From Pirellulales bacterium (GTDB taxonomy: Bacteria > Planctomycetota > Planctomycetia > Pirellulales > PALSA-1355): a DNA stretch of 64,000 nt. This document shows positions 1 to 64,000 of the stretch, piece by piece (the first letter of the stretch is position 1; each line of letters begins with the position of its first letter). The translations under genes were made by a program, and so were the position numbers. Where the stretch lies: contig JALHMI010000008.1 of the NCBI GenBank assembly GCA_022844125.1, positions 124,001 to 188,000 on the forward strand. Direction: 5' to 3'. The notes under the pieces were generated by a model. The model searched no databases and was not told where the DNA came from. It saw only the letters and a list, made by a program, of their open reading frames with translations.

Positions 1-883
1 CGCCGAGTGGCGAGCCCGACTTATGCTCGACGTTCATGCGCTCGAAGTCAAACCCGTAGTCGAGGTTCGCGATGAAGAGCTGCCAGTCTTCGTCGAGCGT
101 TTGACGATCGCCGGCGAAGGCCGCGACGACGCGGTCTTGAAAGTCCGCCTGGTTCACTTGTCTCGCAAGCGCATGAAAGCGATCGCGGTACCTCGGATGA
201 TGTTCGAAGAAGGCCGCGGCGGCCCAGCACCAGCCGTATTGTTCGACCGTGCCATGTAACGTGCCGCTAAGGTTGAAGAGTTTCTCAATCGTCAGCGCTT
301 TTCTTTTGGCAAAGTCTCCTTGCACCGCTTCGATCCGCCCCCACTTCGGCACATCGTCGCGGTTGGCAGGAATCACGTTCAGCAGGAGCTTGTCGCCGTC
401 GAGCCTGTGCGTGCCCAGGAGTTCGGCTGTGCCTTCACCGTACCAGGCTGGCCCGGTGCCGCCGAGGACCGTCATGGCAAAGACATGTGTCCCTTCGTGC
501 AGCATCAAATTCCGGCGAAAGTAGGCGCTCGTCTGATCAAATAGCCAGAAGTTGCCCTCCAGCGCGTAGCCCGTCGCGAATTCGGGCACGTCCTTTGAGA
601 TCAGGCCCGCGGCTTCGAACCGCTCGCGTGATCGCATCAAGAATCCGCGTACGTGCCAGTCGGCGTGCTGGGCCGGATCGACGCCGAAGTATGCGCACCA
701 CTGTGGAAACGCCTGATCGAAATAGCCCGGCAGCGTGTCCACTTCAGCATCGGGTGGCAGGTCGGTCACCAGCGTCAGGTGCTTGGACGTAAGCGTGCGG
801 AGCGTGGGATCGTCGGCGCGTGCCGAATTGGCCTGCGGCGCGAAGGCCGCCAGCAGTGCAAGAATGAGTGCCGAGCGAAACAT
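1..883 (-). CDS. Secreted DUF1570-like putative zinc peptidase (C-terminus beyond window)
   Basis: An open frame begins at ATG 883 and is still open at the left edge, so only the first 294 codons are present. The N-terminus is a signal peptide (basic start, hydrophobic stretch, Ala-rich end at about residues 1-23). The middle contains HEGTH, which fits the HExxH zinc-binding pattern of gluzincin peptidases, followed by a second acidic segment (WYGEGTAELLG) resembling the downstream Glu ligand region. This arrangement is typical of DUF1570-type proteins that are common in planctomycetes; substrate unknown. It lies 113 bp downstream of the RNA helicase gene on the same strand. Family assignment is from motif only. 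Confidence 0.72.
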   Translation of the reverse strand, partial: MFRSALILALLAAFAPQANSARADDPTLRTLTSKHLTLVTDLPPDAEVDTLPGYFDQAFPQWCAYFGVDPAQHADWHVRGFLMRSRERFEAAGLISKDVPEFATGYALEGNFWLFDQTSAYFRRNLMLHEGTHVFAMTVLGGTGPAWYGEGTAELLGTHRLDGDKLLLNVIPANRDDVPKWGRIEAVQGDFAKRKALTIEKLFNLSGTLHGTVEQYGWCWAAAAFFEHHPRYRDRFHALARQVNQADFQDRVVAAFAGDRQTLDEDWQLFIANLDYGFDFERMNVEHKSGSPLG

Positions 884-996
884 GGCGATCGAGCGGAAAG
901 ATTCGTGGGCGAGCCAAACTCCATTGTAGTTGGCGCGTTCCAGGATTGGGTGCGGCCCCATCGCAACCGGCAAAAACCGCACAAGCCGAAGGCTCT

Positions 997-2319
997 CTAG
1001 AGGGCCCGGCGGAATCGCTTCGGCGGGCGACCGCCGCGGCCCAGTTTCGGCGGGGACGGCTTGGGGGGTGCCGGAGCGGCTTCTTCGGCCGCAGTCCCAT
1101 CGGTAATGGGCTCGGTCGGGGCCGGTCGGCCGGCGCTGGCGGCCACTCGCACCGCTTCAAAGCCCGGCACTTCGTCCCGCTTGAGCAGCTTGTTGATCCG
1201 CATCTCGATTCGCGTGAGCTCATTGCCTTCTTCGGGCGTCACGAACGTATAGGCCACGCCCTCGCGTCCCATGCGGCCCGTGCGGCCCACGCGGTGGACG
1301 TAGTCGTCGCAGAACTGCGGAATGTCGTAGTTGTAGATGTGCGAGATGCTGCTCACGTCGATCCCGCGGCCGACGACGTCGGTGGCCACCAGAACCTTGA
1401 CCTTGCCTTCGCGAAACGCCGACATCACGCGGTCGCGAGCGCTTTGGGCCAGGTCGCCGTGAATGCAGGCCACGTCCTTGAACCGCTTCTGCAGCCGGCG
1501 GTCCACCTTGTCGGTCCCCCGCTTGGTGCGGCAAAACACGATCGCCTGATGCGGTTCATCACGCTTGATCAGATGCTCGAGCAGGTCGAACTTCCGGTCG
1601 CCGTCGACCGTGCAATAAAATTGCTCGATCGTTTCGACCGAAACGTCGGTCGGCGAGAAGTTCAACGACTCGGGGTTACGCATGTACGAGCGGGCCAGTC
1701 GTTCGACCGGCGGCGGCACCGTCGCACTCAAGAGCAGCGTCTGCCGCTCGCGCGGGCAGCGACGCAGAATTTTTTCAATGTCCGGGCGGAAGCCGATATC
1801 CAGCATCCGGTCGGCTTCATCGAGCACGACCATCTGCAGGTCGTCGAGCTTCAGCGTCCCGCGGCCCATGTGGTCGAGCACGCGGCCCGGCGTGCCGATG
1901 ACGACTTCGCAACCGCGGGAAAGTTTGTCGATCTGCCCGCGAATCGGCTTGCCGCCATAGACGGCCACCGAGTGGATTTTCTGGCCGTGGGCCAGCTTGA
2001 CCACCTCTTCGCGGACCTGGACGGCCAGCTCGCGCGTGGGCACCAAGACTAAGGCATGCGGGCCGTGCGACTTCTTGGCCGCGAGCAGCCGCTCGAGGAT
2101 CGGAATCACGAATGCGGCGGTCTTGCCGGTGCCGGTGCGGGCCTGGCCCAACACGTCGACGCCGCTCAAGGCATACGGAATGAGTCCGGCTTGAATCGGG
2201 GTGGGATCAAGGTAGCCGGCTTTGGCGAGAGCCTCGTTCATCGCCTCAGAGAGGTTCAGAGCGGCGAATCCAGAGGCGGCTGTTTCAGGCGGGGTATTCT
2301 CGGTAGTACTCGTTTGCAC
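997..2319 (-). CDS. DEAD-box ATP-dependent RNA helicase (RhlE-like)
   Basis: A 440-residue protein with all DEAD-box motifs in order: Q motif (PTPIQ, near 40), motif I ARTGTGKT (60-67), Ia PTRELA, Ib TPGR, motif II DEAD (167-170), motif III SAT (198-200), motif V ATDVVGRGID and motif VI HRVGRTGRMG in the second RecA domain. A basic Pro/Gly/Arg-rich tail ends the protein and probably adds RNA affinity. It unwinds RNA duplexes, with likely roles in ribosome assembly or RNA decay; the short tail and general layout fit RhlE rather than DeaD. The start is a GTG. It is divergent from the acyl-carrier-like gene, with about 160 bp between them. Confidence 0.95.
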   Translation of the reverse strand: MQTSTTENTPPETAASGFAALNLSEAMNEALAKAGYLDPTPIQAGLIPYALSGVDVLGQARTGTGKTAAFVIPILERLLAAKKSHGPHALVLVPTRELAVQVREEVVKLAHGQKIHSVAVYGGKPIRGQIDKLSRGCEVVIGTPGRVLDHMGRGTLKLDDLQMVVLDEADRMLDIGFRPDIEKILRRCPRERQTLLLSATVPPPVERLARSYMRNPESLNFSPTDVSVETIEQFYCTVDGDRKFDLLEHLIKRDEPHQAIVFCRTKRGTDKVDRRLQKRFKDVACIHGDLAQSARDRVMSAFREGKVKVLVATDVVGRGIDVSSISHIYNYDIPQFCDDYVHRVGRTGRMGREGVAYTFVTPEEGNELTRIEMRINKLLKRDEVPGFEAVRVAASAGRPAPTEPITDGTAAEEAAPAPPKPSPPKLGRGGRPPKRFRRAL

Positions 2320-2481
2320 GCAACTTCCAGACGAGACGGATGGTGTGATCCCTAGTGGCTGCGGCCCATCCGCAACCGGCCGATTTTGGATCCATTAAAC
2401 TACCCTAACTCTAGCGGCCAGAGGGGGTTTGGTCAACCCAGGGGGCTTTCCCCCGAAACTCCCTCACCAGAATGTTTCCTT

Positions 2482-2676
2482 ATGAGCAAACGCTGGAACT
2501 TTCCGTGGCGAGGTGGGCCGGATGGCGGGGGCGATTCTCTGGACCTGGTCGAACTGGTGATGGAGCTCGAGGAGGAGTTCGACATGACGATTCCTGACGA
2601 GGAAGCGGCACGAATCAAGAGTGTCGACGATGCACTCCGCTATTTGGAGCAACGCCGCCGAGAGAACGACAAGTAA
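2482..2676 (+). CDS. Short acyl carrier protein-like protein
   Basis: 64 residues from ATG 2482. The segment [19 protein letters not shown] matches the heart of acyl carrier proteins: Ser in DSL is the phosphopantetheine attachment site, followed by acidic helix II, IPDEEA, and a final helix ([11 protein letters not shown]). What is missing is helix I: canonical ACPs have about 30 residues before GxDSL, here there is only [10 protein letters not shown] and a Gly-rich linker. The open frame extends upstream to an ATG at 2386, but that extension is Pro/Ser-rich and not helical, so I prefer 2482. A terminator follows at 2718-2750. Whether it carries acyl groups in a pathway is not shown by its neighbours. 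Confidence 0.8.
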
Positions 2677-2717
2677 GCCGTCGGCTGTGCTGCGGTCCGT
2701 ACGGCCTAAAAAACAAT

Positions 2718-2750
2718 AGGCCGGCTCCCTGACATTCAGGGAACCGGCCT
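2718..2750. terminator. Bidirectional hairpin terminator
   Basis: Arms 2718-2732 and 2736-2750 form a 15-bp stem with one mismatch and a 3-nt loop. On the minus strand the stem is followed by a T-rich run (complement of 2707-2717), so it can end the histone-like gene; on the plus strand it closes the acyl-carrier-like gene, with a weaker T tail. The two genes converge on it. Confidence 0.85.
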
Positions 2751-2783
2751 TTCTCGTCGGATTCAGTAAGCCCGGCGAAAGGC

Positions 2784-2909
2784 TTAGGCCTTCTTCTTGG
2801 CGGCCTTCTTGGCCGGCATCTTCTTGGCGGCAGCAGCCTTCGGCGAGCGGGTGGCCGTCTTCTTGGCCGGAGTCTTGGTCGCCTTCTTCGTCGTCTTCTT
2901 AGTTGCCAT
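2784..2909 (-). CDS. Histone H1-like Lys/Ala-rich DNA-binding peptide
   Basis: A 41-residue peptide, almost entirely Lys, Ala, Thr and Pro, with repeated KKA and PAKK units (MATKKTTKK... ending AAKKKA). Such peptides resemble the C-terminal tail of histone H1 and bacterial Hc1-type proteins, which bind DNA through charge without a folded domain. A strong AGAGGAG ribosome site lies about 9 nt before the ATG at 2909. The gene has its own terminator at 2718-2750. The gene is below usual length cut-offs but the start, ribosome site, composition and terminator make it convincing. Role in nucleoid compaction is inferred. Confidence 0.8.
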   Translation of the reverse strand: MATKKTTKKATKTPAKKTATRSPKAAAAKKMPAKKAAKKKA

Positions 2910-3219
2910 TTCCGTGGCTCCTCTTAAATGGATGCCCGAAGTTTTTAATGACGCGTTTCCCTATGAGCACCCAGACAGGGATCGTCATGCGGTACATGCG
3001 AAGCGAGCACATAAGTCTCATCCTCGCAGGGGGCGCATTCGCACTAAGCAATCGCTTGTTCGAATCACCCAGGTTCGCGGATTGAAGCGTTCTTCCCGAA
3101 CTGCGTCAAGGCGAGTTATGCACCCAGGGTGCCACGGACCGGCAAACTTCCCCACGAGGGCAATCGCGCGAGAGCGCGCATTTCATGCGAGAAGTGGCCA
3201 AACTACCCGCGCCGCGCTG
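2910..3219. other. Intergenic region upstream of the histone-like gene
   Basis: 310 bp between the ilvD stop and the histone-like start. It presumably holds the histone-like promoter; I see no convincing -35/-10 pair, no tRNA and no coding frame with planctomycete-like codon use. A short GCGCGAGAGCGCGC hairpin at about 3166-3180 could be part of an ilvD terminator. Confidence 0.5.
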
Positions 3220-4917
<1,698 letters not shown>

Positions 4918-5048
4918 TCTGCGAGGAAAATCGGAAAAGCGAAACCGCCAGATATAGTTTACTGGGGGCGGGTTTGCAAACCACGACACCGCCTGCAGCG
5001 CGCGGGTTCGCCCGGAATGCATGTGCGGATGCGTCTCAGCAAGAACTG

Positions 5049-6191
5049 CTACTGCGCCGGTACGACCTTGATTTCCGGCGGGCCGGCCTGGGCCATGCCG
5101 GCCAGTCCGGGAGCGAGCTGCGAGATATTCATGTAGATGTGCCTGCCGCCGTTTTCCTTGGCGAGATCCTCAAGCGCACTTTGGACCCCTGGGGCGAACA
5201 CGAACTGAATCACGTTGATCCGGGCCTTGCCTTTGTTCAGCTTTCGCAGCCGAGCCAGTTCGTCGGGGCTGGGGTCGTCCTTCTCTTCGCCATCTGTGAG
5301 CAGGTAAATCACGTCGGGCTTCATTCGAATGGCCATTTCCAGCGGCGGCACATGCCGCGTCTGGCCATCGCCATAGACGCTGGCTACGAAGCCCGTGGCC
5401 CGCTTGCGGCTGTCGGGGGTGAGCGTGATCAGCCCGCGATGCGAGGTCCGTCCGCCAGGATCGAAGACCCACGATTCGTGGTTGTAGAAGATGATGTGAA
5501 ACTTATTGCCGGGGTTCAAGTCTTCCAGGCTTTTGACGAGTTCGGCCTTGGCAGCCACCAGAGGCGTGATGCTGAAGACCGTCTGGCCCTCAGAAGTGTA
5601 GGAGAACGTCGAGTTCATGCTCTGCGAGCGATCGAACACGTAGACGAAGTTCTGGGCTTCTTCGACCAGGCCGAAGATCGCCGTCTTGGCCGAGTCGCCG
5701 TTGCCGACCCCGTCTCCCAGCCCGTCGTCTTCTCCGGTGCCTTCGCCGTCTCCACTGCCGCCGCCGTCACCATCGCCCGCTCCAGCCAGCGTCATCGCCT
5801 CGGGTGCTTTGATGGGCTCCAGGAGTTCAATCGGTTGCGTCGCCTCGGTCGGCGTTGTCAGCTCGGCAATGTCCACCGGGGGCGCTTCGACCAGTTGCTG
5901 ACTGGCAAGTTCGGAGGGCATTTCCAGCGAGGCCGACATCATGTCGTCGCCACTGTCGCCGCCATCACTACCGGATGTGGCTTCCAGCTGGATGCCTTTG
6001 TTTCCGCCCCCGCCATTGCTCCCCACCACAAACAGCGCGAGGAGCAACACCAGCACCAGGTGAAACACCAGCGACACCAGCCAGCTCGGCAGGTATTCGA
6101 GGACCAACTCGCCCGAATCTTCTTCGAGCTCGTCTTGTTCCTCGGGCGCAACCAAGCCACGCTGCTCGGGCATTGCAATCGCGCGAGACAT
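5049..6191 (-). CDS. Membrane-anchored von Willebrand factor A domain protein
   Basis: 380 residues. An acidic cytoplasmic N-terminus is followed by one membrane segment (about 36-57), a long Gly/Asp/Glu/Pro-rich linker with a [13 protein letters not shown] stretch (about 58-170), and a VWA domain from about 180. The metal-ion-dependent adhesion site is complete: FDRSQSM (D187, S189, S191) and LLTDGEE. The VWA domain would sit in the periplasm or paryphoplasm and bind a protein partner through a divalent ion. The organisation (TolA-like anchored linker plus VWA) is common in planctomycetes; its partner is unknown. No obvious operon partner; ilvD lies 131 bp downstream. Confidence 0.85.
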
Positions 6192-6428
6192 GCTTCAGAC
6201 ACCCAGGCGACGAAAGGATCGAAAAGTGCGCTCTGTTCCGAGTGGCGTAGTCTGGCGGGAGGTGCCTTGCGAGGGCCAGACTATCGTCGCCGCTCCAGGA
6301 CTCTATTCTCGCGCATAAGGGCCGACAAAGCAAGCTTTTAGGGACGCGGCGGCCTGACAATCCGCCGGCAGAACCGCTCTAAGTGGACCCTTGGCACCTG
6401 GCGCGCCGAACTCGGCTGGCACAGTTCA

Positions 6429-6686
6429 CTAAGAATCGCCGCGAGAAACGCGGCCGCCGATCCACAGCACCAGAATTGCGCCCAGGATCGACATCAGGTA
6501 GCTGGAGGGCTCATACTGACCACCGGTGAGCAGGTGGGTGATGATCCCGCCGACCATCGAGCCGACGATGCCCAGGATCATGGTGGTCAGGCAGCCAGCC
6601 CGCTGAGAACCCGGCCAGAGCAACCGGGCCACCAAGCCGACGAAGAGCCCGAACACAGCCCAGCCGATGATTGAGCCGATGCCCAT
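6429..6686 (-). CDS. GlsB/YeaQ/YmgE family small membrane protein
   Basis: 85 residues with three hydrophobic segments and the typical pattern of the family: GWAVFGLFVGLVARLLWPG, a glycine-rich second helix (ILGIVGSMVGG) and a short last helix (LMSILGAILVLWIGGR). The family is also called transglycosylase-associated protein, although that activity is not established. Members are often stress-induced inner membrane proteins. The gene sits 76 bp downstream of another small membrane protein on the same strand. Confidence 0.9.
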   Translation of the reverse strand: MGIGSIIGWAVFGLFVGLVARLLWPGSQRAGCLTTMILGIVGSMVGGIITHLLTGGQYEPSSYLMSILGAILVLWIGGRVSRGDS

Positions 6687-6762
6687 AGCCTTGTGAACTC
6701 CCAGGATTGTCGTATCGCGCGCTGCATTGCTTCCGCTTGCAGCTTTGAAGTGTGAGCTACCG

Positions 6763-6963
6763 CTACAACTGCCAACTGATCGCAGCCAGCACCGCCATGA
6801 TCAGCAGCATGAACCCTGAAATCATCACCGCCAGCCGCGCGGCATGAATCAGAATCGGCGTCATTCGCTCGTGATGTGTGGCTGCGTATACCAGGCTGAT
6901 TGCGGCGATCAGCGGCGGGGCGTACCACATCATGTTCGTGTTGGCCAAGAGCAGCGGCATCAT
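6763..6963 (-). CDS. Small two-helix membrane protein, unknown
   Basis: 66 residues with two hydrophobic helices (about 10-28 and 45-63) joined by a short loop containing HHERM. No family recognised with certainty. It follows the DUF6677-like gene by 45 bp on the same strand, so the two are probably co-transcribed, and similar gene pairs would suggest a shared membrane role. Two ATG codons in tandem form the start. Confidence 0.7.
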   Translation of the reverse strand: MMPLLLANTNMMWYAPPLIAAISLVYAATHHERMTPILIHAARLAVMISGFMLLIMAVLAAISWQL

Positions 6964-7008
6964 GGTCGAAGTGTTCCCGTCGAAATGCGTTTAACGGTCT
7001 GTCGGCGC

Positions 7009-7551
7009 TTAACTGTCAGCGGGTGGCTCGCCGTCGCCGGGCGATTTCTTTTTGCGTTCTTCCTCGTCGATCGGCACCGGTCCGCCCCACGCATCGTAGA
7101 TGGCCAGGATGTTCAATAGGCCCGCGATCATCGTGTAGACGGTTCCGAGCTCGAAGTACTTGTTCAGGTCGCGATACCACTCGTTGAGCTGAGCTGCATC
7201 GACCGGCGGCGCCATCACACCGCCAAACAGTGGCTCCTTGCCGCTGCGAACGAGGTACGTCTGCACGAGCGCCGGCAGCGCGGGCAGACCCACGCCCACC
7301 TGGCACAAGTAAGGCAGCCGCTTGTCCCAGTTCTGCCACGAAGCATAGACCGCGTGACCGTTGCTGCAGAACAGCCCAAAGAAGAACGTGCTCAGGATGC
7401 AGACCATGAACAGAATGCCCTTGGCCGTGCGCCGCTGATAAAGATGACCCAGGCCCGGCACCAGCCAGGCCAGGAGCGCCGCAATCGCAGGGTCTTTCAG
7501 ATCGATGACTTCTTGCTGAGCTTCGGAGGCGACGCTGACGACTTTGGACAC
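7009..7551 (-). CDS. DUF6677-like multi-pass membrane protein
   Basis: About 180 residues from a GTG at 7551 (TGGAG lies about 10 nt upstream); an alternative GTG at 7617 would add 22 residues. The opening hydrophobic motif AWLVPGLGHLYQRRTAKG resembles the TM2-type Pro-Gly-hairpin found in DUF6677 and related proteins, followed by further membrane segments around GILFMVCILSTFFFG and LGTVYTMIAGLLNILAIYDAWGG. The tail is charged and Pro-rich. Function unknown; conserved in planctomycetes as far as I recall. It is probably the first gene of a pair with the 66-residue membrane protein. Confidence 0.78.
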   Translation of the reverse strand: MSKVVSVASEAQQEVIDLKDPAIAALLAWLVPGLGHLYQRRTAKGILFMVCILSTFFFGLFCSNGHAVYASWQNWDKRLPYLCQVGVGLPALPALVQTYLVRSGKEPLFGGVMAPPVDAAQLNEWYRDLNKYFELGTVYTMIAGLLNILAIYDAWGGPVPIDEEERKKKSPGDGEPPADS

Positions 7552-7789
7552 GAGAGGCAAACTCCAATTCGATGGTGGCTCGGTGCGCAAAGGCCGACCC
7601 GAGCCGGGGGCGAGCACGCCCGCACATTCTAAACCCCCGCCCGATTCGGGGCCAGATCGAGGTGGATGCGCTACGGCACGACAATCACCCTCGAAAGCCG
7701 GGGGAATACCTGCCCCTGGGATTTACGCGCACCATCGCCATCAATCGATCGAGCGCCGGCTCGTTCAAAAGGGCATTCGCCGCGGCGGC

Positions 7790-8617
7790 TCAATAATTGA
7801 CCCCGTTTGCGGCAAAACTGGTATCCACTCCCAACTCCTGATAGACCTGCTCGACCAGGTCGGGCTCGATCTGGGCCAGGTTGGAACCGGCCCCGCCCAC
7901 CAGCGCCAGATCGGCAAGCTGCTTGATCCGCCGCGGAATCCCTCCGCTCAGCTCGTGGATCCGCTGCATGGCCGCTTCGGTGAAGATGGGCGTCGTGCGG
8001 CCGGCGTTGGCCAGCGACTGCTTGATGAGCCCGGCGGTTTCGTCGAGATCGAGTCCGAGCAGATCAACCCGCAACTCGGCGAGTTCCAGCAACCGGTCAC
8101 CCAGCCGTGAGAGCCGTTCGGGATGGGCCGCGAGCACGAGCGTCAGGCCCGCATCGTGAGTCTGGTTAAACAGCGCCAGTCGGATGACTTCGCCCAGCAC
8201 ATCAGGCGCCGCTTCGTCAACGTCGTCCAGCAGCAGCACGGTGGAAAGCTGCTGGAAGCGGTTGGCAATCAGGTGGTCGTCGATGCCTCGGTGCAGCACG
8301 GCTTCGCCGGCCGAGCGGCGCGATTCAACTCCCAGCTCGCCAGCCAGCTGCCAGAGGAACTCTCGCCGCCCGATGCCCAGCAGTCCGAGCAGAACCCACT
8401 CGTGCCGGCTCTTGCCGAGTTCGCCGGCAAAGACTTGCAGGAGCAGTGACTTGCCGGTGCCCGTGTCGCCGAGTACGAGGCCCATCGTGCGCCGCTCGTC
8501 GACCAGGAAGTGCATCCGCGCGAGTGCTTCGTCCTGCGCGGCTCCGCGATGAAAGGCCCGCGGATCGAGATGTCCGCGAAACGGCGACTTCGAGAGTCCC
8601 CAATAGGCTTGATACAT
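7790..8617 (-). CDS. ExeA/GspA-like AAA ATPase
   Basis: 275 residues. Starts MYQAYWGLSKSPF, a hallmark of the ExeA/GspA family (YxxxxGLxxxPF). Walker A is GDTGTGKS (50-57), Walker B VLLLDDVDEA (about 127-136), and the C-terminal region carries the sensor-2-like segment GGIPRRIKQLADLAL. In proteobacteria, ExeA helps insert the type II secretin through peptidoglycan; in planctomycetes stand-alone members are often near secretion or pilus genes, but none are adjacent here. No peptidoglycan-binding domain follows the ATPase, so it is the short form. Divergent from rsmE. Confidence 0.88.
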   Translation of the reverse strand: MYQAYWGLSKSPFRGHLDPRAFHRGAAQDEALARMHFLVDERRTMGLVLGDTGTGKSLLLQVFAGELGKSRHEWVLLGLLGIGRREFLWQLAGELGVESRRSAGEAVLHRGIDDHLIANRFQQLSTVLLLDDVDEAAPDVLGEVIRLALFNQTHDAGLTLVLAAHPERLSRLGDRLLELAELRVDLLGLDLDETAGLIKQSLANAGRTTPIFTEAAMQRIHELSGGIPRRIKQLADLALVGGAGSNLAQIEPDLVEQVYQELGVDTSFAANGVNY

Positions 8618-8785
8618 GGCCGGTCCGTGTGGGTTTTCAGCGCGCAGTGGCAGAAAGCGCGGTCAATTCCGCACCTTAGTCATCTTCGGTAGAATGCGCC
8701 GAATCGCTTGAGGCAAACGCCCCCTTCCCATGTGGCACTTAATTGCGCCGCGTGCTGATTTCAGATCTCTGCTAGCTGACGTTTC

Positions 8786-9529
8786 ATGGCCGACCGCTAC
8801 TTCGTCGAATCACCAATTGCAGGCTCCGCGGCACAGCTCGTGGGCCATGACGCCCATCACCTGGCGCATGTCATGCGCGCGAAGGCCGGCGCCGAGGTGA
8901 CGCTGTTCGACGGCTCCGGCGCGGAGTTTGCCGCGCGGGTGGAGCGAGTGGGCCGCAGCGAGATCGAGCTCACAGTGCTCGAGCGGCGCGAAGTCGATCA
9001 CGAGTCAGCCGTGCAGATAACGCTCGGCGTGGCGCTGCCGAAGGGGGATCGATCGCGGTGGCTGGTCGAAAAGGCGACGGAGCTGGGCCTGGCGCGGCTC
9101 GTGCCGCTGCTCACCGAACGCGGCAATCAGCGTGTTTCGCCCTCGGCGATCGAAAAGCTGCGCCGGGCGGTGATTGAAGCGAGCAAGCAATGCGGCCGCA
9201 ACCGGCTGATGGAGATCACCGAGCCGCTCGCCCTGTCCCAGTACCTCGCCGCGGCTCCCGCTTCGCACGTGCGGCTTATCGCGCATCCCACCAGCGCACC
9301 CAAAACGGCGCCAGGAACCGTTTCCGAAAAATGGCGCCAGGAACCGTTTTCGCTGGCCGTTGGGCCGGAAGGGGGTTTCACCGAAGCCGAAGTTGCCCAG
9401 GCGGCCGAGCATGGCTGGACCGCCCTCGACCTGGGGCCACGGATTCTCCGCGTCGAGACGGCAGCGCTGGCCCTGGCTGCCATCATCCAGAGCAACATCG
9501 CTGAAAACGGTGCCAGGAACCGTTTCTGA
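8786..9529 (+). CDS. rsmE: 16S rRNA (uracil1498-N3)-methyltransferase with in-frame palindromic repeats
   Basis: 247 residues. The N-terminal PUA-like part contains HHLAHVMRAKAGAEV; the SPOUT domain has GVALPKGDRSRWLVEKATELG, RAVIEASKQCGRNR, AVGPEGGFTEAEV and LGPRILRVETAALAL, all diagnostic for RsmE, which methylates U1498 of 16S rRNA using SAM. Odd feature: between the strand ending LIAHPTSAP and the conserved AVGPEGG loop there are about 17 residues encoded by two copies of a 25-bp hairpin repeat (9302-9352). Two more copies (9504-9553) encode the last residues and provide the TGA stop. The insertion sits in a surface loop, so the enzyme may remain active. Confidence 0.94.
   Translation: MADRYFVESPIAGSAAQLVGHDAHHLAHVMRAKAGAEVTLFDGSGAEFAARVERVGRSEIELTVLERREVDHESAVQITLGVALPKGDRSRWLVEKATELGLARLVPLLTERGNQRVSPSAIEKLRRAVIEASKQCGRNRLMEITEPLALSQYLAAAPASHVRLIAHPTSAPKTAPGTVSEKWRQEPFSLAVGPEGGFTEAEVAQAAEHGWTALDLGPRILRVETAALALAAIIQSNIAENGARNRF
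9302..9352. repeat. Two tandem 25-bp palindromic repeats inside rsmE
   Basis: Units 9302-9326 and 9327-9352 share the core GGCGCCAGGAACCGTTT. Each unit can form a stem of AACGG/CCGTT with a short loop. They are read in frame within rsmE and encode TAPGTVSEKWRQEPF. Two related units occur at the 3' end of the same gene. Confidence 0.85.
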
Positions 9530-9553
9530 AAAACGGTGTCAGGAACCGTTTCA
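9504..9553. repeat. Two tandem 25-bp palindromic repeats at the rsmE 3' end
   Basis: Units 9504-9528 and 9529-9553 have the core ACGGTGYCAGGAACCGTTTC, with arms AAACGGT and ACCGTTT around a 7-nt loop. The first unit supplies the final residues and stop of rsmE. They match the pair within the gene at 9302-9352 apart from a few changes. Confidence 0.85.
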
Positions 9554-9793
9554 CTAGAGCATGCTGGGCGTCGGGTTGTGATCGACAGACTCGGGATCGT
9601 CCGCGGTCTCGCTCTCCGTCGAGTAGCTCCAGGTCTGGCAACCAACGAGCGAACTTCCCTGCTCAAACTTCGATTTACCGTCCGATTGCGAGAGTGTCGC
9701 CCAGCGTACGTACGCCAAAAGCTGCTGCTCCGAATCGAACGTTGCCTTAAGCAGCTTTTCGCCGCCGGCCTTCACACCGTAGAGATAGTACAT
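9554..9793 (-). CDS. Small hypothetical protein (79 aa)
   Basis: 79 residues from ATG 9793, preceded by a clear GGAGG ribosome site about 10 nt upstream, which argues for a real gene. The sequence (MYYLYGVKAGGEKLLKATFDS...) has no signal peptide or membrane helix and looks like a small soluble alpha/beta protein; the N-terminal half could form two strands and a helix. No family recognised. It lies 62 bp downstream of another hypothetical gene on the same strand and its stop abuts the rsmE repeats, towards which it converges. Confidence 0.72.
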   Translation of the reverse strand: MYYLYGVKAGGEKLLKATFDSEQQLLAYVRWATLSQSDGKSKFEQGSSLVGCQTWSYSTESETADDPESVDHNPTPSML

Positions 9794-9855
9794 AGCTTGA
9801 ATCCTCCGGCGCTTGGAGCAGTGCAACCGACATGCTACCCAGTCGAGCAGCGCGG

Positions 9856-10395
9856 CTACTCTTTCTTCTCCGCGTCTTTCGCGGCGCTGTCTTTTGCTTC
9901 CACCGGCTCCGGTTTCAGGTCCGGCACTTCCTGACCCTTGGGCACGATCTTGCCCCACATTTCGCCGCCATGCGTTTTTCCGCTCCATGTGCCGGCATAG
10001 GAGTCGCCATAGAACAGCACCCGAGCCGAGTAAGTGCCCAAGCCCGGGAAAGCGACGTTCGTAACCGTGATCACCGGCGTGTCGCCCGCCCATTTCACCG
10101 GCAGCGCGATTGGGAGCTTGACGTCCTTGTCGCCGTACTGAATCCGTGTTTCGAACTGCCAGAAGCCGCTGGGCAGTTTCTTAACGACGCCCAGCGTGTA
10201 GCGATCCTGCGCGAGCGGCTTGCCGTCGTTCATGTCGCTGACCGTGAACTGGCCAACGAGCGTCGCGCCGGTGAGCTTCTCGGCGAACTGCTTTTCGAGT
10301 TCTTCCTGGTTCGGCGCCGCTTCGGCCGCCTCTTGCGCTGGGGCAATTGTCGAGACCAAGAGCATCAAAGCCGCCATCGTAATCAATCGCGTCAT
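9856..10395 (-). CDS. Secreted hypothetical protein
   Basis: 179 residues with an N-terminal signal peptide (about 1-20, ending APAQEA). The rest is soluble, beta-rich, with segments like GQFTVSDMNDGKPLAQDRYTLG and TYSARVLFYGDSYAGTW, and a charged Lys/Glu/Ala tail. GGAGG lies about 10 nt before the start. I recall similar planctomycete proteins annotated only as hypothetical. It is followed by the 79-residue gene. Likely exported to the periplasm; function unknown. Confidence 0.75.
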   Translation of the reverse strand: MTRLITMAALMLLVSTIAPAQEAAEAAPNQEELEKQFAEKLTGATLVGQFTVSDMNDGKPLAQDRYTLGVVKKLPSGFWQFETRIQYGDKDVKLPIALPVKWAGDTPVITVTNVAFPGLGTYSARVLFYGDSYAGTWSGKTHGGEMWGKIVPKGQEVPDLKPEPVEAKDSAAKDAEKKE

Positions 10396-10436
10396 GTCAG
10401 TCGTCCTCCGCAGTTAGTCAATTTTCTGGGCCAACA

Positions 10437-14006
<3,570 letters not shown>

Positions 14007-14014
14007 AGTCTTTT

Positions 14015-14043
14015 CTCTGGGTGCCACTAAGTGGCACCCAGAG
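14015..14043. terminator. Hairpin between convergent genes
   Basis: Perfect 13-bp stem (arms 14015-14027 and 14031-14043, CTCTGGGTGCCAC) with a 3-nt loop, located between the aguA stop and the DUF1080 gene stop. There is no T tract after it in either direction, so it may be a weak terminator, an mRNA-stabilising hairpin, or a dispersed palindrome. Confidence 0.6.
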
Positions 14044-14057
14044 CGAGCGCAATTCAG

Positions 14058-16448
14058 CTACTTCACATAGAACAGTGCCAATCGACCGCCAAGTTTTTCG
14101 CCCTTGGCTTTCAGCGAGAGCGACTTTCCGAAGCTGACCGGCTCGAGCACGAGGAATCGCCAGCCGAGCGCGTCACGATGTCCGGCGAGCGCGGTGTAGT
14201 AGTTCTCGCCCTCACCTGGCCGGCCCCAGAGCGGATCGAGATCGTCCATCGCCCAACCGTCGACCGGCTGTCCGTCGACCTCGAGACCTGCCAGTCCCGT
14301 CGTTGCACCCTCGGGCTGTTCGTAGCTGAGTGCCACCCAACGGCCTGCGCCACCCGTGGCCAGCAGCGGTTTATCCGCGGCGCCGGCCGGTTCGTAGATA
14401 CCCCGCAGCCGAGCCCGCCCTGCATAGTCCGCGCGGTTGGCGTCGGTGGCGCGATCGACGCTCATCGAGAAGCCCACGCCGTCGATCTTTTCTGCGCCTC
14501 GATTGCGAGCGGCCACGACCAGCCCATTGCCGTACGGCATCGCGAGCAGGTTGGCAAAACCGCCCTGCTGGGTCTGGACCATCGTATTGAATTCGCGCGA
14601 CTTCTCGCCGCCGAATGCAGGGAATAAGAACCTCGCCGGCGCGGCAATTGCCGGAATCGACTCGCCATCTACGGTAACTTCGATCCACAGGTTGTCGTTC
14701 GCCAGCGTCTCGGCACTGGCGTTTAGTCGCAGCCAGTTCACCAGGCCCGCACCGTCCAGCCTGGCCAGCTCCACGGTCGTGCCAGGCTCGATTGTGCGCG
14801 GCTCGACGTTGATTCTCTCATAGATTTCCGCTTCGCGGAGCTTTCCGCCTTGCACGCCTTGATGGCGATAGGAGATCGACTCCAGCAGGCCGCGTGGAAT
14901 TCCCGGCCGCTCGACCGCGTAGCTCTCCACGACCAAATCTTGGGGGAACGTCACGTAGTTCAATTGATAGCGGACATCCAGCGGTTCGCTTACGACGACC
15001 TTCAGGCTCTTGGCGTACGGCAGACACATCAGCGTGGGATGCTGTTCGTGGGCCACGCCAGGCACGTGCTCAAACAGGTGTTCGGCAGCGCAGTCAATCC
15101 GCGGTGTTTCTTCACCGTCGAAATAGAACTTCAACCGGCCGCCGGGGAATTCCTGCCAACAGCGAACCAGGGCGCCCGGCCCGGTCAGCTCGGCCAACAC
15201 GTGCTCGCCCCCCTTGGGCGTCGTAATGCTGACTGTGCCCGAAGTGATTCCATCCTCACGGGACAGCCGCTCGGTGTTCATCAGCCGGTCGAGCACGGCG
15301 AACGCGCCGAGTTCCTTCGAAGGCGCGTACCATGCGTCGAGTCCCATGCCTTCCGGCGCTTCGTGAACGTAGATCTCGCGGAAGCGCACCCGGCCGCCAT
15401 GATCCTGCAGGCCGAGCCAGCCCTTGAGGTGCCGGTGCTTCACTTCCGGCAGCTGTGACGTGTTCGCGTGCTGCACTAGCTGGCCGTTCACCCACGCGCT
15501 GATCATCCGGCCGTCGGCCTTGATCACCACCCGGTTCCACTCGCCGGACTTGTCGGCCCGGGTGAGCGGAGGCAGGTTGCCATAGATCGACATCGTGCTG
15601 TCTTTGACCAGGCCCGGTCGATCGAGGATCTGCAGCTCCATGCCATCGCCCGAGGGCCAACCTCCCTGTGCGGTGCGAATTGCCACGCCGGAGTTGCCGC
15701 CTTTGGAGATCGTGTATTCGAACGACCAGGTGAAGTTCGCATATTCCTCGTTCGTTCGCAGGTAGTGCAGCCCGGTGTGAACCGGCAGCGGCAGAATGTG
15801 CCCATCCTCGACCTTCCAGTTGCCTTTGTCGTTGTTCACATGCCAGCCCACCAGATCACGGCCGTTGAACAGCGAGTTTCCGCGAGGCTCTTCGAGCGTG
15901 AGATTCGTCAGCGAGGCTTCGCCCGCAGGTACAGCGAGCGAGAGCCCGAACCGCCGATTGCGATCGATCTCGACTTCGCTGATCACGCGGCCGTCGACGA
16001 TCACGCTGAGCTGGCTGCCGAAGCGGCGAATCTCGGTCTTGTGTGGGGCTTCGGCGCTGGCGGCTTCGAGCTTTGATCCGGCGGAAAGCGTCTTGTCGCC
16101 GTCGCGAATCGCGCCGCAGCCGTCACCTTCGGCGAGTGTGATCGAAAGGCCCGGACCGTTGGGCACGTCCGGCAGGCCGATCGTCCACGCGCCGCCGCCA
16201 CGCACGTTCCAGTCGAGTCGCAAGGCGAAGTCGCCGATCGTCCAGCCGCTCAACAGCGGCGTCGACTGCGCGTTTCCGGTCAAGCGGCCGTCGCTGATGA
16301 TCCAGTGCGCGGACGCTTGCGAACCATGCTCCCAACCGGCCAGGCTGTCAGGCATCAGCAGGTGATTGCCGGCCGATTCGGCTCGAGCAATCGAGGCCGC
16401 GAATGTGAGCAAGCAGGTGATTAGACAGGTTCGCCGCAGCATGTTCAT
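14058..16448 (-). CDS. Secreted DUF1080 (3-keto-disaccharide hydrolase) - DUF2961 fusion
   Basis: 796 residues with a signal peptide (1-23). Residues about 30-185 form a first LamG-like region; about 190-365 form a typical DUF1080 domain (SLFNGRDLVGWHVNN..., NSGVAIR, WNRVVIKADG, QDHGGRVRFREIYV), the family of 3-keto-disaccharide hydrolases. From about 375 to the end it has DUF2961 features (LDRLMN, ELTGPGALVRCW, RLKFYFDGEETPRID), related to GH172. A secreted sugar-cleaving role is likely, but both catalytic assignments are family-level inference. The gene follows aroE on the same strand by 73 bp. Confidence 0.82.
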   Translation of the reverse strand: MNMLRRTCLITCLLTFAASIARAESAGNHLLMPDSLAGWEHGSQASAHWIISDGRLTGNAQSTPLLSGWTIGDFALRLDWNVRGGGAWTIGLPDVPNGPGLSITLAEGDGCGAIRDGDKTLSAGSKLEAASAEAPHKTEIRRFGSQLSVIVDGRVISEVEIDRNRRFGLSLAVPAGEASLTNLTLEEPRGNSLFNGRDLVGWHVNNDKGNWKVEDGHILPLPVHTGLHYLRTNEEYANFTWSFEYTISKGGNSGVAIRTAQGGWPSGDGMELQILDRPGLVKDSTMSIYGNLPPLTRADKSGEWNRVVIKADGRMISAWVNGQLVQHANTSQLPEVKHRHLKGWLGLQDHGGRVRFREIYVHEAPEGMGLDAWYAPSKELGAFAVLDRLMNTERLSREDGITSGTVSITTPKGGEHVLAELTGPGALVRCWQEFPGGRLKFYFDGEETPRIDCAAEHLFEHVPGVAHEQHPTLMCLPYAKSLKVVVSEPLDVRYQLNYVTFPQDLVVESYAVERPGIPRGLLESISYRHQGVQGGKLREAEIYERINVEPRTIEPGTTVELARLDGAGLVNWLRLNASAETLANDNLWIEVTVDGESIPAIAAPARFLFPAFGGEKSREFNTMVQTQQGGFANLLAMPYGNGLVVAARNRGAEKIDGVGFSMSVDRATDANRADYAGRARLRGIYEPAGAADKPLLATGGAGRWVALSYEQPEGATTGLAGLEVDGQPVDGWAMDDLDPLWGRPGEGENYYTALAGHRDALGWRFLVLEPVSFGKSLSLKAKGEKLGGRLALFYVK

Positions 16449-16521
16449 TCCCGAGTATCCTTCGAGTCTTCATCCGCCGCGCTGAATAGTCACCAGCGGG
16501 GCAAAGTTACGCATCAGTGTG

Positions 16522-17370
16522 TTAGAAACCCAAAAACTCTTCGAGCGCTTCGCGCATCACGTTTGGATCGGCGTCTTTGCCCGTCCAGATGTGAAACCCG
16601 ATCACGGCCTGATTCACCAGCATGCCCAACCCGTCGAGCGTCTGGCAGCCGCGGGCCTTCGCGTCGCGCAAGAGCCGCGTCTCCGGCGGATTGAAGATGA
16701 CGTCCGCCACGATCATGTCGGACTCCAGCGTATCGACGGCCAGCGGCACTTGCGCCCCGCCGTCACCCAGGCCGATTGACGTGGCGTTGATGATTACCTC
16801 GGTTTCGGGCGAAACCTTGTAATCGCCTTCCCAGCGGACGAACTGGGTTGGGACCTTCACCTGGTCGTTAATCAGTGCGGCCAGTTCCTGTCCGCGCGAT
16901 TCATTGCGATTGACGATGGTCATCGCAGCCGCGCCCGCCAGCGCCACTTCGACGGCGATCGCTCGGGCCGCGCCCCCAGCGCCCAGGATGACGACGTTCT
17001 TACCCGCCGGATCGCAAAGTTCCTTGAGCGATTGGACGAAACCCTTGCCGTCGGTGTTCTCGCCCACCAGTTGGTCGCCGACGCGGTTGACGCAGTTCAC
17101 GGCGCCCATCAGCGTAGCGGCTTCGCTGGTCCGGTCGAGATACTGGATCACCTCGACCTTGTGGGGAATGGTCAGGTTGCAGCCACGAAAGCCCATCGCC
17201 CGCATGCCGCGAATCGCGTCGCCGAGATTCCCCGGTGCGACTTCCAGCGTCAGGTAGCGCCAATCGAGCCCCACCTGAGCAAAGGCCTTCTCCATCATGT
17301 ACTGCGTCGGGTTGCCGGCCACGGGCTGGCCAAACACGGCGACGATTTCTTGAATCGCGGGATGAGTCAC
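16522..17370 (-). CDS. aroE: Shikimate dehydrogenase
   Basis: 282 residues, GTG start. Reduces 3-dehydroshikimate to shikimate with NADPH. The substrate-binding motif CNLTIPHKVEV gives the catalytic Lys71, and ENTDG gives the paired Asp107. The nucleotide loop VILGAGGAARAI (about 127-138) and NRNESR fit an NADP-specific Rossmann domain; the C-terminal GLGMLVNQA is also conserved. Normal length. Preceded by a PEP-CTERM gene (151 bp) and followed by the DUF1080 gene; no other aromatic biosynthesis gene is in the window. Confidence 0.95.
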   Translation of the reverse strand: MTHPAIQEIVAVFGQPVAGNPTQYMMEKAFAQVGLDWRYLTLEVAPGNLGDAIRGMRAMGFRGCNLTIPHKVEVIQYLDRTSEAATLMGAVNCVNRVGDQLVGENTDGKGFVQSLKELCDPAGKNVVILGAGGAARAIAVEVALAGAAAMTIVNRNESRGQELAALINDQVKVPTQFVRWEGDYKVSPETEVIINATSIGLGDGGAQVPLAVDTLESDMIVADVIFNPPETRLLRDAKARGCQTLDGLGMLVNQAVIGFHIWTGKDADPNVMREALEEFLGF

Positions 17371-17521
17371 GGCGGACAGGATCCTCAGGGCGGGGGTGCG
17401 CTGGGTAGCCGGCAGCGCAGAGTGTGACCGGCGGCGAGTCTATCTTGATCGACCGCGCAGACGATTGCAACGCCCACGGCCACTTGCCAGGCGATGCAGT
17501 CTCCCGCGAATTGCCGGCTTT

Positions 17522-18166
17522 TCAACGGCTTGGACGACGTCGCCAGGCGATCGCCGCCGCTGCCGCACCAAGGACGACCAGCACCAGCGAGCTTGGCTCT
17601 GGCACCGGCAGCACGGTTACGTTCGGCAGCGCCCAATATTGAGAGTGCATGCCCGGTCCATAGGCTTTCATGGCCACGGTATAGGTGCCCGGCGTGTACA
17701 GGTCCCAAGTCGGTCCCACATACAGCGAGGGCGGAATCGACATCGAGTTAAAGCTCGTCGTCAGCGGCCCAAAATACACCGCGTCGGTCACTGTGTCCTG
17801 GTCGAAGTCCAGGTCAATGTGTCCCCACGTGCCCGGGGGCGCGGCGTTCATCAGGATGTAGTCGAAATTCGCATTGCTGCCGGCCGTAATCGAAAGGGCC
17901 GGTGCGATACCCAGGAAGGGATCGCCCAGATTGGGTACCGACGTGGTCGGCGTGGGATCGATGGCATCGCCAATCTGATCGGTGTCCATGTCTTCCTGAA
18001 ACGGATTTGAGGTGCCCGGTGCGTTGTCCAAGAGGTCGACAACGCCGTCACCGTCGCTGTCGACGGTCATCTGCTGCGAGACCGGCACAATGGTCGACGC
18101 CTGCGCTGCGACAGAAGAAAGGGTTACGCAGCCGATCGAGAAAGCGACCAGAAAAGTTCGGTTCAT
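17522..18166 (-). CDS. PEP-CTERM protein with calcium-type Asp repeats
   Basis: 214 residues. Signal peptide 1-23, then DSDGDGVVDLLDNAPG and DMDTDQIGDAIDP, which match thrombospondin type 3 / calcium-binding Asp-rich repeats. The C-terminus carries the PEP-CTERM tripartite signal: VPEPSS, a hydrophobic helix (LVLVVLGAAAAAIAW) and a basic tail RRRPSR. The protein is therefore exported and processed at the surface by an exosortase-type enzyme not present here. It is on the same strand as the riboswitch-led cluster, but follows a methyltransferase, so shared control is uncertain. Confidence 0.88.
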   Translation of the reverse strand: MNRTFLVAFSIGCVTLSSVAAQASTIVPVSQQMTVDSDGDGVVDLLDNAPGTSNPFQEDMDTDQIGDAIDPTPTTSVPNLGDPFLGIAPALSITAGSNANFDYILMNAAPPGTWGHIDLDFDQDTVTDAVYFGPLTTSFNSMSIPPSLYVGPTWDLYTPGTYTVAMKAYGPGMHSQYWALPNVTVLPVPEPSSLVLVVLGAAAAAIAWRRRPSR

Positions 18167-18263
18167 GAGCGACTCGCCTTACAGGAAGAGCAAAGTGAGA
18201 TTGAGGTGCGCCACAGCGCAACATGCTAGTTGCTGGTTTCTCACCGTGCAATGCTCATGAAAA

Positions 18264-19064
18264 CTACGGCAACCAGACGGCCGATTTTCGGGTAGTTTCC
18301 CCTGCCATTCCGGTTCGCCGGGCCTTGATCCGCACGTACGGCGCCACGTAACCACTGCGATGGGCGAAGGTGCCTGTTGCTGCCGTTGGCTCGGCATGTA
18401 CCGGCTCCACCAGATCCTCAATCACGAAGCCCGCGCGGCACATCCCACCCAAGAGTTCCTCCCAGCGATGCAGAAACTCGAGCGTGCCCGCTTCGCGATG
18501 CGAGCTCCCTTCGACCGGTGGCAGTGGGCCCGTGCGATAATACGGCTCGCTGAGCTCATAGCCGTGCGAGCTCGGCTCGACGTTCGCCTGCAAACTGGTG
18601 GGCGTTTTATGCTGACTGATGTAGAGCCCACCGGCTGCAAGTACGCGGGCCACCTCGGCAAAGACCTTGCGCACGTCCGGCACATAGCAGGTGCTCACCG
18701 GATGGATTACCAGGTCGAAGCTGGCCAGTGCAAGTGCCGAGAGATCATCCATCGAAGCTTCGACGGTGCGCACAGCGAGTCCGCGCTCGGCGGCAACCTC
18801 GCGATCGATGGCGAGCATCTCGCCGCTGATGTCGACCACGGTCACCACGCCGCCGGCCGCGGCGTACAGCGCGCTTTGCCGGCCACCACCGGCCGCCAGG
18901 CAGAGCACGCGCTGCCCGCGAATGCTGCCGCCGAGCCAGCCCGTGGGATCGACCGCGGCCAGCGGATTTTGAAACTCCTCATCCGGCGCGGGCTTGGCGA
19001 ACCGCGCACCCTTCTGTGCGCGCTTGTCCCAGGCCTGGCGGTTGTGTTCGTGCGCGGAGCTCAT
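18264..19064 (-). CDS. Class I SAM-dependent methyltransferase
   Basis: 266 residues. Motif I is VLCLAAGGGRQSALYAAAG, motif II VVDISGEML, motif IV FDLVIHPVSTCYVPDV, followed by VLAAGGLYISQHK, all typical of the Methyltransf_11/25 families. The N-terminus NRQAWDKRAQKGARFAKP is reminiscent of small-molecule methyltransferases. Substrate unknown. It lies 47 bp after the PEP-CTERM surface protein on the same strand and so may be the fourth gene of the riboswitch-led transcript. Confidence 0.88.
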   Translation of the reverse strand: MSSAHEHNRQAWDKRAQKGARFAKPAPDEEFQNPLAAVDPTGWLGGSIRGQRVLCLAAGGGRQSALYAAAGGVVTVVDISGEMLAIDREVAAERGLAVRTVEASMDDLSALALASFDLVIHPVSTCYVPDVRKVFAEVARVLAAGGLYISQHKTPTSLQANVEPSSHGYELSEPYYRTGPLPPVEGSSHREAGTLEFLHRWEELLGGMCRAGFVIEDLVEPVHAEPTAATGTFAHRSGYVAPYVRIKARRTGMAGETTRKSAVWLP

Positions 19065-19111
19065 GCGGATGATTGAACGCCGCGCAAGGGGCCGTTGTCA
19101 ACCGGATACCG

Positions 19112-19942
19112 TCAATCGATTGTGGCCGAGCGTCGCTGCTTCTGCCGGATCACGAGCATTCCCACCGCACCCACAACTACCAGCACCACGGCCCCCGGTT
19201 CCGGCACCACGTTGATCACACCCACCGCATCCAGATCGAACCCGCCCGAGGCGAACGCCGTCGGATAGGGATCGTTCACCACGTTGCCGAGCGAGTCGAC
19301 CGATCCGAGTGTGAGCGAACCAATGATGTCGATGATTCGCACGAAGTTGATCTCCGCCGGGTTCACCGCCGGAGAAAGCCCCGCGATCGCAGCCAGGTCG
19401 AACGGCGTGCCGAAGCCCGCGAGATACTTGCCGGCCAGGTTGTCGACGTTCGTCGGATCGACCGGGTCGAAGCTGTCGACCTGGGTAGCAACGGACGTCA
19501 GTGAGATGGCTGGAAACCGCACGAAGTCCAAGCCGTTGGTGCTCACCTCGACGAAAGCCAGCTCGAGGAACTCATCCGCGAAGCCATTTTCGAAAACGGC
19601 AAAGTCGTAGCCCGGTCCGTTGGTGATCGCTTGTGCGAACGAAAGCGTGATCTGGCCGCCGTCACCCAGGCTGACGATCGGCCCGCCATTGGCCGAAGTG
19701 GCATCCGCCGGGCCCAGTGCATTTTCGCCGGCTCCGAAGCTGGCGAGCGCTCCAGCCGGATTGGCGATATTCTGCGGCCCCCGCACCAGGTTCTGAAAAC
19801 CGGTCGCCCAACCGACGAACGCCGGATCACCCGCCGCGATGGCCGTCGAACCCGGCTGTCCTGCTGCCGGAGCGAACGGCCCCGCCGCGGCAACTCCTGA
19901 ACTCAACATCGCTACCAACACACCCAACGCGCGCATCTTCAT
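19112..19942 (-). CDS. PEP-CTERM cell surface protein (riboswitch-linked)
   Basis: 276 residues: signal peptide (1-20), a beta-rich body and a C-terminal VPEPGAVVLVVVGAVGMLVIRQKQRR, which is the PEP-CTERM signal. The body has ALGPADATS, VSLGDGGQITLSF, DFAVFENGF, ELAFVEVSTNGLDFVRFP and YLAGFGTPFDLA, a pattern I recognise from a surface protein family often found beside cobalamin riboswitches and TonB-dependent receptors in Bacteroidetes; that association is from memory and should be checked. It follows the propeller-like gene by 53 bp. Likely displayed on the cell surface, ligand-binding role inferred. Confidence 0.85.
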   Translation of the reverse strand: MKMRALGVLVAMLSSGVAAAGPFAPAAGQPGSTAIAAGDPAFVGWATGFQNLVRGPQNIANPAGALASFGAGENALGPADATSANGGPIVSLGDGGQITLSFAQAITNGPGYDFAVFENGFADEFLELAFVEVSTNGLDFVRFPAISLTSVATQVDSFDPVDPTNVDNLAGKYLAGFGTPFDLAAIAGLSPAVNPAEINFVRIIDIIGSLTLGSVDSLGNVVNDPYPTAFASGGFDLDAVGVINVVPEPGAVVLVVVGAVGMLVIRQKQRRSATID

Positions 19943-19995
19943 CGCAGAAGTCCTCTCTGTTGAAAAAAATGAATCGAATCAGAATCGCGGGCGGC

Positions 19996-21018
19996 TTAAC
20001 CGCGCCGCTTCTTTCGCGCTGCCACCAGCGCCACCGCGCCGGCCAGCATCAGGGCCCAGGTTCCCGGCTCGGGCACATGGAACATCGACGCGGGATATAG
20101 CCCCTGCCAGTTACCGCCAAAAGTGGTCACCAGCACTAGGTCGTTCACCGGATCGTAATCCAGGTTGGTGAACCCGCCGTTGTCGTAAGTATTCACGTTG
20201 CCGTTCTGATCGAAGATCGTAAAACCGTTTGGGCCGCCCACGAACAGCACGCCGCGAGCATCGAAGAACATGCCAGCGCCGCTGTTGTTGTCGAGCGAGT
20301 TGAACAGCTCTCCGCTGGTCCACTCGAGCGGCGTGCTGGCGGCGAAGGCATCTTCCAGCGCCGCCTGTTCGAACCGTCGCAACTGACCGCGCTGCGGGCC
20401 AAATCCGATACCGACGTACAGCCGGCCCAGCGAGTCGATTGTCATCGCCGAGCTTGCACCGGGAATGCTGTTGATGAGCGGATCGTTCGCGCCGGTTGCT
20501 GCGTTGAACACCGAGACGCTGCTGGCCGTGAACGAGGCGTTCCCCTGATCGACGAAGTACAGGTCGTTGCTCACGCCGACATTTGCTGCCAGGAACCGAT
20601 CTTGATACGGCACGTTGCCCGCCGCAAGATTGCTGTCGCCACCCGCCGCGGGAAGCGTGAAGATCTGCCCCGAGTGCACGCCACCCAGAAATCCGCCCGC
20701 GCCGTTGCCGGCCAGCAGCATGCTGCCGTCGCGCGAGAAGGCCAAGGGGCCCGCATCGGCGCTACCGGAGCCGACGTTGCCGATTGCCGTGAAACTGCTC
20801 GAGAGCGGCGCGTCTTGCTTGAGAATCTGCGCTCCGTTCCAGACGTACATCAGCCCATCGCTGGGGCCGAACGCCGCGGACACCGCGAACGAGTTCGCGC
20901 TCGGCAGCGGCAGAGTAACGCTCATCGGTGGTGCCGGCAGATTCTCGGCAGTCGCGGGAGCCGCCCAGCTCGTCAACAGTACGATCGCACCCAGCACACC
21001 GGTCAGCACACGTGTCAT
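19996..21018 (-). CDS. Beta-propeller-like PEP-CTERM surface protein (riboswitch-linked)
   Basis: 340 residues. Signal peptide 1-24, then repeated blade-like segments of about 40-50 residues with the pattern hydrophobic-D-G-xLYV/LFVG (GPSDGLMYVWNG, FSRDGSMLLAGNG, DSLGRLYVGIGFG, DARGVLFVGG), which suggests a six- or seven-bladed propeller. Ends FHVPEPGTWALMLAGAVALVAARKKRRG, a PEP-CTERM signal. GAGG lies about 10 nt before ATG 21018. It sits second behind the cobalamin riboswitch, which is where BtuG-type B12-binding propellers are found in Bacteroidetes. Binding of B12 is an inference. Confidence 0.85.
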   Translation of the reverse strand: MTRVLTGVLGAIVLLTSWAAPATAENLPAPPMSVTLPLPSANSFAVSAAFGPSDGLMYVWNGAQILKQDAPLSSSFTAIGNVGSGSADAGPLAFSRDGSMLLAGNGAGGFLGGVHSGQIFTLPAAGGDSNLAAGNVPYQDRFLAANVGVSNDLYFVDQGNASFTASSVSVFNAATGANDPLINSIPGASSAMTIDSLGRLYVGIGFGPQRGQLRRFEQAALEDAFAASTPLEWTSGELFNSLDNNSGAGMFFDARGVLFVGGPNGFTIFDQNGNVNTYDNGGFTNLDYDPVNDLVLVTTFGGNWQGLYPASMFHVPEPGTWALMLAGAVALVAARKKRRG

Positions 21019-21092
21019 CTTATGAGTTCCTCAAGAGTTGTCGTTATTGATTGAGTTGTGATAGTTGTTCAGAGGGTGGTTCTGTTCGTCAC

Positions 21093-21992
21093 TCAGCGCT
21101 CGCCTGGCGTCGCGCCAACTTCGTCTCCGTTACGCGTGCACATGGCCGCGATGATTTCCAGCTCCGTCTCCTCGTCCGTGAAGCGCATCGATCCATCGCA
21201 GAACAACAGGTTCACGCCGCGCGGATGATCGCACCAGATTTCATTGTCCGCCCAGCGATACTGCGGGAGCGACTGGTCATTGATCGGGCCGCTGGTGTCG
21301 AAGATATTTTCACCGTTGGCCCATTCGCCGGCGTAGCTCGCGCCGCGGCCCGTGTCTTCCGAGACGAGCAACGTGTGCGAGGTGCCGTCGGTGATTTGGC
21401 GAATCGCGATCGGCTTCTCGTACACGAGCACTCCGTTCATGTACGGCTTACCGAGCCCGCTGAAGCCGAAGTTCCCGCCGTAGTCGGAAAAGGCCAGGTC
21501 GTCTCCCGGGTTCCACGCGCCGTTGTTGTTCACGTCGCCGGTCGTGGGCCCTTTGCGGTCGGAGGCGAGGAAGGCCGTGCTGGGGCAGAGCAGCGTCGCG
21601 ATGACGGTTGAGCCGGCGCGACGGTTCTCGATCTTGTTGTAGCCCTTGGTTAGATCGAACTGCTCATAGACTGCGTTCTCTTCGATGAACGGCAGCAGGC
21701 ACACGATCCACGAGAGCTGCTTGCCCTGCGGATTCGCGCCGGTGCGGCGATCGATGAGCCCCGGCGGAAACGAGCCGGCGTTATCGTGGTAATTGATCAG
21801 GCCGACGCCGATCTGCCGCAGGTTGTTCGCACACTGGCTACGGCGGCCTGCCTCGCGCGAGGCCTGCACCGCCGGCAGCAGAATCGCCACCAGCACGCCG
21901 ACGATCGCGATCACGACCAGCAGCTCCACGAGCGTGAAGCCGTGCGAGGCCAGCGTGCGGCGGCGAGGAATAGGCGAGCTCAAGGCGAACAA
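21093..21992 (-). CDS. DUF1559 pseudopilin-like protein downstream of a cobalamin riboswitch
   Basis: About 300 residues. The type IV pilin-like N-terminus HGFTLVELLVVIAIVGVLVAILLPAV, cut by a prepilin peptidase before F, and NNLRQIGVGLINYHDNAGSFPPG plus NLLFCDGSMRF near the end are the signatures of the DUF1559 family, highly expanded in planctomycetes. No ATG lies in a suitable place: TTG 21992 gives a 17-residue leader, and further TTG codons lie at 21983 and 22085. It is the first gene after the riboswitch, with about 200 nt between. The role in planctomycetes is unknown; a fibre or secretion scaffold is plausible. Confidence 0.88.
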   Translation of the reverse strand: MFALSSPIPRRRTLASHGFTLVELLVVIAIVGVLVAILLPAVQASREAGRRSQCANNLRQIGVGLINYHDNAGSFPPGLIDRRTGANPQGKQLSWIVCLLPFIEENAVYEQFDLTKGYNKIENRRAGSTVIATLLCPSTAFLASDRKGPTTGDVNNNGAWNPGDDLAFSDYGGNFGFSGLGKPYMNGVLVYEKPIAIRQITDGTSHTLLVSEDTGRGASYAGEWANGENIFDTSGPINDQSLPQYRWADNEIWCDHPRGVNLLFCDGSMRFTDEETELEIIAAMCTRNGDEVGATPGER

Positions 21993-22188
21993 TCGGCGCG
22001 TTCCGTCAGCGCATGCCGCGATCGCGAACAGGTTCGGCCGGAGAGCGCGTCTGCGCGCACGAGGTGCGCAGACACGAGCGGCCAAACCGCACGATGGTTA
22101 CGGGCACGAGCCGACGATTAGCGGCGTCCTAAAGAAACCTACAAAACGTTCGAGAACCTTCGTCCCTCGCGAAGGCGCCCTCGGTACA

Positions 22189-22381
22189 GCGTTGGTAGGT
22201 CTTCTGACTCGCGAGCTCGGAGCGGCTGGCCTTCTCGTCGCTCCCGACCTATTGGCCGGGCAACAATGGCGATGAATCAGCTGTCCTTACGCACTCGCTT
22301 ACAGCGGCGGGGCCGTCCCGGAGTTGCACCGGAGTTCCCTGTTTTGTCGGCGTTTCAGGGCGAAACACCGACCACCAACGC
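22189..22381 (-). ncRNA. Cobalamin (adenosylcobalamin) riboswitch
   Basis: Read on the minus strand. P1 pairs GCGTTGG(T) at 22372-22381 with ACCAACGC at 22189-22197. The core GGGAACTCCGGTGCAACTCC and ACGGCCCCGCCGCTGTAA match the conserved GGGAA..GGTG.GA.TCC and GC.GCCCCCGCAACTGTAA segments, and the B12 box is GCGAGTCAGAAGACCTACC (22195-22213). These landmarks occur in the right order and spacing for RF00174. The expression platform is not obvious: a CCTTCG/CGAAGG hairpin lies just downstream, so control may be transcriptional or translational. It is followed by the DUF1559 and PEP-CTERM genes. Confidence 0.93.
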
Positions 22382-22498
22382 ACGCTAGGCGGGTCAATCT
22401 AGCAGCGACTCGAAGCGTTGTCAAATTGCAATGTGCGCAGGTTGCGAAGGAAGTACGACTGTCGATTACTGGGCTACCTGGCGGCTACCGCAATTCGC

Positions 22499-22657
22499 TC
22501 ACCGCGATCCCTTGCGAACCCACTTGCTCTGGGTGTAGTCGTCCGAGCTGCCTTGCAAATCGACGTACGGCTCCTTCGGCGGCTCCCAGTCGGGTAGCGC
22601 GCAGCCAGCCGAGGCAATGAGCGAGAAGAGCACGGCGGCGAGCGCGAGAGTTCGCAT
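22499..22657 (-). CDS. Small putative lipoprotein
   Basis: 52 residues from ATG 22657: a hydrophobic leader MRTLALAAVLFSLIASAGC with a Cys at position 19 that could be lipidated (the lipobox SAGC is imperfect, lacking Leu at -3), then a short charged tail with PPKEPYVDL. It lies 75 bp after the M56 receptor gene on the same strand, and just upstream of the riboswitch. Short, but length, leader and position support it. Unknown function. Confidence 0.68.
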   Translation of the reverse strand: MRTLALAAVLFSLIASAGCALPDWEPPKEPYVDLQGSSDDYTQSKWVRKGSR

Positions 22658-22731
22658 ATCGCTTGGATCGGCAAGCAGTCCGCCCCGGCTCTGGTAATCT
22701 CGCCGTGCTAGCTGAGCTTCGCGGGCATTTT

Positions 22732-25700
22732 CTAACGCTTCGGTGGCGGTTCGACGATCCTGCGGTCGTTCCAGTTGTCCAGCCGACGTGCCGGCTGGCT
22801 GTCGATCAAGAGGTTCTCGAGCGTCATGATCGGCGTGCGCTCGGGGGCCTGGGGATCGCGCGCCCGATGAAACATCCAGAGGTTCGGTTCATACACCAGG
22901 AACTCCCACTCGAAGTTCATCCGGGTGTCTCTCCAGATCCATTCGTCGGAACTGGAGATCCTGATTCGCAGCGGCACGTACTGGCCCGACGAGACTTCGC
23001 GGTAGTCGTCGAATCGCTCGACCAGCATGTCCCCCTGTAACTCAAGAGGTACGTTGCGAGCGGTGTCGATCACCAGTATGCCTTCGCGCGAGTAGGACTG
23101 GATCGAGCCGCGCCAATGGTCGTCCACGCCATTGCCGACCATGATCCGAACCGGCTTTTCAAAGGTGTACGCCAGTACGGCCTTATCCGGCGTCACTTCG
23201 AGGGCGCGGTACACGACATTTTTGTGCTCGCCAAGTTTCATCAGCGGCGAGGCGTACGTTACTCCATGCCGGGCAAGCAGGTTTGTGGCATCTGGAGCAG
23301 GCAGCTCGAACGACATCCGCCGGTTTTTGCCAATCTCGTCGAACTTGATTTCGAAGCTGTAGCGCAGATCTTTAGGCGGCGGCTCAAGCCACAATTGATT
23401 GGCTGCCAGCAGTTTGTCGACGATCTCCTGGCAAGCCGTTTGCAATTCGGCGGGAAGCGGATCGCGGAGCAGCGGATCGTCTCCGACCACTTCGGCGGTG
23501 ACATCTTCTCCAGCGCCGTCCAGCACTTGCAGGATCGCCAGTCGCGTGCTGGGTGTGGGGTCTGCCCGCTCGCTTTCGCTTTGAACACGCATCCGGTAGT
23601 TACCAGGTGTTGCGAACCGGAACGGGCGCGAACGGGCCAGAAACACACCGTTGCCGATGCGCGCCCAGACGTACGAATCCTGAGGCGAGATGCCCTCCAC
23701 TGCCAGCTCGCCTGCGGGCGAAGTCTTGCCGCCGGCAGCGTGCCGCGGGCCACCGGGCAGACGTGCAAGAAGCGACATTGCTTCATCATCAATCGGCTTT
23801 CCCGCAGCATCGACGAACTCTGTCTTCAAGTCGATGCCCGGCAAGAGCGTGAAATCCAGCTCCAGTGTCTGCCCCGGCATCAAGTAGGCGACGTTCTCGC
23901 TGGAGCTCTCGGGTAAGCAATCCTGATTCAGCAGGACCAACTGCTTACGCGTGAGGAGATCGCGATCATAGAAGCCGGGCTTATTGATCTGAATCGTCGC
24001 CGGAAACTCGATGTGGGGAGCGTGCGCATTGCCCGAGCCGAACTGCAGGCGGTATCGGCCGTCCGCATCGCTCGTGACGTGTCCACCCTCTCGCTCATTG
24101 CCATAGACAATCAGCGCCGAGACTTGTGCGCCTTTGATCGGCCGACCGTGGCCGTCGGTAACGCGTCCGCTCGCAAAGTATGGCCATCGCCGCTCCTTGT
24201 CGGCGGGCGCAATCGCTTTGCCCTGCATACGCACGGTAATGGGGGCATTGTCGCCGGCGAAGACGTCCACCAGTTGTTCGCTCTGCTCGTAGTCGAGCTC
24301 ACCCAGCCGTTTGGCCCCGAAGTTCACGGTGAGTCGGTGCCGACCAGGAATCAGACCCTTGATGGTCGCTTCGCTTTCTTCATAGTTGCCACTGATGGTG
24401 TAAGAAGGAAGCTTCGGATCGTCGGCCACCAGGCTCACCGAACAGCCGGGCAGCGGATCGCCCGTGGTCGCGTCAACCGCTCTCACCGTCAGTGTTCCGG
24501 TGGGCCGGACTGGCACATCGACCGCCACGTCCTGCTGGTCATCATCGATCACAATCGGATCGCTCAGTTGATGGCCGTATTTGTCGGACCAACTCAACAT
24601 CGCGCGATAATTGCCAGGAGTCAGCCGCGCGGCGCGACCTTCCACACGAGATTCACTTGTAATAGACCGCCAAGTCATCCCCGTGATTGTGTCCCGCCAG
24701 TCGTCTTGCCGGGCGGGCTCATCTGGTTCGAGTGCGCGATAAAAGATGATATGTCGTCCGTCGGCGGCACTCCCTTTATCGTCGACAAAGCGCACTGTCA
24801 GCGACTTGTTCTCGCTGGCCAATTGCGCAAGTTCTGGGCCCAGCACCAGTGCATCCGCCGTCAGGTCAAGTGTTCCAAGCGACAGTTTGATTCTCGTCAG
24901 CTCGGGAGCGAATTGCTTGTAGCGAGGGTCGAGCGAGAACCACAGGCCGTCGATCTGATTGCGTTTGTTAAAGTGAAATGTGATCGACAGCCGGTGGCGC
25001 CCCCAGGCCGACTGCACTTCGAGCAGCTCTTGCGTGCCGGCGCGCTTGCTGGAGAGGACCAGGCGCGATTCGAGCGGACTGAACTGCCTGGTGAGCGTGA
25101 TTACCAACTCTTTCAAGTTTGCGGCTGAGAATTGCTTCTGGAGCGCGGGCGCGAACAGTTTCTCGGCCTCGTCGAACTGGCCTGCTGCGAGCAAGTCATG
25201 AAACTCCGTCACGAGTTCTTTCTGCTGCTGCGGAAACGCGTCTCGCACAAAGTCGATGTCGTCCTCATCGATCGCCTGCGCCGCGGCAGGCTCGGCCTTG
25301 TCCCTTTCGGCAAACAGGGCATCAACTTCGCTCGCCGCTTCACCGGGTGCCGCGGGCCGTGGTGCGCCTGGCGGCGGGCCGGCTGCCGACTTTCCCCCCG
25401 GCGGACTCACTGACTTGCTCGGAGGCGTGGGCTCTGCTTCCGCACGCACCAGCCGCACGCCAAACGAGATGGCAACGATCGCCAGCAGCGCGATTGTCAT
25501 CGCGCCACGCAACACTCCGCCCATGCGGACGCGTGGTTGTCCCTCGCTTCGCTCAATCGCCGCGAGCCGCCGTTCCAGCTTCGTGGTTCGCACCACGGCC
25601 ATTGCCAGACCGAGTCGTTGCCGGCGCGAGAGCCGCGTGGCCATCTCGAGGAGCGTCTCGACGTAGGCCTCGCGATCGGCCAGGGCATGAATCGCATAAT

Positions 25701-26535
25701 CATCGCAGGCCCGCTCGCGCACCGCGGCGATCCGCCGGCTCGCCAGCCAGATGAGCGGATGAAACCAGTAGAACGCTTGTACGAGCCGCTCGACGAGTTG
25801 CCAGAAGCAATCCGCCCGCTCCACGTGAGCCAGTTCATGCACCAGAATCGCATCGATCAGCGAAGCGTCCCTTTCTTCCGCCAGTTCGCTGGAAATCACT
25901 ACGGCCGGCCGCCACGAGCCCAGTACGATTGGCACGCTCACCGCGTCAGATTTCAAAAGCGCCACCGCGCGCCACGGAGTAATCGTCCGCCGCCAGACCT
26001 CGAACCGCGTCAGCCAGAGAGGCGATGCAACGGGTTGCGCACGCCGGCGTAATCGCCTCACCGCCCACAGGTTCGCAGTAAGTTGCAACAGCAGGACGAT
26101 CAGGCCGCCTGTGTAGAGGACCGCCAGCGACGTGCCCAGATCGACACGCCAGTTGGGCCAGCGCGGTTTGGATTCCACGGGCAGCGGATCGAATGCGGTT
26201 GCGGGACGCGAGGGCACTGGCAGCGCGTGTGGCCCGGCTTCCTGCCGCGGGACCATCGGCGGCGGTGGCACGGCGACAACATTTCCGGCATGATCCACCT
26301 GGACCCACTCGAGATTTCCGGCTGTGCGCACCGGAGGCTGCGCGGCGGGCAGAAGCGGCAGTTCCCACCGCGGCATCCACCAAGCCGCGGCCGGCAGTGC
26401 GATAGCCACCGCGAGCACAGCGTTCCAGAGCGCGCTCGCCGTCAGGGGATGCCGGCGTGCAAGGATCGCGTCCACCGCCAGGGCGACCACGAAGAGAATG
26501 CTCACTCCCAAGAGCCACGTCGCTATGGCGTTCAT
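22732..26535 (-). CDS. Giant BlaR1/MecR1-like M56 peptidase receptor
   Basis: 1267 residues. The N-terminal 380 residues contain membrane helices and the M56 zinc peptidase motif HELAHVERAD (233-242) followed by a second zinc-ligand region (ERACDDYAI). After a final helix near 350-366 comes an external part of about 900 residues: a DUF3887-like segment (FHDLLAAGQFDEAEKLF), two carboxypeptidase-regulatory-like (Ig) folds (GTLTVRAVDATTGDPLPGC and GRVTDGHGRPIKGAQV), and an uncharacterised tail. No penicillin-binding sensor is present, so the signal is not a beta-lactam in any simple way. It is next to the BlaI-type gene, with 74 bp between, so repressor cleavage by this protease is the expected mechanism. 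Confidence 0.88.
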   Translation of the reverse strand: MNAIATWLLGVSILFVVALAVDAILARRHPLTASALWNAVLAVAIALPAAAWWMPRWELPLLPAAQPPVRTAGNLEWVQVDHAGNVVAVPPPPMVPRQEAGPHALPVPSRPATAFDPLPVESKPRWPNWRVDLGTSLAVLYTGGLIVLLLQLTANLWAVRRLRRRAQPVASPLWLTRFEVWRRTITPWRAVALLKSDAVSVPIVLGSWRPAVVISSELAEERDASLIDAILVHELAHVERADCFWQLVERLVQAFYWFHPLIWLASRRIAAVRERACDDYAIHALADREAYVETLLEMATRLSRRQRLGLAMAVVRTTKLERRLAAIERSEGQPRVRMGGVLRGAMTIALLAIVAISFGVRLVRAEAEPTPPSKSVSPPGGKSAAGPPPGAPRPAAPGEAASEVDALFAERDKAEPAAAQAIDEDDIDFVRDAFPQQQKELVTEFHDLLAAGQFDEAEKLFAPALQKQFSAANLKELVITLTRQFSPLESRLVLSSKRAGTQELLEVQSAWGRHRLSITFHFNKRNQIDGLWFSLDPRYKQFAPELTRIKLSLGTLDLTADALVLGPELAQLASENKSLTVRFVDDKGSAADGRHIIFYRALEPDEPARQDDWRDTITGMTWRSITSESRVEGRAARLTPGNYRAMLSWSDKYGHQLSDPIVIDDDQQDVAVDVPVRPTGTLTVRAVDATTGDPLPGCSVSLVADDPKLPSYTISGNYEESEATIKGLIPGRHRLTVNFGAKRLGELDYEQSEQLVDVFAGDNAPITVRMQGKAIAPADKERRWPYFASGRVTDGHGRPIKGAQVSALIVYGNEREGGHVTSDADGRYRLQFGSGNAHAPHIEFPATIQINKPGFYDRDLLTRKQLVLLNQDCLPESSSENVAYLMPGQTLELDFTLLPGIDLKTEFVDAAGKPIDDEAMSLLARLPGGPRHAAGGKTSPAGELAVEGISPQDSYVWARIGNGVFLARSRPFRFATPGNYRMRVQSESERADPTPSTRLAILQVLDGAGEDVTAEVVGDDPLLRDPLPAELQTACQEIVDKLLAANQLWLEPPPKDLRYSFEIKFDEIGKNRRMSFELPAPDATNLLARHGVTYASPLMKLGEHKNVVYRALEVTPDKAVLAYTFEKPVRIMVGNGVDDHWRGSIQSYSREGILVIDTARNVPLELQGDMLVERFDDYREVSSGQYVPLRIRISSSDEWIWRDTRMNFEWEFLVYEPNLWMFHRARDPQAPERTPIMTLENLLIDSQPARRLDNWNDRRIVEPPPKR

Positions 26536-26609
26536 CAGATGAACTCCCGATCAAACTGCAGGATCAATCCAACGTAGTAGCCCCCGACGTCGCTGCGGGG
26601 GCGGCCAGC

Positions 26610-26987
26610 TCACTTTCCCTTCTTCCTTTTCCCGAGATTCTTGCGCAGCCGCTCCAAGAGCTCCGGCGAGAGTTCTTCGTCCTCGACCAGCCGCATCACG
26701 AGGGCTTCGGCCGAGCCGCCAAAGAACCGCTTGAGCAGGCTTTGCGTGGCGCGGCCTTGAACTTTCTCCCGCGGGATGGCGGCTTCGTACATTGCTGGCT
26801 GGCGGCCGCGGATGCGCACGTAGCCCTTCACCTTGAGGACGCGGAGCATCGTCCGCACCGTGGAGTCGTGCGATTCGTCCGACAGTGCCAGTCGCACGGT
26901 CTCGGCCGTCACGGTCCCCTGGCTCCAGAGGATTTCCATGAGCTGCGATTCACGCTCGGTGAGCATTTCCGAAGTCGGCCGGGCCAT
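26610..26987 (-). CDS. BlaI/MecI/CopY family transcriptional repressor
   Basis: 125 residues. The winged-helix domain begins LTERESQLMEILWSQG, followed by VTAETVRLAL and DSTVRTMLRVLKVKGYV, the hallmark of the BlaI family, and a C-terminal dimerisation helix rich in charge. The next gene on the strand encodes an M56 receptor. Two CGTTA-N6-TAACG palindromes lie 29-44 and 83-98 nt upstream of the start and are the likely operators, implying autoregulation and derepression on signal-triggered cleavage. Confidence 0.93.
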   Translation of the reverse strand: MARPTSEMLTERESQLMEILWSQGTVTAETVRLALSDESHDSTVRTMLRVLKVKGYVRIRGRQPAMYEAAIPREKVQGRATQSLLKRFFGGSAEALVMRLVEDEELSPELLERLRKNLGKRKKGK

Positions 26988-27015
26988 GGCGAAAACCTCG
27001 CGGGCGCGTGTAGTT

Positions 27016-27031
27016 CGTTAATTACTTAACG
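27016..27031. promoter_or_regulatory. Proximal operator for the BlaI-type repressor
   Basis: CGTTAATTACTTAACG: perfect CGTTA / TAACG arms with a 6-nt centre, 29-44 nt upstream of the repressor start. A possible promoter on the minus strand (TTGCAA, 17 nt, TACGTT) ends at this element, so binding would block transcription. Matches the distal copy exactly in arm sequence and spacing. Confidence 0.78.
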
Positions 27032-27069
27032 TAACGTAGCGAGTCGTCATGGGCGTTGCAATCGGAATC

Positions 27070-27085
27070 CGTTAAGAATCTAACG
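27070..27085. promoter_or_regulatory. Distal operator for the BlaI-type repressor
   Basis: CGTTAAGAATCTAACG: same CGTTA-N6-TAACG pattern as the proximal copy, 54 bp away, about five helical turns apart. Same-face spacing would allow two repressor dimers to cooperate. Part of the divergent-free upstream region of the repressor gene. Confidence 0.78.
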
Positions 27086-27128
27086 ATTCATCACTGGAGC
27101 AAGAGACCGCGCCTTCGTCGGCAGGCAC

Positions 27129-27326
27129 TCAAGTGCGGCCAGGCCGGTCGGCGCGCGTCGAGAACATCAGCACGATCGCCAGATAGAACACCGCCGTCGT
27201 GAGCCACACTAGCCACGGCTCCGGCAGCACGCGCAGTCCCGCGAGCCAGACGCTCACCAGCACCATGGCGAGCAGCATCCGCCGCACGCTGAAGCGGAAC
27301 TCGTTCGTCGCAAGCTCGTCGCTCAT
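27129..27326 (-). CDS. Small two-helix membrane protein coupled to the SecD-head-like gene
   Basis: 65 residues from ATG 27326, overlapping the upstream stop by the ATGA arrangement. After a charged N-terminus (MSDELATNEFRFSVRRM), two hydrophobic stretches (LLAMVLVSVWLAGLRVL and LVWLTTAVFYLAIVLMF) and a basic tail. No family recognised. The tight coupling to the SecD-head-like protein suggests joint function at the membrane. Confidence 0.75.
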   Translation of the reverse strand: MSDELATNEFRFSVRRMLLAMVLVSVWLAGLRVLPEPWLVWLTTAVFYLAIVLMFSTRADRPGRT

Positions 27327-27793
27327 GGTGCGTTCCTGCCCATGATTCCGTCGGAGATTCGTTCGGCCTCGGCCTGTTCGAAATCGCCGAAGATCTGCGC
27401 CTGTCTGCTGAGCTTGCTTAGGATCACCGGTGCGCACACCACCTTGCCATCAATCAGGAATGCCACCGGGTGGTTCAGGTGCGCGGCGGTGAGCTTTCCA
27501 AACTTCTTGGCCCCAGCGTCCGTGAAGACGATGTCGATCGCCACGTGCCCGCCCTCGGTCTGGCCCGCCATCGCCTGGGCCACATCTGCGTTCGAGAGCT
27601 CGGTCTTCGGGTGCAGGTAGATCACTCGTCGCCTGGGTCCTGGCAATTCGGCTTTTTGCAGGCCGTCGGCGGGCTCCCATTGTGCTCGGCGGATTTCCAA
27701 TAGGAGCACGGGAGTTTCTGCTGCCTGGATGCTGGGCGAGGGCCCCGTCGCGATGATGATCGCCGTTAACATGGCCACGGTAATCGCACGCAT
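27323..27793 (-). CDS. Secreted SecD P1-head-like domain protein
   Basis: 156 residues. Signal peptide (about 1-24), then a domain with VAIDIVFTDAGAKKFGKLTAAHLNHPVAFLIDGKVVCAPVI, which closely follows the SecD P1 head subdomain pattern (L-x-F-x2-x-G-...-R-x-A-I-V-L-D-G-x-V-x-S-A-P-x-I). No membrane segments of SecD follow, so this is a stand-alone exported head domain. Such proteins occur in planctomycetes and other bacteria with unknown function; the SecD-like fold is inferred. It is followed by the small membrane protein through an ATGA overlap. Confidence 0.78.
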   Translation of the reverse strand: MRAITVAMLTAIIIATGPSPSIQAAETPVLLLEIRRAQWEPADGLQKAELPGPRRRVIYLHPKTELSNADVAQAMAGQTEGGHVAIDIVFTDAGAKKFGKLTAAHLNHPVAFLIDGKVVCAPVILSKLSRQAQIFGDFEQAEAERISDGIMGRNAP

Positions 27794-27883
27794 CGTTTAC
27801 ACCCCAAGGAAGTGCTCGCCCCGATCTATTGAAGTTCACCCAACGGCTATGCAAGCATTCGGTCCCACGTCCACGACATCGAC

Positions 27884-27921
27884 AAAAAAAGCGAGCTGGA
27901 CACTTCTGCCCAGCTCGCTTT
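27884..27921 (-). terminator. Rho-independent terminator of rpoD
   Basis: Minus-strand hairpin with 12-bp perfect arms (27910-27921 and 27888-27899, AAAGCGAGCTGG type) and a 10-nt loop, followed on that strand by a run of seven T. It begins 49 bp after the rpoD stop. Confidence 0.95.
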
Positions 27922-27970
27922 GGTTGCGTCTCAAGTTGGAACAAGCTTTTGGCCCGTTCCCAAAGGACCC

Positions 27971-29539
27971 TTAATCCAAAAATCCTGCCAGCTCCTGGCT
28001 GCGGCTCGGCTGCTGCAGCTTGCGAACGGCCTTCGCTTCGATCTGGCGGATACGTTCGCGGGTCACTTTGAAAATGTGGCCCACTTCTTCCAGCGTGTAG
28101 CTGTAACCGTCGCCCAGGCCGTAGCGCAGCTTGATGATCTCGCGTTCGCGATAGCTGAGCGTCTTCAGGACCTTGGCGATCCGCGTGCGGAGCATTTCCT
28201 GCGCGGCGCCAATCGCCGGGTTCTCGGCCCCCGAGTCGGGCAGCAGGTCGCCAAAGTGGCTGTCCTCGCTGTTGCCCACCGGACGGTCGAGGCTGATCGG
28301 ATAGCGGCTCATCGCCAGCACCCGACGCGCTTCGTCTACGGCGGTTCCGGCCCGTTTGGCGGTTTCTTCAATCGTCGGTTCGCGGCCGAGCTCCTGGAGC
28401 AACTGACGCGAAACGTTGCGTACGCGCGACATCGTCTCGACCATGTGCACCGGAATCCGGATCGTGCGGCTCTGGTCGGCCACGGCCCGGGTGATCGCCT
28501 GGCGAATCCACCACGTGGCATAGGTGCAGAACTTGAAGCCGCGGCGATACTCGAACTTGTCAACCGCTCGCATCAGGCCCGCGTTGCCCTCCTGGATCAG
28601 ATCCAGGAAGCTCAAGCCGCGGTTGCGATACTTCTTGGCGATCGACACGACCAGTCGCAGGTTGCCTTCGCTCAGTCCGCGTTTGGCCTGCTGATAGAGC
28701 GAATAGACGACCTTCAGATTCTTCACGCGGTTCCGCAGGCTCGTGGGCGATTCCTGCGTGGCCCGCAGAATGTTGCGGTACTCGATAATGAGGTGCTTGC
28801 GATCGGCGAGCGACCCCTTGGACTTCTTGTGAGCATCGATCTGCGCTTTGAGCATATCGATGCGACGGCTGAAGTCTTCGAGCACGCGAATCATTGGCTC
28901 GATTCGCTGGGTCCGCAGACCGAGTTCTTCGACGAGCTTGACCACCCGGCGGCGGCGGCGTCCCAAACGCTGCCAGGCAGCGCGGCGAGCCGATACTTTG
29001 AGCGACTTGCTCGTGGCGATCTTGTAATCGTCTCGGTTCTGCTTAAGCAGCGTGTCGATGGTGCACAAGTTGTGCGGGAAGCGGCCAAGAATCTGCTCCT
29101 TCTCGAGCCGATCCGTGACCGATACCTGCACCGTGCGATCGAACGGCAACTCGCCGGTGTGCACCCGGCGGAGCACCTTCACGGCAACCTGAATGACGTA
29201 GTCGCATTCCAGCAGTGAGCGGCGGAAGCGAGCCCGGGTCAACTCGATCCGTTTCGCCAGGGCGATTTCTTCCTGCCGCGTGAGCAGTGGAATTTCGCCC
29301 ATCTGAGTCAGATACATGCGCACCGGGTCATCGGACCACGACTCGCCTTCCTCCTCGGCCACGGCCAAGAGGTCTTCCGATTTGGGATCCACGTCGAGAT
29401 CGCCATCGGAATTAATGTCGACGGAGTCCAGATCGTCGTCGATCTCCAGATCGTCGGTCGATTTATCCGCTAAATCGCTGACGTCGTCTGAAGTTTGCGA
29501 CGGATCGTCTTCCAGTTCGTCCAAGATTGCGTCGTACAA
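27971..29539 (-). CDS. rpoD: RNA polymerase primary sigma factor
   Basis: 522 residues from a TTG at 29539, with GGGAG about 8 nt upstream. N-terminal acidic region, then [21 protein letters not shown] (region 1.2), a non-conserved insert, region 2 ([55 protein letters not shown]), region 3 ([11 protein letters not shown]) and region 4 ([17 protein letters not shown]... [16 protein letters not shown]). All features point to the housekeeping sigma70. A strong terminator follows. About 700 bp separate it from the divergent SDR gene. Confidence 0.96.
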
Positions 29540-30236
29540 GTCGTCACTCCCTACGGTGTAGCTAGGTGATTGCGCGCGCAGACGTTAAGTAACGACGTCC
29601 ACGTGCAAAACGACGGTGGGCCCATAACGTCGCTGAGGCGACCGGCGTGCATTGTGTCAATCATGTGTGGTTGCGCTGAGGTGGCCGTCAGGAGCGCGGA
29701 TTCGCCTGCGGCAGACTCTCGTGGCTCTCGTGTTACAAACACGTTGTTGATTGCTCGAGCACCGGTCTAGCCCCAACATTATCACTAGGATGGAGATGGA
29801 AATCCAACAAATTCTATCACCCACCTTTAATGCTGCCGGGCGGTTCACTCATTTGGCAAAAGATGACGGCAGATGAGGCACATGCACCAGATTATCTATT
29901 TACCGCATCTTAACTTTTCCGCCCTCGGCTCTCCCCCGTCTTTCTCCCTACCGAGCGAAGCGTTAAATTCTAGTTGCCGACGCTCCCCGGTCTAGTCACT
30001 CGCCCGCGCAAACTGCGCTCTGACCTTCAAGGCGCAGCAAGGCGGCTGAGCGGACGTCATTTCCCCCGATTCGGCCGGGCACTTGCGCTCGCTAGCGACT
30101 CCCGCGACTCGTTGCACGAGTCGCCCCATCGCCGGTAGCATGGCCTGTCATTGCGAATCTGCTTCGCGTGATAAGGGCATTGCTGGCCCCGCCCATGCGC
30201 TCTCGCCGACCCTTTCCCAAACGAAGGTGACCCTCA
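29540..30236. other. Long non-coding region between rpoD and the SDR gene
   Basis: 697 bp with no convincing gene; it includes AT-richer stretches around 29780-29950 that probably hold the rpoD promoter (a possible minus-strand -10, GATAAT, lies near 29777-29782). A CGTTA-AG-TAACG palindrome at 29583-29594 lies 44 nt before the rpoD start and shares its arms with the BlaI-type operators. I see no tRNA or known RNA here. Confidence 0.5.
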
Positions 30237-31067
30237 ATGGAAGTGCTGCGTGGCCAGATCGCATTGGTCAGTGGCGCCAGTCGCGGCATCGGCATGGCGA
30301 TCGGCGTTGCGCTGGCCGAAGCTGGTGCTGCGGTTGCCTTTAACTACTATGACGAGCCGCACGAAGCCCCCGCCGCCATCGAACGCCTGGCCACGGCCGG
30401 GCGCCGTGCGATCCTGGTCCAGGGAGATGTCGCCCGGCTGGAAGATGTCGAGCGGATGGTCGCCGAGACGGTCACCGCCTTCGGCCGCTTGGACATCGCC
30501 GTGGCTTCGGCTGCCTTCAGCGAGCGCGAGCTGTTTTACGCAGCCGACGTCGCCGCCTTCCACCGCACGGTCGATGTCACCATGTGGGGGAGCTTCAATA
30601 TCGTCCGCTCCGCGGCCCGACAAATGATCGCCCAGACGGGCAGGACTTCAGCGGACACTTCGCCAAACGGAAACGTCCGGGCAAATGGCTCGATCGTGGT
30701 GATTGGCTCGCCCCATGCCTATACGGCCGTTCCGCGGTCGATGGCCTACAATATGTCGAAGGCGGCCGTTGACCAGATGGTTCGCACCGCCGCCATCGAA
30801 CTCGTCGAACATCGGATACGCATCAACACGGTCACTCCGGGCTGGATTGACACACCAGGCGAGCGAAAGTTTGCCAGCGACGAGACGATCGAGCGGGCCG
30901 CCGAGAAGCTCCCTTGGAAACGACTGGGCCGGCCCGACGAGATTGGTCGTGCGGTCGTGTTCCTGTGCGACCCAGCGAGCGACTACATCACGGGCAGCGC
31001 GCTCTTGGTCGACGGCGCGATTACGCTTCCCTGGTGGGCCAGCCGCGGGTCAGGAGTGCCTGAGTGA
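30237..31067 (+). CDS. Short-chain dehydrogenase/reductase (SDR)
   Basis: 276 residues of the classical SDR family. The NAD(P) loop is SGASRGIGMA (12-21), catalytic residues S158 (VIGSPHA) and Y171-x3-K175 (YNMSK), and a C-terminal GRPDEIGRAVVFLCDPASDYITG as in glucose/3-oxoacyl reductase-type enzymes. The usual NNAG motif is replaced by ASAAF, and there is a 15-residue Ser/Asn-rich insert before the catalytic Ser. Substrate not identifiable. AAGGTGA lies upstream of ATG 30237. Confidence 0.9.
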   Translation: MEVLRGQIALVSGASRGIGMAIGVALAEAGAAVAFNYYDEPHEAPAAIERLATAGRRAILVQGDVARLEDVERMVAETVTAFGRLDIAVASAAFSERELFYAADVAAFHRTVDVTMWGSFNIVRSAARQMIAQTGRTSADTSPNGNVRANGSIVVIGSPHAYTAVPRSMAYNMSKAAVDQMVRTAAIELVEHRIRINTVTPGWIDTPGERKFASDETIERAAEKLPWKRLGRPDEIGRAVVFLCDPASDYITGSALLVDGAITLPWWASRGSGVPE

Positions 31068-31072
31068 GAGTT

Positions 31073-31160
31073 TTCAGTAGTTCAGTGTTCAGCTAGTGGT
31101 CTGGGAACACCGAAAACTGCAAACTGATCTCTACTGAAAACTAAACACCGAAGATTTTTC
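31073..31160. repeat. Degenerate CAGTGTTCAGTTTTC-type repeat
   Basis: The 90 bp between the SDR and zinc-ribbon genes are made of loosely repeated units of the type TTCAGTGTTCAG and GAACACCGAAAACTG on both strands. A similar tract lies at 31677-31713, upstream of the quinone oxidoreductase. These look like a low-complexity interspersed repeat rather than a gene. Confidence 0.7.
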
Positions 31161-31162
31161 AA

Positions 31163-31672
31163 ATGCCCGCTTACCTTTTGCCTTGCGAATGCGGTCGCGA
31201 CGCGGTCGTCACCCGCGCGCAGGCCGGCGACACCGTCACCTGCGAATGCGGCGCGAAGCTGAGCGTTCCCACGCTGCGCGGGCTGGCCGCGTTGCGCCCC
31301 GCGCCAGTCGCTGCCGGTGCCGGAGCTCGCAACCGCAACTGGGACGATCGGCACCGCGTGGGCTTCCTGCTCGCGCTCGGCGCGGTCACCTGCTTGCTCG
31401 TGGCAGGTTACCTTTGGGCTTCGCTGCCGGCGCTCGAGGTTCAGCCCAGCGATCAGGACTTCATCAATCTGGTCGAGGGGGCGAGTGCCAGGGAGCTGTT
31501 CTTCTATCACAATGAAGCGGTGCACGGCCTCGATCGCACGGCGCCCGCTGATGCGGACGTCGTCCGCGTCCGGCAAATGATGTCGTGGGGGATCGGCATC
31601 GTGCTGGCCATGGCGCTGGCCGCCTCAGCCAGCGCCTGCATCGTGATTTGGAACAAACCAGGCAAGAAATAG
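31163..31672 (+). CDS. Zinc-ribbon membrane protein
   Basis: 169 residues. Begins with a short zinc ribbon (CECGRDAVVTRAQAG... CECGAKL; two CxCG knuckles), followed by two membrane helices (about 66-86 and 144-162) enclosing a 55-residue loop with an acidic character. No family recognised beyond the zinc ribbon; similar short proteins are common in planctomycetes. Flanked by the TTCAGTGTTC-type repeat on both sides. Confidence 0.75.
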   Translation: MPAYLLPCECGRDAVVTRAQAGDTVTCECGAKLSVPTLRGLAALRPAPVAAGAGARNRNWDDRHRVGFLLALGAVTCLLVAGYLWASLPALEVQPSDQDFINLVEGASARELFFYHNEAVHGLDRTAPADADVVRVRQMMSWGIGIVLAMALAASASACIVIWNKPGKK

Positions 31673-31676
31673 CGTG

Positions 31677-31713
31677 CTTCTGAACACCGAAAACTGAAGG
31701 CCAAAACTGAACA
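31677..31713. repeat. Second copy of the GAACACCGAAAACTG repeat
   Basis: Short tract with GAACACCGAAAACTG and AAAACTGAACACC immediately before the quinone oxidoreductase start; it is the same type as 31073-31160. Confidence 0.65.
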
Positions 31714-31715
31714 CC

Positions 31716-32714
31716 ATGCTAGCCGCAGCCATCGAAAAAACTGGTCCCGCCGACTCGATCAAGATCATCGACCTGCCGAAGCCCGAGGCGAAAGACGGCT
31801 CTGTGCTGGTGCGCGTCGAAGCCGCGAGCGTCAATCCGATCGACACCTATGTCCGCAGCGGCATGGTTGCGATGCCGCTCCCGTTGCCGTTCATTGTCGG
31901 CAGCGACATGGCGGGCACCGTCGAAGCGGTTGGCCCCGATGTGAAACGATTCAAGCCGGGCGATCGCGTCTGGGGTACGAACCAAGGATTGCTCGGCCGC
32001 CAGGGAACCACCGCCGAATATGCCGCGGCCAGCGAAGAGTGGCTCTATCCCACGCCCGATGGCGTCACGAGCGAGCAAGCCGCCGCGCTCGCGCTGGTGG
32101 GCATCACCGCGCACCTGGGCCTGGTGCGCGATGCGAAACTGAAGGCCGGCGAAACGCTGTTCGTCAACGGCGGCTCAGGCGGAGTCGGCAGCGCCGTGGT
32201 GCAAATGGCCAAGGCGATTGGTGCCCGCGTGATCACCACGGCCGGCAGCGAGGAGAAGCTGGCGCTGTGCCGCGAGCTCGGCGCGGAGGTGGCGATCAAC
32301 TATAAGAGCGACGACGTCGACGCCATGATCAAGGCCTTCGCGCCGCAAGGCGTGAACGTCTTCTGGGAAACGCTCCGCGAGCCCGACTTCGATCGCGCCG
32401 TGGCCTTGCTCGCTCCGCGCGGGCGAATGATCCTGATGGCCGGCCGCGACGCGCGCCCGCCCTTCCCGGTCGGCCCGTTCTACGTGAAGGGCTGTTCGCT
32501 GCACGGCTTCGCGATGTTTAACGCCACGCCGGATGAGCAGCGGGCCGCGGCCGAGGACATTAATCGCTGGCAGTGCGAAGGGAAGCTGAAAGCGAACATC
32601 GACCGCGTCGTGCCGCTTTCCGAAATCGCCGCCGCCCACCGCCTGCAAGAAGACAACACGATCCACAAAGCCGGCACGTTGACCGGGAAGATTGTGATCA
32701 AGGTTTCGAGTTGA
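31716..32714 (+). CDS. NADPH:quinone oxidoreductase-like medium-chain dehydrogenase
   Basis: 332 residues of the MDR superfamily, QOR branch. The N-terminal GroES-like domain includes VNPIDTYVRSG and GSDMAGTVEAVG; the Rossmann domain has VNGGSGGVGSAVVQMAKAIGARVITTAGS, and the C-terminus ends with GKIVIKV. No zinc-ligand cysteines are present, as expected for zinc-free quinone reductases. It is not clearly linked to the previous genes other than by direction. Confidence 0.92.
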   Translation: MLAAAIEKTGPADSIKIIDLPKPEAKDGSVLVRVEAASVNPIDTYVRSGMVAMPLPLPFIVGSDMAGTVEAVGPDVKRFKPGDRVWGTNQGLLGRQGTTAEYAAASEEWLYPTPDGVTSEQAAALALVGITAHLGLVRDAKLKAGETLFVNGGSGGVGSAVVQMAKAIGARVITTAGSEEKLALCRELGAEVAINYKSDDVDAMIKAFAPQGVNVFWETLREPDFDRAVALLAPRGRMILMAGRDARPPFPVGPFYVKGCSLHGFAMFNATPDEQRAAAEDINRWQCEGKLKANIDRVVPLSEIAAAHRLQEDNTIHKAGTLTGKIVIKVSS

Positions 32715-32734
32715 CGGGATCCCGCTGCGCGGCT

Positions 32735-35599
32735 TCAAAGCAGCGTCAGCTTCACATTCTCCGCCGTGCGATCTGATCCTGACGCCTGAAAGCCGAACGT
32801 GATCTTGCCGCCCGGGGGGATCTTGCCATTCCACGACGCCATCCGAATCACGTAGCGCGAACCAACGCGGCTCACGATCTCGGCATTCCAGATATTCGTG
32901 ATGTTGGCGTCCAGATCGAACTCGAGCTGCCAGCCGCCGGTGGTGGTCGTGCCCGTGTTCGTGATCGTCATATCGGACACGAAGCCCGCACCCCAGTCGT
33001 CGCGGACCGTAAACACGACCGGCGACTGCGCCGGCGGCTGATCGTCGTTGGTGATCGTGCCGGTGGCGGTGCTCGTGACGATGGTCGCGCCGCTCGGGCT
33101 GCTCAGGACGACGCTGAACGTTTCGTTGGCTTCGACTGTCGTGTCTCCGCGCACGGCGACGGTGACCAACTGCGAGGTCACGCCCGGGGCGAATGTGATC
33201 GTACCGCTGGCGGCGTTGTAATCGCTGCCGGCCGTCGCGGTGCCGTTCGCGGTGGCATAGCGGACGCTCACGGCGCTGGTCGCCGCTTGCGAGAGTCTCA
33301 CCGTGAACACCAGGTTTCGCGTCCCGGAGTTACCTTCCGCAACGCTTCCTGCCACGATGGCCAGCGTGGGGAGCGTCGGTTGCTGGACATCGTCATTCAC
33401 GATCGTGCCAATCCCTTGCGACGTGGCGATTGTCGCACCGCTGGCGGAAGTGAGACGCACGAGAAAAGTTTCGTTCGGTTCGATGGTTGTGTCGCCAAGA
33501 ATCGCGACGTCGATTGTCTGGGCGGTCTGGCCCGGCGCGAACGTCACCGTGCCGCTCTGGGCGTTGTAGTCGCTGCCGGCGGTGGCCGTACCGTTCGCCG
33601 TGGCATAGATTACCGTCACGGGACTGCTGGCCGCGGCGCTGAGCGTGACCGTGAACCGCACGGTTGCCGTGCCCGCGTGGCCTTCGGTCTGCGTCGCATT
33701 GGTGATCGCGACGCTCGGCGTGGGTGGCGGTGTCACGGTGTCATCGTCCAGGATCGTGCCGGTCGCGCTCGTGCGAATAATTGTCGCTGCGGTCGGACTC
33801 GAGAGTCCGACGGTGAACGTTTCGGTCCCTTCTGCCACCAGGTCGCGCACGACCGGCACCGCCACTGTTTGCGATGTCTGTCCCGGCGCAAAGGTCAGCG
33901 TTCCGCTCGCGGCCGAGAAGTCGGTTCCCGCCGCGGCCGTTCCGCCGGCCGTCGCGTAGCGCACGGTCACCGGCTGACTGGTCGCCTGCGAGAGCGAAAC
34001 CGTGAACACGGCGGTGGTCGTGCCGGCTCCCGCGCCGAACGAGAACTGCACGGGCTGGAGCGCGGTCACCTTGTTTTGATGCACCGTGTTCCAGTTATCG
34101 GTCAGAATGCCCCCCGTGTCGCTGCTGTTGGGATTCCACGACCAGTACGTCCAGCTAATGCCTTGCTGGCCGGGCGCCAGATCCTTGGTGCCGTTGCCAT
34201 CCAGGTCGCCGCCCAGGTATTCGATCATCTTGGCAAACCACTGCTGATCGTTCGTCGTTTGCAGCTTGCTGCCGAATTCGCCGAGCAGCACCGGCGCAAT
34301 TCCCTGCCGGAACAGGTATCCCCAGTTCTTGTCCCACACCGACGGCAGGTTGTTCGGATAGTTCGGATCGCTGAACCATGACTGATCATAGACCGACTGC
34401 GGGTAGCTGTGCGGCGAGTAAACCAGTCGCCCCGGCGTGTTCAACCGCACGGGATGCGCACCCGCGTTGGAGAGGTTTCCGCCCCACCAGTAGTTGCCGC
34501 TCGAAGCCGCTTCGACGCCTTCGACCACGATCAACCAGTCGGGGTTCACGGCCAGGATGGCGTTCCCCGCGCGCTCGGCAGCCAGCCGCCAGTCGTTCGC
34601 GCTGCCATCGCCCCAGGTGGCAGGGCCGTGCGGCTCGTTATGCAAGTCGGCGCCGATCACGGTCGGATTGCCCGCATAGCGCGCGGCGAGCATGGTCCAG
34701 TTGCTGATCCACTTGCTCTCGGGATACGCACTGGTGAACCACATGCCCGACTCGTTCGCGCTGTTGCCAGCCTCCGAGCGGTGGTGGTCGAGCAAGATGC
34801 GCAGACCGATTTGCCCGGCATAGTCGACGATCTTGTCGATGAGCTGGATGCCGGCGAGCCCCACGAGATCGGGATTCTGCGCGTAGTTGATGTTCGTCGG
34901 CTTGCTGGCGGCCTCGAACAGTTGATCGCTGTAAGGCAGGCGGATCGTATTGAACCCGCTGGCCTTCATCTGATCCATCATCGACTTGTAGCCGCGCGTC
35001 CAGAGACCATGCGGGGCGAAGTCGCGGGTTTCCAGCCCGAACCAGTTTACGCCGGCAACGCGCACGTTCTGGCCGTTCTCGTCGACGATCTGATTGCCTT
35101 GCGTGTGAAAGAAACCGCTGACGGCCGTGGTCGAGGGATTCCCCTCAGTGACGTTCACGTCACCGATCGTAATCGTCGGTATTACCGGCGGCTGGGTGCC
35201 TTGACCGTTAAGCGTGAAGTTGCGCGGCGTGCCACTGCCGCCGTTAGCCACGAAGCCGAACGTGACTGTCTGTCCCACGCCGAGCGAGCTGTTGTACGGG
35301 GCGCTTTCGATCACGTAATGGTTGCCCTGCTGGCTCACGATCCGCGCATCCCAGATGTTGGCGATCGTGCGATCGTAGTCGAACTCGATCCGCCACGAAT
35401 TGAGCGTGCCAGCCTGGTCGTTCGTCACGGCGATCTGACCCTGCAGTCCACCGCCCCACTCGTTCACGGTGCTGTAGCTCGCGGCCAGCGCAATGCGGTC
35501 CTCGAGTGACTCGAGACCGAGCGGTTCGTGGCCCGCGAGTTTGTTTCGACCGCGTTTGCCTTGAATCCCAGCCAGCCAGTTTGTCGAATGCGAATCCAT
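32735..35599 (-). CDS. Secreted modular GH5 glycoside hydrolase with CBM2 and Calx-beta domains
   Basis: 954 residues from ATG 35599 (AGAAGG ribosome site). N-terminal LESLEDRIAL motif (about 29-38, planctomycete LExLExRxLL export signal), CBM2-like domain (about 40-135), then Calx-beta strands interrupted by a GH5 catalytic domain (about 161-512; acid E322 in DLHNEP, nucleophile E441 in LLGEFG), the rest of that Calx-beta, two further Calx-beta repeats, and a second CBM2-like domain at the C-terminus. The enzyme should cleave beta-1,4-glucan or related polysaccharide outside the cell. The GH5 insertion is bounded by TTAV on both sides. Confidence 0.92.
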   Translation of the reverse strand: MDSHSTNWLAGIQGKRGRNKLAGHEPLGLESLEDRIALAASYSTVNEWGGGLQGQIAVTNDQAGTLNSWRIEFDYDRTIANIWDARIVSQQGNHYVIESAPYNSSLGVGQTVTFGFVANGGSGTPRNFTLNGQGTQPPVIPTITIGDVNVTEGNPSTTAVSGFFHTQGNQIVDENGQNVRVAGVNWFGLETRDFAPHGLWTRGYKSMMDQMKASGFNTIRLPYSDQLFEAASKPTNINYAQNPDLVGLAGIQLIDKIVDYAGQIGLRILLDHHRSEAGNSANESGMWFTSAYPESKWISNWTMLAARYAGNPTVIGADLHNEPHGPATWGDGSANDWRLAAERAGNAILAVNPDWLIVVEGVEAASSGNYWWGGNLSNAGAHPVRLNTPGRLVYSPHSYPQSVYDQSWFSDPNYPNNLPSVWDKNWGYLFRQGIAPVLLGEFGSKLQTTNDQQWFAKMIEYLGGDLDGNGTKDLAPGQQGISWTYWSWNPNSSDTGGILTDNWNTVHQNKVTALQPVQFSFGAGAGTTTAVFTVSLSQATSQPVTVRYATAGGTAAAGTDFSAASGTLTFAPGQTSQTVAVPVVRDLVAEGTETFTVGLSSPTAATIIRTSATGTILDDDTVTPPPTPSVAITNATQTEGHAGTATVRFTVTLSAAASSPVTVIYATANGTATAGSDYNAQSGTVTFAPGQTAQTIDVAILGDTTIEPNETFLVRLTSASGATIATSQGIGTIVNDDVQQPTLPTLAIVAGSVAEGNSGTRNLVFTVRLSQAATSAVSVRYATANGTATAGSDYNAASGTITFAPGVTSQLVTVAVRGDTTVEANETFSVVLSSPSGATIVTSTATGTITNDDQPPAQSPVVFTVRDDWGAGFVSDMTITNTGTTTTGGWQLEFDLDANITNIWNAEIVSRVGSRYVIRMASWNGKIPPGGKITFGFQASGSDRTAENVKLTLL

Positions 35600-35838
35600 G
35601 GATGCCTTCTCCCTGCATGTTGGCTCTAGTTGTTGTTCCGAGATGCGCAAACTGAAGCGATCACGAGCGCGCAGCGTCAGTTCGTGCAAAACCGTGAACG
35701 GATGCTGCCGCGCGAGAATCGCGCAGCCGTGTGGCGATGTGTTCCGAGTGCCTCCCCGAATGGCTCTGCCCCGAGCCCGGGTACAAGATAATTCGCAGCC
35801 GGGCAGAGTTCTAGCAGATTCTTTGGAAAACTTGCGGC

Positions 35839-36489
35839 CTATGGCTTCTCTGCCCGCCAGGCAACTTTCTGAATCGCCGCGATCTGCTCTGCGTCGAGTC
35901 CGTTCAGCTCCGACACGATGCCCACGGGATTTGCCCCGAGCAGTCGCGCCAAGAATACGCCGGCCGCCAGGTAGGAGCCGGCTACCGTCGGATGGCTGCC
36001 ATCGCGGTCGTAGAGTTCCGGCTCGTCGTACTTCGCCCGAAACTTTTCCCATGCTCGCCCCACCGGAACCACGATCGCGCCGAGTTCCTCGCCGATGGAT
36101 TCATACGCCTCGGCGATCGCCTGCTGCGTTTCGGGCGCATTCTTGCGAGCCCAGGTCATGTACAAAACTGTCTTCGCGCCGCGCTGTTTGATCAGCGCGT
36201 CAAACAATCGGACGTTCTCGGCCATCCGCGTGGCGTTCTTCACCGGCAGCGTGCTTTGCTCTTGCAATACGACGTAATCGAACGCGCCGGCCTCGATTGC
36301 TGCGGTGGCGCGGCCGCCGTTCCAATGCCGCCGCAGCGACGCCCCGCCCGCACTAATCAATTCGTGCTCGATCCGGATGCCGCGCGCCGCGGCCAACTCT
36401 GCGAGCAGCTTCGGCACGTTGTTTCGCTGCGTGAAACTGTTGCCGATAAAGAGTATCTTAAGCGGCTTGGGCTGCCGTTGTTTCGCCAC
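35839..36489 (-). CDS. SGNH/GDSL-type hydrolase
   Basis: 216 residues from GTG 36489; the frame also starts at ATG codons further upstream that overlap the preceding gene. Contains GNSFT (nucleophile Ser in the GDSL-like block), GGASLRRHWNGG, VLQEQS and the C-terminal DGSHPT, which gives the Asp-x-x-His pair. This is an SGNH hydrolase close to DUF4886-type proteins, likely an acyl or acetyl esterase. No signal peptide on this start. ACGGAG precedes the GTG, and the upstream serine hydrolase stops five bases before it, so the two are probably co-transcribed. Confidence 0.82.
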   Translation of the reverse strand: MAKQRQPKPLKILFIGNSFTQRNNVPKLLAELAAARGIRIEHELISAGGASLRRHWNGGRATAAIEAGAFDYVVLQEQSTLPVKNATRMAENVRLFDALIKQRGAKTVLYMTWARKNAPETQQAIAEAYESIGEELGAIVVPVGRAWEKFRAKYDEPELYDRDGSHPTVAGSYLAAGVFLARLLGANPVGIVSELNGLDAEQIAAIQKVAWRAEKP

Positions 36490-36493
36490 GATG

Positions 36494-38065
36494 CTACTCC
36501 GTTCGTGCAAACGTCCCTTGTCCATTGATGTTCCAGTATTCAACCAGCACGCGGTTGGCCTTGCCGTCGGGTCCGATCGTAAAGCTCACGCCGGACGGCC
36601 CGCCGGCCATTTCGCCCGTCGGCTGATAGATGAACTGGTCGCGATCCCAATGCGTGAGTGGAAACTCCAGCGGCTTAGGCCCGGCCCGCATCACCAGCTT
36701 ATCGCCGTTCTCAGCGATCTCGATTTCGCCGAAAAAATCATTGGCATACTTGCCCGTGTAAGCCGAGAGCGCCAGCGGCGGGTTCGGCTTCGCGGGCGGA
36801 TGGCTGTAGTCGGCCAGCTTCGCGCGATCGGCTGCTTCCTGCTCAGAGATCTTCTGGCTGGCGAACGTCATCCAGTCGCGCTCAAGCTTGCCATCGAGCA
36901 CCATGTCGAAGAAGCTTTCGGTGATCGCTTCCGGAATGCCCGACGGCGCGGCGTTCGAAAACACCGCGATCGCCAACTCTTCGCTCGGCAAGATCGCCGC
37001 TTCCGAGCGCACGCCCAGCGCGAATTCGCCGGAGTGCTTGTAGAACACCCGGCCGCCGCGCTCGACGCTCACCAGCCAGCCCAGCCCGTACGCGCTCAAA
37101 CGTCCGGAGGCCGGATCGAGGTTGAACACGAACTGCGGCTGACGTGTTTCGGCGAGTGCTTCGGCTGCAACAACCTGCTTCCCCTCGAACTCTCCTCCGC
37201 CAACATGTAGCCGCAACCACTGGGCAACATCGTTCAGCGTCGTGCTCGCGCCGCCGGCCGGCGCCTGCGCGTCCGGCTGCCGGGTGTTCTTGGCGGTCCA
37301 CTTGTCATCCACACGCACGTGCAGCAGGGCGCGATTCTCAGCCTGCTCGTAGTCAGCAAAGCGGTAGCTGGTGTTTTTCATACCCAGTGGCTTGAACAGT
37401 TTCTCGGCCGCGAGCTCTTCCCAAGGCTTTCCCAGCGCGAGCGCCGCGGCATAACAGGCTTCGCTGTAGCCGGTGTTCGTATAGGCATAGCCCGCGCGGA
37501 AGCTGCTGTCCGGCGGCTGGTAGCGCAACTGATGGAGCACGTGTTGCCGATCGTAGCCCAGGTCCTCCAGGAAATCGCCGGCATGATCCGGCAGTCCGCT
37601 ACGATGGCACAGGAAATCTCGCAACCGCAGCTCGCGCGTCACATACGGCGTGTACATCACGAACGCGGGATCATGGTCCGTTACTCGATCGTCCCAGCGG
37701 ATCTTCCCTTCTCCGACGAGCAGCGCCATCACGGTCGAGCTGATCGGCTTGGAAACCGACGCCACCTGGAACACCGTGTCAGCATCGATCGCATCCGGCT
37801 TGCCCGCCTCGCGCACGCCGAAGCCCTGTTTGAAAACCACCTGGTCCTTGTGCACGATGACGATCGCGATGCCCGGCGCGCCATCGTCATCAATCGACTT
37901 CTTCGCCAGCTGTTCGATCTGCGCGACCGCGGCCTGCACGCGCTGGGGCGTCACCGTCTGGGGCGCTTGATCCGCTATTGCCAGCGGCGCGAGAATCGCG
38001 GTCGCGACCGCTCCCAACAGAAGTATTGGTGACCGGCGACGGAACAACGCGAAGTTGGTGTTCAT
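36494..38065 (-). CDS. Serine beta-lactamase-like hydrolase with DUF3471
   Basis: 523 residues from ATG 38065; signal peptide 1-31. Class C beta-lactamase/D-Ala-D-Ala peptidase fold with the SxxK motif S103-V-S-K106 (VASVSKPIS), YTNTGY as the Y-x-N motif, and a C-terminal DUF3471 domain (YTGKYANDFFGEIEIAENG... ). Exported; may be a peptidase or esterase rather than a lactamase. Sits next to an SGNH hydrolase in a likely operon. Confidence 0.88.
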   Translation of the reverse strand: MNTNFALFRRRSPILLLGAVATAILAPLAIADQAPQTVTPQRVQAAVAQIEQLAKKSIDDDGAPGIAIVIVHKDQVVFKQGFGVREAGKPDAIDADTVFQVASVSKPISSTVMALLVGEGKIRWDDRVTDHDPAFVMYTPYVTRELRLRDFLCHRSGLPDHAGDFLEDLGYDRQHVLHQLRYQPPDSSFRAGYAYTNTGYSEACYAAALALGKPWEELAAEKLFKPLGMKNTSYRFADYEQAENRALLHVRVDDKWTAKNTRQPDAQAPAGGASTTLNDVAQWLRLHVGGGEFEGKQVVAAEALAETRQPQFVFNLDPASGRLSAYGLGWLVSVERGGRVFYKHSGEFALGVRSEAAILPSEELAIAVFSNAAPSGIPEAITESFFDMVLDGKLERDWMTFASQKISEQEAADRAKLADYSHPPAKPNPPLALSAYTGKYANDFFGEIEIAENGDKLVMRAGPKPLEFPLTHWDRDQFIYQPTGEMAGGPSGVSFTIGPDGKANRVLVEYWNINGQGTFARTE

Positions 38066-38160
38066 AGCAACCCAGGCAAGAAGACTCATTAAGCTCTCGG
38101 TGGGCCATCCCTAGGACGGACTATCCCATGCTCCAAGTTTAGGGCGCGATTCTTCCCGCA

Positions 38161-38192
38161 AATCTGTGTTTATTCGTGCTCATTCGTGGTTC
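38161..38192. repeat. Degenerate ATCTGTGTTTATTCGTG repeat
   Basis: AATCTGTGTTTATTCGTGCTCATTCGTGG lies between divergent genes; a related, inverted string (GGATAAACACAGATG) occurs at 45373-45388. These resemble a widespread low-complexity intergenic repeat and not a gene. Confidence 0.45.
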
Positions 38193-38283
38193 CCTTCCCA
38201 TTGCTCGCCCCGAAATGGCCGGCGGTGTACACTATCTGACGAATCATCCCTCTCCTAAAACCAACGCTTCGGGATACTCCGCC

Positions 38284-39579
38284 ATGCTACGCACCGCCAC
38301 GCTCGCGCTGCTTGCCATCATCTCTTTGCTCGCCTCGCTGGCGCGCGCCGACTTCCAGGCTGGCGTCGGCAAAGAAATCATTACGCCCGATCCGCTGCTG
38401 CCCGTTTCGGGCGGCGTCGGCCCCGGCCGCCCGTCGAAAGCGAAGCAAGGTGACCTGACTGCCCGTGCGCTGGTCCTCCAGCAAGGCGAAACAAAAGTGG
38501 CGATCGTGCAACTCGACCTGCTCGGTTTCCCCTCCGTGCTCTGCGATCGGGTTCGAAAGCAAGTCCCCCGCATTCCGGCCGAGAACATCCTGATCGGCTC
38601 GACGCACACGCACAGCGCACCGGACTGTTACGGCTTCCCCGGCCCTAATGGCCGCCCGTCCGGCGACCTCAAGTACATGGACTTCGTTTGCAACCAGGCG
38701 GCCAAGGCCGTCAACGCCGCGCTCGACGCGATGCAGCCCGCCCAACTCAAAGCAGCCACCGGCGAAGCCAAGGGCAAGATCGCCTACAACTACTACGCTC
38801 CCGAGCTGTACGATCCGCGGATGAGCGTGATCCAGGCGACCACGCCCGAGGGCAAAAACATCTGCACGCTGGTGAACTATGCCGTGCATCCTGAAGTGCT
38901 AGGGAACGGCGTCGGCCTGGTGAGCCCCGACCTCGTGGGCCCGCTGTGCGATCAACTGGAAGCCGACCTGGGCGGCATGGGCATGTTCATGAACGGCGCG
39001 CAAGGCGGCATGATCACGGCCGACAACCGCCGCCTCGACGAGCCGTCCGATCCGCTCAAGGCCCGCTGGCACGACTCGCGCACCTGGGAAGAGTGCGTGC
39101 GCATCGGCCATCTGATGGCGACCGAGGCCCAGCGCATTGTGAAGGACGCGGCGCCGCAAGTTGATCCGCCGCTGGCCTGCTACTCGCGCGACGTGAAGTT
39201 CCCGGTCGAGTCGAAACTGATGTGGATGATCCTCGTCGGCTCGCCGCTCAAGTATCCGCATAACGACGACAAGTCGATCACCACCCGGCTGAACCTGGTG
39301 AACGTCGGCAACTCGCAGATGCTCACCGTCCCGGGCGAAGCCTTGCCGAACATCGGCTACTACCTGAAGCGGCACATGAAGGGCGAGAACAATCTGCTGT
39401 TCGGCCTGACGAACGACGCCTTCGGTTACATCCTGACCAAGGAAGACTTTGGCAGCTTCCCGCGTTACGAGTACATCTCGGAAACGTCGCTGGGCGAGAT
39501 GACCGGCGAGATTCTGATCAAGAATTCGCTGGAGCTGGTCAATGAATCCCCTGCCCCGGCCGGCAGCGCGGGGAAGTAG
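38284..39579 (+). CDS. Neutral/alkaline ceramidase-like secreted hydrolase
   Basis: 431 residues from ATG 38284, with signal peptide MLRTATLALLAIISLLASLARA. Features of the neutral/alkaline nonlysosomal ceramidase-like N-terminal domain: GVGKEIITP, VQLDLLGF, IGSTHTHSAPD (metal site), YAVHPEVLG, and FMNGAQGGM. The family hydrolyses ceramide N-acyl bonds, but planctomycete homologues have unknown targets. It is divergent from the serine hydrolase. Confidence 0.85.
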   Translation: MLRTATLALLAIISLLASLARADFQAGVGKEIITPDPLLPVSGGVGPGRPSKAKQGDLTARALVLQQGETKVAIVQLDLLGFPSVLCDRVRKQVPRIPAENILIGSTHTHSAPDCYGFPGPNGRPSGDLKYMDFVCNQAAKAVNAALDAMQPAQLKAATGEAKGKIAYNYYAPELYDPRMSVIQATTPEGKNICTLVNYAVHPEVLGNGVGLVSPDLVGPLCDQLEADLGGMGMFMNGAQGGMITADNRRLDEPSDPLKARWHDSRTWEECVRIGHLMATEAQRIVKDAAPQVDPPLACYSRDVKFPVESKLMWMILVGSPLKYPHNDDKSITTRLNLVNVGNSQMLTVPGEALPNIGYYLKRHMKGENNLLFGLTNDAFGYILTKEDFGSFPRYEYISETSLGEMTGEILIKNSLELVNESPAPAGSAGK

Positions 39580-39628
39580 AATCTCGCCAGAGCCGGCGAG
39601 TGATGACTTTTAGTTCGATGCAACGAGT

Positions 39629-40837
39629 TCACCTTCGCGTCGGTCTGCTCGTGACCCGCACGCCGTCGCTGATCTGGTCGCTGGGGTACGCGACAACCTG
39701 GTCTCCGGGCTGTAGTCCTTTGACGATCTCGGTTTCCAGTCCGCTGCTTTGGCCCACCTCGACCTTGGTGAGTGCTGCTCGCCCGTCAACGATCTCGTAA
39801 ACTGCCCAGTCGCCGTCGTATCGGAAGATCGCGCCGGCATTCACCTTCAGGACTTTTTCGGCTTCCCAGATCACGACCCGCGCATCCACGCGGTAGGCAT
39901 CGCCGAGCCGCTGGCGAACCTCAGGGGCATCGGTGAAGTCGGCAATCACGTTGACGCGTTGTTCTTCGACTCCGAGCGCGGATACTTTCATATACCCCTG
40001 CGGTTCGATCAGTCGCACGCGGGCCACTAGCGGATGCGGCAAGCCGGAGTGTTCCAGATGAACTTTGGCGCCGGGCGGAATTCGCACGGCATCGCTCGAC
40101 AGGACATCGATCTCGACTTCTAGATTGCCCCGATCGCCCAGTTCCATGATCTGCGTGCCGGGGGAGATCGGGCCGCTGCTCTCCTGGAACACGCGCAGCA
40201 CCTCGCCGTTGATCGGCGAGCGAATTTCGAAGCGATCCTGCTCCGTGTGTTCCGGTCCGCGCGTCCGCCTGGCCGCTGCCTTCGCTTGCTCCAGTTCGTA
40301 GCGGGCAATCTGCACTGCGAATTCTCCCACGCGCTTGTCTTCGGTGGCCGTCCGCAATAGGTGCTCCGCCTTCTCATATTCGGCCTGCGACACAGCATTC
40401 GCGGGGAGCAGCTTCTCGGCCCGGGCATGCTCCTTGTGTGCGAAGCTATAGCCCGCCAGTGCCCGGTCGAGCTGCGCCTGTGTGTGCGAGAAGCGGGCTT
40501 CGGCGGCGCTCACGCGTGCCCCGGCTTCGGCCTGGCTGCGAGCGTCCAGCAAACTCGGATCGCTCGGTTCGATCATCGCCAGAATGGTCTCACCGGCCCG
40601 AACGGAATCCCCTGCATGCAAATCGACGCGCAACAGCTCGCCGGCCAGCGGCGCCGAAACGCTGTAGCGCTCCCTGATACGCGTCTTACCGTCTTCATTG
40701 ACGGTTACCTGGAGCGGCCCCAGGCTGACGCTCGCTACGTCAACTTCGATCGGTACCGGCAGAAACGCGTAAAGCAGCAAGGCCGCGGCGGCAGCCGCCA
40801 GCAACCCATACAACAGAATTCGTCGCAAGAGCTTCAC
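39629..40837 (-). CDS. HlyD-family periplasmic adaptor
   Basis: 402 residues, GTG start. Short N-terminal anchor helix (about 7-25), lipoyl-like half motif ERYSVSAPLAGELLRVDLHAGDSVRAGE, long coiled-coil hairpin (about 95-205), and a second lipoyl half (IRSPINGEVLRV). This is the membrane-fusion subunit that links an inner membrane transporter to an outer channel. Third gene of an operon with an FtsX permease (7 bp apart) and an ABC ATPase. Confidence 0.9.
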   Translation of the reverse strand: MKLLRRILLYGLLAAAAAALLLYAFLPVPIEVDVASVSLGPLQVTVNEDGKTRIRERYSVSAPLAGELLRVDLHAGDSVRAGETILAMIEPSDPSLLDARSQAEAGARVSAAEARFSHTQAQLDRALAGYSFAHKEHARAEKLLPANAVSQAEYEKAEHLLRTATEDKRVGEFAVQIARYELEQAKAAARRTRGPEHTEQDRFEIRSPINGEVLRVFQESSGPISPGTQIMELGDRGNLEVEIDVLSSDAVRIPPGAKVHLEHSGLPHPLVARVRLIEPQGYMKVSALGVEEQRVNVIADFTDAPEVRQRLGDAYRVDARVVIWEAEKVLKVNAGAIFRYDGDWAVYEIVDGRAALTKVEVGQSSGLETEIVKGLQPGDQVVAYPSDQISDGVRVTSRPTRR

Positions 40838-40844
40838 GCGCGGT

Positions 40845-43211
40845 TCACTCCTTGGTTTTTAGTACCGCCACCAGGTCCAACCGATCCAGCATACGGCGCA
40901 CGGCCAGCGCCGAGCCAAGCGCGGCCGCCAGCGTCACGGCGACGGCGAACCCATAGGTCGAACGATTGATCACCAGCGGCAGTCGAAACAGTTCTGTATC
41001 GTAAGAGAACCGTATGACCAGGCCGGCCAGTCCGTAGCCGAGTAACATTCCCACGGGAATGGCCGCCAGGGTCAGCAGCACCAGCTCCCCCAGTAGCAGC
41101 AATGACACTTCTGCGCGCGAAAATCCGATGACCCGCAAGGTGGCCAATTCGCGTCCGCGTTCCGCGAGCGAGATACTCGCGCTGTTGTACACGACGCCTA
41201 CGGCGATCACGCCCGCGAACAGCACGATGAACGAACGCATTCGCAGAATGTTCTCTGCGATGGTCTCCCGAAAACTCTGAATGGCAGCTCCCTTGATGCT
41301 CACGGCCGCGACTCGGGGAGCATTTTTCAGCTCACCATACAGTTCGTCCAGCGCCCCCGCATCGGCCGCGACAAACGCGCCGGAGATCACGTCGGCCTCG
41401 CGCATCAGGCGATTCAAGGCGTCTCGTCGCATGTAGACGGCCGTGCCGGCAAAGTCGTTGACCAGCCCGACGACGGGCAGCTCGACCCTCGGCCGCTGCC
41501 CCTCGAGGATCTCCACCTGAACCTGGTCGCCCACCTGCACGCCCAGCACTTCGCCAAGTTTTTCGCTGAGCACCACGCCTTCGGCCGGTAGCGGGACCTT
41601 ATGGCAATCGATGTCCATCAGCCGGTGCAACTCTGCCTCGGCGGACAGGCCAAGTATTTCCACGCGGCGTTCCGCGTGTCCGTGCCCGATCCGCGCCGCA
41701 ACAGCGCGAAAAGGTTCGCACAACCGGACTCCGCGCAGCCGTTCCAGGCTGTGGAGCGCGCGGTTCGAGCTCGGTTCGGTAAACAGCACGTTAAGGTCCT
41801 CGCGCATCGCGGCAACGTACTGCGCATCGATCGCGTAGTCGATCGCATCCAGCGAGAAACTTCCCAGGATCAGCGCCGCAATCGCCAGGGCAATGCCCAG
41901 GCACGTCAGCAGCGACTTAACGGGCCGGCGTTCCAGTTGCCGCAGGATCATCCGCACCGACTCCGGCAGCAGCCGCTGCAGACCGAATCGCTCCATCACG
42001 CTGGGGCCAAACGTCGCGGGTGGCTCGGGACGCATCGCCTCGGCTGGCGGCAGCGCGGCCGCCCGCCAAACCGTTGCCAGCGTCCCTACGATCGCCGCAC
42101 CCGCGGTCACGGCCACGGCGGAGAGCACGACGCGCGGATCGAGATAGAATCGCAACGCCACGAAGCGAAAGAAGTGCCGATACAGTCCGCTGACCAACTC
42201 GCCGAAGTACGCCCCGACCACGGTTCCCAACACCGACCCCAGCACGACGAACAGCAGCACCAGCTTCACGTAGTGCCAGCCGACTTCATAGCGCGTGTAA
42301 CCGAACGCCTTGAGCGCCGCAATCTGCTCGCGCTCCAGGCCGATCAGTCGCGAGATCACCATGTGCAGCAGGAACGCCGAAATGCCCAGGAAGATCGTGG
42401 GGACAATTACCGCCATGCCCCGCAATTCCTGAAGCTCGTTCATCACGAACTTGTTCGAACTCTGATCCGCTCGTCCAACGGTGCCCGTCCCTCCGTATGG
42501 CTGCGTCAGCAGGTCCAGTTGCCGCAGGACCTCGGTCTCCGCCGCGCCCGGCATCAGCGTGCATGCGACGTCGTTGAATGCGCCATCCAGATCGAACGCG
42601 CTGGCCAAGTCATCTCGGTTCATCCAGAACACGCCGAACCGACGATCGTCGGGCAGAATGTCTCCTTCGCGAATCTGGTAGATGAACTCCGGCGACACGG
42701 CGATGCCCACCATGACCAGTTCGCGCAGGCGGCCGTTCATGATGACTTGCACGCGGTCACCCGGCGCTAGGCCGTGCACCTCGGCAAATCCCTCGCTGAC
42801 GATCGCTTCGTCCCGCGCCCCCGGCTCGAGATAGCGCCCTTTCCTCACATGAAGCTGATTCAGCGCCGAACGGAGCGGCTCAGGCGCAGAGATTAGCTTC
42901 GCGGTCGCCGGTTCTGTTAGCCCGGGCATCTGAACTTTCACGTTCGCTACGACGCGCGTTTGGACTTGGGCGATACCGGGGATCGCCGCGATGCGAGCTT
43001 CCAAGGCCTGGGGTGCTCGCTTGGCATGCGCAAAGACCTCGGCGAAACGGTACTGCTCGTAGTACTCGGCCTGTGCTCGCTTGAGCGACTCGAGCGTGCA
43101 CAGCGCCATGACGTACGTGGCAACGCCGGAGGCGATCACCAGAATGATCGCGAGCGCCTGGCCCCGCATCCGCCACAGATCTCGCCACAGCTTGACGTTA
43201 AAAGGGTCCAT
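40845..43211 (-). CDS. Two-domain FtsX-type ABC transporter permease
   Basis: 788 residues. N-terminal membrane helix (about 16-38), a large periplasmic domain, then FtsX cores around 270-390 and 670-785, each with the typical helix pattern, including FGYTRYEVGWHYVKLVLLFVVLG and IGFSRAEVSLLLLGELVLLTL. This duplicated layout fits MacB/LolC-like exporters acting by mechanotransmission. Sits 5 bp from the ATPase gene and 7 bp before the adaptor, so all three act together, probably in export of a lipid, peptide or lipoprotein. Confidence 0.9.
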   Translation of the reverse strand: MDPFNVKLWRDLWRMRGQALAIILVIASGVATYVMALCTLESLKRAQAEYYEQYRFAEVFAHAKRAPQALEARIAAIPGIAQVQTRVVANVKVQMPGLTEPATAKLISAPEPLRSALNQLHVRKGRYLEPGARDEAIVSEGFAEVHGLAPGDRVQVIMNGRLRELVMVGIAVSPEFIYQIREGDILPDDRRFGVFWMNRDDLASAFDLDGAFNDVACTLMPGAAETEVLRQLDLLTQPYGGTGTVGRADQSSNKFVMNELQELRGMAVIVPTIFLGISAFLLHMVISRLIGLEREQIAALKAFGYTRYEVGWHYVKLVLLFVVLGSVLGTVVGAYFGELVSGLYRHFFRFVALRFYLDPRVVLSAVAVTAGAAIVGTLATVWRAAALPPAEAMRPEPPATFGPSVMERFGLQRLLPESVRMILRQLERRPVKSLLTCLGIALAIAALILGSFSLDAIDYAIDAQYVAAMREDLNVLFTEPSSNRALHSLERLRGVRLCEPFRAVAARIGHGHAERRVEILGLSAEAELHRLMDIDCHKVPLPAEGVVLSEKLGEVLGVQVGDQVQVEILEGQRPRVELPVVGLVNDFAGTAVYMRRDALNRLMREADVISGAFVAADAGALDELYGELKNAPRVAAVSIKGAAIQSFRETIAENILRMRSFIVLFAGVIAVGVVYNSASISLAERGRELATLRVIGFSRAEVSLLLLGELVLLTLAAIPVGMLLGYGLAGLVIRFSYDTELFRLPLVINRSTYGFAVAVTLAAALGSALAVRRMLDRLDLVAVLKTKE

Positions 43212-43216
43212 CGCCG

Positions 43217-43975
43217 TTACCAGGCAAGTTCCTTGGGACTCAGCTTCGCGCTGTTGATTCGCACGCTGGCAATGTGTCCGTCAAGTAGTGAAATCACCCG
43301 GTCGGCCATGTCGGCAATGACCGCGTTGTGCGTGATCACCGCCACGGTCGTGCCAATCTCGACGTTGATTCGACGAATCGCTTCCAGCACGAGAACTCCA
43401 GTTTGCACGTCCAGCGCCCCCGTGGGCTCATCGCACAACAATACCTCGGGGCGTTTGGCGATCGCTCGGGCAATTGCCACGCGCTGCTGTTCGCCTCCGG
43501 ACATTTGCGAAGGATAGTGGTCGGCCCGCTCGGACAGCCCTACCAGCGCCAGTGCCTCGTCGGGCTTCATCGGATGCTCGGCGATCCGCGTAATCAGTGC
43601 GACATTTTCGCGCGCCGTGAGGCTGGGGATCAGATTGTAAAACTGGAACACGAAGCCCACGTGTTCTCGTCGATATCGGGTCAGCGCGCTGTCGTCGAAC
43701 TTCGACAGGTCGTGGTCGCGATAGTGCACCGTGCCGCTGGTCGGAACATCCAGTCCGCCGAGAATGTTCAGCAGCGTCGACTTGCCACTTCCCGAAGGCC
43801 CCAACAAAACCACGAGTTCCCCTGCGAAGAGGTCCAGGTCCACGCCCCGCAGCGCGTGCACCTCGACTTCCCCCATCCGGTAGACCTTCGTAATCGCCCG
43901 GGCTTGAAAGACCGCTTCGCGCTCGGCGGCGAATACCGGTTGTGAAGCAGCCTCACGTTGATCGGCATTCATCAT
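43217..43975 (-). CDS. MacB/LolD-type ABC transporter ATPase
   Basis: 252 residues from ATG 43975. Walker [11 protein letters not shown]-loop [10 protein letters not shown], signature MSGGEQQR, Walker [13 protein letters not shown], and the H-loop THN. The typical LolD/MacB spacing and sequence point to partner FtsX-type permeases. First gene of the three-gene operon with the permease and adaptor. The frame is open further upstream, but that part is not conserved. Confidence 0.94.
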
Positions 43976-44153
43976 CGTGAGCCCGCATGAGTGTTTGCAA
44001 ATGCGCAACGTTGGCCGCAATGCGAAAAGGATGGTCAGACAGTCATTCTGACGCGTGGAGATGACGTAAGCAAACCTGCTGAAACGCAGCCTTCTGGAAA
44101 ACAGTGCGAGCGTTCCCGCACGTTGGCTACTCTCGACGACAATAGGCAGCGCC

Positions 44154-44612
44154 ATGAACCTCGCACACCTGATAGGGACCGCGCTCCTTCGCCGCGCGGT
44201 GGATGGACTTGCGTCCGAGCAGATCGACGCGCTGCCGATTCCCGGCACGTGGTCGATCCGGCAGATCGTCTGCCACCTGGCCGACGCGGAGTTGCTCTAT
44301 GCCGATCGCATTCGGCGGATCCTGGCGGAAGATCAGCCCGCCCTGATGAACGCCGATCCCGAGCGATATTTGGCGGCGCCATCCATCGGCAGACGCAACG
44401 TCTCCGACGAGCTTACGCTTATCGAAGCGATCCGCCGGCACATCCGGCAGATTCTAGCAGAGCTGCCGCCGGAGGCCTTCGACCGCGTCGGCATTCACTC
44501 TAGCGACGGCCCGATGACGCTTCGCACGGTGCTCGGACGAGTCACCGCTCACCTTCCGCATCACGTGGCGTTCATCGACGCCAAGCGTGAGCGGTTGGCG
44601 GCGCGAAGCTAG
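44154..44612 (+). CDS. DinB-like metal-binding four-helix protein
   Basis: 152 residues. Four-helix bundle pattern with three His ligands expected of DinB/YfiT enzymes: [15 protein letters not shown] ([10 protein letters not shown]) near 38-47 and HLPHHVAF near 134-141, and [11 protein letters not shown] is a signature. Family members act as metal-dependent thiol transferases or unknown enzymes. Its stop overlaps the stop of the convergent MBL gene (CTAG). Confidence 0.85.
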
Positions 44613-45328
44613 CCGAAGCTCTCCTCGATCGCTCCGGCCAACCCCTCAAGCTGCCCTGCGCCATCCCCTGCGAACGACGACCCGTGCATCACGGCCAGCG
44701 TCTGCGGCTTGAGGTCCGCCAGTTGCCCGAGTACGGTCTTCGTCGCGTGCGTGTAGGGCATGTAACCGGCCAGCGGTCCGGCCTGCATTTGCTGCATCGC
44801 CCGCCGCGTCGGGTCAACCAGGTCGCCTGAGACCAGCGGCTCGACATTACCGAAGTGATGGAACAGGTCCGAGCAGAACAGCGTCCGGCCGGTCTCTTCG
44901 AACAGCGCTCCCGCGTCCCAGCCATGCGGAATGTGCGGCGAGGGATAGAACCGGTAGCGGTGCTTACCGGTCGAGAGCACGTCGTCCGGCGTCATGCCGC
45001 GTGCCGGCCGCGTGGAGAAATCATCCACGCTCACGAGCTTGCCGACCAGCGTGCAGACCGGCTCGGCTTGCGGCGCCAGCGCGAGCCACTCGTTGAGCGC
45101 CCCGCACTCGTCCGACTCGAAATGGCTCCAGGCAATGTACCGCAGGCTGGCTGGGTCAATCAGCTCGGCCACGGCCTGATGCACGAGCGGGAACATGCCC
45201 TTCAGGCCGGCATGAAACAACAGCGGCTCGTCGTCGCGCACCAGGAAATGATTGAACTGCATGTCGATCTCTGGCACGAAGACCGTCAGTTGAAACACGT
45301 CCGGCGCGATTTCGTGGATGCGGACCAT
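44609..45328 (-). CDS. Metallo-beta-lactamase fold protein (ODP-like diiron type)
   Basis: 239 residues from ATG 45328. Begins VRIHEIAPDVFQLTVFVPEIDMQFNHFLV; metal ligands H69, E71, D73 in SHFESDECG, then PHIPHGWDAG, FCSDLFHHFG, and a late MHG. This HxExD pattern rather than HxHxDH is that of the flavodiiron-type oxygen-binding diiron (ODP) domains, here without flavodoxin. Probable role in redox or oxygen/NO sensing, inferred. It converges with the DinB gene. Confidence 0.86.
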   Translation of the reverse strand: MVRIHEIAPDVFQLTVFVPEIDMQFNHFLVRDDEPLLFHAGLKGMFPLVHQAVAELIDPASLRYIAWSHFESDECGALNEWLALAPQAEPVCTLVGKLVSVDDFSTRPARGMTPDDVLSTGKHRYRFYPSPHIPHGWDAGALFEETGRTLFCSDLFHHFGNVEPLVSGDLVDPTRRAMQQMQAGPLAGYMPYTHATKTVLGQLADLKPQTLAVMHGSSFAGDGAGQLEGLAGAIEESFG

Positions 45329-45457
45329 GCTGAATTCTGTCTTGAAAGTGAGAAGAAAGACCCGCGGAGACCCGGATAAACACAGATGAGGAGCAAGATT
45401 CAGCCACGTCCTCTGCGGCAAACGCTCCTTCCCCTGCGGTTCATCTCTTCCGCTTGG

Positions 45458-46678
45458 CTACCGGCAGATCCCCGCCGCGGCCGTCACGCCCATGAAGTCG
45501 TACATCTTCGAATCGATCTGCGGACCATCGCCGAAGCTATTGACTCCCGGCAGCTTCCACCACTGGGCTTCGAACATCAGCCGGGCAAAAGCCCAGCCGC
45601 CGTCGCAGGTGCCCGCCAGCGGACAGATCCATTCGCCGCCGATCTGGAATTCGCCGATCCACATCGCCTGGCTGTTGCTGCCAAAGAACCCGAGTGTGTC
45701 GAAGTCGTTGAGATCGAGATCCCCCACGCCCACAGGCACGACCTCCCCGACTGTTGCATCCAAATTTAACTTGTTTCCGCCCCACAACACCGAGTTGCGA
45801 AAGTTGGAAACGAGCGCGATCCGCGAGGTGCCCAACAGTCGTCGCAGACCGATGTTGGTGGTCAGGCCGGTGCCATTGAAATCGCGGTCGCCCCGCTGCT
45901 GGATGAACGAAGCGTCATCGCCACCCCCACCGGCCAGGTCAAAGACCGAGATCTGCTGCAAGATGCTCCGCTGCAACTTGCCGTTACGGACACCGAGCGA
46001 CAACCAGAAATCGTTGCGATAGATCGAGAACCTGCGCGTCAGTTCGAGATCGACGGCGTACAGATCGAGATTGTCGGCAATCGCGACGGCCCCGACCGCA
46101 TCATCCTCATTGAAGGTGCCGGAAAGCGTCTGATCCGCGTCGTAGGTCCAGTACGCACCGCGCACGCCCCAGCCGTTCATCATCACGTACTCGGCCCACA
46201 CCCGCGGGGCGGCCTCATACTGAAAGTTGTTCGGCCCGTCGAAGCCGTCGTCCGTCTCCTGGTAGTCCGTCTTGAGATACGTGGCTTCGATTCCCACGGC
46301 CCAACCAAACGGCCGGCTGCACAAGTCGCAACCCGCGCCACCGCAATCGCCGCAGCCGTCGTCGCACATCGAGCAGCTGTCCCTCTCAAACGAAGTAATG
46401 TCTCCCTTCGTATCGAGCAGCGAAGTCGGTTCACCCGTCGGGTTCTCCCAGGCCTTGGCCAGATCCTGCTGGATGTTTTCGTCCGGACCTGTTTCGCCCG
46501 GCAGCGGTTCGCGCGGAATGGGTGCGTCGCTCTCGTGGTCCGCTTGGTACCTCGCCGGTTCGGCGAATTGCGAACCCTGAATGATCTTGACGTTCGGATT
46601 TCTGGCTGCCGCCGGCGTGGCGAACCAGCTTGCCAGCGCAAGCGCGCAGAGTGTTCCAAATACGATTCGACCGCGCAT
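45458..46678 (-). CDS. Secreted outer-membrane barrel-like protein with a Cys-rich tract
   Basis: 406 residues. Signal peptide 1-25, a Pro/Glu-rich linker, then the tract CSMCDDGCGDCGGAGCDLC (about 102-120), and a C-terminal 280 residues of alternating hydrophobic strands (WAVGIEATYLKTDY..., VWAEYVMMNGWGVRGAYWTYDAD..., IYRNDFWLSLGVRNG...). This resembles the planctomycete BBP7-type outer membrane barrels. Cys cluster could bind metal or form disulfides. Function unknown. Confidence 0.78.
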   Translation of the reverse strand: MRGRIVFGTLCALALASWFATPAAARNPNVKIIQGSQFAEPARYQADHESDAPIPREPLPGETGPDENIQQDLAKAWENPTGEPTSLLDTKGDITSFERDSCSMCDDGCGDCGGAGCDLCSRPFGWAVGIEATYLKTDYQETDDGFDGPNNFQYEAAPRVWAEYVMMNGWGVRGAYWTYDADQTLSGTFNEDDAVGAVAIADNLDLYAVDLELTRRFSIYRNDFWLSLGVRNGKLQRSILQQISVFDLAGGGGDDASFIQQRGDRDFNGTGLTTNIGLRRLLGTSRIALVSNFRNSVLWGGNKLNLDATVGEVVPVGVGDLDLNDFDTLGFFGSNSQAMWIGEFQIGGEWICPLAGTCDGGWAFARLMFEAQWWKLPGVNSFGDGPQIDSKMYDFMGVTAAAGICR

Positions 46679-46873
46679 CGCCTGTACCCCCCGATAAGGA
46701 ATGCCGCGTAGCTATTTCACCAGGCGAGCGAACTGCACGCCTTGACTTCGCAGATTTGGCCGGCGGCCCGCGCGCTACGACCGCGCGAGACTTTGCCAAC
46801 CTTGAGGGGTCATCGGATTGCGTAAGCTTTGCGCTTAAGCGGAAGGCTGTCGCTTCTACCGATTTTATCGCCG

Positions 46874-48169
46874 CTAGCGTCCATTCGCTGGCACGCTGGC
46901 GCTCGGCTTCTGCGGGCGGAGCGTCGCCAGCACTGCTTCCAGCCGCTCGCGCCGCGCAGGTTTTTGCTCCTGGCTCAGCGCGAACTGGATCGCCGGTTCG
47001 GCGAATCGGCCGAGTGACTTCAGTTCTCCCTGCACCTTCTCTGAGTTCGCATCAGCCGTCGTCACGACCTCGACCAGCCGCCGGCAATCCTCGGGCGTCA
47101 GTGTTTCGAGCCGCCCGACCAGGATTCGCACACTCTCATCCGGCGCCGGCTCGATCGTGAGCGGCAGAAGTTCGTTCGTCTGTCTCTCTGGCACGAGGTA
47201 CAGCAGTCGCGTGCCGTCCTCGCCAAACCAACTCGCGTGCCAGGTGTTCACCATCGCGAGCGCCTCTTTCTGATACAGCCCCGCCTGCGTCAGTTCGTTG
47301 ACCATCGTCTCGGCAAGCTCCTCGACCGTTGATGGTTCTGTCGGCAGCGACAGTTCGAGTGATTCATTGGCACCGGCGGCCGCCTGCCGCGCAAAACGCA
47401 CCTGGCCCTTCTCGATTCGCACCAACAGCAATGCGCCGGACGCTTCCGCACCGGAGTTCGTCAGCTCGAATCGATCACCGCCGAGCGCTTCAAGCTTCAT
47501 AGGCAGATCGAAGTCTCCCAGCCCGCGATAGAACAGGAACTTTTCAAAGTGGCTGTTGCCGTTCGAGAAAGTCCTCTCAACGATGGCGGAATCGGTCTCG
47601 CGCGCTTCGCCGTAGTGATGTCCCTTGGCGACTTCCGGTAGTCTCGCCAGCCGTACTCCTTTCGGCGTGCGAACTTGCAATTTGGCAAAGTCCGCCTGCG
47701 GTGTCAGTCGCACGGGGCCCCAATCGAGAAACGTTCGCCCGCTGTCGATCGCGAAGTCCGAATCGCCTAGCGGCTTGGTCGTGTCCGGATACCAGTCGGT
47801 GAGTCTGCCCTGCGGGAAGTCGACGCGCACATTCACCGTGCGCGGCACGTCCGTGTAGAAGTAGGTGACCGGCGTTTCCATCCGCTGTTGGGCGAGGACT
47901 TCTCGCTTGGCGAACAGGCCGGCCAGCCCTGACTTCACAACGAACGATGGCAAGCTGTCAAATCCCAAAGGTCGAAAATCCAGGTTCACGCCGTCCGAGC
48001 CAGAGAAGTTCGTAAACGTGCCCCATTCGTGGACGATCAGCTTGCCGGGCGGTTGCACGTCCGTTCTTACATCTCGCCCGCCGACGAGTGCCGGCACAAA
48101 ACTGATGGCAATTGCCAGGCAGGCGGCGACAATGCTGCCAGCACACAGGGTTTGGGTCCGTTGGCTCAT
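46874..48169 (-). CDS. Secreted protein with a VHEWGTFT motif, unknown
   Basis: 431 residues. N-terminal signal/anchor (about 8-30), then VHEWGTFTNFSGSDG (about 46-60), a motif I associate with an uncharacterised family of exported proteins in planctomycetes and related phyla. The rest is alpha/beta with a C-terminal helical part resembling HEAT-like repeats. No catalytic residues are recognisable. It is divergent from the ECF sigma gene, with inverted repeats between. Confidence 0.72.
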   Translation of the reverse strand: MSQRTQTLCAGSIVAACLAIAISFVPALVGGRDVRTDVQPPGKLIVHEWGTFTNFSGSDGVNLDFRPLGFDSLPSFVVKSGLAGLFAKREVLAQQRMETPVTYFYTDVPRTVNVRVDFPQGRLTDWYPDTTKPLGDSDFAIDSGRTFLDWGPVRLTPQADFAKLQVRTPKGVRLARLPEVAKGHHYGEARETDSAIVERTFSNGNSHFEKFLFYRGLGDFDLPMKLEALGGDRFELTNSGAEASGALLLVRIEKGQVRFARQAAAGANESLELSLPTEPSTVEELAETMVNELTQAGLYQKEALAMVNTWHASWFGEDGTRLLYLVPERQTNELLPLTIEPAPDESVRILVGRLETLTPEDCRRLVEVVTTADANSEKVQGELKSLGRFAEPAIQFALSQEQKPARRERLEAVLATLRPQKPSASVPANGR

Positions 48170-48247
48170 GGATCGTGGCTCCTTCAGTAAAGAAAACCCG
48201 CGGGGGGAGGGGGAGGAGACGCCACCTGATTGGTAGAGCCACCCGGG

Positions 48248-48320
48248 GCGGGTTAATATCGAGATAGTGCGAAAAACTGCGGGGAAACTTTTCTCCTGGC
48301 AGGACCCCCTATTAACCCGC
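48248..48320. promoter_or_regulatory. Spaced inverted repeat upstream of the ECF sigma gene
   Basis: GCGGGTTAATA at 48248-48258 and its exact complement TATTAACCCGC at 48310-48320, separated by 51 bp, in the divergent region between the secreted protein and the sigma gene. Candidate ECF-type promoter pair (one facing each way) or operator. Confidence 0.55.
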
Positions 48321-48393
48321 GCCCGCCGCTCGTCTTACTTGAGTAGGACGAAGCGGATCCGCTCGAAACCAGAGCGCGGCGGAGCAAGAACGA

Positions 48394-48951
48394 ATGACCG
48401 CGGACAGCGACTTGGTGCGCCTGGTGCAAGGCGGCCAAACGAGCGCCTATGAAGAACTCGTGCGCCGCTGGTCCGCGCGCATCCTGGCCGTCTGCCACGC
48501 CCGAGTCCGGTCTGCACATACCGCTGAGGAGATGGCTCAGGAGGCGATGTTGCGCGGGTTGCGTGCCATTTCCAGCCTGAACGATCCCGCCAAGTTCGGC
48601 CCCTGGCTGTGCGGCATCGCAGTGCGAGTCTGCCTTGACTGGCTCAAGTGCGGACAAGCCCGCCAGGTGTCGCTCGAGGCCTTGGGAGACGGCCATGCCG
48701 AAAGCTGGCTGGCACAGTCAGGCGAAGCTCCCGACGAAGTGGCCGCCAAGCACGACGACGAGCGGCGGTTGCTGGCCGAGGTGGCCGGCCTGCCGGAGTC
48801 CTATCGCGAAGTCATCCTGATGTACTACTACGAAGACGTAACCTATGCCGACGTGGCCCAGGTGCTGGGCGTGTCGGCCGCGACCGTTAACGCACGACTT
48901 ACCAAAGCTCGAGCCATGCTCCGCGAGCGGCTCAGCGGATTGCAGAGGTAA
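48394..48951 (+). CDS. ECF-type RNA polymerase sigma factor
   Basis: 185 residues. Region 2: AYEELVRRWSARILAVCHARV, AEEMAQEAMLRGLRAIS, FGPWLCGIAVRVCLDWLK; region 4: LPESYREVILMYYYEDVTYADVAQVLGVSAATVNARLTKARAMLRERL, with the typical helix-turn-helix. Recruits polymerase to a specific set of promoters. GGAG sits before the start. The next gene, 7 bp later, encodes its likely anti-sigma factor. Confidence 0.94.
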   Translation: MTADSDLVRLVQGGQTSAYEELVRRWSARILAVCHARVRSAHTAEEMAQEAMLRGLRAISSLNDPAKFGPWLCGIAVRVCLDWLKCGQARQVSLEALGDGHAESWLAQSGEAPDEVAAKHDDERRLLAEVAGLPESYREVILMYYYEDVTYADVAQVLGVSAATVNARLTKARAMLRERLSGLQR

Positions 48952-48958
48952 CTAACCG

Positions 48959-50341
48959 ATGATGCATTGCGAAGAGTACTTGCTTTACTTGAACGCCCGT
49001 CACGATGGCGAGTTGGCGGCAGAGCAATGTGCGGAGCTTGAAGCGCATCTGGCCGAATGCTCGCACTGCCGCGCGGCCGCCGAGGGATTCGATTCGATCG
49101 ACGCCGAATTGCGCCAGGCGTTTGCTCCGCGTCGCGCGGCAGCCCTGGCGCTGACAGATCGGGTGCTGGCCGAGGTGCGTGCGATGTCCGATGCCGCGCC
49201 CACGCCTGCTCCCGGCCCGCGCCGTCCGCGCTTGTTCGGAGAGCTGTCGTTCGCCGATTGGGGTCGCACGCTGCTCGCCTCGGCAGCCGGTTTTCTGCTG
49301 GCCGTCGCTCTCTTCCGCTCGTCGCCCGCGCCACAAGCCAGTCCCGGCCACGTGCTTACCGCGGCCACCAGTGCACAGCCGGCCGGCCGGATGGTACTCG
49401 CGTCCGGGCCCGTGCAAATGCGGGCCATCAATCAAGCGCCATTTTTCGGTTGCGTGGACGGCTCGCCGATCAAACCGGCCTCGGTAGTGCGGACCGGCGA
49501 TAATGCGCGGTGCGAACTTTCGCTGGCCGGCGGTAACATGGTCCGCCTCGATCGCAACACCGAGATCACGTTGCACAAGCCCGACCGCGTGGAAGTGAAC
49601 AGCGGCCGGCTGTGGGCTGCAAGTAAAGCGGCGACCCCCATCGAGATCGTCAGCTATGGCTGCAGTATCAAGGCGGATTCACCGTCTGAGGTGGCCGTTG
49701 AGCGGCAGCCGAAATCGATGCGGTTGGTGGTCGTTGATGGCGCCGTGAATCTGTCCACCGGGAAGGAATCGAAGCAGCTCGCCGGCGGCCAGCAGGTGGA
49801 CGTTGCCGAAGATAAGGTCCTGGTGGCTTCCTCTCAGAGCGATCCGCTGCTGGAAACGGCCTGGATCAACGGCATGCTTGCGAATCGCTCGGCAGGCCAG
49901 CAGGAGTTCCGCCAACGCGTACAAGGATTGCTCGCCCAGATCGGCACCGCCAAGCTCTCTCTGCTTTACGAAGACGAGCTGCGCCGCTTGGGCGATGGGG
50001 GCGCGCCTCCGCTCGTGGCGTATCTTGAGTCTACACAGGACGCGCCGCAGGAAGCCAAACGCATCGTCGCCGCGCGGATCGTGGCCGATGTGTCGCAGCC
50101 GCGGCGGATCGGCGACCTGGTCGCGCTGCTCGAAGACCAAAGCCCCGAAGTTCGCTACCACGCGGCCCGGGGTCTGCAGCGTCTGACCGGCCGCGACCAG
50201 GGCCTCACCGCCGAAGCCTGGAAAGGCGACGCCGCCGCCGAGCGCGAAGCCGCCTATCAGAAATGGCAAGAGTGGTGGACGGCCAACCGTGACAAGTACG
50301 CAGTGAGAATCCAACGGGTTCCGGCTTGGTTGATGTCCTGA
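48959..50341 (+). CDS. Zinc-finger anti-sigma factor fused to FecR and HEAT-like repeats
   Basis: 460 residues. N-terminal ZAS-type zinc finger (CEEYLLYL... HLAECSHC; H-x3-C-x2-C), one membrane helix (about 106-122, LLASAAGFLLAVALF), an external FecR-like domain (about 150-290: ASVVRTGDNARCELSLAGGNMVRLDRNTEI), and a C-terminal helical part with HEAT-like repeats (VALLEDQSPEVRYHAARGLQRLTG). This is a transmembrane anti-sigma factor that should hold the preceding ECF sigma until an external signal acts. The HEAT fusion is unusual. Confidence 0.85.
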   Translation: MMHCEEYLLYLNARHDGELAAEQCAELEAHLAECSHCRAAAEGFDSIDAELRQAFAPRRAAALALTDRVLAEVRAMSDAAPTPAPGPRRPRLFGELSFADWGRTLLASAAGFLLAVALFRSSPAPQASPGHVLTAATSAQPAGRMVLASGPVQMRAINQAPFFGCVDGSPIKPASVVRTGDNARCELSLAGGNMVRLDRNTEITLHKPDRVEVNSGRLWAASKAATPIEIVSYGCSIKADSPSEVAVERQPKSMRLVVVDGAVNLSTGKESKQLAGGQQVDVAEDKVLVASSQSDPLLETAWINGMLANRSAGQQEFRQRVQGLLAQIGTAKLSLLYEDELRRLGDGGAPPLVAYLESTQDAPQEAKRIVAARIVADVSQPRRIGDLVALLEDQSPEVRYHAARGLQRLTGRDQGLTAEAWKGDAAAEREAAYQKWQEWWTANRDKYAVRIQRVPAWLMS

Positions 50342-50346
50342 TCACA

Positions 50347-50630
50347 GTCCGAAGGTCCGGCTCGGCATTGATCTCTGTAGGGCCGAAGGCCTGCCTCTGT
50401 GTTAGCCAGGGCCAGCGGCCCTGGAATCGAGAACCCCGTCGCCTAATTAAGCCCCAACGGGCGAACTGCGCCGCCTAACACGAGGTGCACCAATAGCGAG
50501 GAAAACGATTGCGGCATGGCGGCAACCTGCTGTGGGGCACAGTTCGCCCCGTTGGGGCTTCACGGTGAGTTGAGGTCGCATTTTCCAGGGCCGTTGGCCC
50601 TGGCTAACACAGCATCGGACCTTCGGTCCT
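50347..50630. repeat. Composite inverted repeat with nested palindromes
   Basis: 29-bp terminal arms (50397-50425 and 50584-50612; one mismatch) themselves contain the palindrome CCAGGGCC-CRC-GGCCCTGG; inner arms at 50449-50468 and 50540-50560 (AAGCCCCAACGGGCGAACTG) differ by one inserted C; flanking GGACCGAAGGTCC palindromes lie outside. The middle (about 50470-50535) is not repeated. It looks like a MITE-like or large structured intergenic element between the anti-sigma gene and a cytochrome gene. Confidence 0.85.
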
Positions 50631-50686
50631 GAAAACTGGCCATAGCAATTGGGAACACCTAACTGTACTTGCCCGTCTCACGCACT

Positions 50687-51739
50687 CTAGTACTCGCACC
50701 GCTCGCTGTGCACTGTGTACCGCTTGTGTCCCTTGATCGGGTCGCTGGCCGTGTGGCAGTGCTGACAGTACTTCGTGACCGGCAGCTCGCGATGCTTCGC
50801 GCTCGTACTCTTGTGCACATCGTGACACGTCAGGCAGGTCATCTGTTCGTTGCCATAGAGCACCACCTCGCGCAGGTTGTCCATCACGTGTGCGTCGGCC
50901 GGGTTGAGCTTCTTGGTTTCGTCGGTCGCGTCGAGCACGCTCCAGTCGACTTCGAAGTCGCGGAACAGGTTGTCGCCCGCCACGAAGTTCGCCGGGTAAG
51001 GCAGCCCCGTCGACTTCGATTTGCCGAAGCGAATGTGGCAGCTTCCGCAGATCGAGCTGACTGCCGCCGGTGAATCCTTCCGCTCGCGCGCGAGCGGCAT
51101 CAGCGTCGTGTCCGTCGCGTGATCGACGGGCGAGTCGCCGTGGCAAGCGTAGCAATCGAGCGAGACCGTGGCGAAGGCCTGCGTCTCGGGATCGACCGCC
51201 GTGGTATGACAGCCGGCGCACTGTTTGGCGAACTTCTCGCTGTCCCACTTCGCGCTGTCCGCGTCGACCAGCTTCGCCCGCGTGCCGCGTGCAAACTCTG
51301 CCTTCACGCTGGCGATATCCGCATGGCCGTAAGCCTCGGCCCGCTTCAGAAAGCGCTGCGCCCGCGTGTCTCCCATCAGGAGCTGAACTTCAGCGGCGAA
51401 TTCTTTCGTCTTGGCGTCGTCCAGAAGCGCCGCCATCGCTGGCTCTTTGGGTTCGGCGTCGCGTATCGTGCGGTTGTGCTTGTTGGTGTCCCAGGTGGTG
51501 CCGACCTGATGCCGATGGCAGAACAGGCACTCGCCCCCTTCGGTATACAGCGGTAAGGGCTGCCCGACGTGATCCGCGCCCCAGGCCGCCGGATCGAGCT
51601 GCTTCCGCCCGGCACCTTCCGCGGCCTGACTTCGCTTACTGCTGAAAAATCCCACCACGGCCAGCAGCAGCACGAACGCCACGAGCGCGAGCAGCACGCT
51701 CGGCAGCACTTCCAGAATCACCCGCAGCCAGCGTTTCAT
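50687..51739 (-). CDS. Membrane-anchored hexaheme cytochrome c
   Basis: 350 residues from ATG 51739 (AGGAG 7 nt upstream; a GTG one codon earlier is also possible). N-terminal membrane helix (about 10-32) then six CxxCH motifs: CLFCH, CAGCH, CYACH, CGSCH, CLTCH, CQHCH, with further His as axial ligands. Related to the NapC/NrfH/DmsE-type multiheme families or to cytochrome c554/perchlorate-like families; the pairing is not certain. It would pass electrons across the periplasm. Downstream of it lies the composite repeat. Confidence 0.88.
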   Translation of the reverse strand: MKRWLRVILEVLPSVLLALVAFVLLLAVVGFFSSKRSQAAEGAGRKQLDPAAWGADHVGQPLPLYTEGGECLFCHRHQVGTTWDTNKHNRTIRDAEPKEPAMAALLDDAKTKEFAAEVQLLMGDTRAQRFLKRAEAYGHADIASVKAEFARGTRAKLVDADSAKWDSEKFAKQCAGCHTTAVDPETQAFATVSLDCYACHGDSPVDHATDTTLMPLARERKDSPAAVSSICGSCHIRFGKSKSTGLPYPANFVAGDNLFRDFEVDWSVLDATDETKKLNPADAHVMDNLREVVLYGNEQMTCLTCHDVHKSTSAKHRELPVTKYCQHCHTASDPIKGHKRYTVHSERCEY

Positions 51740-52255
51740 CACCGCGCTCCTAGTCTGCCGCCGGGCTCGGTGAGCCTGGCCAAACTGCCCAGCACATGGC
51801 TAGGGAATTATAGACCTGGGATTCGCACCAGCGTACTCACTCACGGTTCGCCCAAGGTCGCGGACCCCGGATACAGAATAGCAAAAGCGCGGCGCAGGAT
51901 ACCGTGTTGTCGGTCCCCGCGCCGCGCTCCACTTTCATGACTCCCTGCACTTGCATCCGGCCCTCCACAAAGGACCGCACGCAACAGCGCCGTCATGGCG
52001 CCCGCCGTGCACTTCGGGCCGGTGCGAAGCTCTTCAGCCTTGCACCCACCAGGCTCCCAGCCCCCGGCCTTTCGGCCGACTTCGTGCGGCATTCCGCGAC
52101 GCGTCGCACAGATTCTTCGCGACGTGTCGTGCAGATGCTGTTCAGCGGGCAACGTTTTGTTCTCCCCCGAATCCTAGTTACTCCCGAGGGTGGTCTCAAG
52201 CGCCTGGCCGCGTTTTTGCGCGAGCCCGGCCGCTCACCGAGCCCCAGGTGGTCAA
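51740..52255. other. Non-coding region upstream of the cytochrome gene
   Basis: 516 bp without a convincing gene on either strand. It contains an imperfect tandem repeat of about 22 bp near 52096-52138 (CGCGACGCGTCGCACAGATT / CGCGACGTGTCGTGCAGATG), and is GC-rich. The cytochrome promoter must be here, but I cannot point to a clear site. Confidence 0.5.
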
Positions 52256-53776
52256 CTAGGCTTTCTGCTCCGTATCGTCCCGAACCCAGCCATAGGCCGT
52301 GTTCTGACGCGAGGCCCCGATTTCGTTGTAGGCCGTCTTCAGGGCCGAAAGCTTGTCCTTCGGAATCGTCTTGCGCACTTCGGCCGGGTCGATCTCATAC
52401 AGCTTGGCCGCGTTCAGCCCAAAGATCTGCGCCTTGTCCTCGTCGGTCACCTTGGCGTACCCGAACTTCTCGCACAGCTCGTCCGAGATCTGGAACCGCT
52501 TGAAGGCGTCGATCGCCCACTGCGGCGAACCCCACCACAAACAGTCCGTCCCCCAGATCGTGTGATCGGCGCCATAGTACTTGATGTTCTTGCCGATCAG
52601 GTGCTGGCACATCTCCGGGTTATAAATCGCCAGCGTGCCGAAGCTCGAACCGATTTCCGGATAGACGTTGTTGATCTGCGGATTGCGCTGCTTGATCTTC
52701 ATCAGCACGTCGTGCCAGGCGAAGTCGCCCGTCTCCGGATCGTACGAGTCCTGGAACTCCGGCTCGCCGAACGGCGCGTGCTGCAGGGCCGAGTGATAGA
52801 TCACGAACGTCAGGTCGGGATGATCGAGCGCAGCCTTTTCGACGTCCTTCGGGTTGGCCAGATGCCCCAGCGTGCGGCTCTGGGCCGAAAAGCCCTTGTG
52901 CACGCTGAACCGCTTCAGGCCGAGCTGCTTGCTCTTTTCATAGAACGGGTAGGTCAGCTTCTCGTCGTCCAACTGGAAGCCGTTGCCGCTGCGGCCCGGA
53001 TCGGTGTGGCAGTACCACTTCCAACTGTCGATGCCGTACTGCCCCACTTCGCGCTCGATCTGATCGAACAGCGCCTTCTGGTCCTGGCTGTTCGTCTTCA
53101 TGTCCCAGTAATGGTTCGGAGCACAGTTGCCCTGCGCGAGCGCGCGCACGCTGCCGGCCATCTCGTTGATGTCCTTCTTCCGCGCGCTCATCAGCCAGCT
53201 CGGCAGCACGCCGCCGCCGCGCTTGGGGCCTTCCAGCGGATTGCCCATCCGGTCGAACTGCATTTCCTTGCCCGGCACGCCCGAGATCACGAGCATCGAG
53301 GTTTCGCTGTCAAAGAACATTTCCTTGACGAAGTTCGGATAGCTGTACGAGGCTGGCGAGTTGTCGAGCTTGAAGCCCATGTTCTTCACGAATTCCATGT
53401 TGCGGAATCCGATCGGCACGCCGTTGGTGAAGTGGGCCTGGACGTCCATGATGAAGAACTTCCCCTTGGGGTACTTGTCTTCATAGGCTCCCGGCTCCAT
53501 GGTGTCGTCTTCGTCCACGGCCCAGGCCTTCTTACCCCAGACCATGTTGCTGGCCATGAAGCAGGTGGCGATGCCCATCGAGGTGGCCATGAAGTCGCGG
53601 CGTTCCATGCCCAGCTTCTTGGCTTTCTCTTCGCTCATCCGCGTGATCAGGTCTTCGATTTGCCGCTGCTTGGTCGTTTGCGGGCGAGGGATGAACTCCT
53701 CGTTGGAGACCACCTGCGTGGGCACCGCCGAGAGGACGCCCTTCTTCTTGTCACGCACCCATTTGGGAATCCACAT
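52256..53776 (-). CDS. Tat-type amidohydrolase (ACMSD-like)
   Basis: 506 residues from ATG 53776 (GGAG upstream). A 56-residue N-terminal extension precedes [21 protein letters not shown], a twin-arginine signal with a following hydrophobic stretch and AWA cleavage site. The body is an amidohydrolase-2-type TIM barrel: [12 protein letters not shown] (DxH-like metal start), later [14 protein letters not shown], and [14 protein letters not shown] at the metal/Asp end. The internal Tat signal is a family feature I have seen elsewhere; export after an N-terminal extension is unusual. Substrate unknown; in the family it may decarboxylate or hydrolyse ring compounds. Confidence 0.85.
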
Positions 53777-54420
53777 AGCTGGTTCACTCCTCGCTCGAAA
53801 TGATGATGGCCGCAATTGCGTTGGCCGGGAGATGTTGGTTGAGAGGCTGTCGACTTGACGTTCAAGTTCATCCGCCCCAAGGGTTGGCTGCTTCTGTTAC
53901 TTACTTACCCCGAAGTACTACTGCTTGTTTTCGGTCGTCGTGTCACGCCGTTCTGGTCGCAAGCCCCAATAGCCTAACAAGTGAGCGATCGCTCACCAAA
54001 CATTTGGACACAACCGCGACATGGATTTCTGACCTGAAGACCCCTGACTTTTTCCGACCCGTAGCCTGTCGCCTCAGGTCTCAAGCCTTTTCAAAGATAC
54101 GGCAAATGGTCGCTGAACGCGAAAAAAACGCCTGCCCTTCGCACTGCCGTGGGGGTCAACCGCGCGTGGGCTTCGAGAAAAGATCGCCAGCCAGCCTTCC
54201 GGCCGCCAGCCCTGCCATTATAAGCAGCCCCGAAACTGCCCGGCAACGGACTTCTGGTTCCCCCGCTTCTCATCTGAAGCCGGGTTCTGCCGAGCCCGGA
54301 GTGTTCGCTGCGGCCAGGCTCTGCGAGCCCCGTCCTGCTGCTAGAATACCCGGTCTGGCCACCTGCCGAACTGAGCACTGCCAACTGATGACTGCCCACG
54401 ATCCACTGGGCAGCGCCCCC
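53777..54420. other. Intergenic region with a perfect 16-bp palindrome
   Basis: 644 bp, no convincing gene. At 53981-53996 there is GTGAGCGATCGCTCAC, a perfect palindrome 205 bp upstream of the amidohydrolase start, and the form expected for a TetR-type operator. The rest has no recognised element. Confidence 0.55.
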
Positions 54421-54651
54421 ATGCCCAAACCACTTCCAAACCATCGGCGATACCTCGAGTCGCTCGTGGTCCTCGGGCCAGCCGGCCGGTTGCAGAAGGC
54501 CTTGAAGCTTTCGGAAGCGAAACGGCAAGCCTATTGGCGGCACCTCGCCGCAAGTCATCCGGATCGGAGCGAGACCGAATTACGTCCGCTCTTTACGGCA
54601 GACCTGCTCAGCGGAGCATTTGCCAATAGGGACGACGAAAAGCGAGCGTGA
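54421..54651 (+). CDS. Small hypothetical protein (76 aa)
   Basis: 76 residues from ATG 54421. Mostly helical and charged: PNHRRYLESLVVLGPAGRL then LSEAKRQAYWRHLAASHPDR. No signal peptide, no membrane segment, no family recognised. The frame extends further upstream but that part is unlikely to be coding. Codon use is similar to neighbours. It converges on the XRE gene (54738), 86 bp away. Confidence 0.55.
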   Translation: MPKPLPNHRRYLESLVVLGPAGRLQKALKLSEAKRQAYWRHLAASHPDRSETELRPLFTADLLSGAFANRDDEKRA

Positions 54652-54737
54652 CGAGCAGCGCTGGTCGCAGATCCACTCGGCTGCGACGGCGCGCAGTCTG
54701 CCCATGCCTGCAGCTCGCTTCGGTCCACGGATTCCCT

Positions 54738-54962
54738 CTACGCGCCATCCAACCAGAACACCTGCTCCGTCGACTTGCGAAACACTTTCGCGATCCGCAG
54801 CGCCAGCGCCAGCGACGGCGTATACGCTCCGCCCTCCAGAGCGACGATCGTCTGCCGTGTCACGCCCACCAGGTCGGCCAGGTCCTGTTGCGTCATCCCG
54901 GCGCGCGCCGCCCGCAAGTCGCGCACGCAGTTCTCCAGCGTGGGCTCTTTCTTACGCGGCAT
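54738..54962 (-). CDS. XRE-family transcriptional regulator
   Basis: 74 residues from ATG 54962. A compact helix-turn-helix: [49 protein letters not shown]; the standard HTH_3 pattern with little beyond. It overlaps the preceding membrane protein gene by 11 bp, so the two are translated together. Small XRE plus membrane protein pairs of this form (YozG-like) are common and often autoregulated; a promoter with an overlapping palindrome is upstream. Confidence 0.9.
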
Positions 54963-55359
54963 GGGGCCTCCGATACAGCACGATCGCCGCCAGCCCGCGC
55001 ATCCCGAAGCACATCGCAAACTGAATCCAGATCAGCCAGTTCAAGACCGCCGTCGGCACGGCATGCTCCTGCGTGTAGCTGCCCCACATCGTGACTGCGA
55101 TCAGCACCATCACGAGCAGCATCCAGGATGTGGCCACGGCAAAGCGGCCGGCCTGGCGATCGATCTCGCGATCGCGTTCATCGACAACTACCCGCGATCC
55201 TCGCTGCCGCAGAAAGACCATGCCCAGCGGGGTGAGCGCGAGCAGGGCAAAGAAGCTGGTGGCGGCCGCGCCCAGCCAGGGCGCCGTCGCCGTTGCCACC
55301 ACCACGGCGCCCGCCGAGACGATCAAGTTCGTCCAGGCCACTTTCTCCATGGCATTCAT
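54952..55359 (-). CDS. Four-helix membrane protein of an XRE module
   Basis: 135 residues from ATG 55359, with a strong GGAGGTG ribosome site. Four hydrophobic stretches (about 8-27, 33-52, 75-93, 105-125) and a central charged loop with [17 protein letters not shown], a pattern seen in small DUF2178-like proteins that accompany XRE regulators. It probably signals membrane state or modulates the regulator. Overlaps the XRE gene. Confidence 0.8.
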
Positions 55360-55410
55360 CGAGCACCTCCCCGAGTGGGAAACCAAATTATTCCGTCATC
55401 ACGACGGTGT

Positions 55411-55438
55411 ATGATAAACTAGACATTCAGAATGTCAA
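55411..55438 (-). promoter_or_regulatory. Promoter of the membrane protein-XRE module
   Basis: Minus strand: -35 TTGACA (55433-55438), 16-nt spacer, -10 TATCAT (55411-55416). One mismatch to the consensus -10. It lies about 52 nt before the module's first start codon and overlaps the palindrome 55422-55436. Confidence 0.8.
55422..55436. promoter_or_regulatory. Palindromic operator within the XRE module promoter
   Basis: GACATTCAGAATGTC: perfect 7-bp arms around one base, sitting between and over the -35 and -10 of the module promoter. A likely site for the XRE regulator encoded in the same transcript. Confidence 0.75.
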
Positions 55439-55679
55439 GTCTATTGGACATGCGTGCGACGTGCCAGGCACTTCTGTGGAGCCCTCGCGGTGCACCTGCC
55501 CGTGCCGGGTTGCGATCGTGCCAGTCTACGGAGCTGTGTACCGGGCCTGACCAGCGAGCTAAACTTCACCAACCGATTCCAAGTATTCGATCCTCCCGTT
55601 TACCCTGACGAAACGCGCGACTCCCATGTCCTGATTGCACCCGACATCCCGCCAAACTGTAGTATCAAGCCTGTTCCCC

Positions 55680-56726
55680 ATGACCACCCCCATCACCTCT
55701 GCCGCCACCGACACCTTTGCTCCCTGGCTTGCGGCCCTGGGTGGATCGCTGGTGGTCACCTGTTATCAGGCCGACAAGATTGCGATCATCGGCTCGAGTG
55801 ATAGCCGGGAGACGACCGTGCACCTGCGCGAGTTTCCGCGCCCGATGGGGTTGGCTGTGAGCGGTGGGCGGATCGCCGTGGGGCTGCTTGAAGAAGTCGT
55901 GCTGTTGCAAAACGCTCCGCAGCTCGCCGCCGGGGCGTTTCCTGGCGAACAAGATCTGTACGACGCCCTGTACCTGCCCCGCGCGAGCTACCGCACCGGC
56001 GAGATTGCCGTGCACGGGCTGGCCTTCGGCACGGCCGGCCTGTGGGTGGCGAACACCCGGTTCAGTTGCCTGGCCTCGCTCTCGGACGAGTACCACTTCG
56101 TGCCACAGTGGCAGCCGCCGTTCATCACGGACCTCGCGCCAGAAGATCGCTGCCACCTGAACGGCATGGCAATGGTCGACGGCGAGCCCCGCTTCGTCAC
56201 CTGCCTGGGCACGACCAATGAGCCCGGCGCGTGGCGCAACGACCGGGTGACCGGCGGCGTGATCCTCAGCGTGCCAGATGGACGGATCGTCGCCAGGGGA
56301 CTCGCGATGCCGCACTCGCCGCGCTGGCATGAAGGCCGGCTGTGGGTACTCAACTCGGGGCACGGCGAGCTTGCGCTCGTCGAGCCCGATGGCTCTTTGA
56401 CCACGATCTGCACGCTGCCCGGCTACTTGCGTGGACTGTGCTTCCTGGGGCACTATGCCGTGGTCGGCATGTGCCAGATTCGTTCGGCACACACGTTTGC
56501 CGGCCTGCCGATCAGCCAGAAGTATGACGAGCTGTACTGCGGTCTGGCGGTGATCGACCTGCGCACGAAGCAACCCGTGGCGATGTTCCGCTTCACGAGC
56601 GGGTGCACGGAGATTTTCGAAGTCGACTTTCTGCCGGGCGTGCGCCGCGGGGCGATGCTCAACAATGAACATGAGGCGGTGAAGCTAAGCTACACGGCGC
56701 CGGGCCGAGCGTGGTGGAATCGGTGA
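55680..56726 (+). CDS. TIGR03032-like conserved protein
   Basis: 348 residues from ATG 55680. The segments FAPWLAALGGSLVVTCYQADKI, EFPRPMGLAVSGGRIAVGL, VHGLAFGTAGLWVANTRFSCLASL, NGMAMVDGEPRFVTCLG, MPHSPRWHEGRLWVLNSGHGELAL and FVGMCQ... match a conserved protein family of unknown function (TIGR03032), whose fold is likely a beta-propeller. No signal peptide, so probably cytoplasmic. It is convergent with the giant secreted gene. Confidence 0.88.
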   Translation: MTTPITSAATDTFAPWLAALGGSLVVTCYQADKIAIIGSSDSRETTVHLREFPRPMGLAVSGGRIAVGLLEEVVLLQNAPQLAAGAFPGEQDLYDALYLPRASYRTGEIAVHGLAFGTAGLWVANTRFSCLASLSDEYHFVPQWQPPFITDLAPEDRCHLNGMAMVDGEPRFVTCLGTTNEPGAWRNDRVTGGVILSVPDGRIVARGLAMPHSPRWHEGRLWVLNSGHGELALVEPDGSLTTICTLPGYLRGLCFLGHYAVVGMCQIRSAHTFAGLPISQKYDELYCGLAVIDLRTKQPVAMFRFTSGCTEIFEVDFLPGVRRGAMLNNEHEAVKLSYTAPGRAWWNR

Positions 56727-56739
56727 CAATCGAACTCGC

Positions 56740-59700
56740 TCACGGAGTAACGACTATCACGTCGTTGAGCAGTTCTTCGAGCAGCGAGTCGACTTCCTCG
56801 CTCGCTTCAGCGGCTTCCACATTCGCCAGTGGTTCGGGCTCGTCATCGAGCGCGAGGGCCAGCGCCACTGCGTTCAGCGTGCGCAGCAATGCTGCCGGAG
56901 CGAAGATCGGGTTGGTAGGCGCGACGCCGATCGCGTCGGCCTCGAGGGTATCGCGCTGGGCGAGCGCCGCAGCAACGGCCGAACTCGTCGCTGATTCGAA
57001 TGCAAGCGTGGAGGGCGCGAAAGCGTTGGTCGCAACCGCCAGCGGCGCGGCAACACGCGGCGCAGCCGGCGCCGGCAGGTTGAGCATCAGCAGGATGCCG
57101 GGATTGAACCGGGCGGTGAGTTCATCCTGCGCGCTCACGACTTTGTTGCGATTGAAATCGAATGGGTTGGTGACGCTGGCGTTCATGGTGACGTTGGTCC
57201 GAGCTGCAAGTTGATCGGCCGCGCTGGTGACCGCTGCGGCAGCGGAGTTTCCCAAGCCGGAATCCCCCACGCGATTGCCGAAGTAAAACACGTCCGGCAC
57301 GGCCAGCCCCGTCTGAGCGTTGGCCTTGACGGTCACCTCCAGCCAGGCGTTTCCGATCGAGCCGTCGGGCCAGGTGAACGTAATCCGATGCGTTGACTCG
57401 TCGCGGGCGGTGATCACGAAAACGTTGGGTGCAGGGAATGTCTCCCAAGTGTCCGGTTGATTGTTTCTGCCAGCCCGAAACGTAAAGTCAGCGAGCGAAA
57501 GTTCGCCATGATCGGCCGAAAGGTCGATCATCAGCCCGTTGATGCCCTTGTTGTAGCTGCTGATGTTGGCGAACGTTGCGGGGCCGCTACCAGGCAGGTA
57601 CGCGATTTTGTCCGTCGCGCGAGCCAACTCATCCCATTGATTGATCTGCGGTGAGTGGTCGAACCCGGAGTTGTTATAGAACAGCCAGCGATTCACGATC
57701 GAAACCGAACCAGGCAGATACAGCGAGAGGGCGGCGGTTGAAATGGCGCTGGCAACGACGCCAAAGTCAACGCTGAAATCGACTTCAATCAGCTCGCCCG
57801 TGATCCGCGAAGCGGCTGGCTGGAGTTTTACCGTGCGGAGCACTTGCTCATAGGTGGCGAGGGCGGCTTCGCCGGTGATCGAAAGCATGCCGCCCGAAAA
57901 GGCCGCGACGAGCGATGTGCCGGACGTGTCGATTTGAAGTTGATCGCCCGGCACGGCGGAGCGAATTTGAACGCGGGCGCCGTAGAGCGGCGAGAATCCA
58001 GCATCATGGATTGAAAGATTTCCGGCCAGCGGCTGCGAGAACTGGTCGGGCGTGAATTCGTCCGCGAAGCTCAGGCCTCGTGTTGCTCCGTTCAGGTCGA
58101 TGGTGGGCAGGTCGAAGAGCTCGAAAAACTGCAAACGGGACGTTCCATCGTGGAGCCAGCCGATCGCCAATTGGCCGACCGCATTGGCAGCTAGTGCCGG
58201 GGACGACTGTTTTCCTACGCGTGGCGAATTAACACGAAATGCCGGCCCCTGTGGAGTTCCGTCGGCAAAGTACCCGCGCGCGGCGACACCCAACCGATCG
58301 CCGTCGATACTCATGTCCTGCCAGGAGATTACGAACCGGCCGGCGCCATCAAAGTCGATGGCCGGCGCCCACAGCGGATTTTCAGCAGGTGTCGCGGCGG
58401 TGATTTCGCTGGCCACCACAGACTCTACCCCCAGTGGCGCGCCATCCGCGTCGAACGTTCGCAAACCGACCTGCCGCCAATACCTGGTTATCGGCGGATA
58501 CTCATCAATCGCAGGCGGTACGACAATTGAAGATTGCCAGCCGACCGCGAAACCACCCTGGGGATTGGCGGCTACCGTGGCCTTGCTGATATCCGCGAAG
58601 CTCTCCACAAAGACCGGTCCGCCAATCACTTGGCCGCCCGCATCCAAGCGATGTACAAACAGTTGAGCATCCTGTTGATACGCATAACGAATCTCAGCGA
58701 CAATCACATCGCCGCTACTGAGAAATGCAATGTCGGAAAAACTACCGGTGCCCACGATGCCGTAAGGGACAGGGCTGCCGCTCGCCGTGCCGTCGGTGTT
58801 GAAGAGCTGAATCCCGGTGCTCGCCAGGATGGCGACGCGACCATCACCGGCCATGTCAACTGCGAAGACATTGTTAGGTAACGATACGATCGGGCGCTGC
58901 AAAACGCCGGCGGAGTTATAACTGGCCCAGTAGCTCAGGCCGCTTTCCTCTGTCCAGAACACATGCAGGTTGGCGGCCTCGTCCAGGAACGCCCTGGGGG
59001 TCATGCGGGGAGCGCTGCCAACGATCGATGCCAGGTTGAGGTCACCGCTCGTGGGCACACCGTCAGGAGTGAAGAATCGAGCGCGAATCCGGGAGCTGCG
59101 CAGAGATACGGTCGCAAACTGTCCAGACGAATTGGCCGCGACGTCGATCGAGCTCCGCGCATCGGTCGCAATCGGTTGGCCGACAGGCTGCACGGCGCTG
59201 ACCATGAACCGTCGCTCCGCGGCTCCTCCCGGCAGGCCATTCTGATCGCCGTCCAGAGGATTGCCACTGGTGTCGTGAATCGCATCGCTCGCGATCAGAC
59301 GGTAATTGCCCGTGCCCAAGGGAGCATCCAGCGTGATCGTGACCATGCCAGTGGCATACGCGATGCCGTGAATTTGATGGCTGACGTTGGAGTTCCCGCG
59401 CCAAAGTTGCCAATTTGCCGGATTGAGGACGCTTTGGAACCCGCTGCTGCCCCCGGCGGTGCTCGCTTCGCGCGACAATCGCACGTCAAGCTGTTGTATT
59501 CCCAGCGGCACGATCATGTCCTGATGGATGATGTCGAGATCGGCTACCAGCAGTCCCGAAACGAACAGCTTGTCGGTGGCGAAGCGTTGAGCCGTCAGAT
59601 CCGCCAGACGGGGCCCATCCTGGCTCTGGATACGATTCAGAATGACGACGCCCTCGCCCGTGCCATGCATGGCTAGAGCCGGCGGCTGAAACTGCACCAG

Positions 59701-60744
59701 ACCTCCGTCATCGAAGGTCAGGACGTCGTTGAGCGTGTTGTCGGCGTTGAAGAAATACACCGCGTTCCAGGTTTGCGGCGGGCTAAAACTGAGGTTGATT
59801 GTGCCGACGGCGATGTTGCCCGCATCATCCATCGCCAGGCCGAACGAGTTCATGTCGCTCGTGACAGGAACATTCACCGGAATGCCAAGTACCGTGTCAT
59901 TGAGCCCGACACGCTGAACGTGAACGCCTTCCTCGTCGATCGCGGCGACAGCAAACTCGCCCAGTCGATTCATGGCAAACTCGTAAGAGTATGCACCTGC
60001 GGCCAACATCGTTCCGTTGTAGCGCAGGGACTTTGGCTCATCCGACGAGTCGAAGCGTTGCCAGACGGCCTGGTCGGCCTCGAAGCCCGCAATGACATAG
60101 TCACCGTTCTCAGCAAAGCCAACCTTCGGCACGGACGCGGTGAATGGTACGCCGTTCAGACTTCCTTGAGAGACGCCACTGGTGTCGAACGCCTTCACCT
60201 CGATGTTTTTGCCCGCGACGATCAGCACCCGTCCGGCTGAGCTGATGGCGACGTCTGGGTTAGGGTCATCTTCGCCAGCGCCGGGCGTGACGGAAACATC
60301 TCCGTTCAACAGGTTGCCGGCGGCATCGTAAAAAGAGGCCACGACGGTCCAGCCGCTGCCAACCCAGCTTTGCCATGTGATGACCAGTTCGCCGCCGTCT
60401 CCCAACGCGACGGCCGGTCTGATTTGATCTCCAGCGGTCACCCCGTTGACCAGAAATTCGCTGCCTTGCGCATTGCCCGCGGCATCAAACCGACGGGCGA
60501 AGATGTCGTAGTCTGATCCGATCCGCTCTTGCCAGACGACGACGAAGTTGCCGGCCGAGTCCGTGGCGACATCCTTGGGCATGACACCATTCGGTGTCCC
60601 CGTGTCGTTCCATTCGCCGATAAAAACCGCGTCACCCACCGGCGAAACGCTCAGCAATTGCCGGCTTTCGAGATCTTCCAGACGCAGCGCGCGATGGATG
60701 CGTGGCGCGTGTGTCGAGGTGCGATGAGAACGCCAGGAGCGCAT
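56740..60744 (-). CDS. Giant secreted LExLExRxLL protein with a dockerin-like C-terminus
   Basis: 1334 residues from ATG 60744 (CGAGG upstream; an ATG at 60762 is also possible). N-terminal LRLEDLESRQLLS export motif, then many blocks like FVVVWQERIGSDYDIFARRFDAAG and similar strings (GRFVISWQDMSIDGDRLGVAARGYFADG), which suggest repeated beta-propeller or jelly-roll units, an EPF/Ig-like region, and a C-terminal VFYFGNRVGDSGLGNS ... NPFDFNRNKVVSAQDELTARFNPG module with calcium-type DxNxxxxVxxxD spacing, as in dockerin-like domains of planctomycetes. Tandem paralogue of the next gene. Confidence 0.88.
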   Translation of the reverse strand: MRSWRSHRTSTHAPRIHRALRLEDLESRQLLSVSPVGDAVFIGEWNDTGTPNGVMPKDVATDSAGNFVVVWQERIGSDYDIFARRFDAAGNAQGSEFLVNGVTAGDQIRPAVALGDGGELVITWQSWVGSGWTVVASFYDAAGNLLNGDVSVTPGAGEDDPNPDVAISSAGRVLIVAGKNIEVKAFDTSGVSQGSLNGVPFTASVPKVGFAENGDYVIAGFEADQAVWQRFDSSDEPKSLRYNGTMLAAGAYSYEFAMNRLGEFAVAAIDEEGVHVQRVGLNDTVLGIPVNVPVTSDMNSFGLAMDDAGNIAVGTINLSFSPPQTWNAVYFFNADNTLNDVLTFDDGGLVQFQPPALAMHGTGEGVVILNRIQSQDGPRLADLTAQRFATDKLFVSGLLVADLDIIHQDMIVPLGIQQLDVRLSREASTAGGSSGFQSVLNPANWQLWRGNSNVSHQIHGIAYATGMVTITLDAPLGTGNYRLIASDAIHDTSGNPLDGDQNGLPGGAAERRFMVSAVQPVGQPIATDARSSIDVAANSSGQFATVSLRSSRIRARFFTPDGVPTSGDLNLASIVGSAPRMTPRAFLDEAANLHVFWTEESGLSYWASYNSAGVLQRPIVSLPNNVFAVDMAGDGRVAILASTGIQLFNTDGTASGSPVPYGIVGTGSFSDIAFLSSGDVIVAEIRYAYQQDAQLFVHRLDAGGQVIGGPVFVESFADISKATVAANPQGGFAVGWQSSIVVPPAIDEYPPITRYWRQVGLRTFDADGAPLGVESVVASEITAATPAENPLWAPAIDFDGAGRFVISWQDMSIDGDRLGVAARGYFADGTPQGPAFRVNSPRVGKQSSPALAANAVGQLAIGWLHDGTSRLQFFELFDLPTIDLNGATRGLSFADEFTPDQFSQPLAGNLSIHDAGFSPLYGARVQIRSAVPGDQLQIDTSGTSLVAAFSGGMLSITGEAALATYEQVLRTVKLQPAASRITGELIEVDFSVDFGVVASAISTAALSLYLPGSVSIVNRWLFYNNSGFDHSPQINQWDELARATDKIAYLPGSGPATFANISSYNKGINGLMIDLSADHGELSLADFTFRAGRNNQPDTWETFPAPNVFVITARDESTHRITFTWPDGSIGNAWLEVTVKANAQTGLAVPDVFYFGNRVGDSGLGNSAAAAVTSAADQLAARTNVTMNASVTNPFDFNRNKVVSAQDELTARFNPGILLMLNLPAPAAPRVAAPLAVATNAFAPSTLAFESATSSAVAAALAQRDTLEADAIGVAPTNPIFAPAALLRTLNAVALALALDDEPEPLANVEAAEASEEVDSLLEELLNDVIVVTP

Positions 60745-60952
60745 GAAGTGGCCTCGGTCCATGTTCCTTGATTCGCCGCCACGCCAGCGGATTCTTCCCC
60801 ACGTGCGTGCGACCCGCGTCGCCCCCGGGCCTCACCAGTGGCAATGCGTAAGGTCAATTATCCTTGAAGCGGCCGGAAAGAGAAAGGTTCGAAAACAGGC
60901 CAGTCCGAACTGAGCCACCGCAAATGCCAGCCGGCGCATGGGTGATTGCCGG

Positions 60953-63900
60953 TTACAGCGAATCGAGCATTTCCAGCAGGCCTTCGCCAGTGGCTTCTTC
61001 CGCCGCGGGTTCGTCCGTTTCGAGCGTCAGGCCTTCGTCGTTCGCCAGCACAATGGCCACCGCTGCAGGAGCGAGTCGCTGGCTGGGCACACTCGGGGCA
61101 GCTGGCTCGAACGCAATGAAAACCGGCTGCGGAATCTCACCCACGGCGGTACGCTGGGGGGCCGACGCAAGGGCATTGCGATCGGCACGGCCTGCGAGCT
61201 GAAGGGGCGCTGGACTTGGCTCTGCAAACGCCAGCGGCTCGGCCGCGCTCGGGCTGGCCGGCGCAGGCAGGTTCAGCATCAGTAGGACGCCGGGATTGAA
61301 GCGGGCGGTGAGTTCATCGCCCGCGCTGACGACGCCATTGCGATCGAAGTCATAGGGATTGTCGACGCCCACGCCGACTGTCGGGTTAGCGCGAACGGCA
61401 AGCTGATCTGCGGCGCTGGTGATGGCCGCGTTCGGGCTATTGCTCAGGCCGGTATCGCCCACCCGGCTGCCGAAATAGAACACGTCGTCTGCGGCGAGGC
61501 CCGTGTTCTCGTTGGCGAGCATCGTGACTTCGAGCCAGGTGTTCTTGATGGCTCCGTCGGGCCAGGTGATCTCGAGGATGTCGGTCCCGCCGACTCCCGC
61601 GCCCTCGCGGAACGTGATCGCCGATGGAGCAGGCGCATCGATCCAAGTTCCGGGATTGGTTGACGTGCCCATCTTGAACGTGAAGTCGCTCAACGACGGC
61701 ACCCCGTAGTCGCCATTGGTGAAGAGCACGACGCCGTTGATGCCGCGTGTGTAGCTGCTCACGTTGGCAAACGTGGACGCGCCGCTCCCGGCCTGGTAGG
61801 CCGCCTTTGAGACATCGTACGCCACGTTGCTGTAATGTGGGCCGGGGAGCGGATCGTCGTACTTCGCGCCGGCGTAGTAAAGATGTCGGCCCAGGACTTC
61901 GGCGGGCGCGGTGTTGCGAACGCGGGCCGTGGCGATGGGGCTGGTGGCCGAGCCGTCGTCGATCGTGAACTCGATCTCGGTCGTCTCGCCCCCTTCGAAG
62001 GAATACGGCGGAGCGAACACGACGGTGCGGAGCACCTGCTGGTAGTTGGCCACACTGTCGATGCCCGAGAGCGTGACGCCGCTAGCGCTGTAGGTGGCCG
62101 TGATGTTGGTGCCGGAGGTGTTGACGCTGAGCTCACCGCCGATGAGCGAGGGATCCATCTGGATCGTCGCGCCGACGAGCGTGGGCGAGGAAGTGGTAAT
62201 TGTGAGTTCTTCCGCGTCGACGATCGGCAGCAGCAGTTCGCCGGGATCCTTATCGGCGGCGAAGTCGATGCCTTCGGCCACGCCGTTGAGGTCGAGGACC
62301 GGGAAGGCACCGAGGGAGAGGCGGCGGGCACGGATGTCGGTGTAGCCATTCAGAACCGTCGTCCAAGTCACAACCGCTTCACCCGCACCGTTCATGGCCA
62401 CGAATGGAAAGCTTTGATCATGGCTCGGAAGGGAATTCATGATGACCGCGTCGCCGAATGAAACGCCAGATGCGTCAAACGCCTGCACCATAACATTCTT
62501 ATCTTCATTCCAGACGATGATGGTGCGTCCGGAATCGTCCATGGCAATATCTGGATGAAATGAATCTTCGGTGAACGAACTGCGTAGCGGGATCGTGTCA
62601 GATAACGGGTTTGCGTCGTTGTCGTATCTGCGTGTAAAGACTCGACGCTCATAGCCGGGAGTAAGCAGGAAGTCTCCCCAGACCGTAGTGAAGCTGCCTG
62701 CGGAATCCATCGCCATATCAAACCCGGTTGGATATCCTTCGCCGGTTGCAATGTCGACAATGTTGCCAATCGGTGTCGCGTCAGCCGCGTAACGCCGAGC
62801 ATGGATCGAGTAACCAGGTCCGTTCTCAGGGGTATTCAGCCATGCGATGACGAACTGACCATCGTCGGCAATTCCGATCACCGGACCATCTTGCCAGCCG
62901 GGCATGGGCGGATGCACGGGCGTCGCCGGACCTAGCGGCGTCCCATCAGCGTCAAAGCGTTGGAAGTGCACGTCGTAGTCGTTACCTTGATTGTTTATCC
63001 GTTTTGTGCCGGCAACCAAGAATGTTCCATCGTGTTGAAGCGCGACAGGAGTATAGACAAGTAAGCTCGCGAAGTTTGCGGCGAGTGGCGTTAGCGGATC
63101 TGCCCCGCCCGCATCGAACCGCTGTACGCCGCCAGATACGCGAGCCAGGTATTGCCCATCGGCCACTGGAATGAGCGCTACTGGGGTCGTGTTGAGGCCA
63201 ATAGCTGGAGCAATTTGATGGCCCGTCGTATCGAAAAGACGTACTTCCGAAGTTGGCGGCGCAGAAAAGCCGCTATTGGAATAGGAAATTGCAAAGCCGC
63301 CGTTGTCATCAATTCCAACGGCATCAGCACCATACGCCCTGATAGTCATCCTCTCCGGCCCAATGCCGAAAAAGCCTTGTCTCACGCTGAAAGAAATCGA
63401 GTAGTTTCCACCAGCCGTGCCGTTGTCGTCTCCATCGAGCGCGCGGCCCAGCGAGTCTTGAATCGAGTCGGAAACGATCAACTCGTACCCAGTGCCCCGT
63501 AACGGAGCAGTAAGCGTCACGTAGGCTACGTCGCCGACATAGGCGACACTGGCGATGAGGTTGCTAACGTCGAAACCACCTTCCATTAATTGCCAGTTCG
63601 CAACCGAGACGACCGAGGCTTCATTCATCGGCCGCGCGAAGGTCACGCGAAGTCCGTTAACCTGTGACAACAGAGTCTCGCCCTGTGTGAAGGCTGGTCC
63701 CTCCTCAGGCGACACCAGTTCCACTGTGGGGAAATCATCGTCCGTGAATCGCTTGGCGAAGATGCCCTGGCCGCTACCGTCTTGCGCCGCACTCTGCCAA
63801 GCGACGACGAATGTCGAACTATCCAGCATCGTGGCGTTAGGATACCGTTGATCGCCAACGACGTAGGTGTTTACGAGGAAATCCGTCTCCACAGTTCCGT

Positions 63901-64000
63901 TGGCGTCGAACCGCTGCGCAATGATGCCCCGCCCCGCGCCAGGCTCGTGCCGGGTGCCGCCAAAAGTAACAAGCAAGAAGTCCCCGCCCGGCTCAAGCAC
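60953..64000 (-). CDS. Second giant secreted paralogue (N-terminus beyond window)
   Basis: 1015 residues up to the right edge, frame still open, so the start lies outside. Repeats of about 45 residues (GDFLLVTFGG, GQFVIAWLNTPENGPGYSIHARRY, FTTVWGDFLLTPGYERRVFTRRYDN, AVVTWTTVLNGYTDIRARRL) and the same C-terminal block as the neighbour (DVFYFGSRVGDTGLSNS ... NPYDFDRNGVVSAGDELTARFNPG). Very similar overall to the gene at 56740, so a tandem duplication. The C-terminus differs in the Ala/Glu-rich tail. Confidence 0.88.
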   Translation of the reverse strand: MLEPGGDFLLVTFGGTRHEPGAGRGIIAQRFDANGTVETDFLVNTYVVGDQRYPNATMLDSSTFVVAWQSAAQDGSGQGIFAKRFTDDDFPTVELVSPEEGPAFTQGETLLSQVNGLRVTFARPMNEASVVSVANWQLMEGGFDVSNLIASVAYVGDVAYVTLTAPLRGTGYELIVSDSIQDSLGRALDGDDNGTAGGNYSISFSVRQGFFGIGPERMTIRAYGADAVGIDDNGGFAISYSNSGFSAPPTSEVRLFDTTGHQIAPAIGLNTTPVALIPVADGQYLARVSGGVQRFDAGGADPLTPLAANFASLLVYTPVALQHDGTFLVAGTKRINNQGNDYDVHFQRFDADGTPLGPATPVHPPMPGWQDGPVIGIADDGQFVIAWLNTPENGPGYSIHARRYAADATPIGNIVDIATGEGYPTGFDMAMDSAGSFTTVWGDFLLTPGYERRVFTRRYDNDANPLSDTIPLRSSFTEDSFHPDIAMDDSGRTIIVWNEDKNVMVQAFDASGVSFGDAVIMNSLPSHDQSFPFVAMNGAGEAVVTWTTVLNGYTDIRARRLSLGAFPVLDLNGVAEGIDFAADKDPGELLLPIVDAEELTITTSSPTLVGATIQMDPSLIGGELSVNTSGTNITATYSASGVTLSGIDSVANYQQVLRTVVFAPPYSFEGGETTEIEFTIDDGSATSPIATARVRNTAPAEVLGRHLYYAGAKYDDPLPGPHYSNVAYDVSKAAYQAGSGASTFANVSSYTRGINGVVLFTNGDYGVPSLSDFTFKMGTSTNPGTWIDAPAPSAITFREGAGVGGTDILEITWPDGAIKNTWLEVTMLANENTGLAADDVFYFGSRVGDTGLSNSPNAAITSAADQLAVRANPTVGVGVDNPYDFDRNGVVSAGDELTARFNPGVLLMLNLPAPASPSAAEPLAFAEPSPAPLQLAGRADRNALASAPQRTAVGEIPQPVFIAFEPAAPSVPSQRLAPAAVAIVLANDEGLTLETDEPAAEEATGEGLLEMLDSL

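Follow-up and report, generated by a model that had tools for sequence, protein, structure and literature searches.

Among the closest described counterparts of the locus studied here are the BlaI/MecI-BlaR1/MecR1 systems of Staphylococcus aureus and Bacillus licheniformis. For S. aureus BlaI, and for the copper repressor CopY, a two-operator (two-layer) mode of promoter occlusion has been proposed (PMC7253601). In Clostridium thermocellum, BlaI proteins were shown by DAP-seq to bind at their own promoters; each target has two dyads, and each regulon comprises 1-3 promoters (PMC8457756). The planctomycete locus analysed here also has a pair of dyads, with a sequence of their own. Our search of the open-access literature returned no description of this dyad or of BlaI operators from planctomycetes; note that part of this search was weak, yielding mostly blaIMP matches.

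Results

Two perfect inverted repeats precede blaI

We refer to the whole 64-kb stretch of DNA analysed as the window. The relevant features are listed below.

22732..26535, minus strand: gene for a BlaR1-like M56 membrane metalloprotease of 1267 aa (PF05569, E=4.7e-32)
26610..26987, minus strand: blaI, encoding a BlaI/MecI-family repressor of 125 aa with the helix HDSTVRT (Pfam PF03965, E=3.1e-24)
27016..27031, minus strand: putative proximal operator O2, CGTTAAGTAATTAACG, over the expected transcription start
27033..27038, minus strand: putative -10 element, TACGTT, 1 bp from O2
27056..27061, minus strand: putative -35 element, TTGCAA
27070..27085, minus strand: putative distal operator O1, CGTTAGATTCTTAACG, 8 bp upstream of the -35 element
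27129..27437, minus strand: small ORF, on the same strand as blaI, whose stop bounds the blaI promoter region

A sequence-only reading of this DNA had placed two perfect inverted repeats, 54 bp apart, 29-98 nt before the repressor start. Re-reading the window confirmed this. Both O1 and O2 match CGTTA-N6-TAACG perfectly, and 38 bp separate the two (54 bp start-to-start). The blaI ATG is at position 26987, and O2 is the nearer dyad, 29 nt away. On the other side, the small ORF, for which there was no Pfam match, stops 44 bp before O1. Hence, the dyads are within a short intergenic stretch. Also just upstream of the blaI operon, positions 27323-27793 of the window (minus strand) encode a small protein consisting of a SecDF P1-head domain alone (PF22599).

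Genome searches were done by pattern matching, without a weight matrix. O1 and O2 are the sole zero-mismatch CGTTA-N6-TAACG matches in the window; the whole genome (6,443,003 bases) has three in all. The third, at C25:3607, has the spacer ACAACC and no convincing gene closely downstream. The reversed control pattern occurs six times genome-wide. Hence, the bare pattern is not enriched, and the signal is the position of the dyads. When the 150-bp upstream region was subjected to 20,000 dinucleotide shuffles, at least one site appeared in 15, and two sites in none. Any 5-bp-arm N6 dyad was present twice in only two of the same shuffles.

The repressor has a full Penicillinase_R domain (PF03965; residues 9-118, 86 bits against a cut-off of 22.6). 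Solved BlaI/MecI relatives in the PDB align across the entire protein (E=5.8e-9 to 1.6e-7), the best match being S. aureus BlaI (E=5.8e-9). The score on the NCBIfam CopY equivalog model, 50.9 bits, is far under the cut-off of 121.95. Furthermore, the protein is without any cysteine and so has no Cys-X-Cys metal motif. In the M56 protein, the HEXXH motif is HELAH, at residue 233. There is a carboxypeptidase-regulatory domain, and a DUF3887 match below the curated cut-off. A transpeptidase (penicillin-binding) sensor domain is absent from this protein, and from the complete M56 orthologues scanned. We saw neither a beta-lactamase gene nor a PBP2a gene next to the blaI-M56 pair.

The dyad follows one BlaI clade

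Relatives were drawn from 57 relatives, 392 genomes phylum-wide, 396 genomes of the order, and GTDB contigs. The contigs were scanned with six peptide words and returned few relatives. Ten BlaIs were found whose predicted recognition helix contains HDST[VI]RT, and the motif is invariant among all nine aligned clade members. These BlaIs form one clade, with support of 95/88, in a 98-protein tree that has few columns and unsure deep forks. The sequence-only reading had named absence of the palindrome before orthologues as the result that would tell against it. Instead, GTTA-N6-TAAC is present, at most 150 bp upstream, for nine of the ten clade BlaIs, compared with 1 of 88 other BlaIs (Fisher 6e-11, from phylogenetically non-independent counts and a clade sample of n=10). 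The dyad follows the clade across classes of Planctomycetota. For the tenth clade member (L035), there is no dyad in reach because an upstream ORF, with its stop 4 bp from the start of blaI, stays open as far as the contig edge and runs off it. Hence, the promoter is out of view.

Outside the clade, L099 has TGTTAATGGAATAACA at about -132 from its blaI start; this may reflect chance or a second origin. A looser paired pattern (GTTA-N6-TAAC twice), applied phylum-wide, matched in 7 of 392 genomes. Beyond the window, these matches resemble chance or a tandem repeat, judged by sequence, and the pattern was set aside.

The M56 partners vary. The C-terminal part differs among clade members, which have CarboxypepD_reg, LRR and TPR domains. 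In G007 (L123:5000-8282), blaI is followed by a short M56-like start, and then by unrelated sequence and reading frames interrupted by stops. It seems that the neighbouring M56 partner has been lost or broken here, while one operator persists.

The dyads bracket a putative promoter

The putative -35 hexamer aligns with TTGACG, TTGCCA, TTGCGG and TTGCCC of orthologues, and the putative -10 hexamer with TATCAT, TATATT, TATGAT and TACGAT. In the window, the order is O1, 8 bp, -35 element, 17 bp, -10 element, 1 bp, and then O2 over the start site, which is expected at about 27025-27031 on the minus strand. At clade loci, TTGNNN and a -10-like hexamer, 17 bp apart, are found between or beside the dyads (the -10 elements of L034 and L038 are weak). 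A rival -10 element lies within O2 (ATGACG-18-AGTAAT); its score is similar when the window is taken by itself, but it does not have the O1 spacing found across orthologues. One repeat had earlier been described as overlapping a possible -10 element. The proximal repeat is indeed near a -10 element but, for the hexamer compared between orthologues, the two abut with a 1-bp gap and do not overlap. We conclude that O1 and O2 bracket the blaI promoter, as predicted from its likely -35 element, -10 element and start site.

O2 is present in eight of the nine clade promoters with a dyad. Only O2 is clear in G007 (L007) and G427 (L039), and only O1 in G372 (L038). At L039, a degenerate upstream copy, TGTTAGAAAAACCACA, can be read by eye, 8 bp from the -35 element. 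Distances between the end of O1 and the -35 element are 8, 8, 8, 7, 7, 7 and 7 bp (all seven loci having O1). The start of O2 ranges from 2 bp inside the -10 element to 9 bp beyond it, across clade loci. Spacings between O1 and O2 are 50, 54, 54, 55, 58 and 61 bp. Since these keep no single helical phase, looping, or strict face-phasing of the two sites, is not favoured.

The rigid gap between O1 and the -35 element (7-8 bp), set against the varying gap between the -10 element and O2 (-2 to 9 bp), could mean that O1 helps the promoter, by binding BlaI or as an AT-rich UP-like element, and that O2 alone represses. We consider this unlikely. O1 and O2 are the same dyad, L007 is without O1, and members of the BlaI family are known as repressors. 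Moreover, the fixed spacing also fits repression that blocks contact by the alpha-CTD or with the -35 element.

The regulon appears limited to the blaI operon

Exact and A/T-restricted motifs, sought in four and six clade-bearing genomes, were less frequent than the reversed control in each of them. The extra matches checked were mostly inside ORFs, or ahead of weak or unconvincing ones. A genome scan for CGTTA-N6-TAACG, suggested previously as a means to define the regulon, did recover O1 and O2, but revealed no wider enriched targets. The absence of enrichment beyond clade blaI promoters is most simply read as a local circuit, in which the dyad appears to serve autoregulation of blaI and of the M56 partner gene, with a predicted regulon limited to their own operon.

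A different regulator, rather than BlaI, might recognize the dyads and control the operon. Note that the evidence linking dyad and BlaI is of sequence, and that L099, outside the clade, has a similar dyad. Even so, the sites of another regulator are expected elsewhere in these genomes, where the dyad is not enriched. The dyad also tracks the BlaI clade across Planctomycetota classes, and BlaI proteins autoregulate via dyads at their own promoter (PMC8457756). We regard control by another regulator as decidedly improbable. That the dyads are functionless AT-rich palindromes, arising by chance, is scarcely credible: genome-wide, the bare pattern is no more frequent than the reversed control, but two sites occurred in 0 of 20,000 shuffles, and the dyad precedes 9/10 orthologues against 1/88 others.

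A model for control of the blaI-M56 operon

We are left with a reading that we consider very likely as a whole: the palindromes would be O1 and O2 operators of the adjacent BlaI, acting in promoter shut-off and M56-triggered release. Briefly, a BlaI dimer would bind each 16-bp dyad (core GTTA-N6-TAAC, usually CGTTAA-N4-TTAACG). O1, ending 7-8 bp upstream of the -35 element, would be about where the RNA polymerase alpha-CTDs sit. O2 would cover the stretch directly past the -10 element, the site of transcription start. With both operators occupied, the promoter should be closed and expression of the blaI-M56 operon low, a case of negative autoregulation. Derepression may then follow from cleavage of BlaI, set off when the BlaR1-like M56 membrane protease senses an envelope signal. 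Because the M56 partner is without a BlaR1-type sensor domain, the inducing signal is unlikely to be a beta-lactam that binds such a domain. Note that binding, repression and the proteolytic trigger are what we infer; read from sequence are the sites and gene identities, conservation in the clade, the bracketing of the promoter, and the lack of further enriched targets.

Other BlaI paralogues have other dyads

The window's genome has nine PF03965 genes (L143-L151), and the dyad at or close to the promoter differs in most of them. The C3:47685 paralogue has a canonical TTACA-CT-TGTAA sequence (TTACA-N2-TGTAA type), and the C14:196832 paralogue has the promoter dyad TACTACATATGTAGTA. Others include GACTA-N6-TAGTC and AACCTAA-N4-TTAGGTT, and two related paralogues have a CAGAC-type dyad in common. 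None of the other eight BlaI promoters in the genome matches the GTTA dyad with fewer than two mismatches. Conversely, the best fit to TTACA-N2-TGTAA in the window blaI promoter has three mismatches.

Further dyads were noted among planctomycete BlaIs. A clade with a D-F-x-TVQTYLRR helix (e.g. DFATVQTYLRR) has GTTCAATTGAAC-like dyads near the start (L065, L082, L079, L025). BlaIs with an AYVTVANL helix have TTTGGTTAACCAAA dyads upstream. Those with AFTTVQTLLRIM, L070 and L084, share ACTAAACT-N3-AGTTTAGT dyads.

We conclude that the candidate operator in the window is one among many putative clade-specific BlaI operators, the other assignments being taken from upstream sequence. The sequence-only reading had proposed paired operators with a non-TACA specificity. 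This gains support, since the dyad tracks one clade (9/10 vs 1/88) and its layout around the promoter is kept. Assignment to a planctomycete BlaI group holds for that clade, but planctomycete BlaIs overall use many dyads. Because the nine paralogues of one genome show mostly distinct promoter dyads, planctomycete genomes might hold mutually insulated BlaI-M56 circuits. Each clade would have its own helix and operator, regulation would be essentially confined to the own operon, and M56 partners would sense different non-beta-lactam cues via their varied C-terminal domains. We see the case for and against this broader idea as evenly balanced.

Discussion

For a BlaI clade that has not been studied, the locus provides an operator and promoter arrangement that can be tested. 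In addition, nine paralogous BlaIs with mostly different dyads, in one genome, are a natural data set on specificity change in the small winged-helix domain of BlaI. There is also a caution: a BlaI/BlaR1-like pair need not mean a beta-lactam resistance system.

Like the BlaI/MecI systems of S. aureus and B. licheniformis, the window has a PF03965 repressor gene beside one for an M56 HEXXH membrane protease, and dyads at the repressor's own promoter, two per promoter. However, the BlaI/MecI operator is TACA-N2-TGTA, whereas the core here is GTTA-N6-TAAC. Similarly, BlaR1/MecR1 have a penicillin-binding (transpeptidase) sensor domain that the window M56 protein does not, and the beta-lactamase/PBP2a context of those systems was not seen beside the window pair.

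CopY/CopR copper repressors belong to the same fold family and have a 16-base operator (PMC7253601). The cop promoter also has two operators, of which one is near the -35 element and the other covers the RNA polymerase site (PMC7253601). Their operator, RNYKACANNTGTMRNY, and their Cys-X-Cys metal motif both set them apart from the window BlaI (PMC7253601). The layout deduced from sequence in the window is similar to the two-layer occlusion that has been put forward for CopY and for BlaI of S. aureus (PMC7253601). C. thermocellum BlaI_0696 and BlaI_1845 are alike in their paired dyads, autoregulation, 1-3-promoter regulon and non-TACA repeats (PMC8457756). Their repeats have GTCTAT/GACTAT arms, spaced by 5 nt in BlaI_0696, and both lineage and operator differ from those of the window (PMC8457756). 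Hence, BlaI proteins with paired dyads, very small regulons and motifs other than TACA have been described before; what the window dyad would add, by this comparison, is a new specificity.
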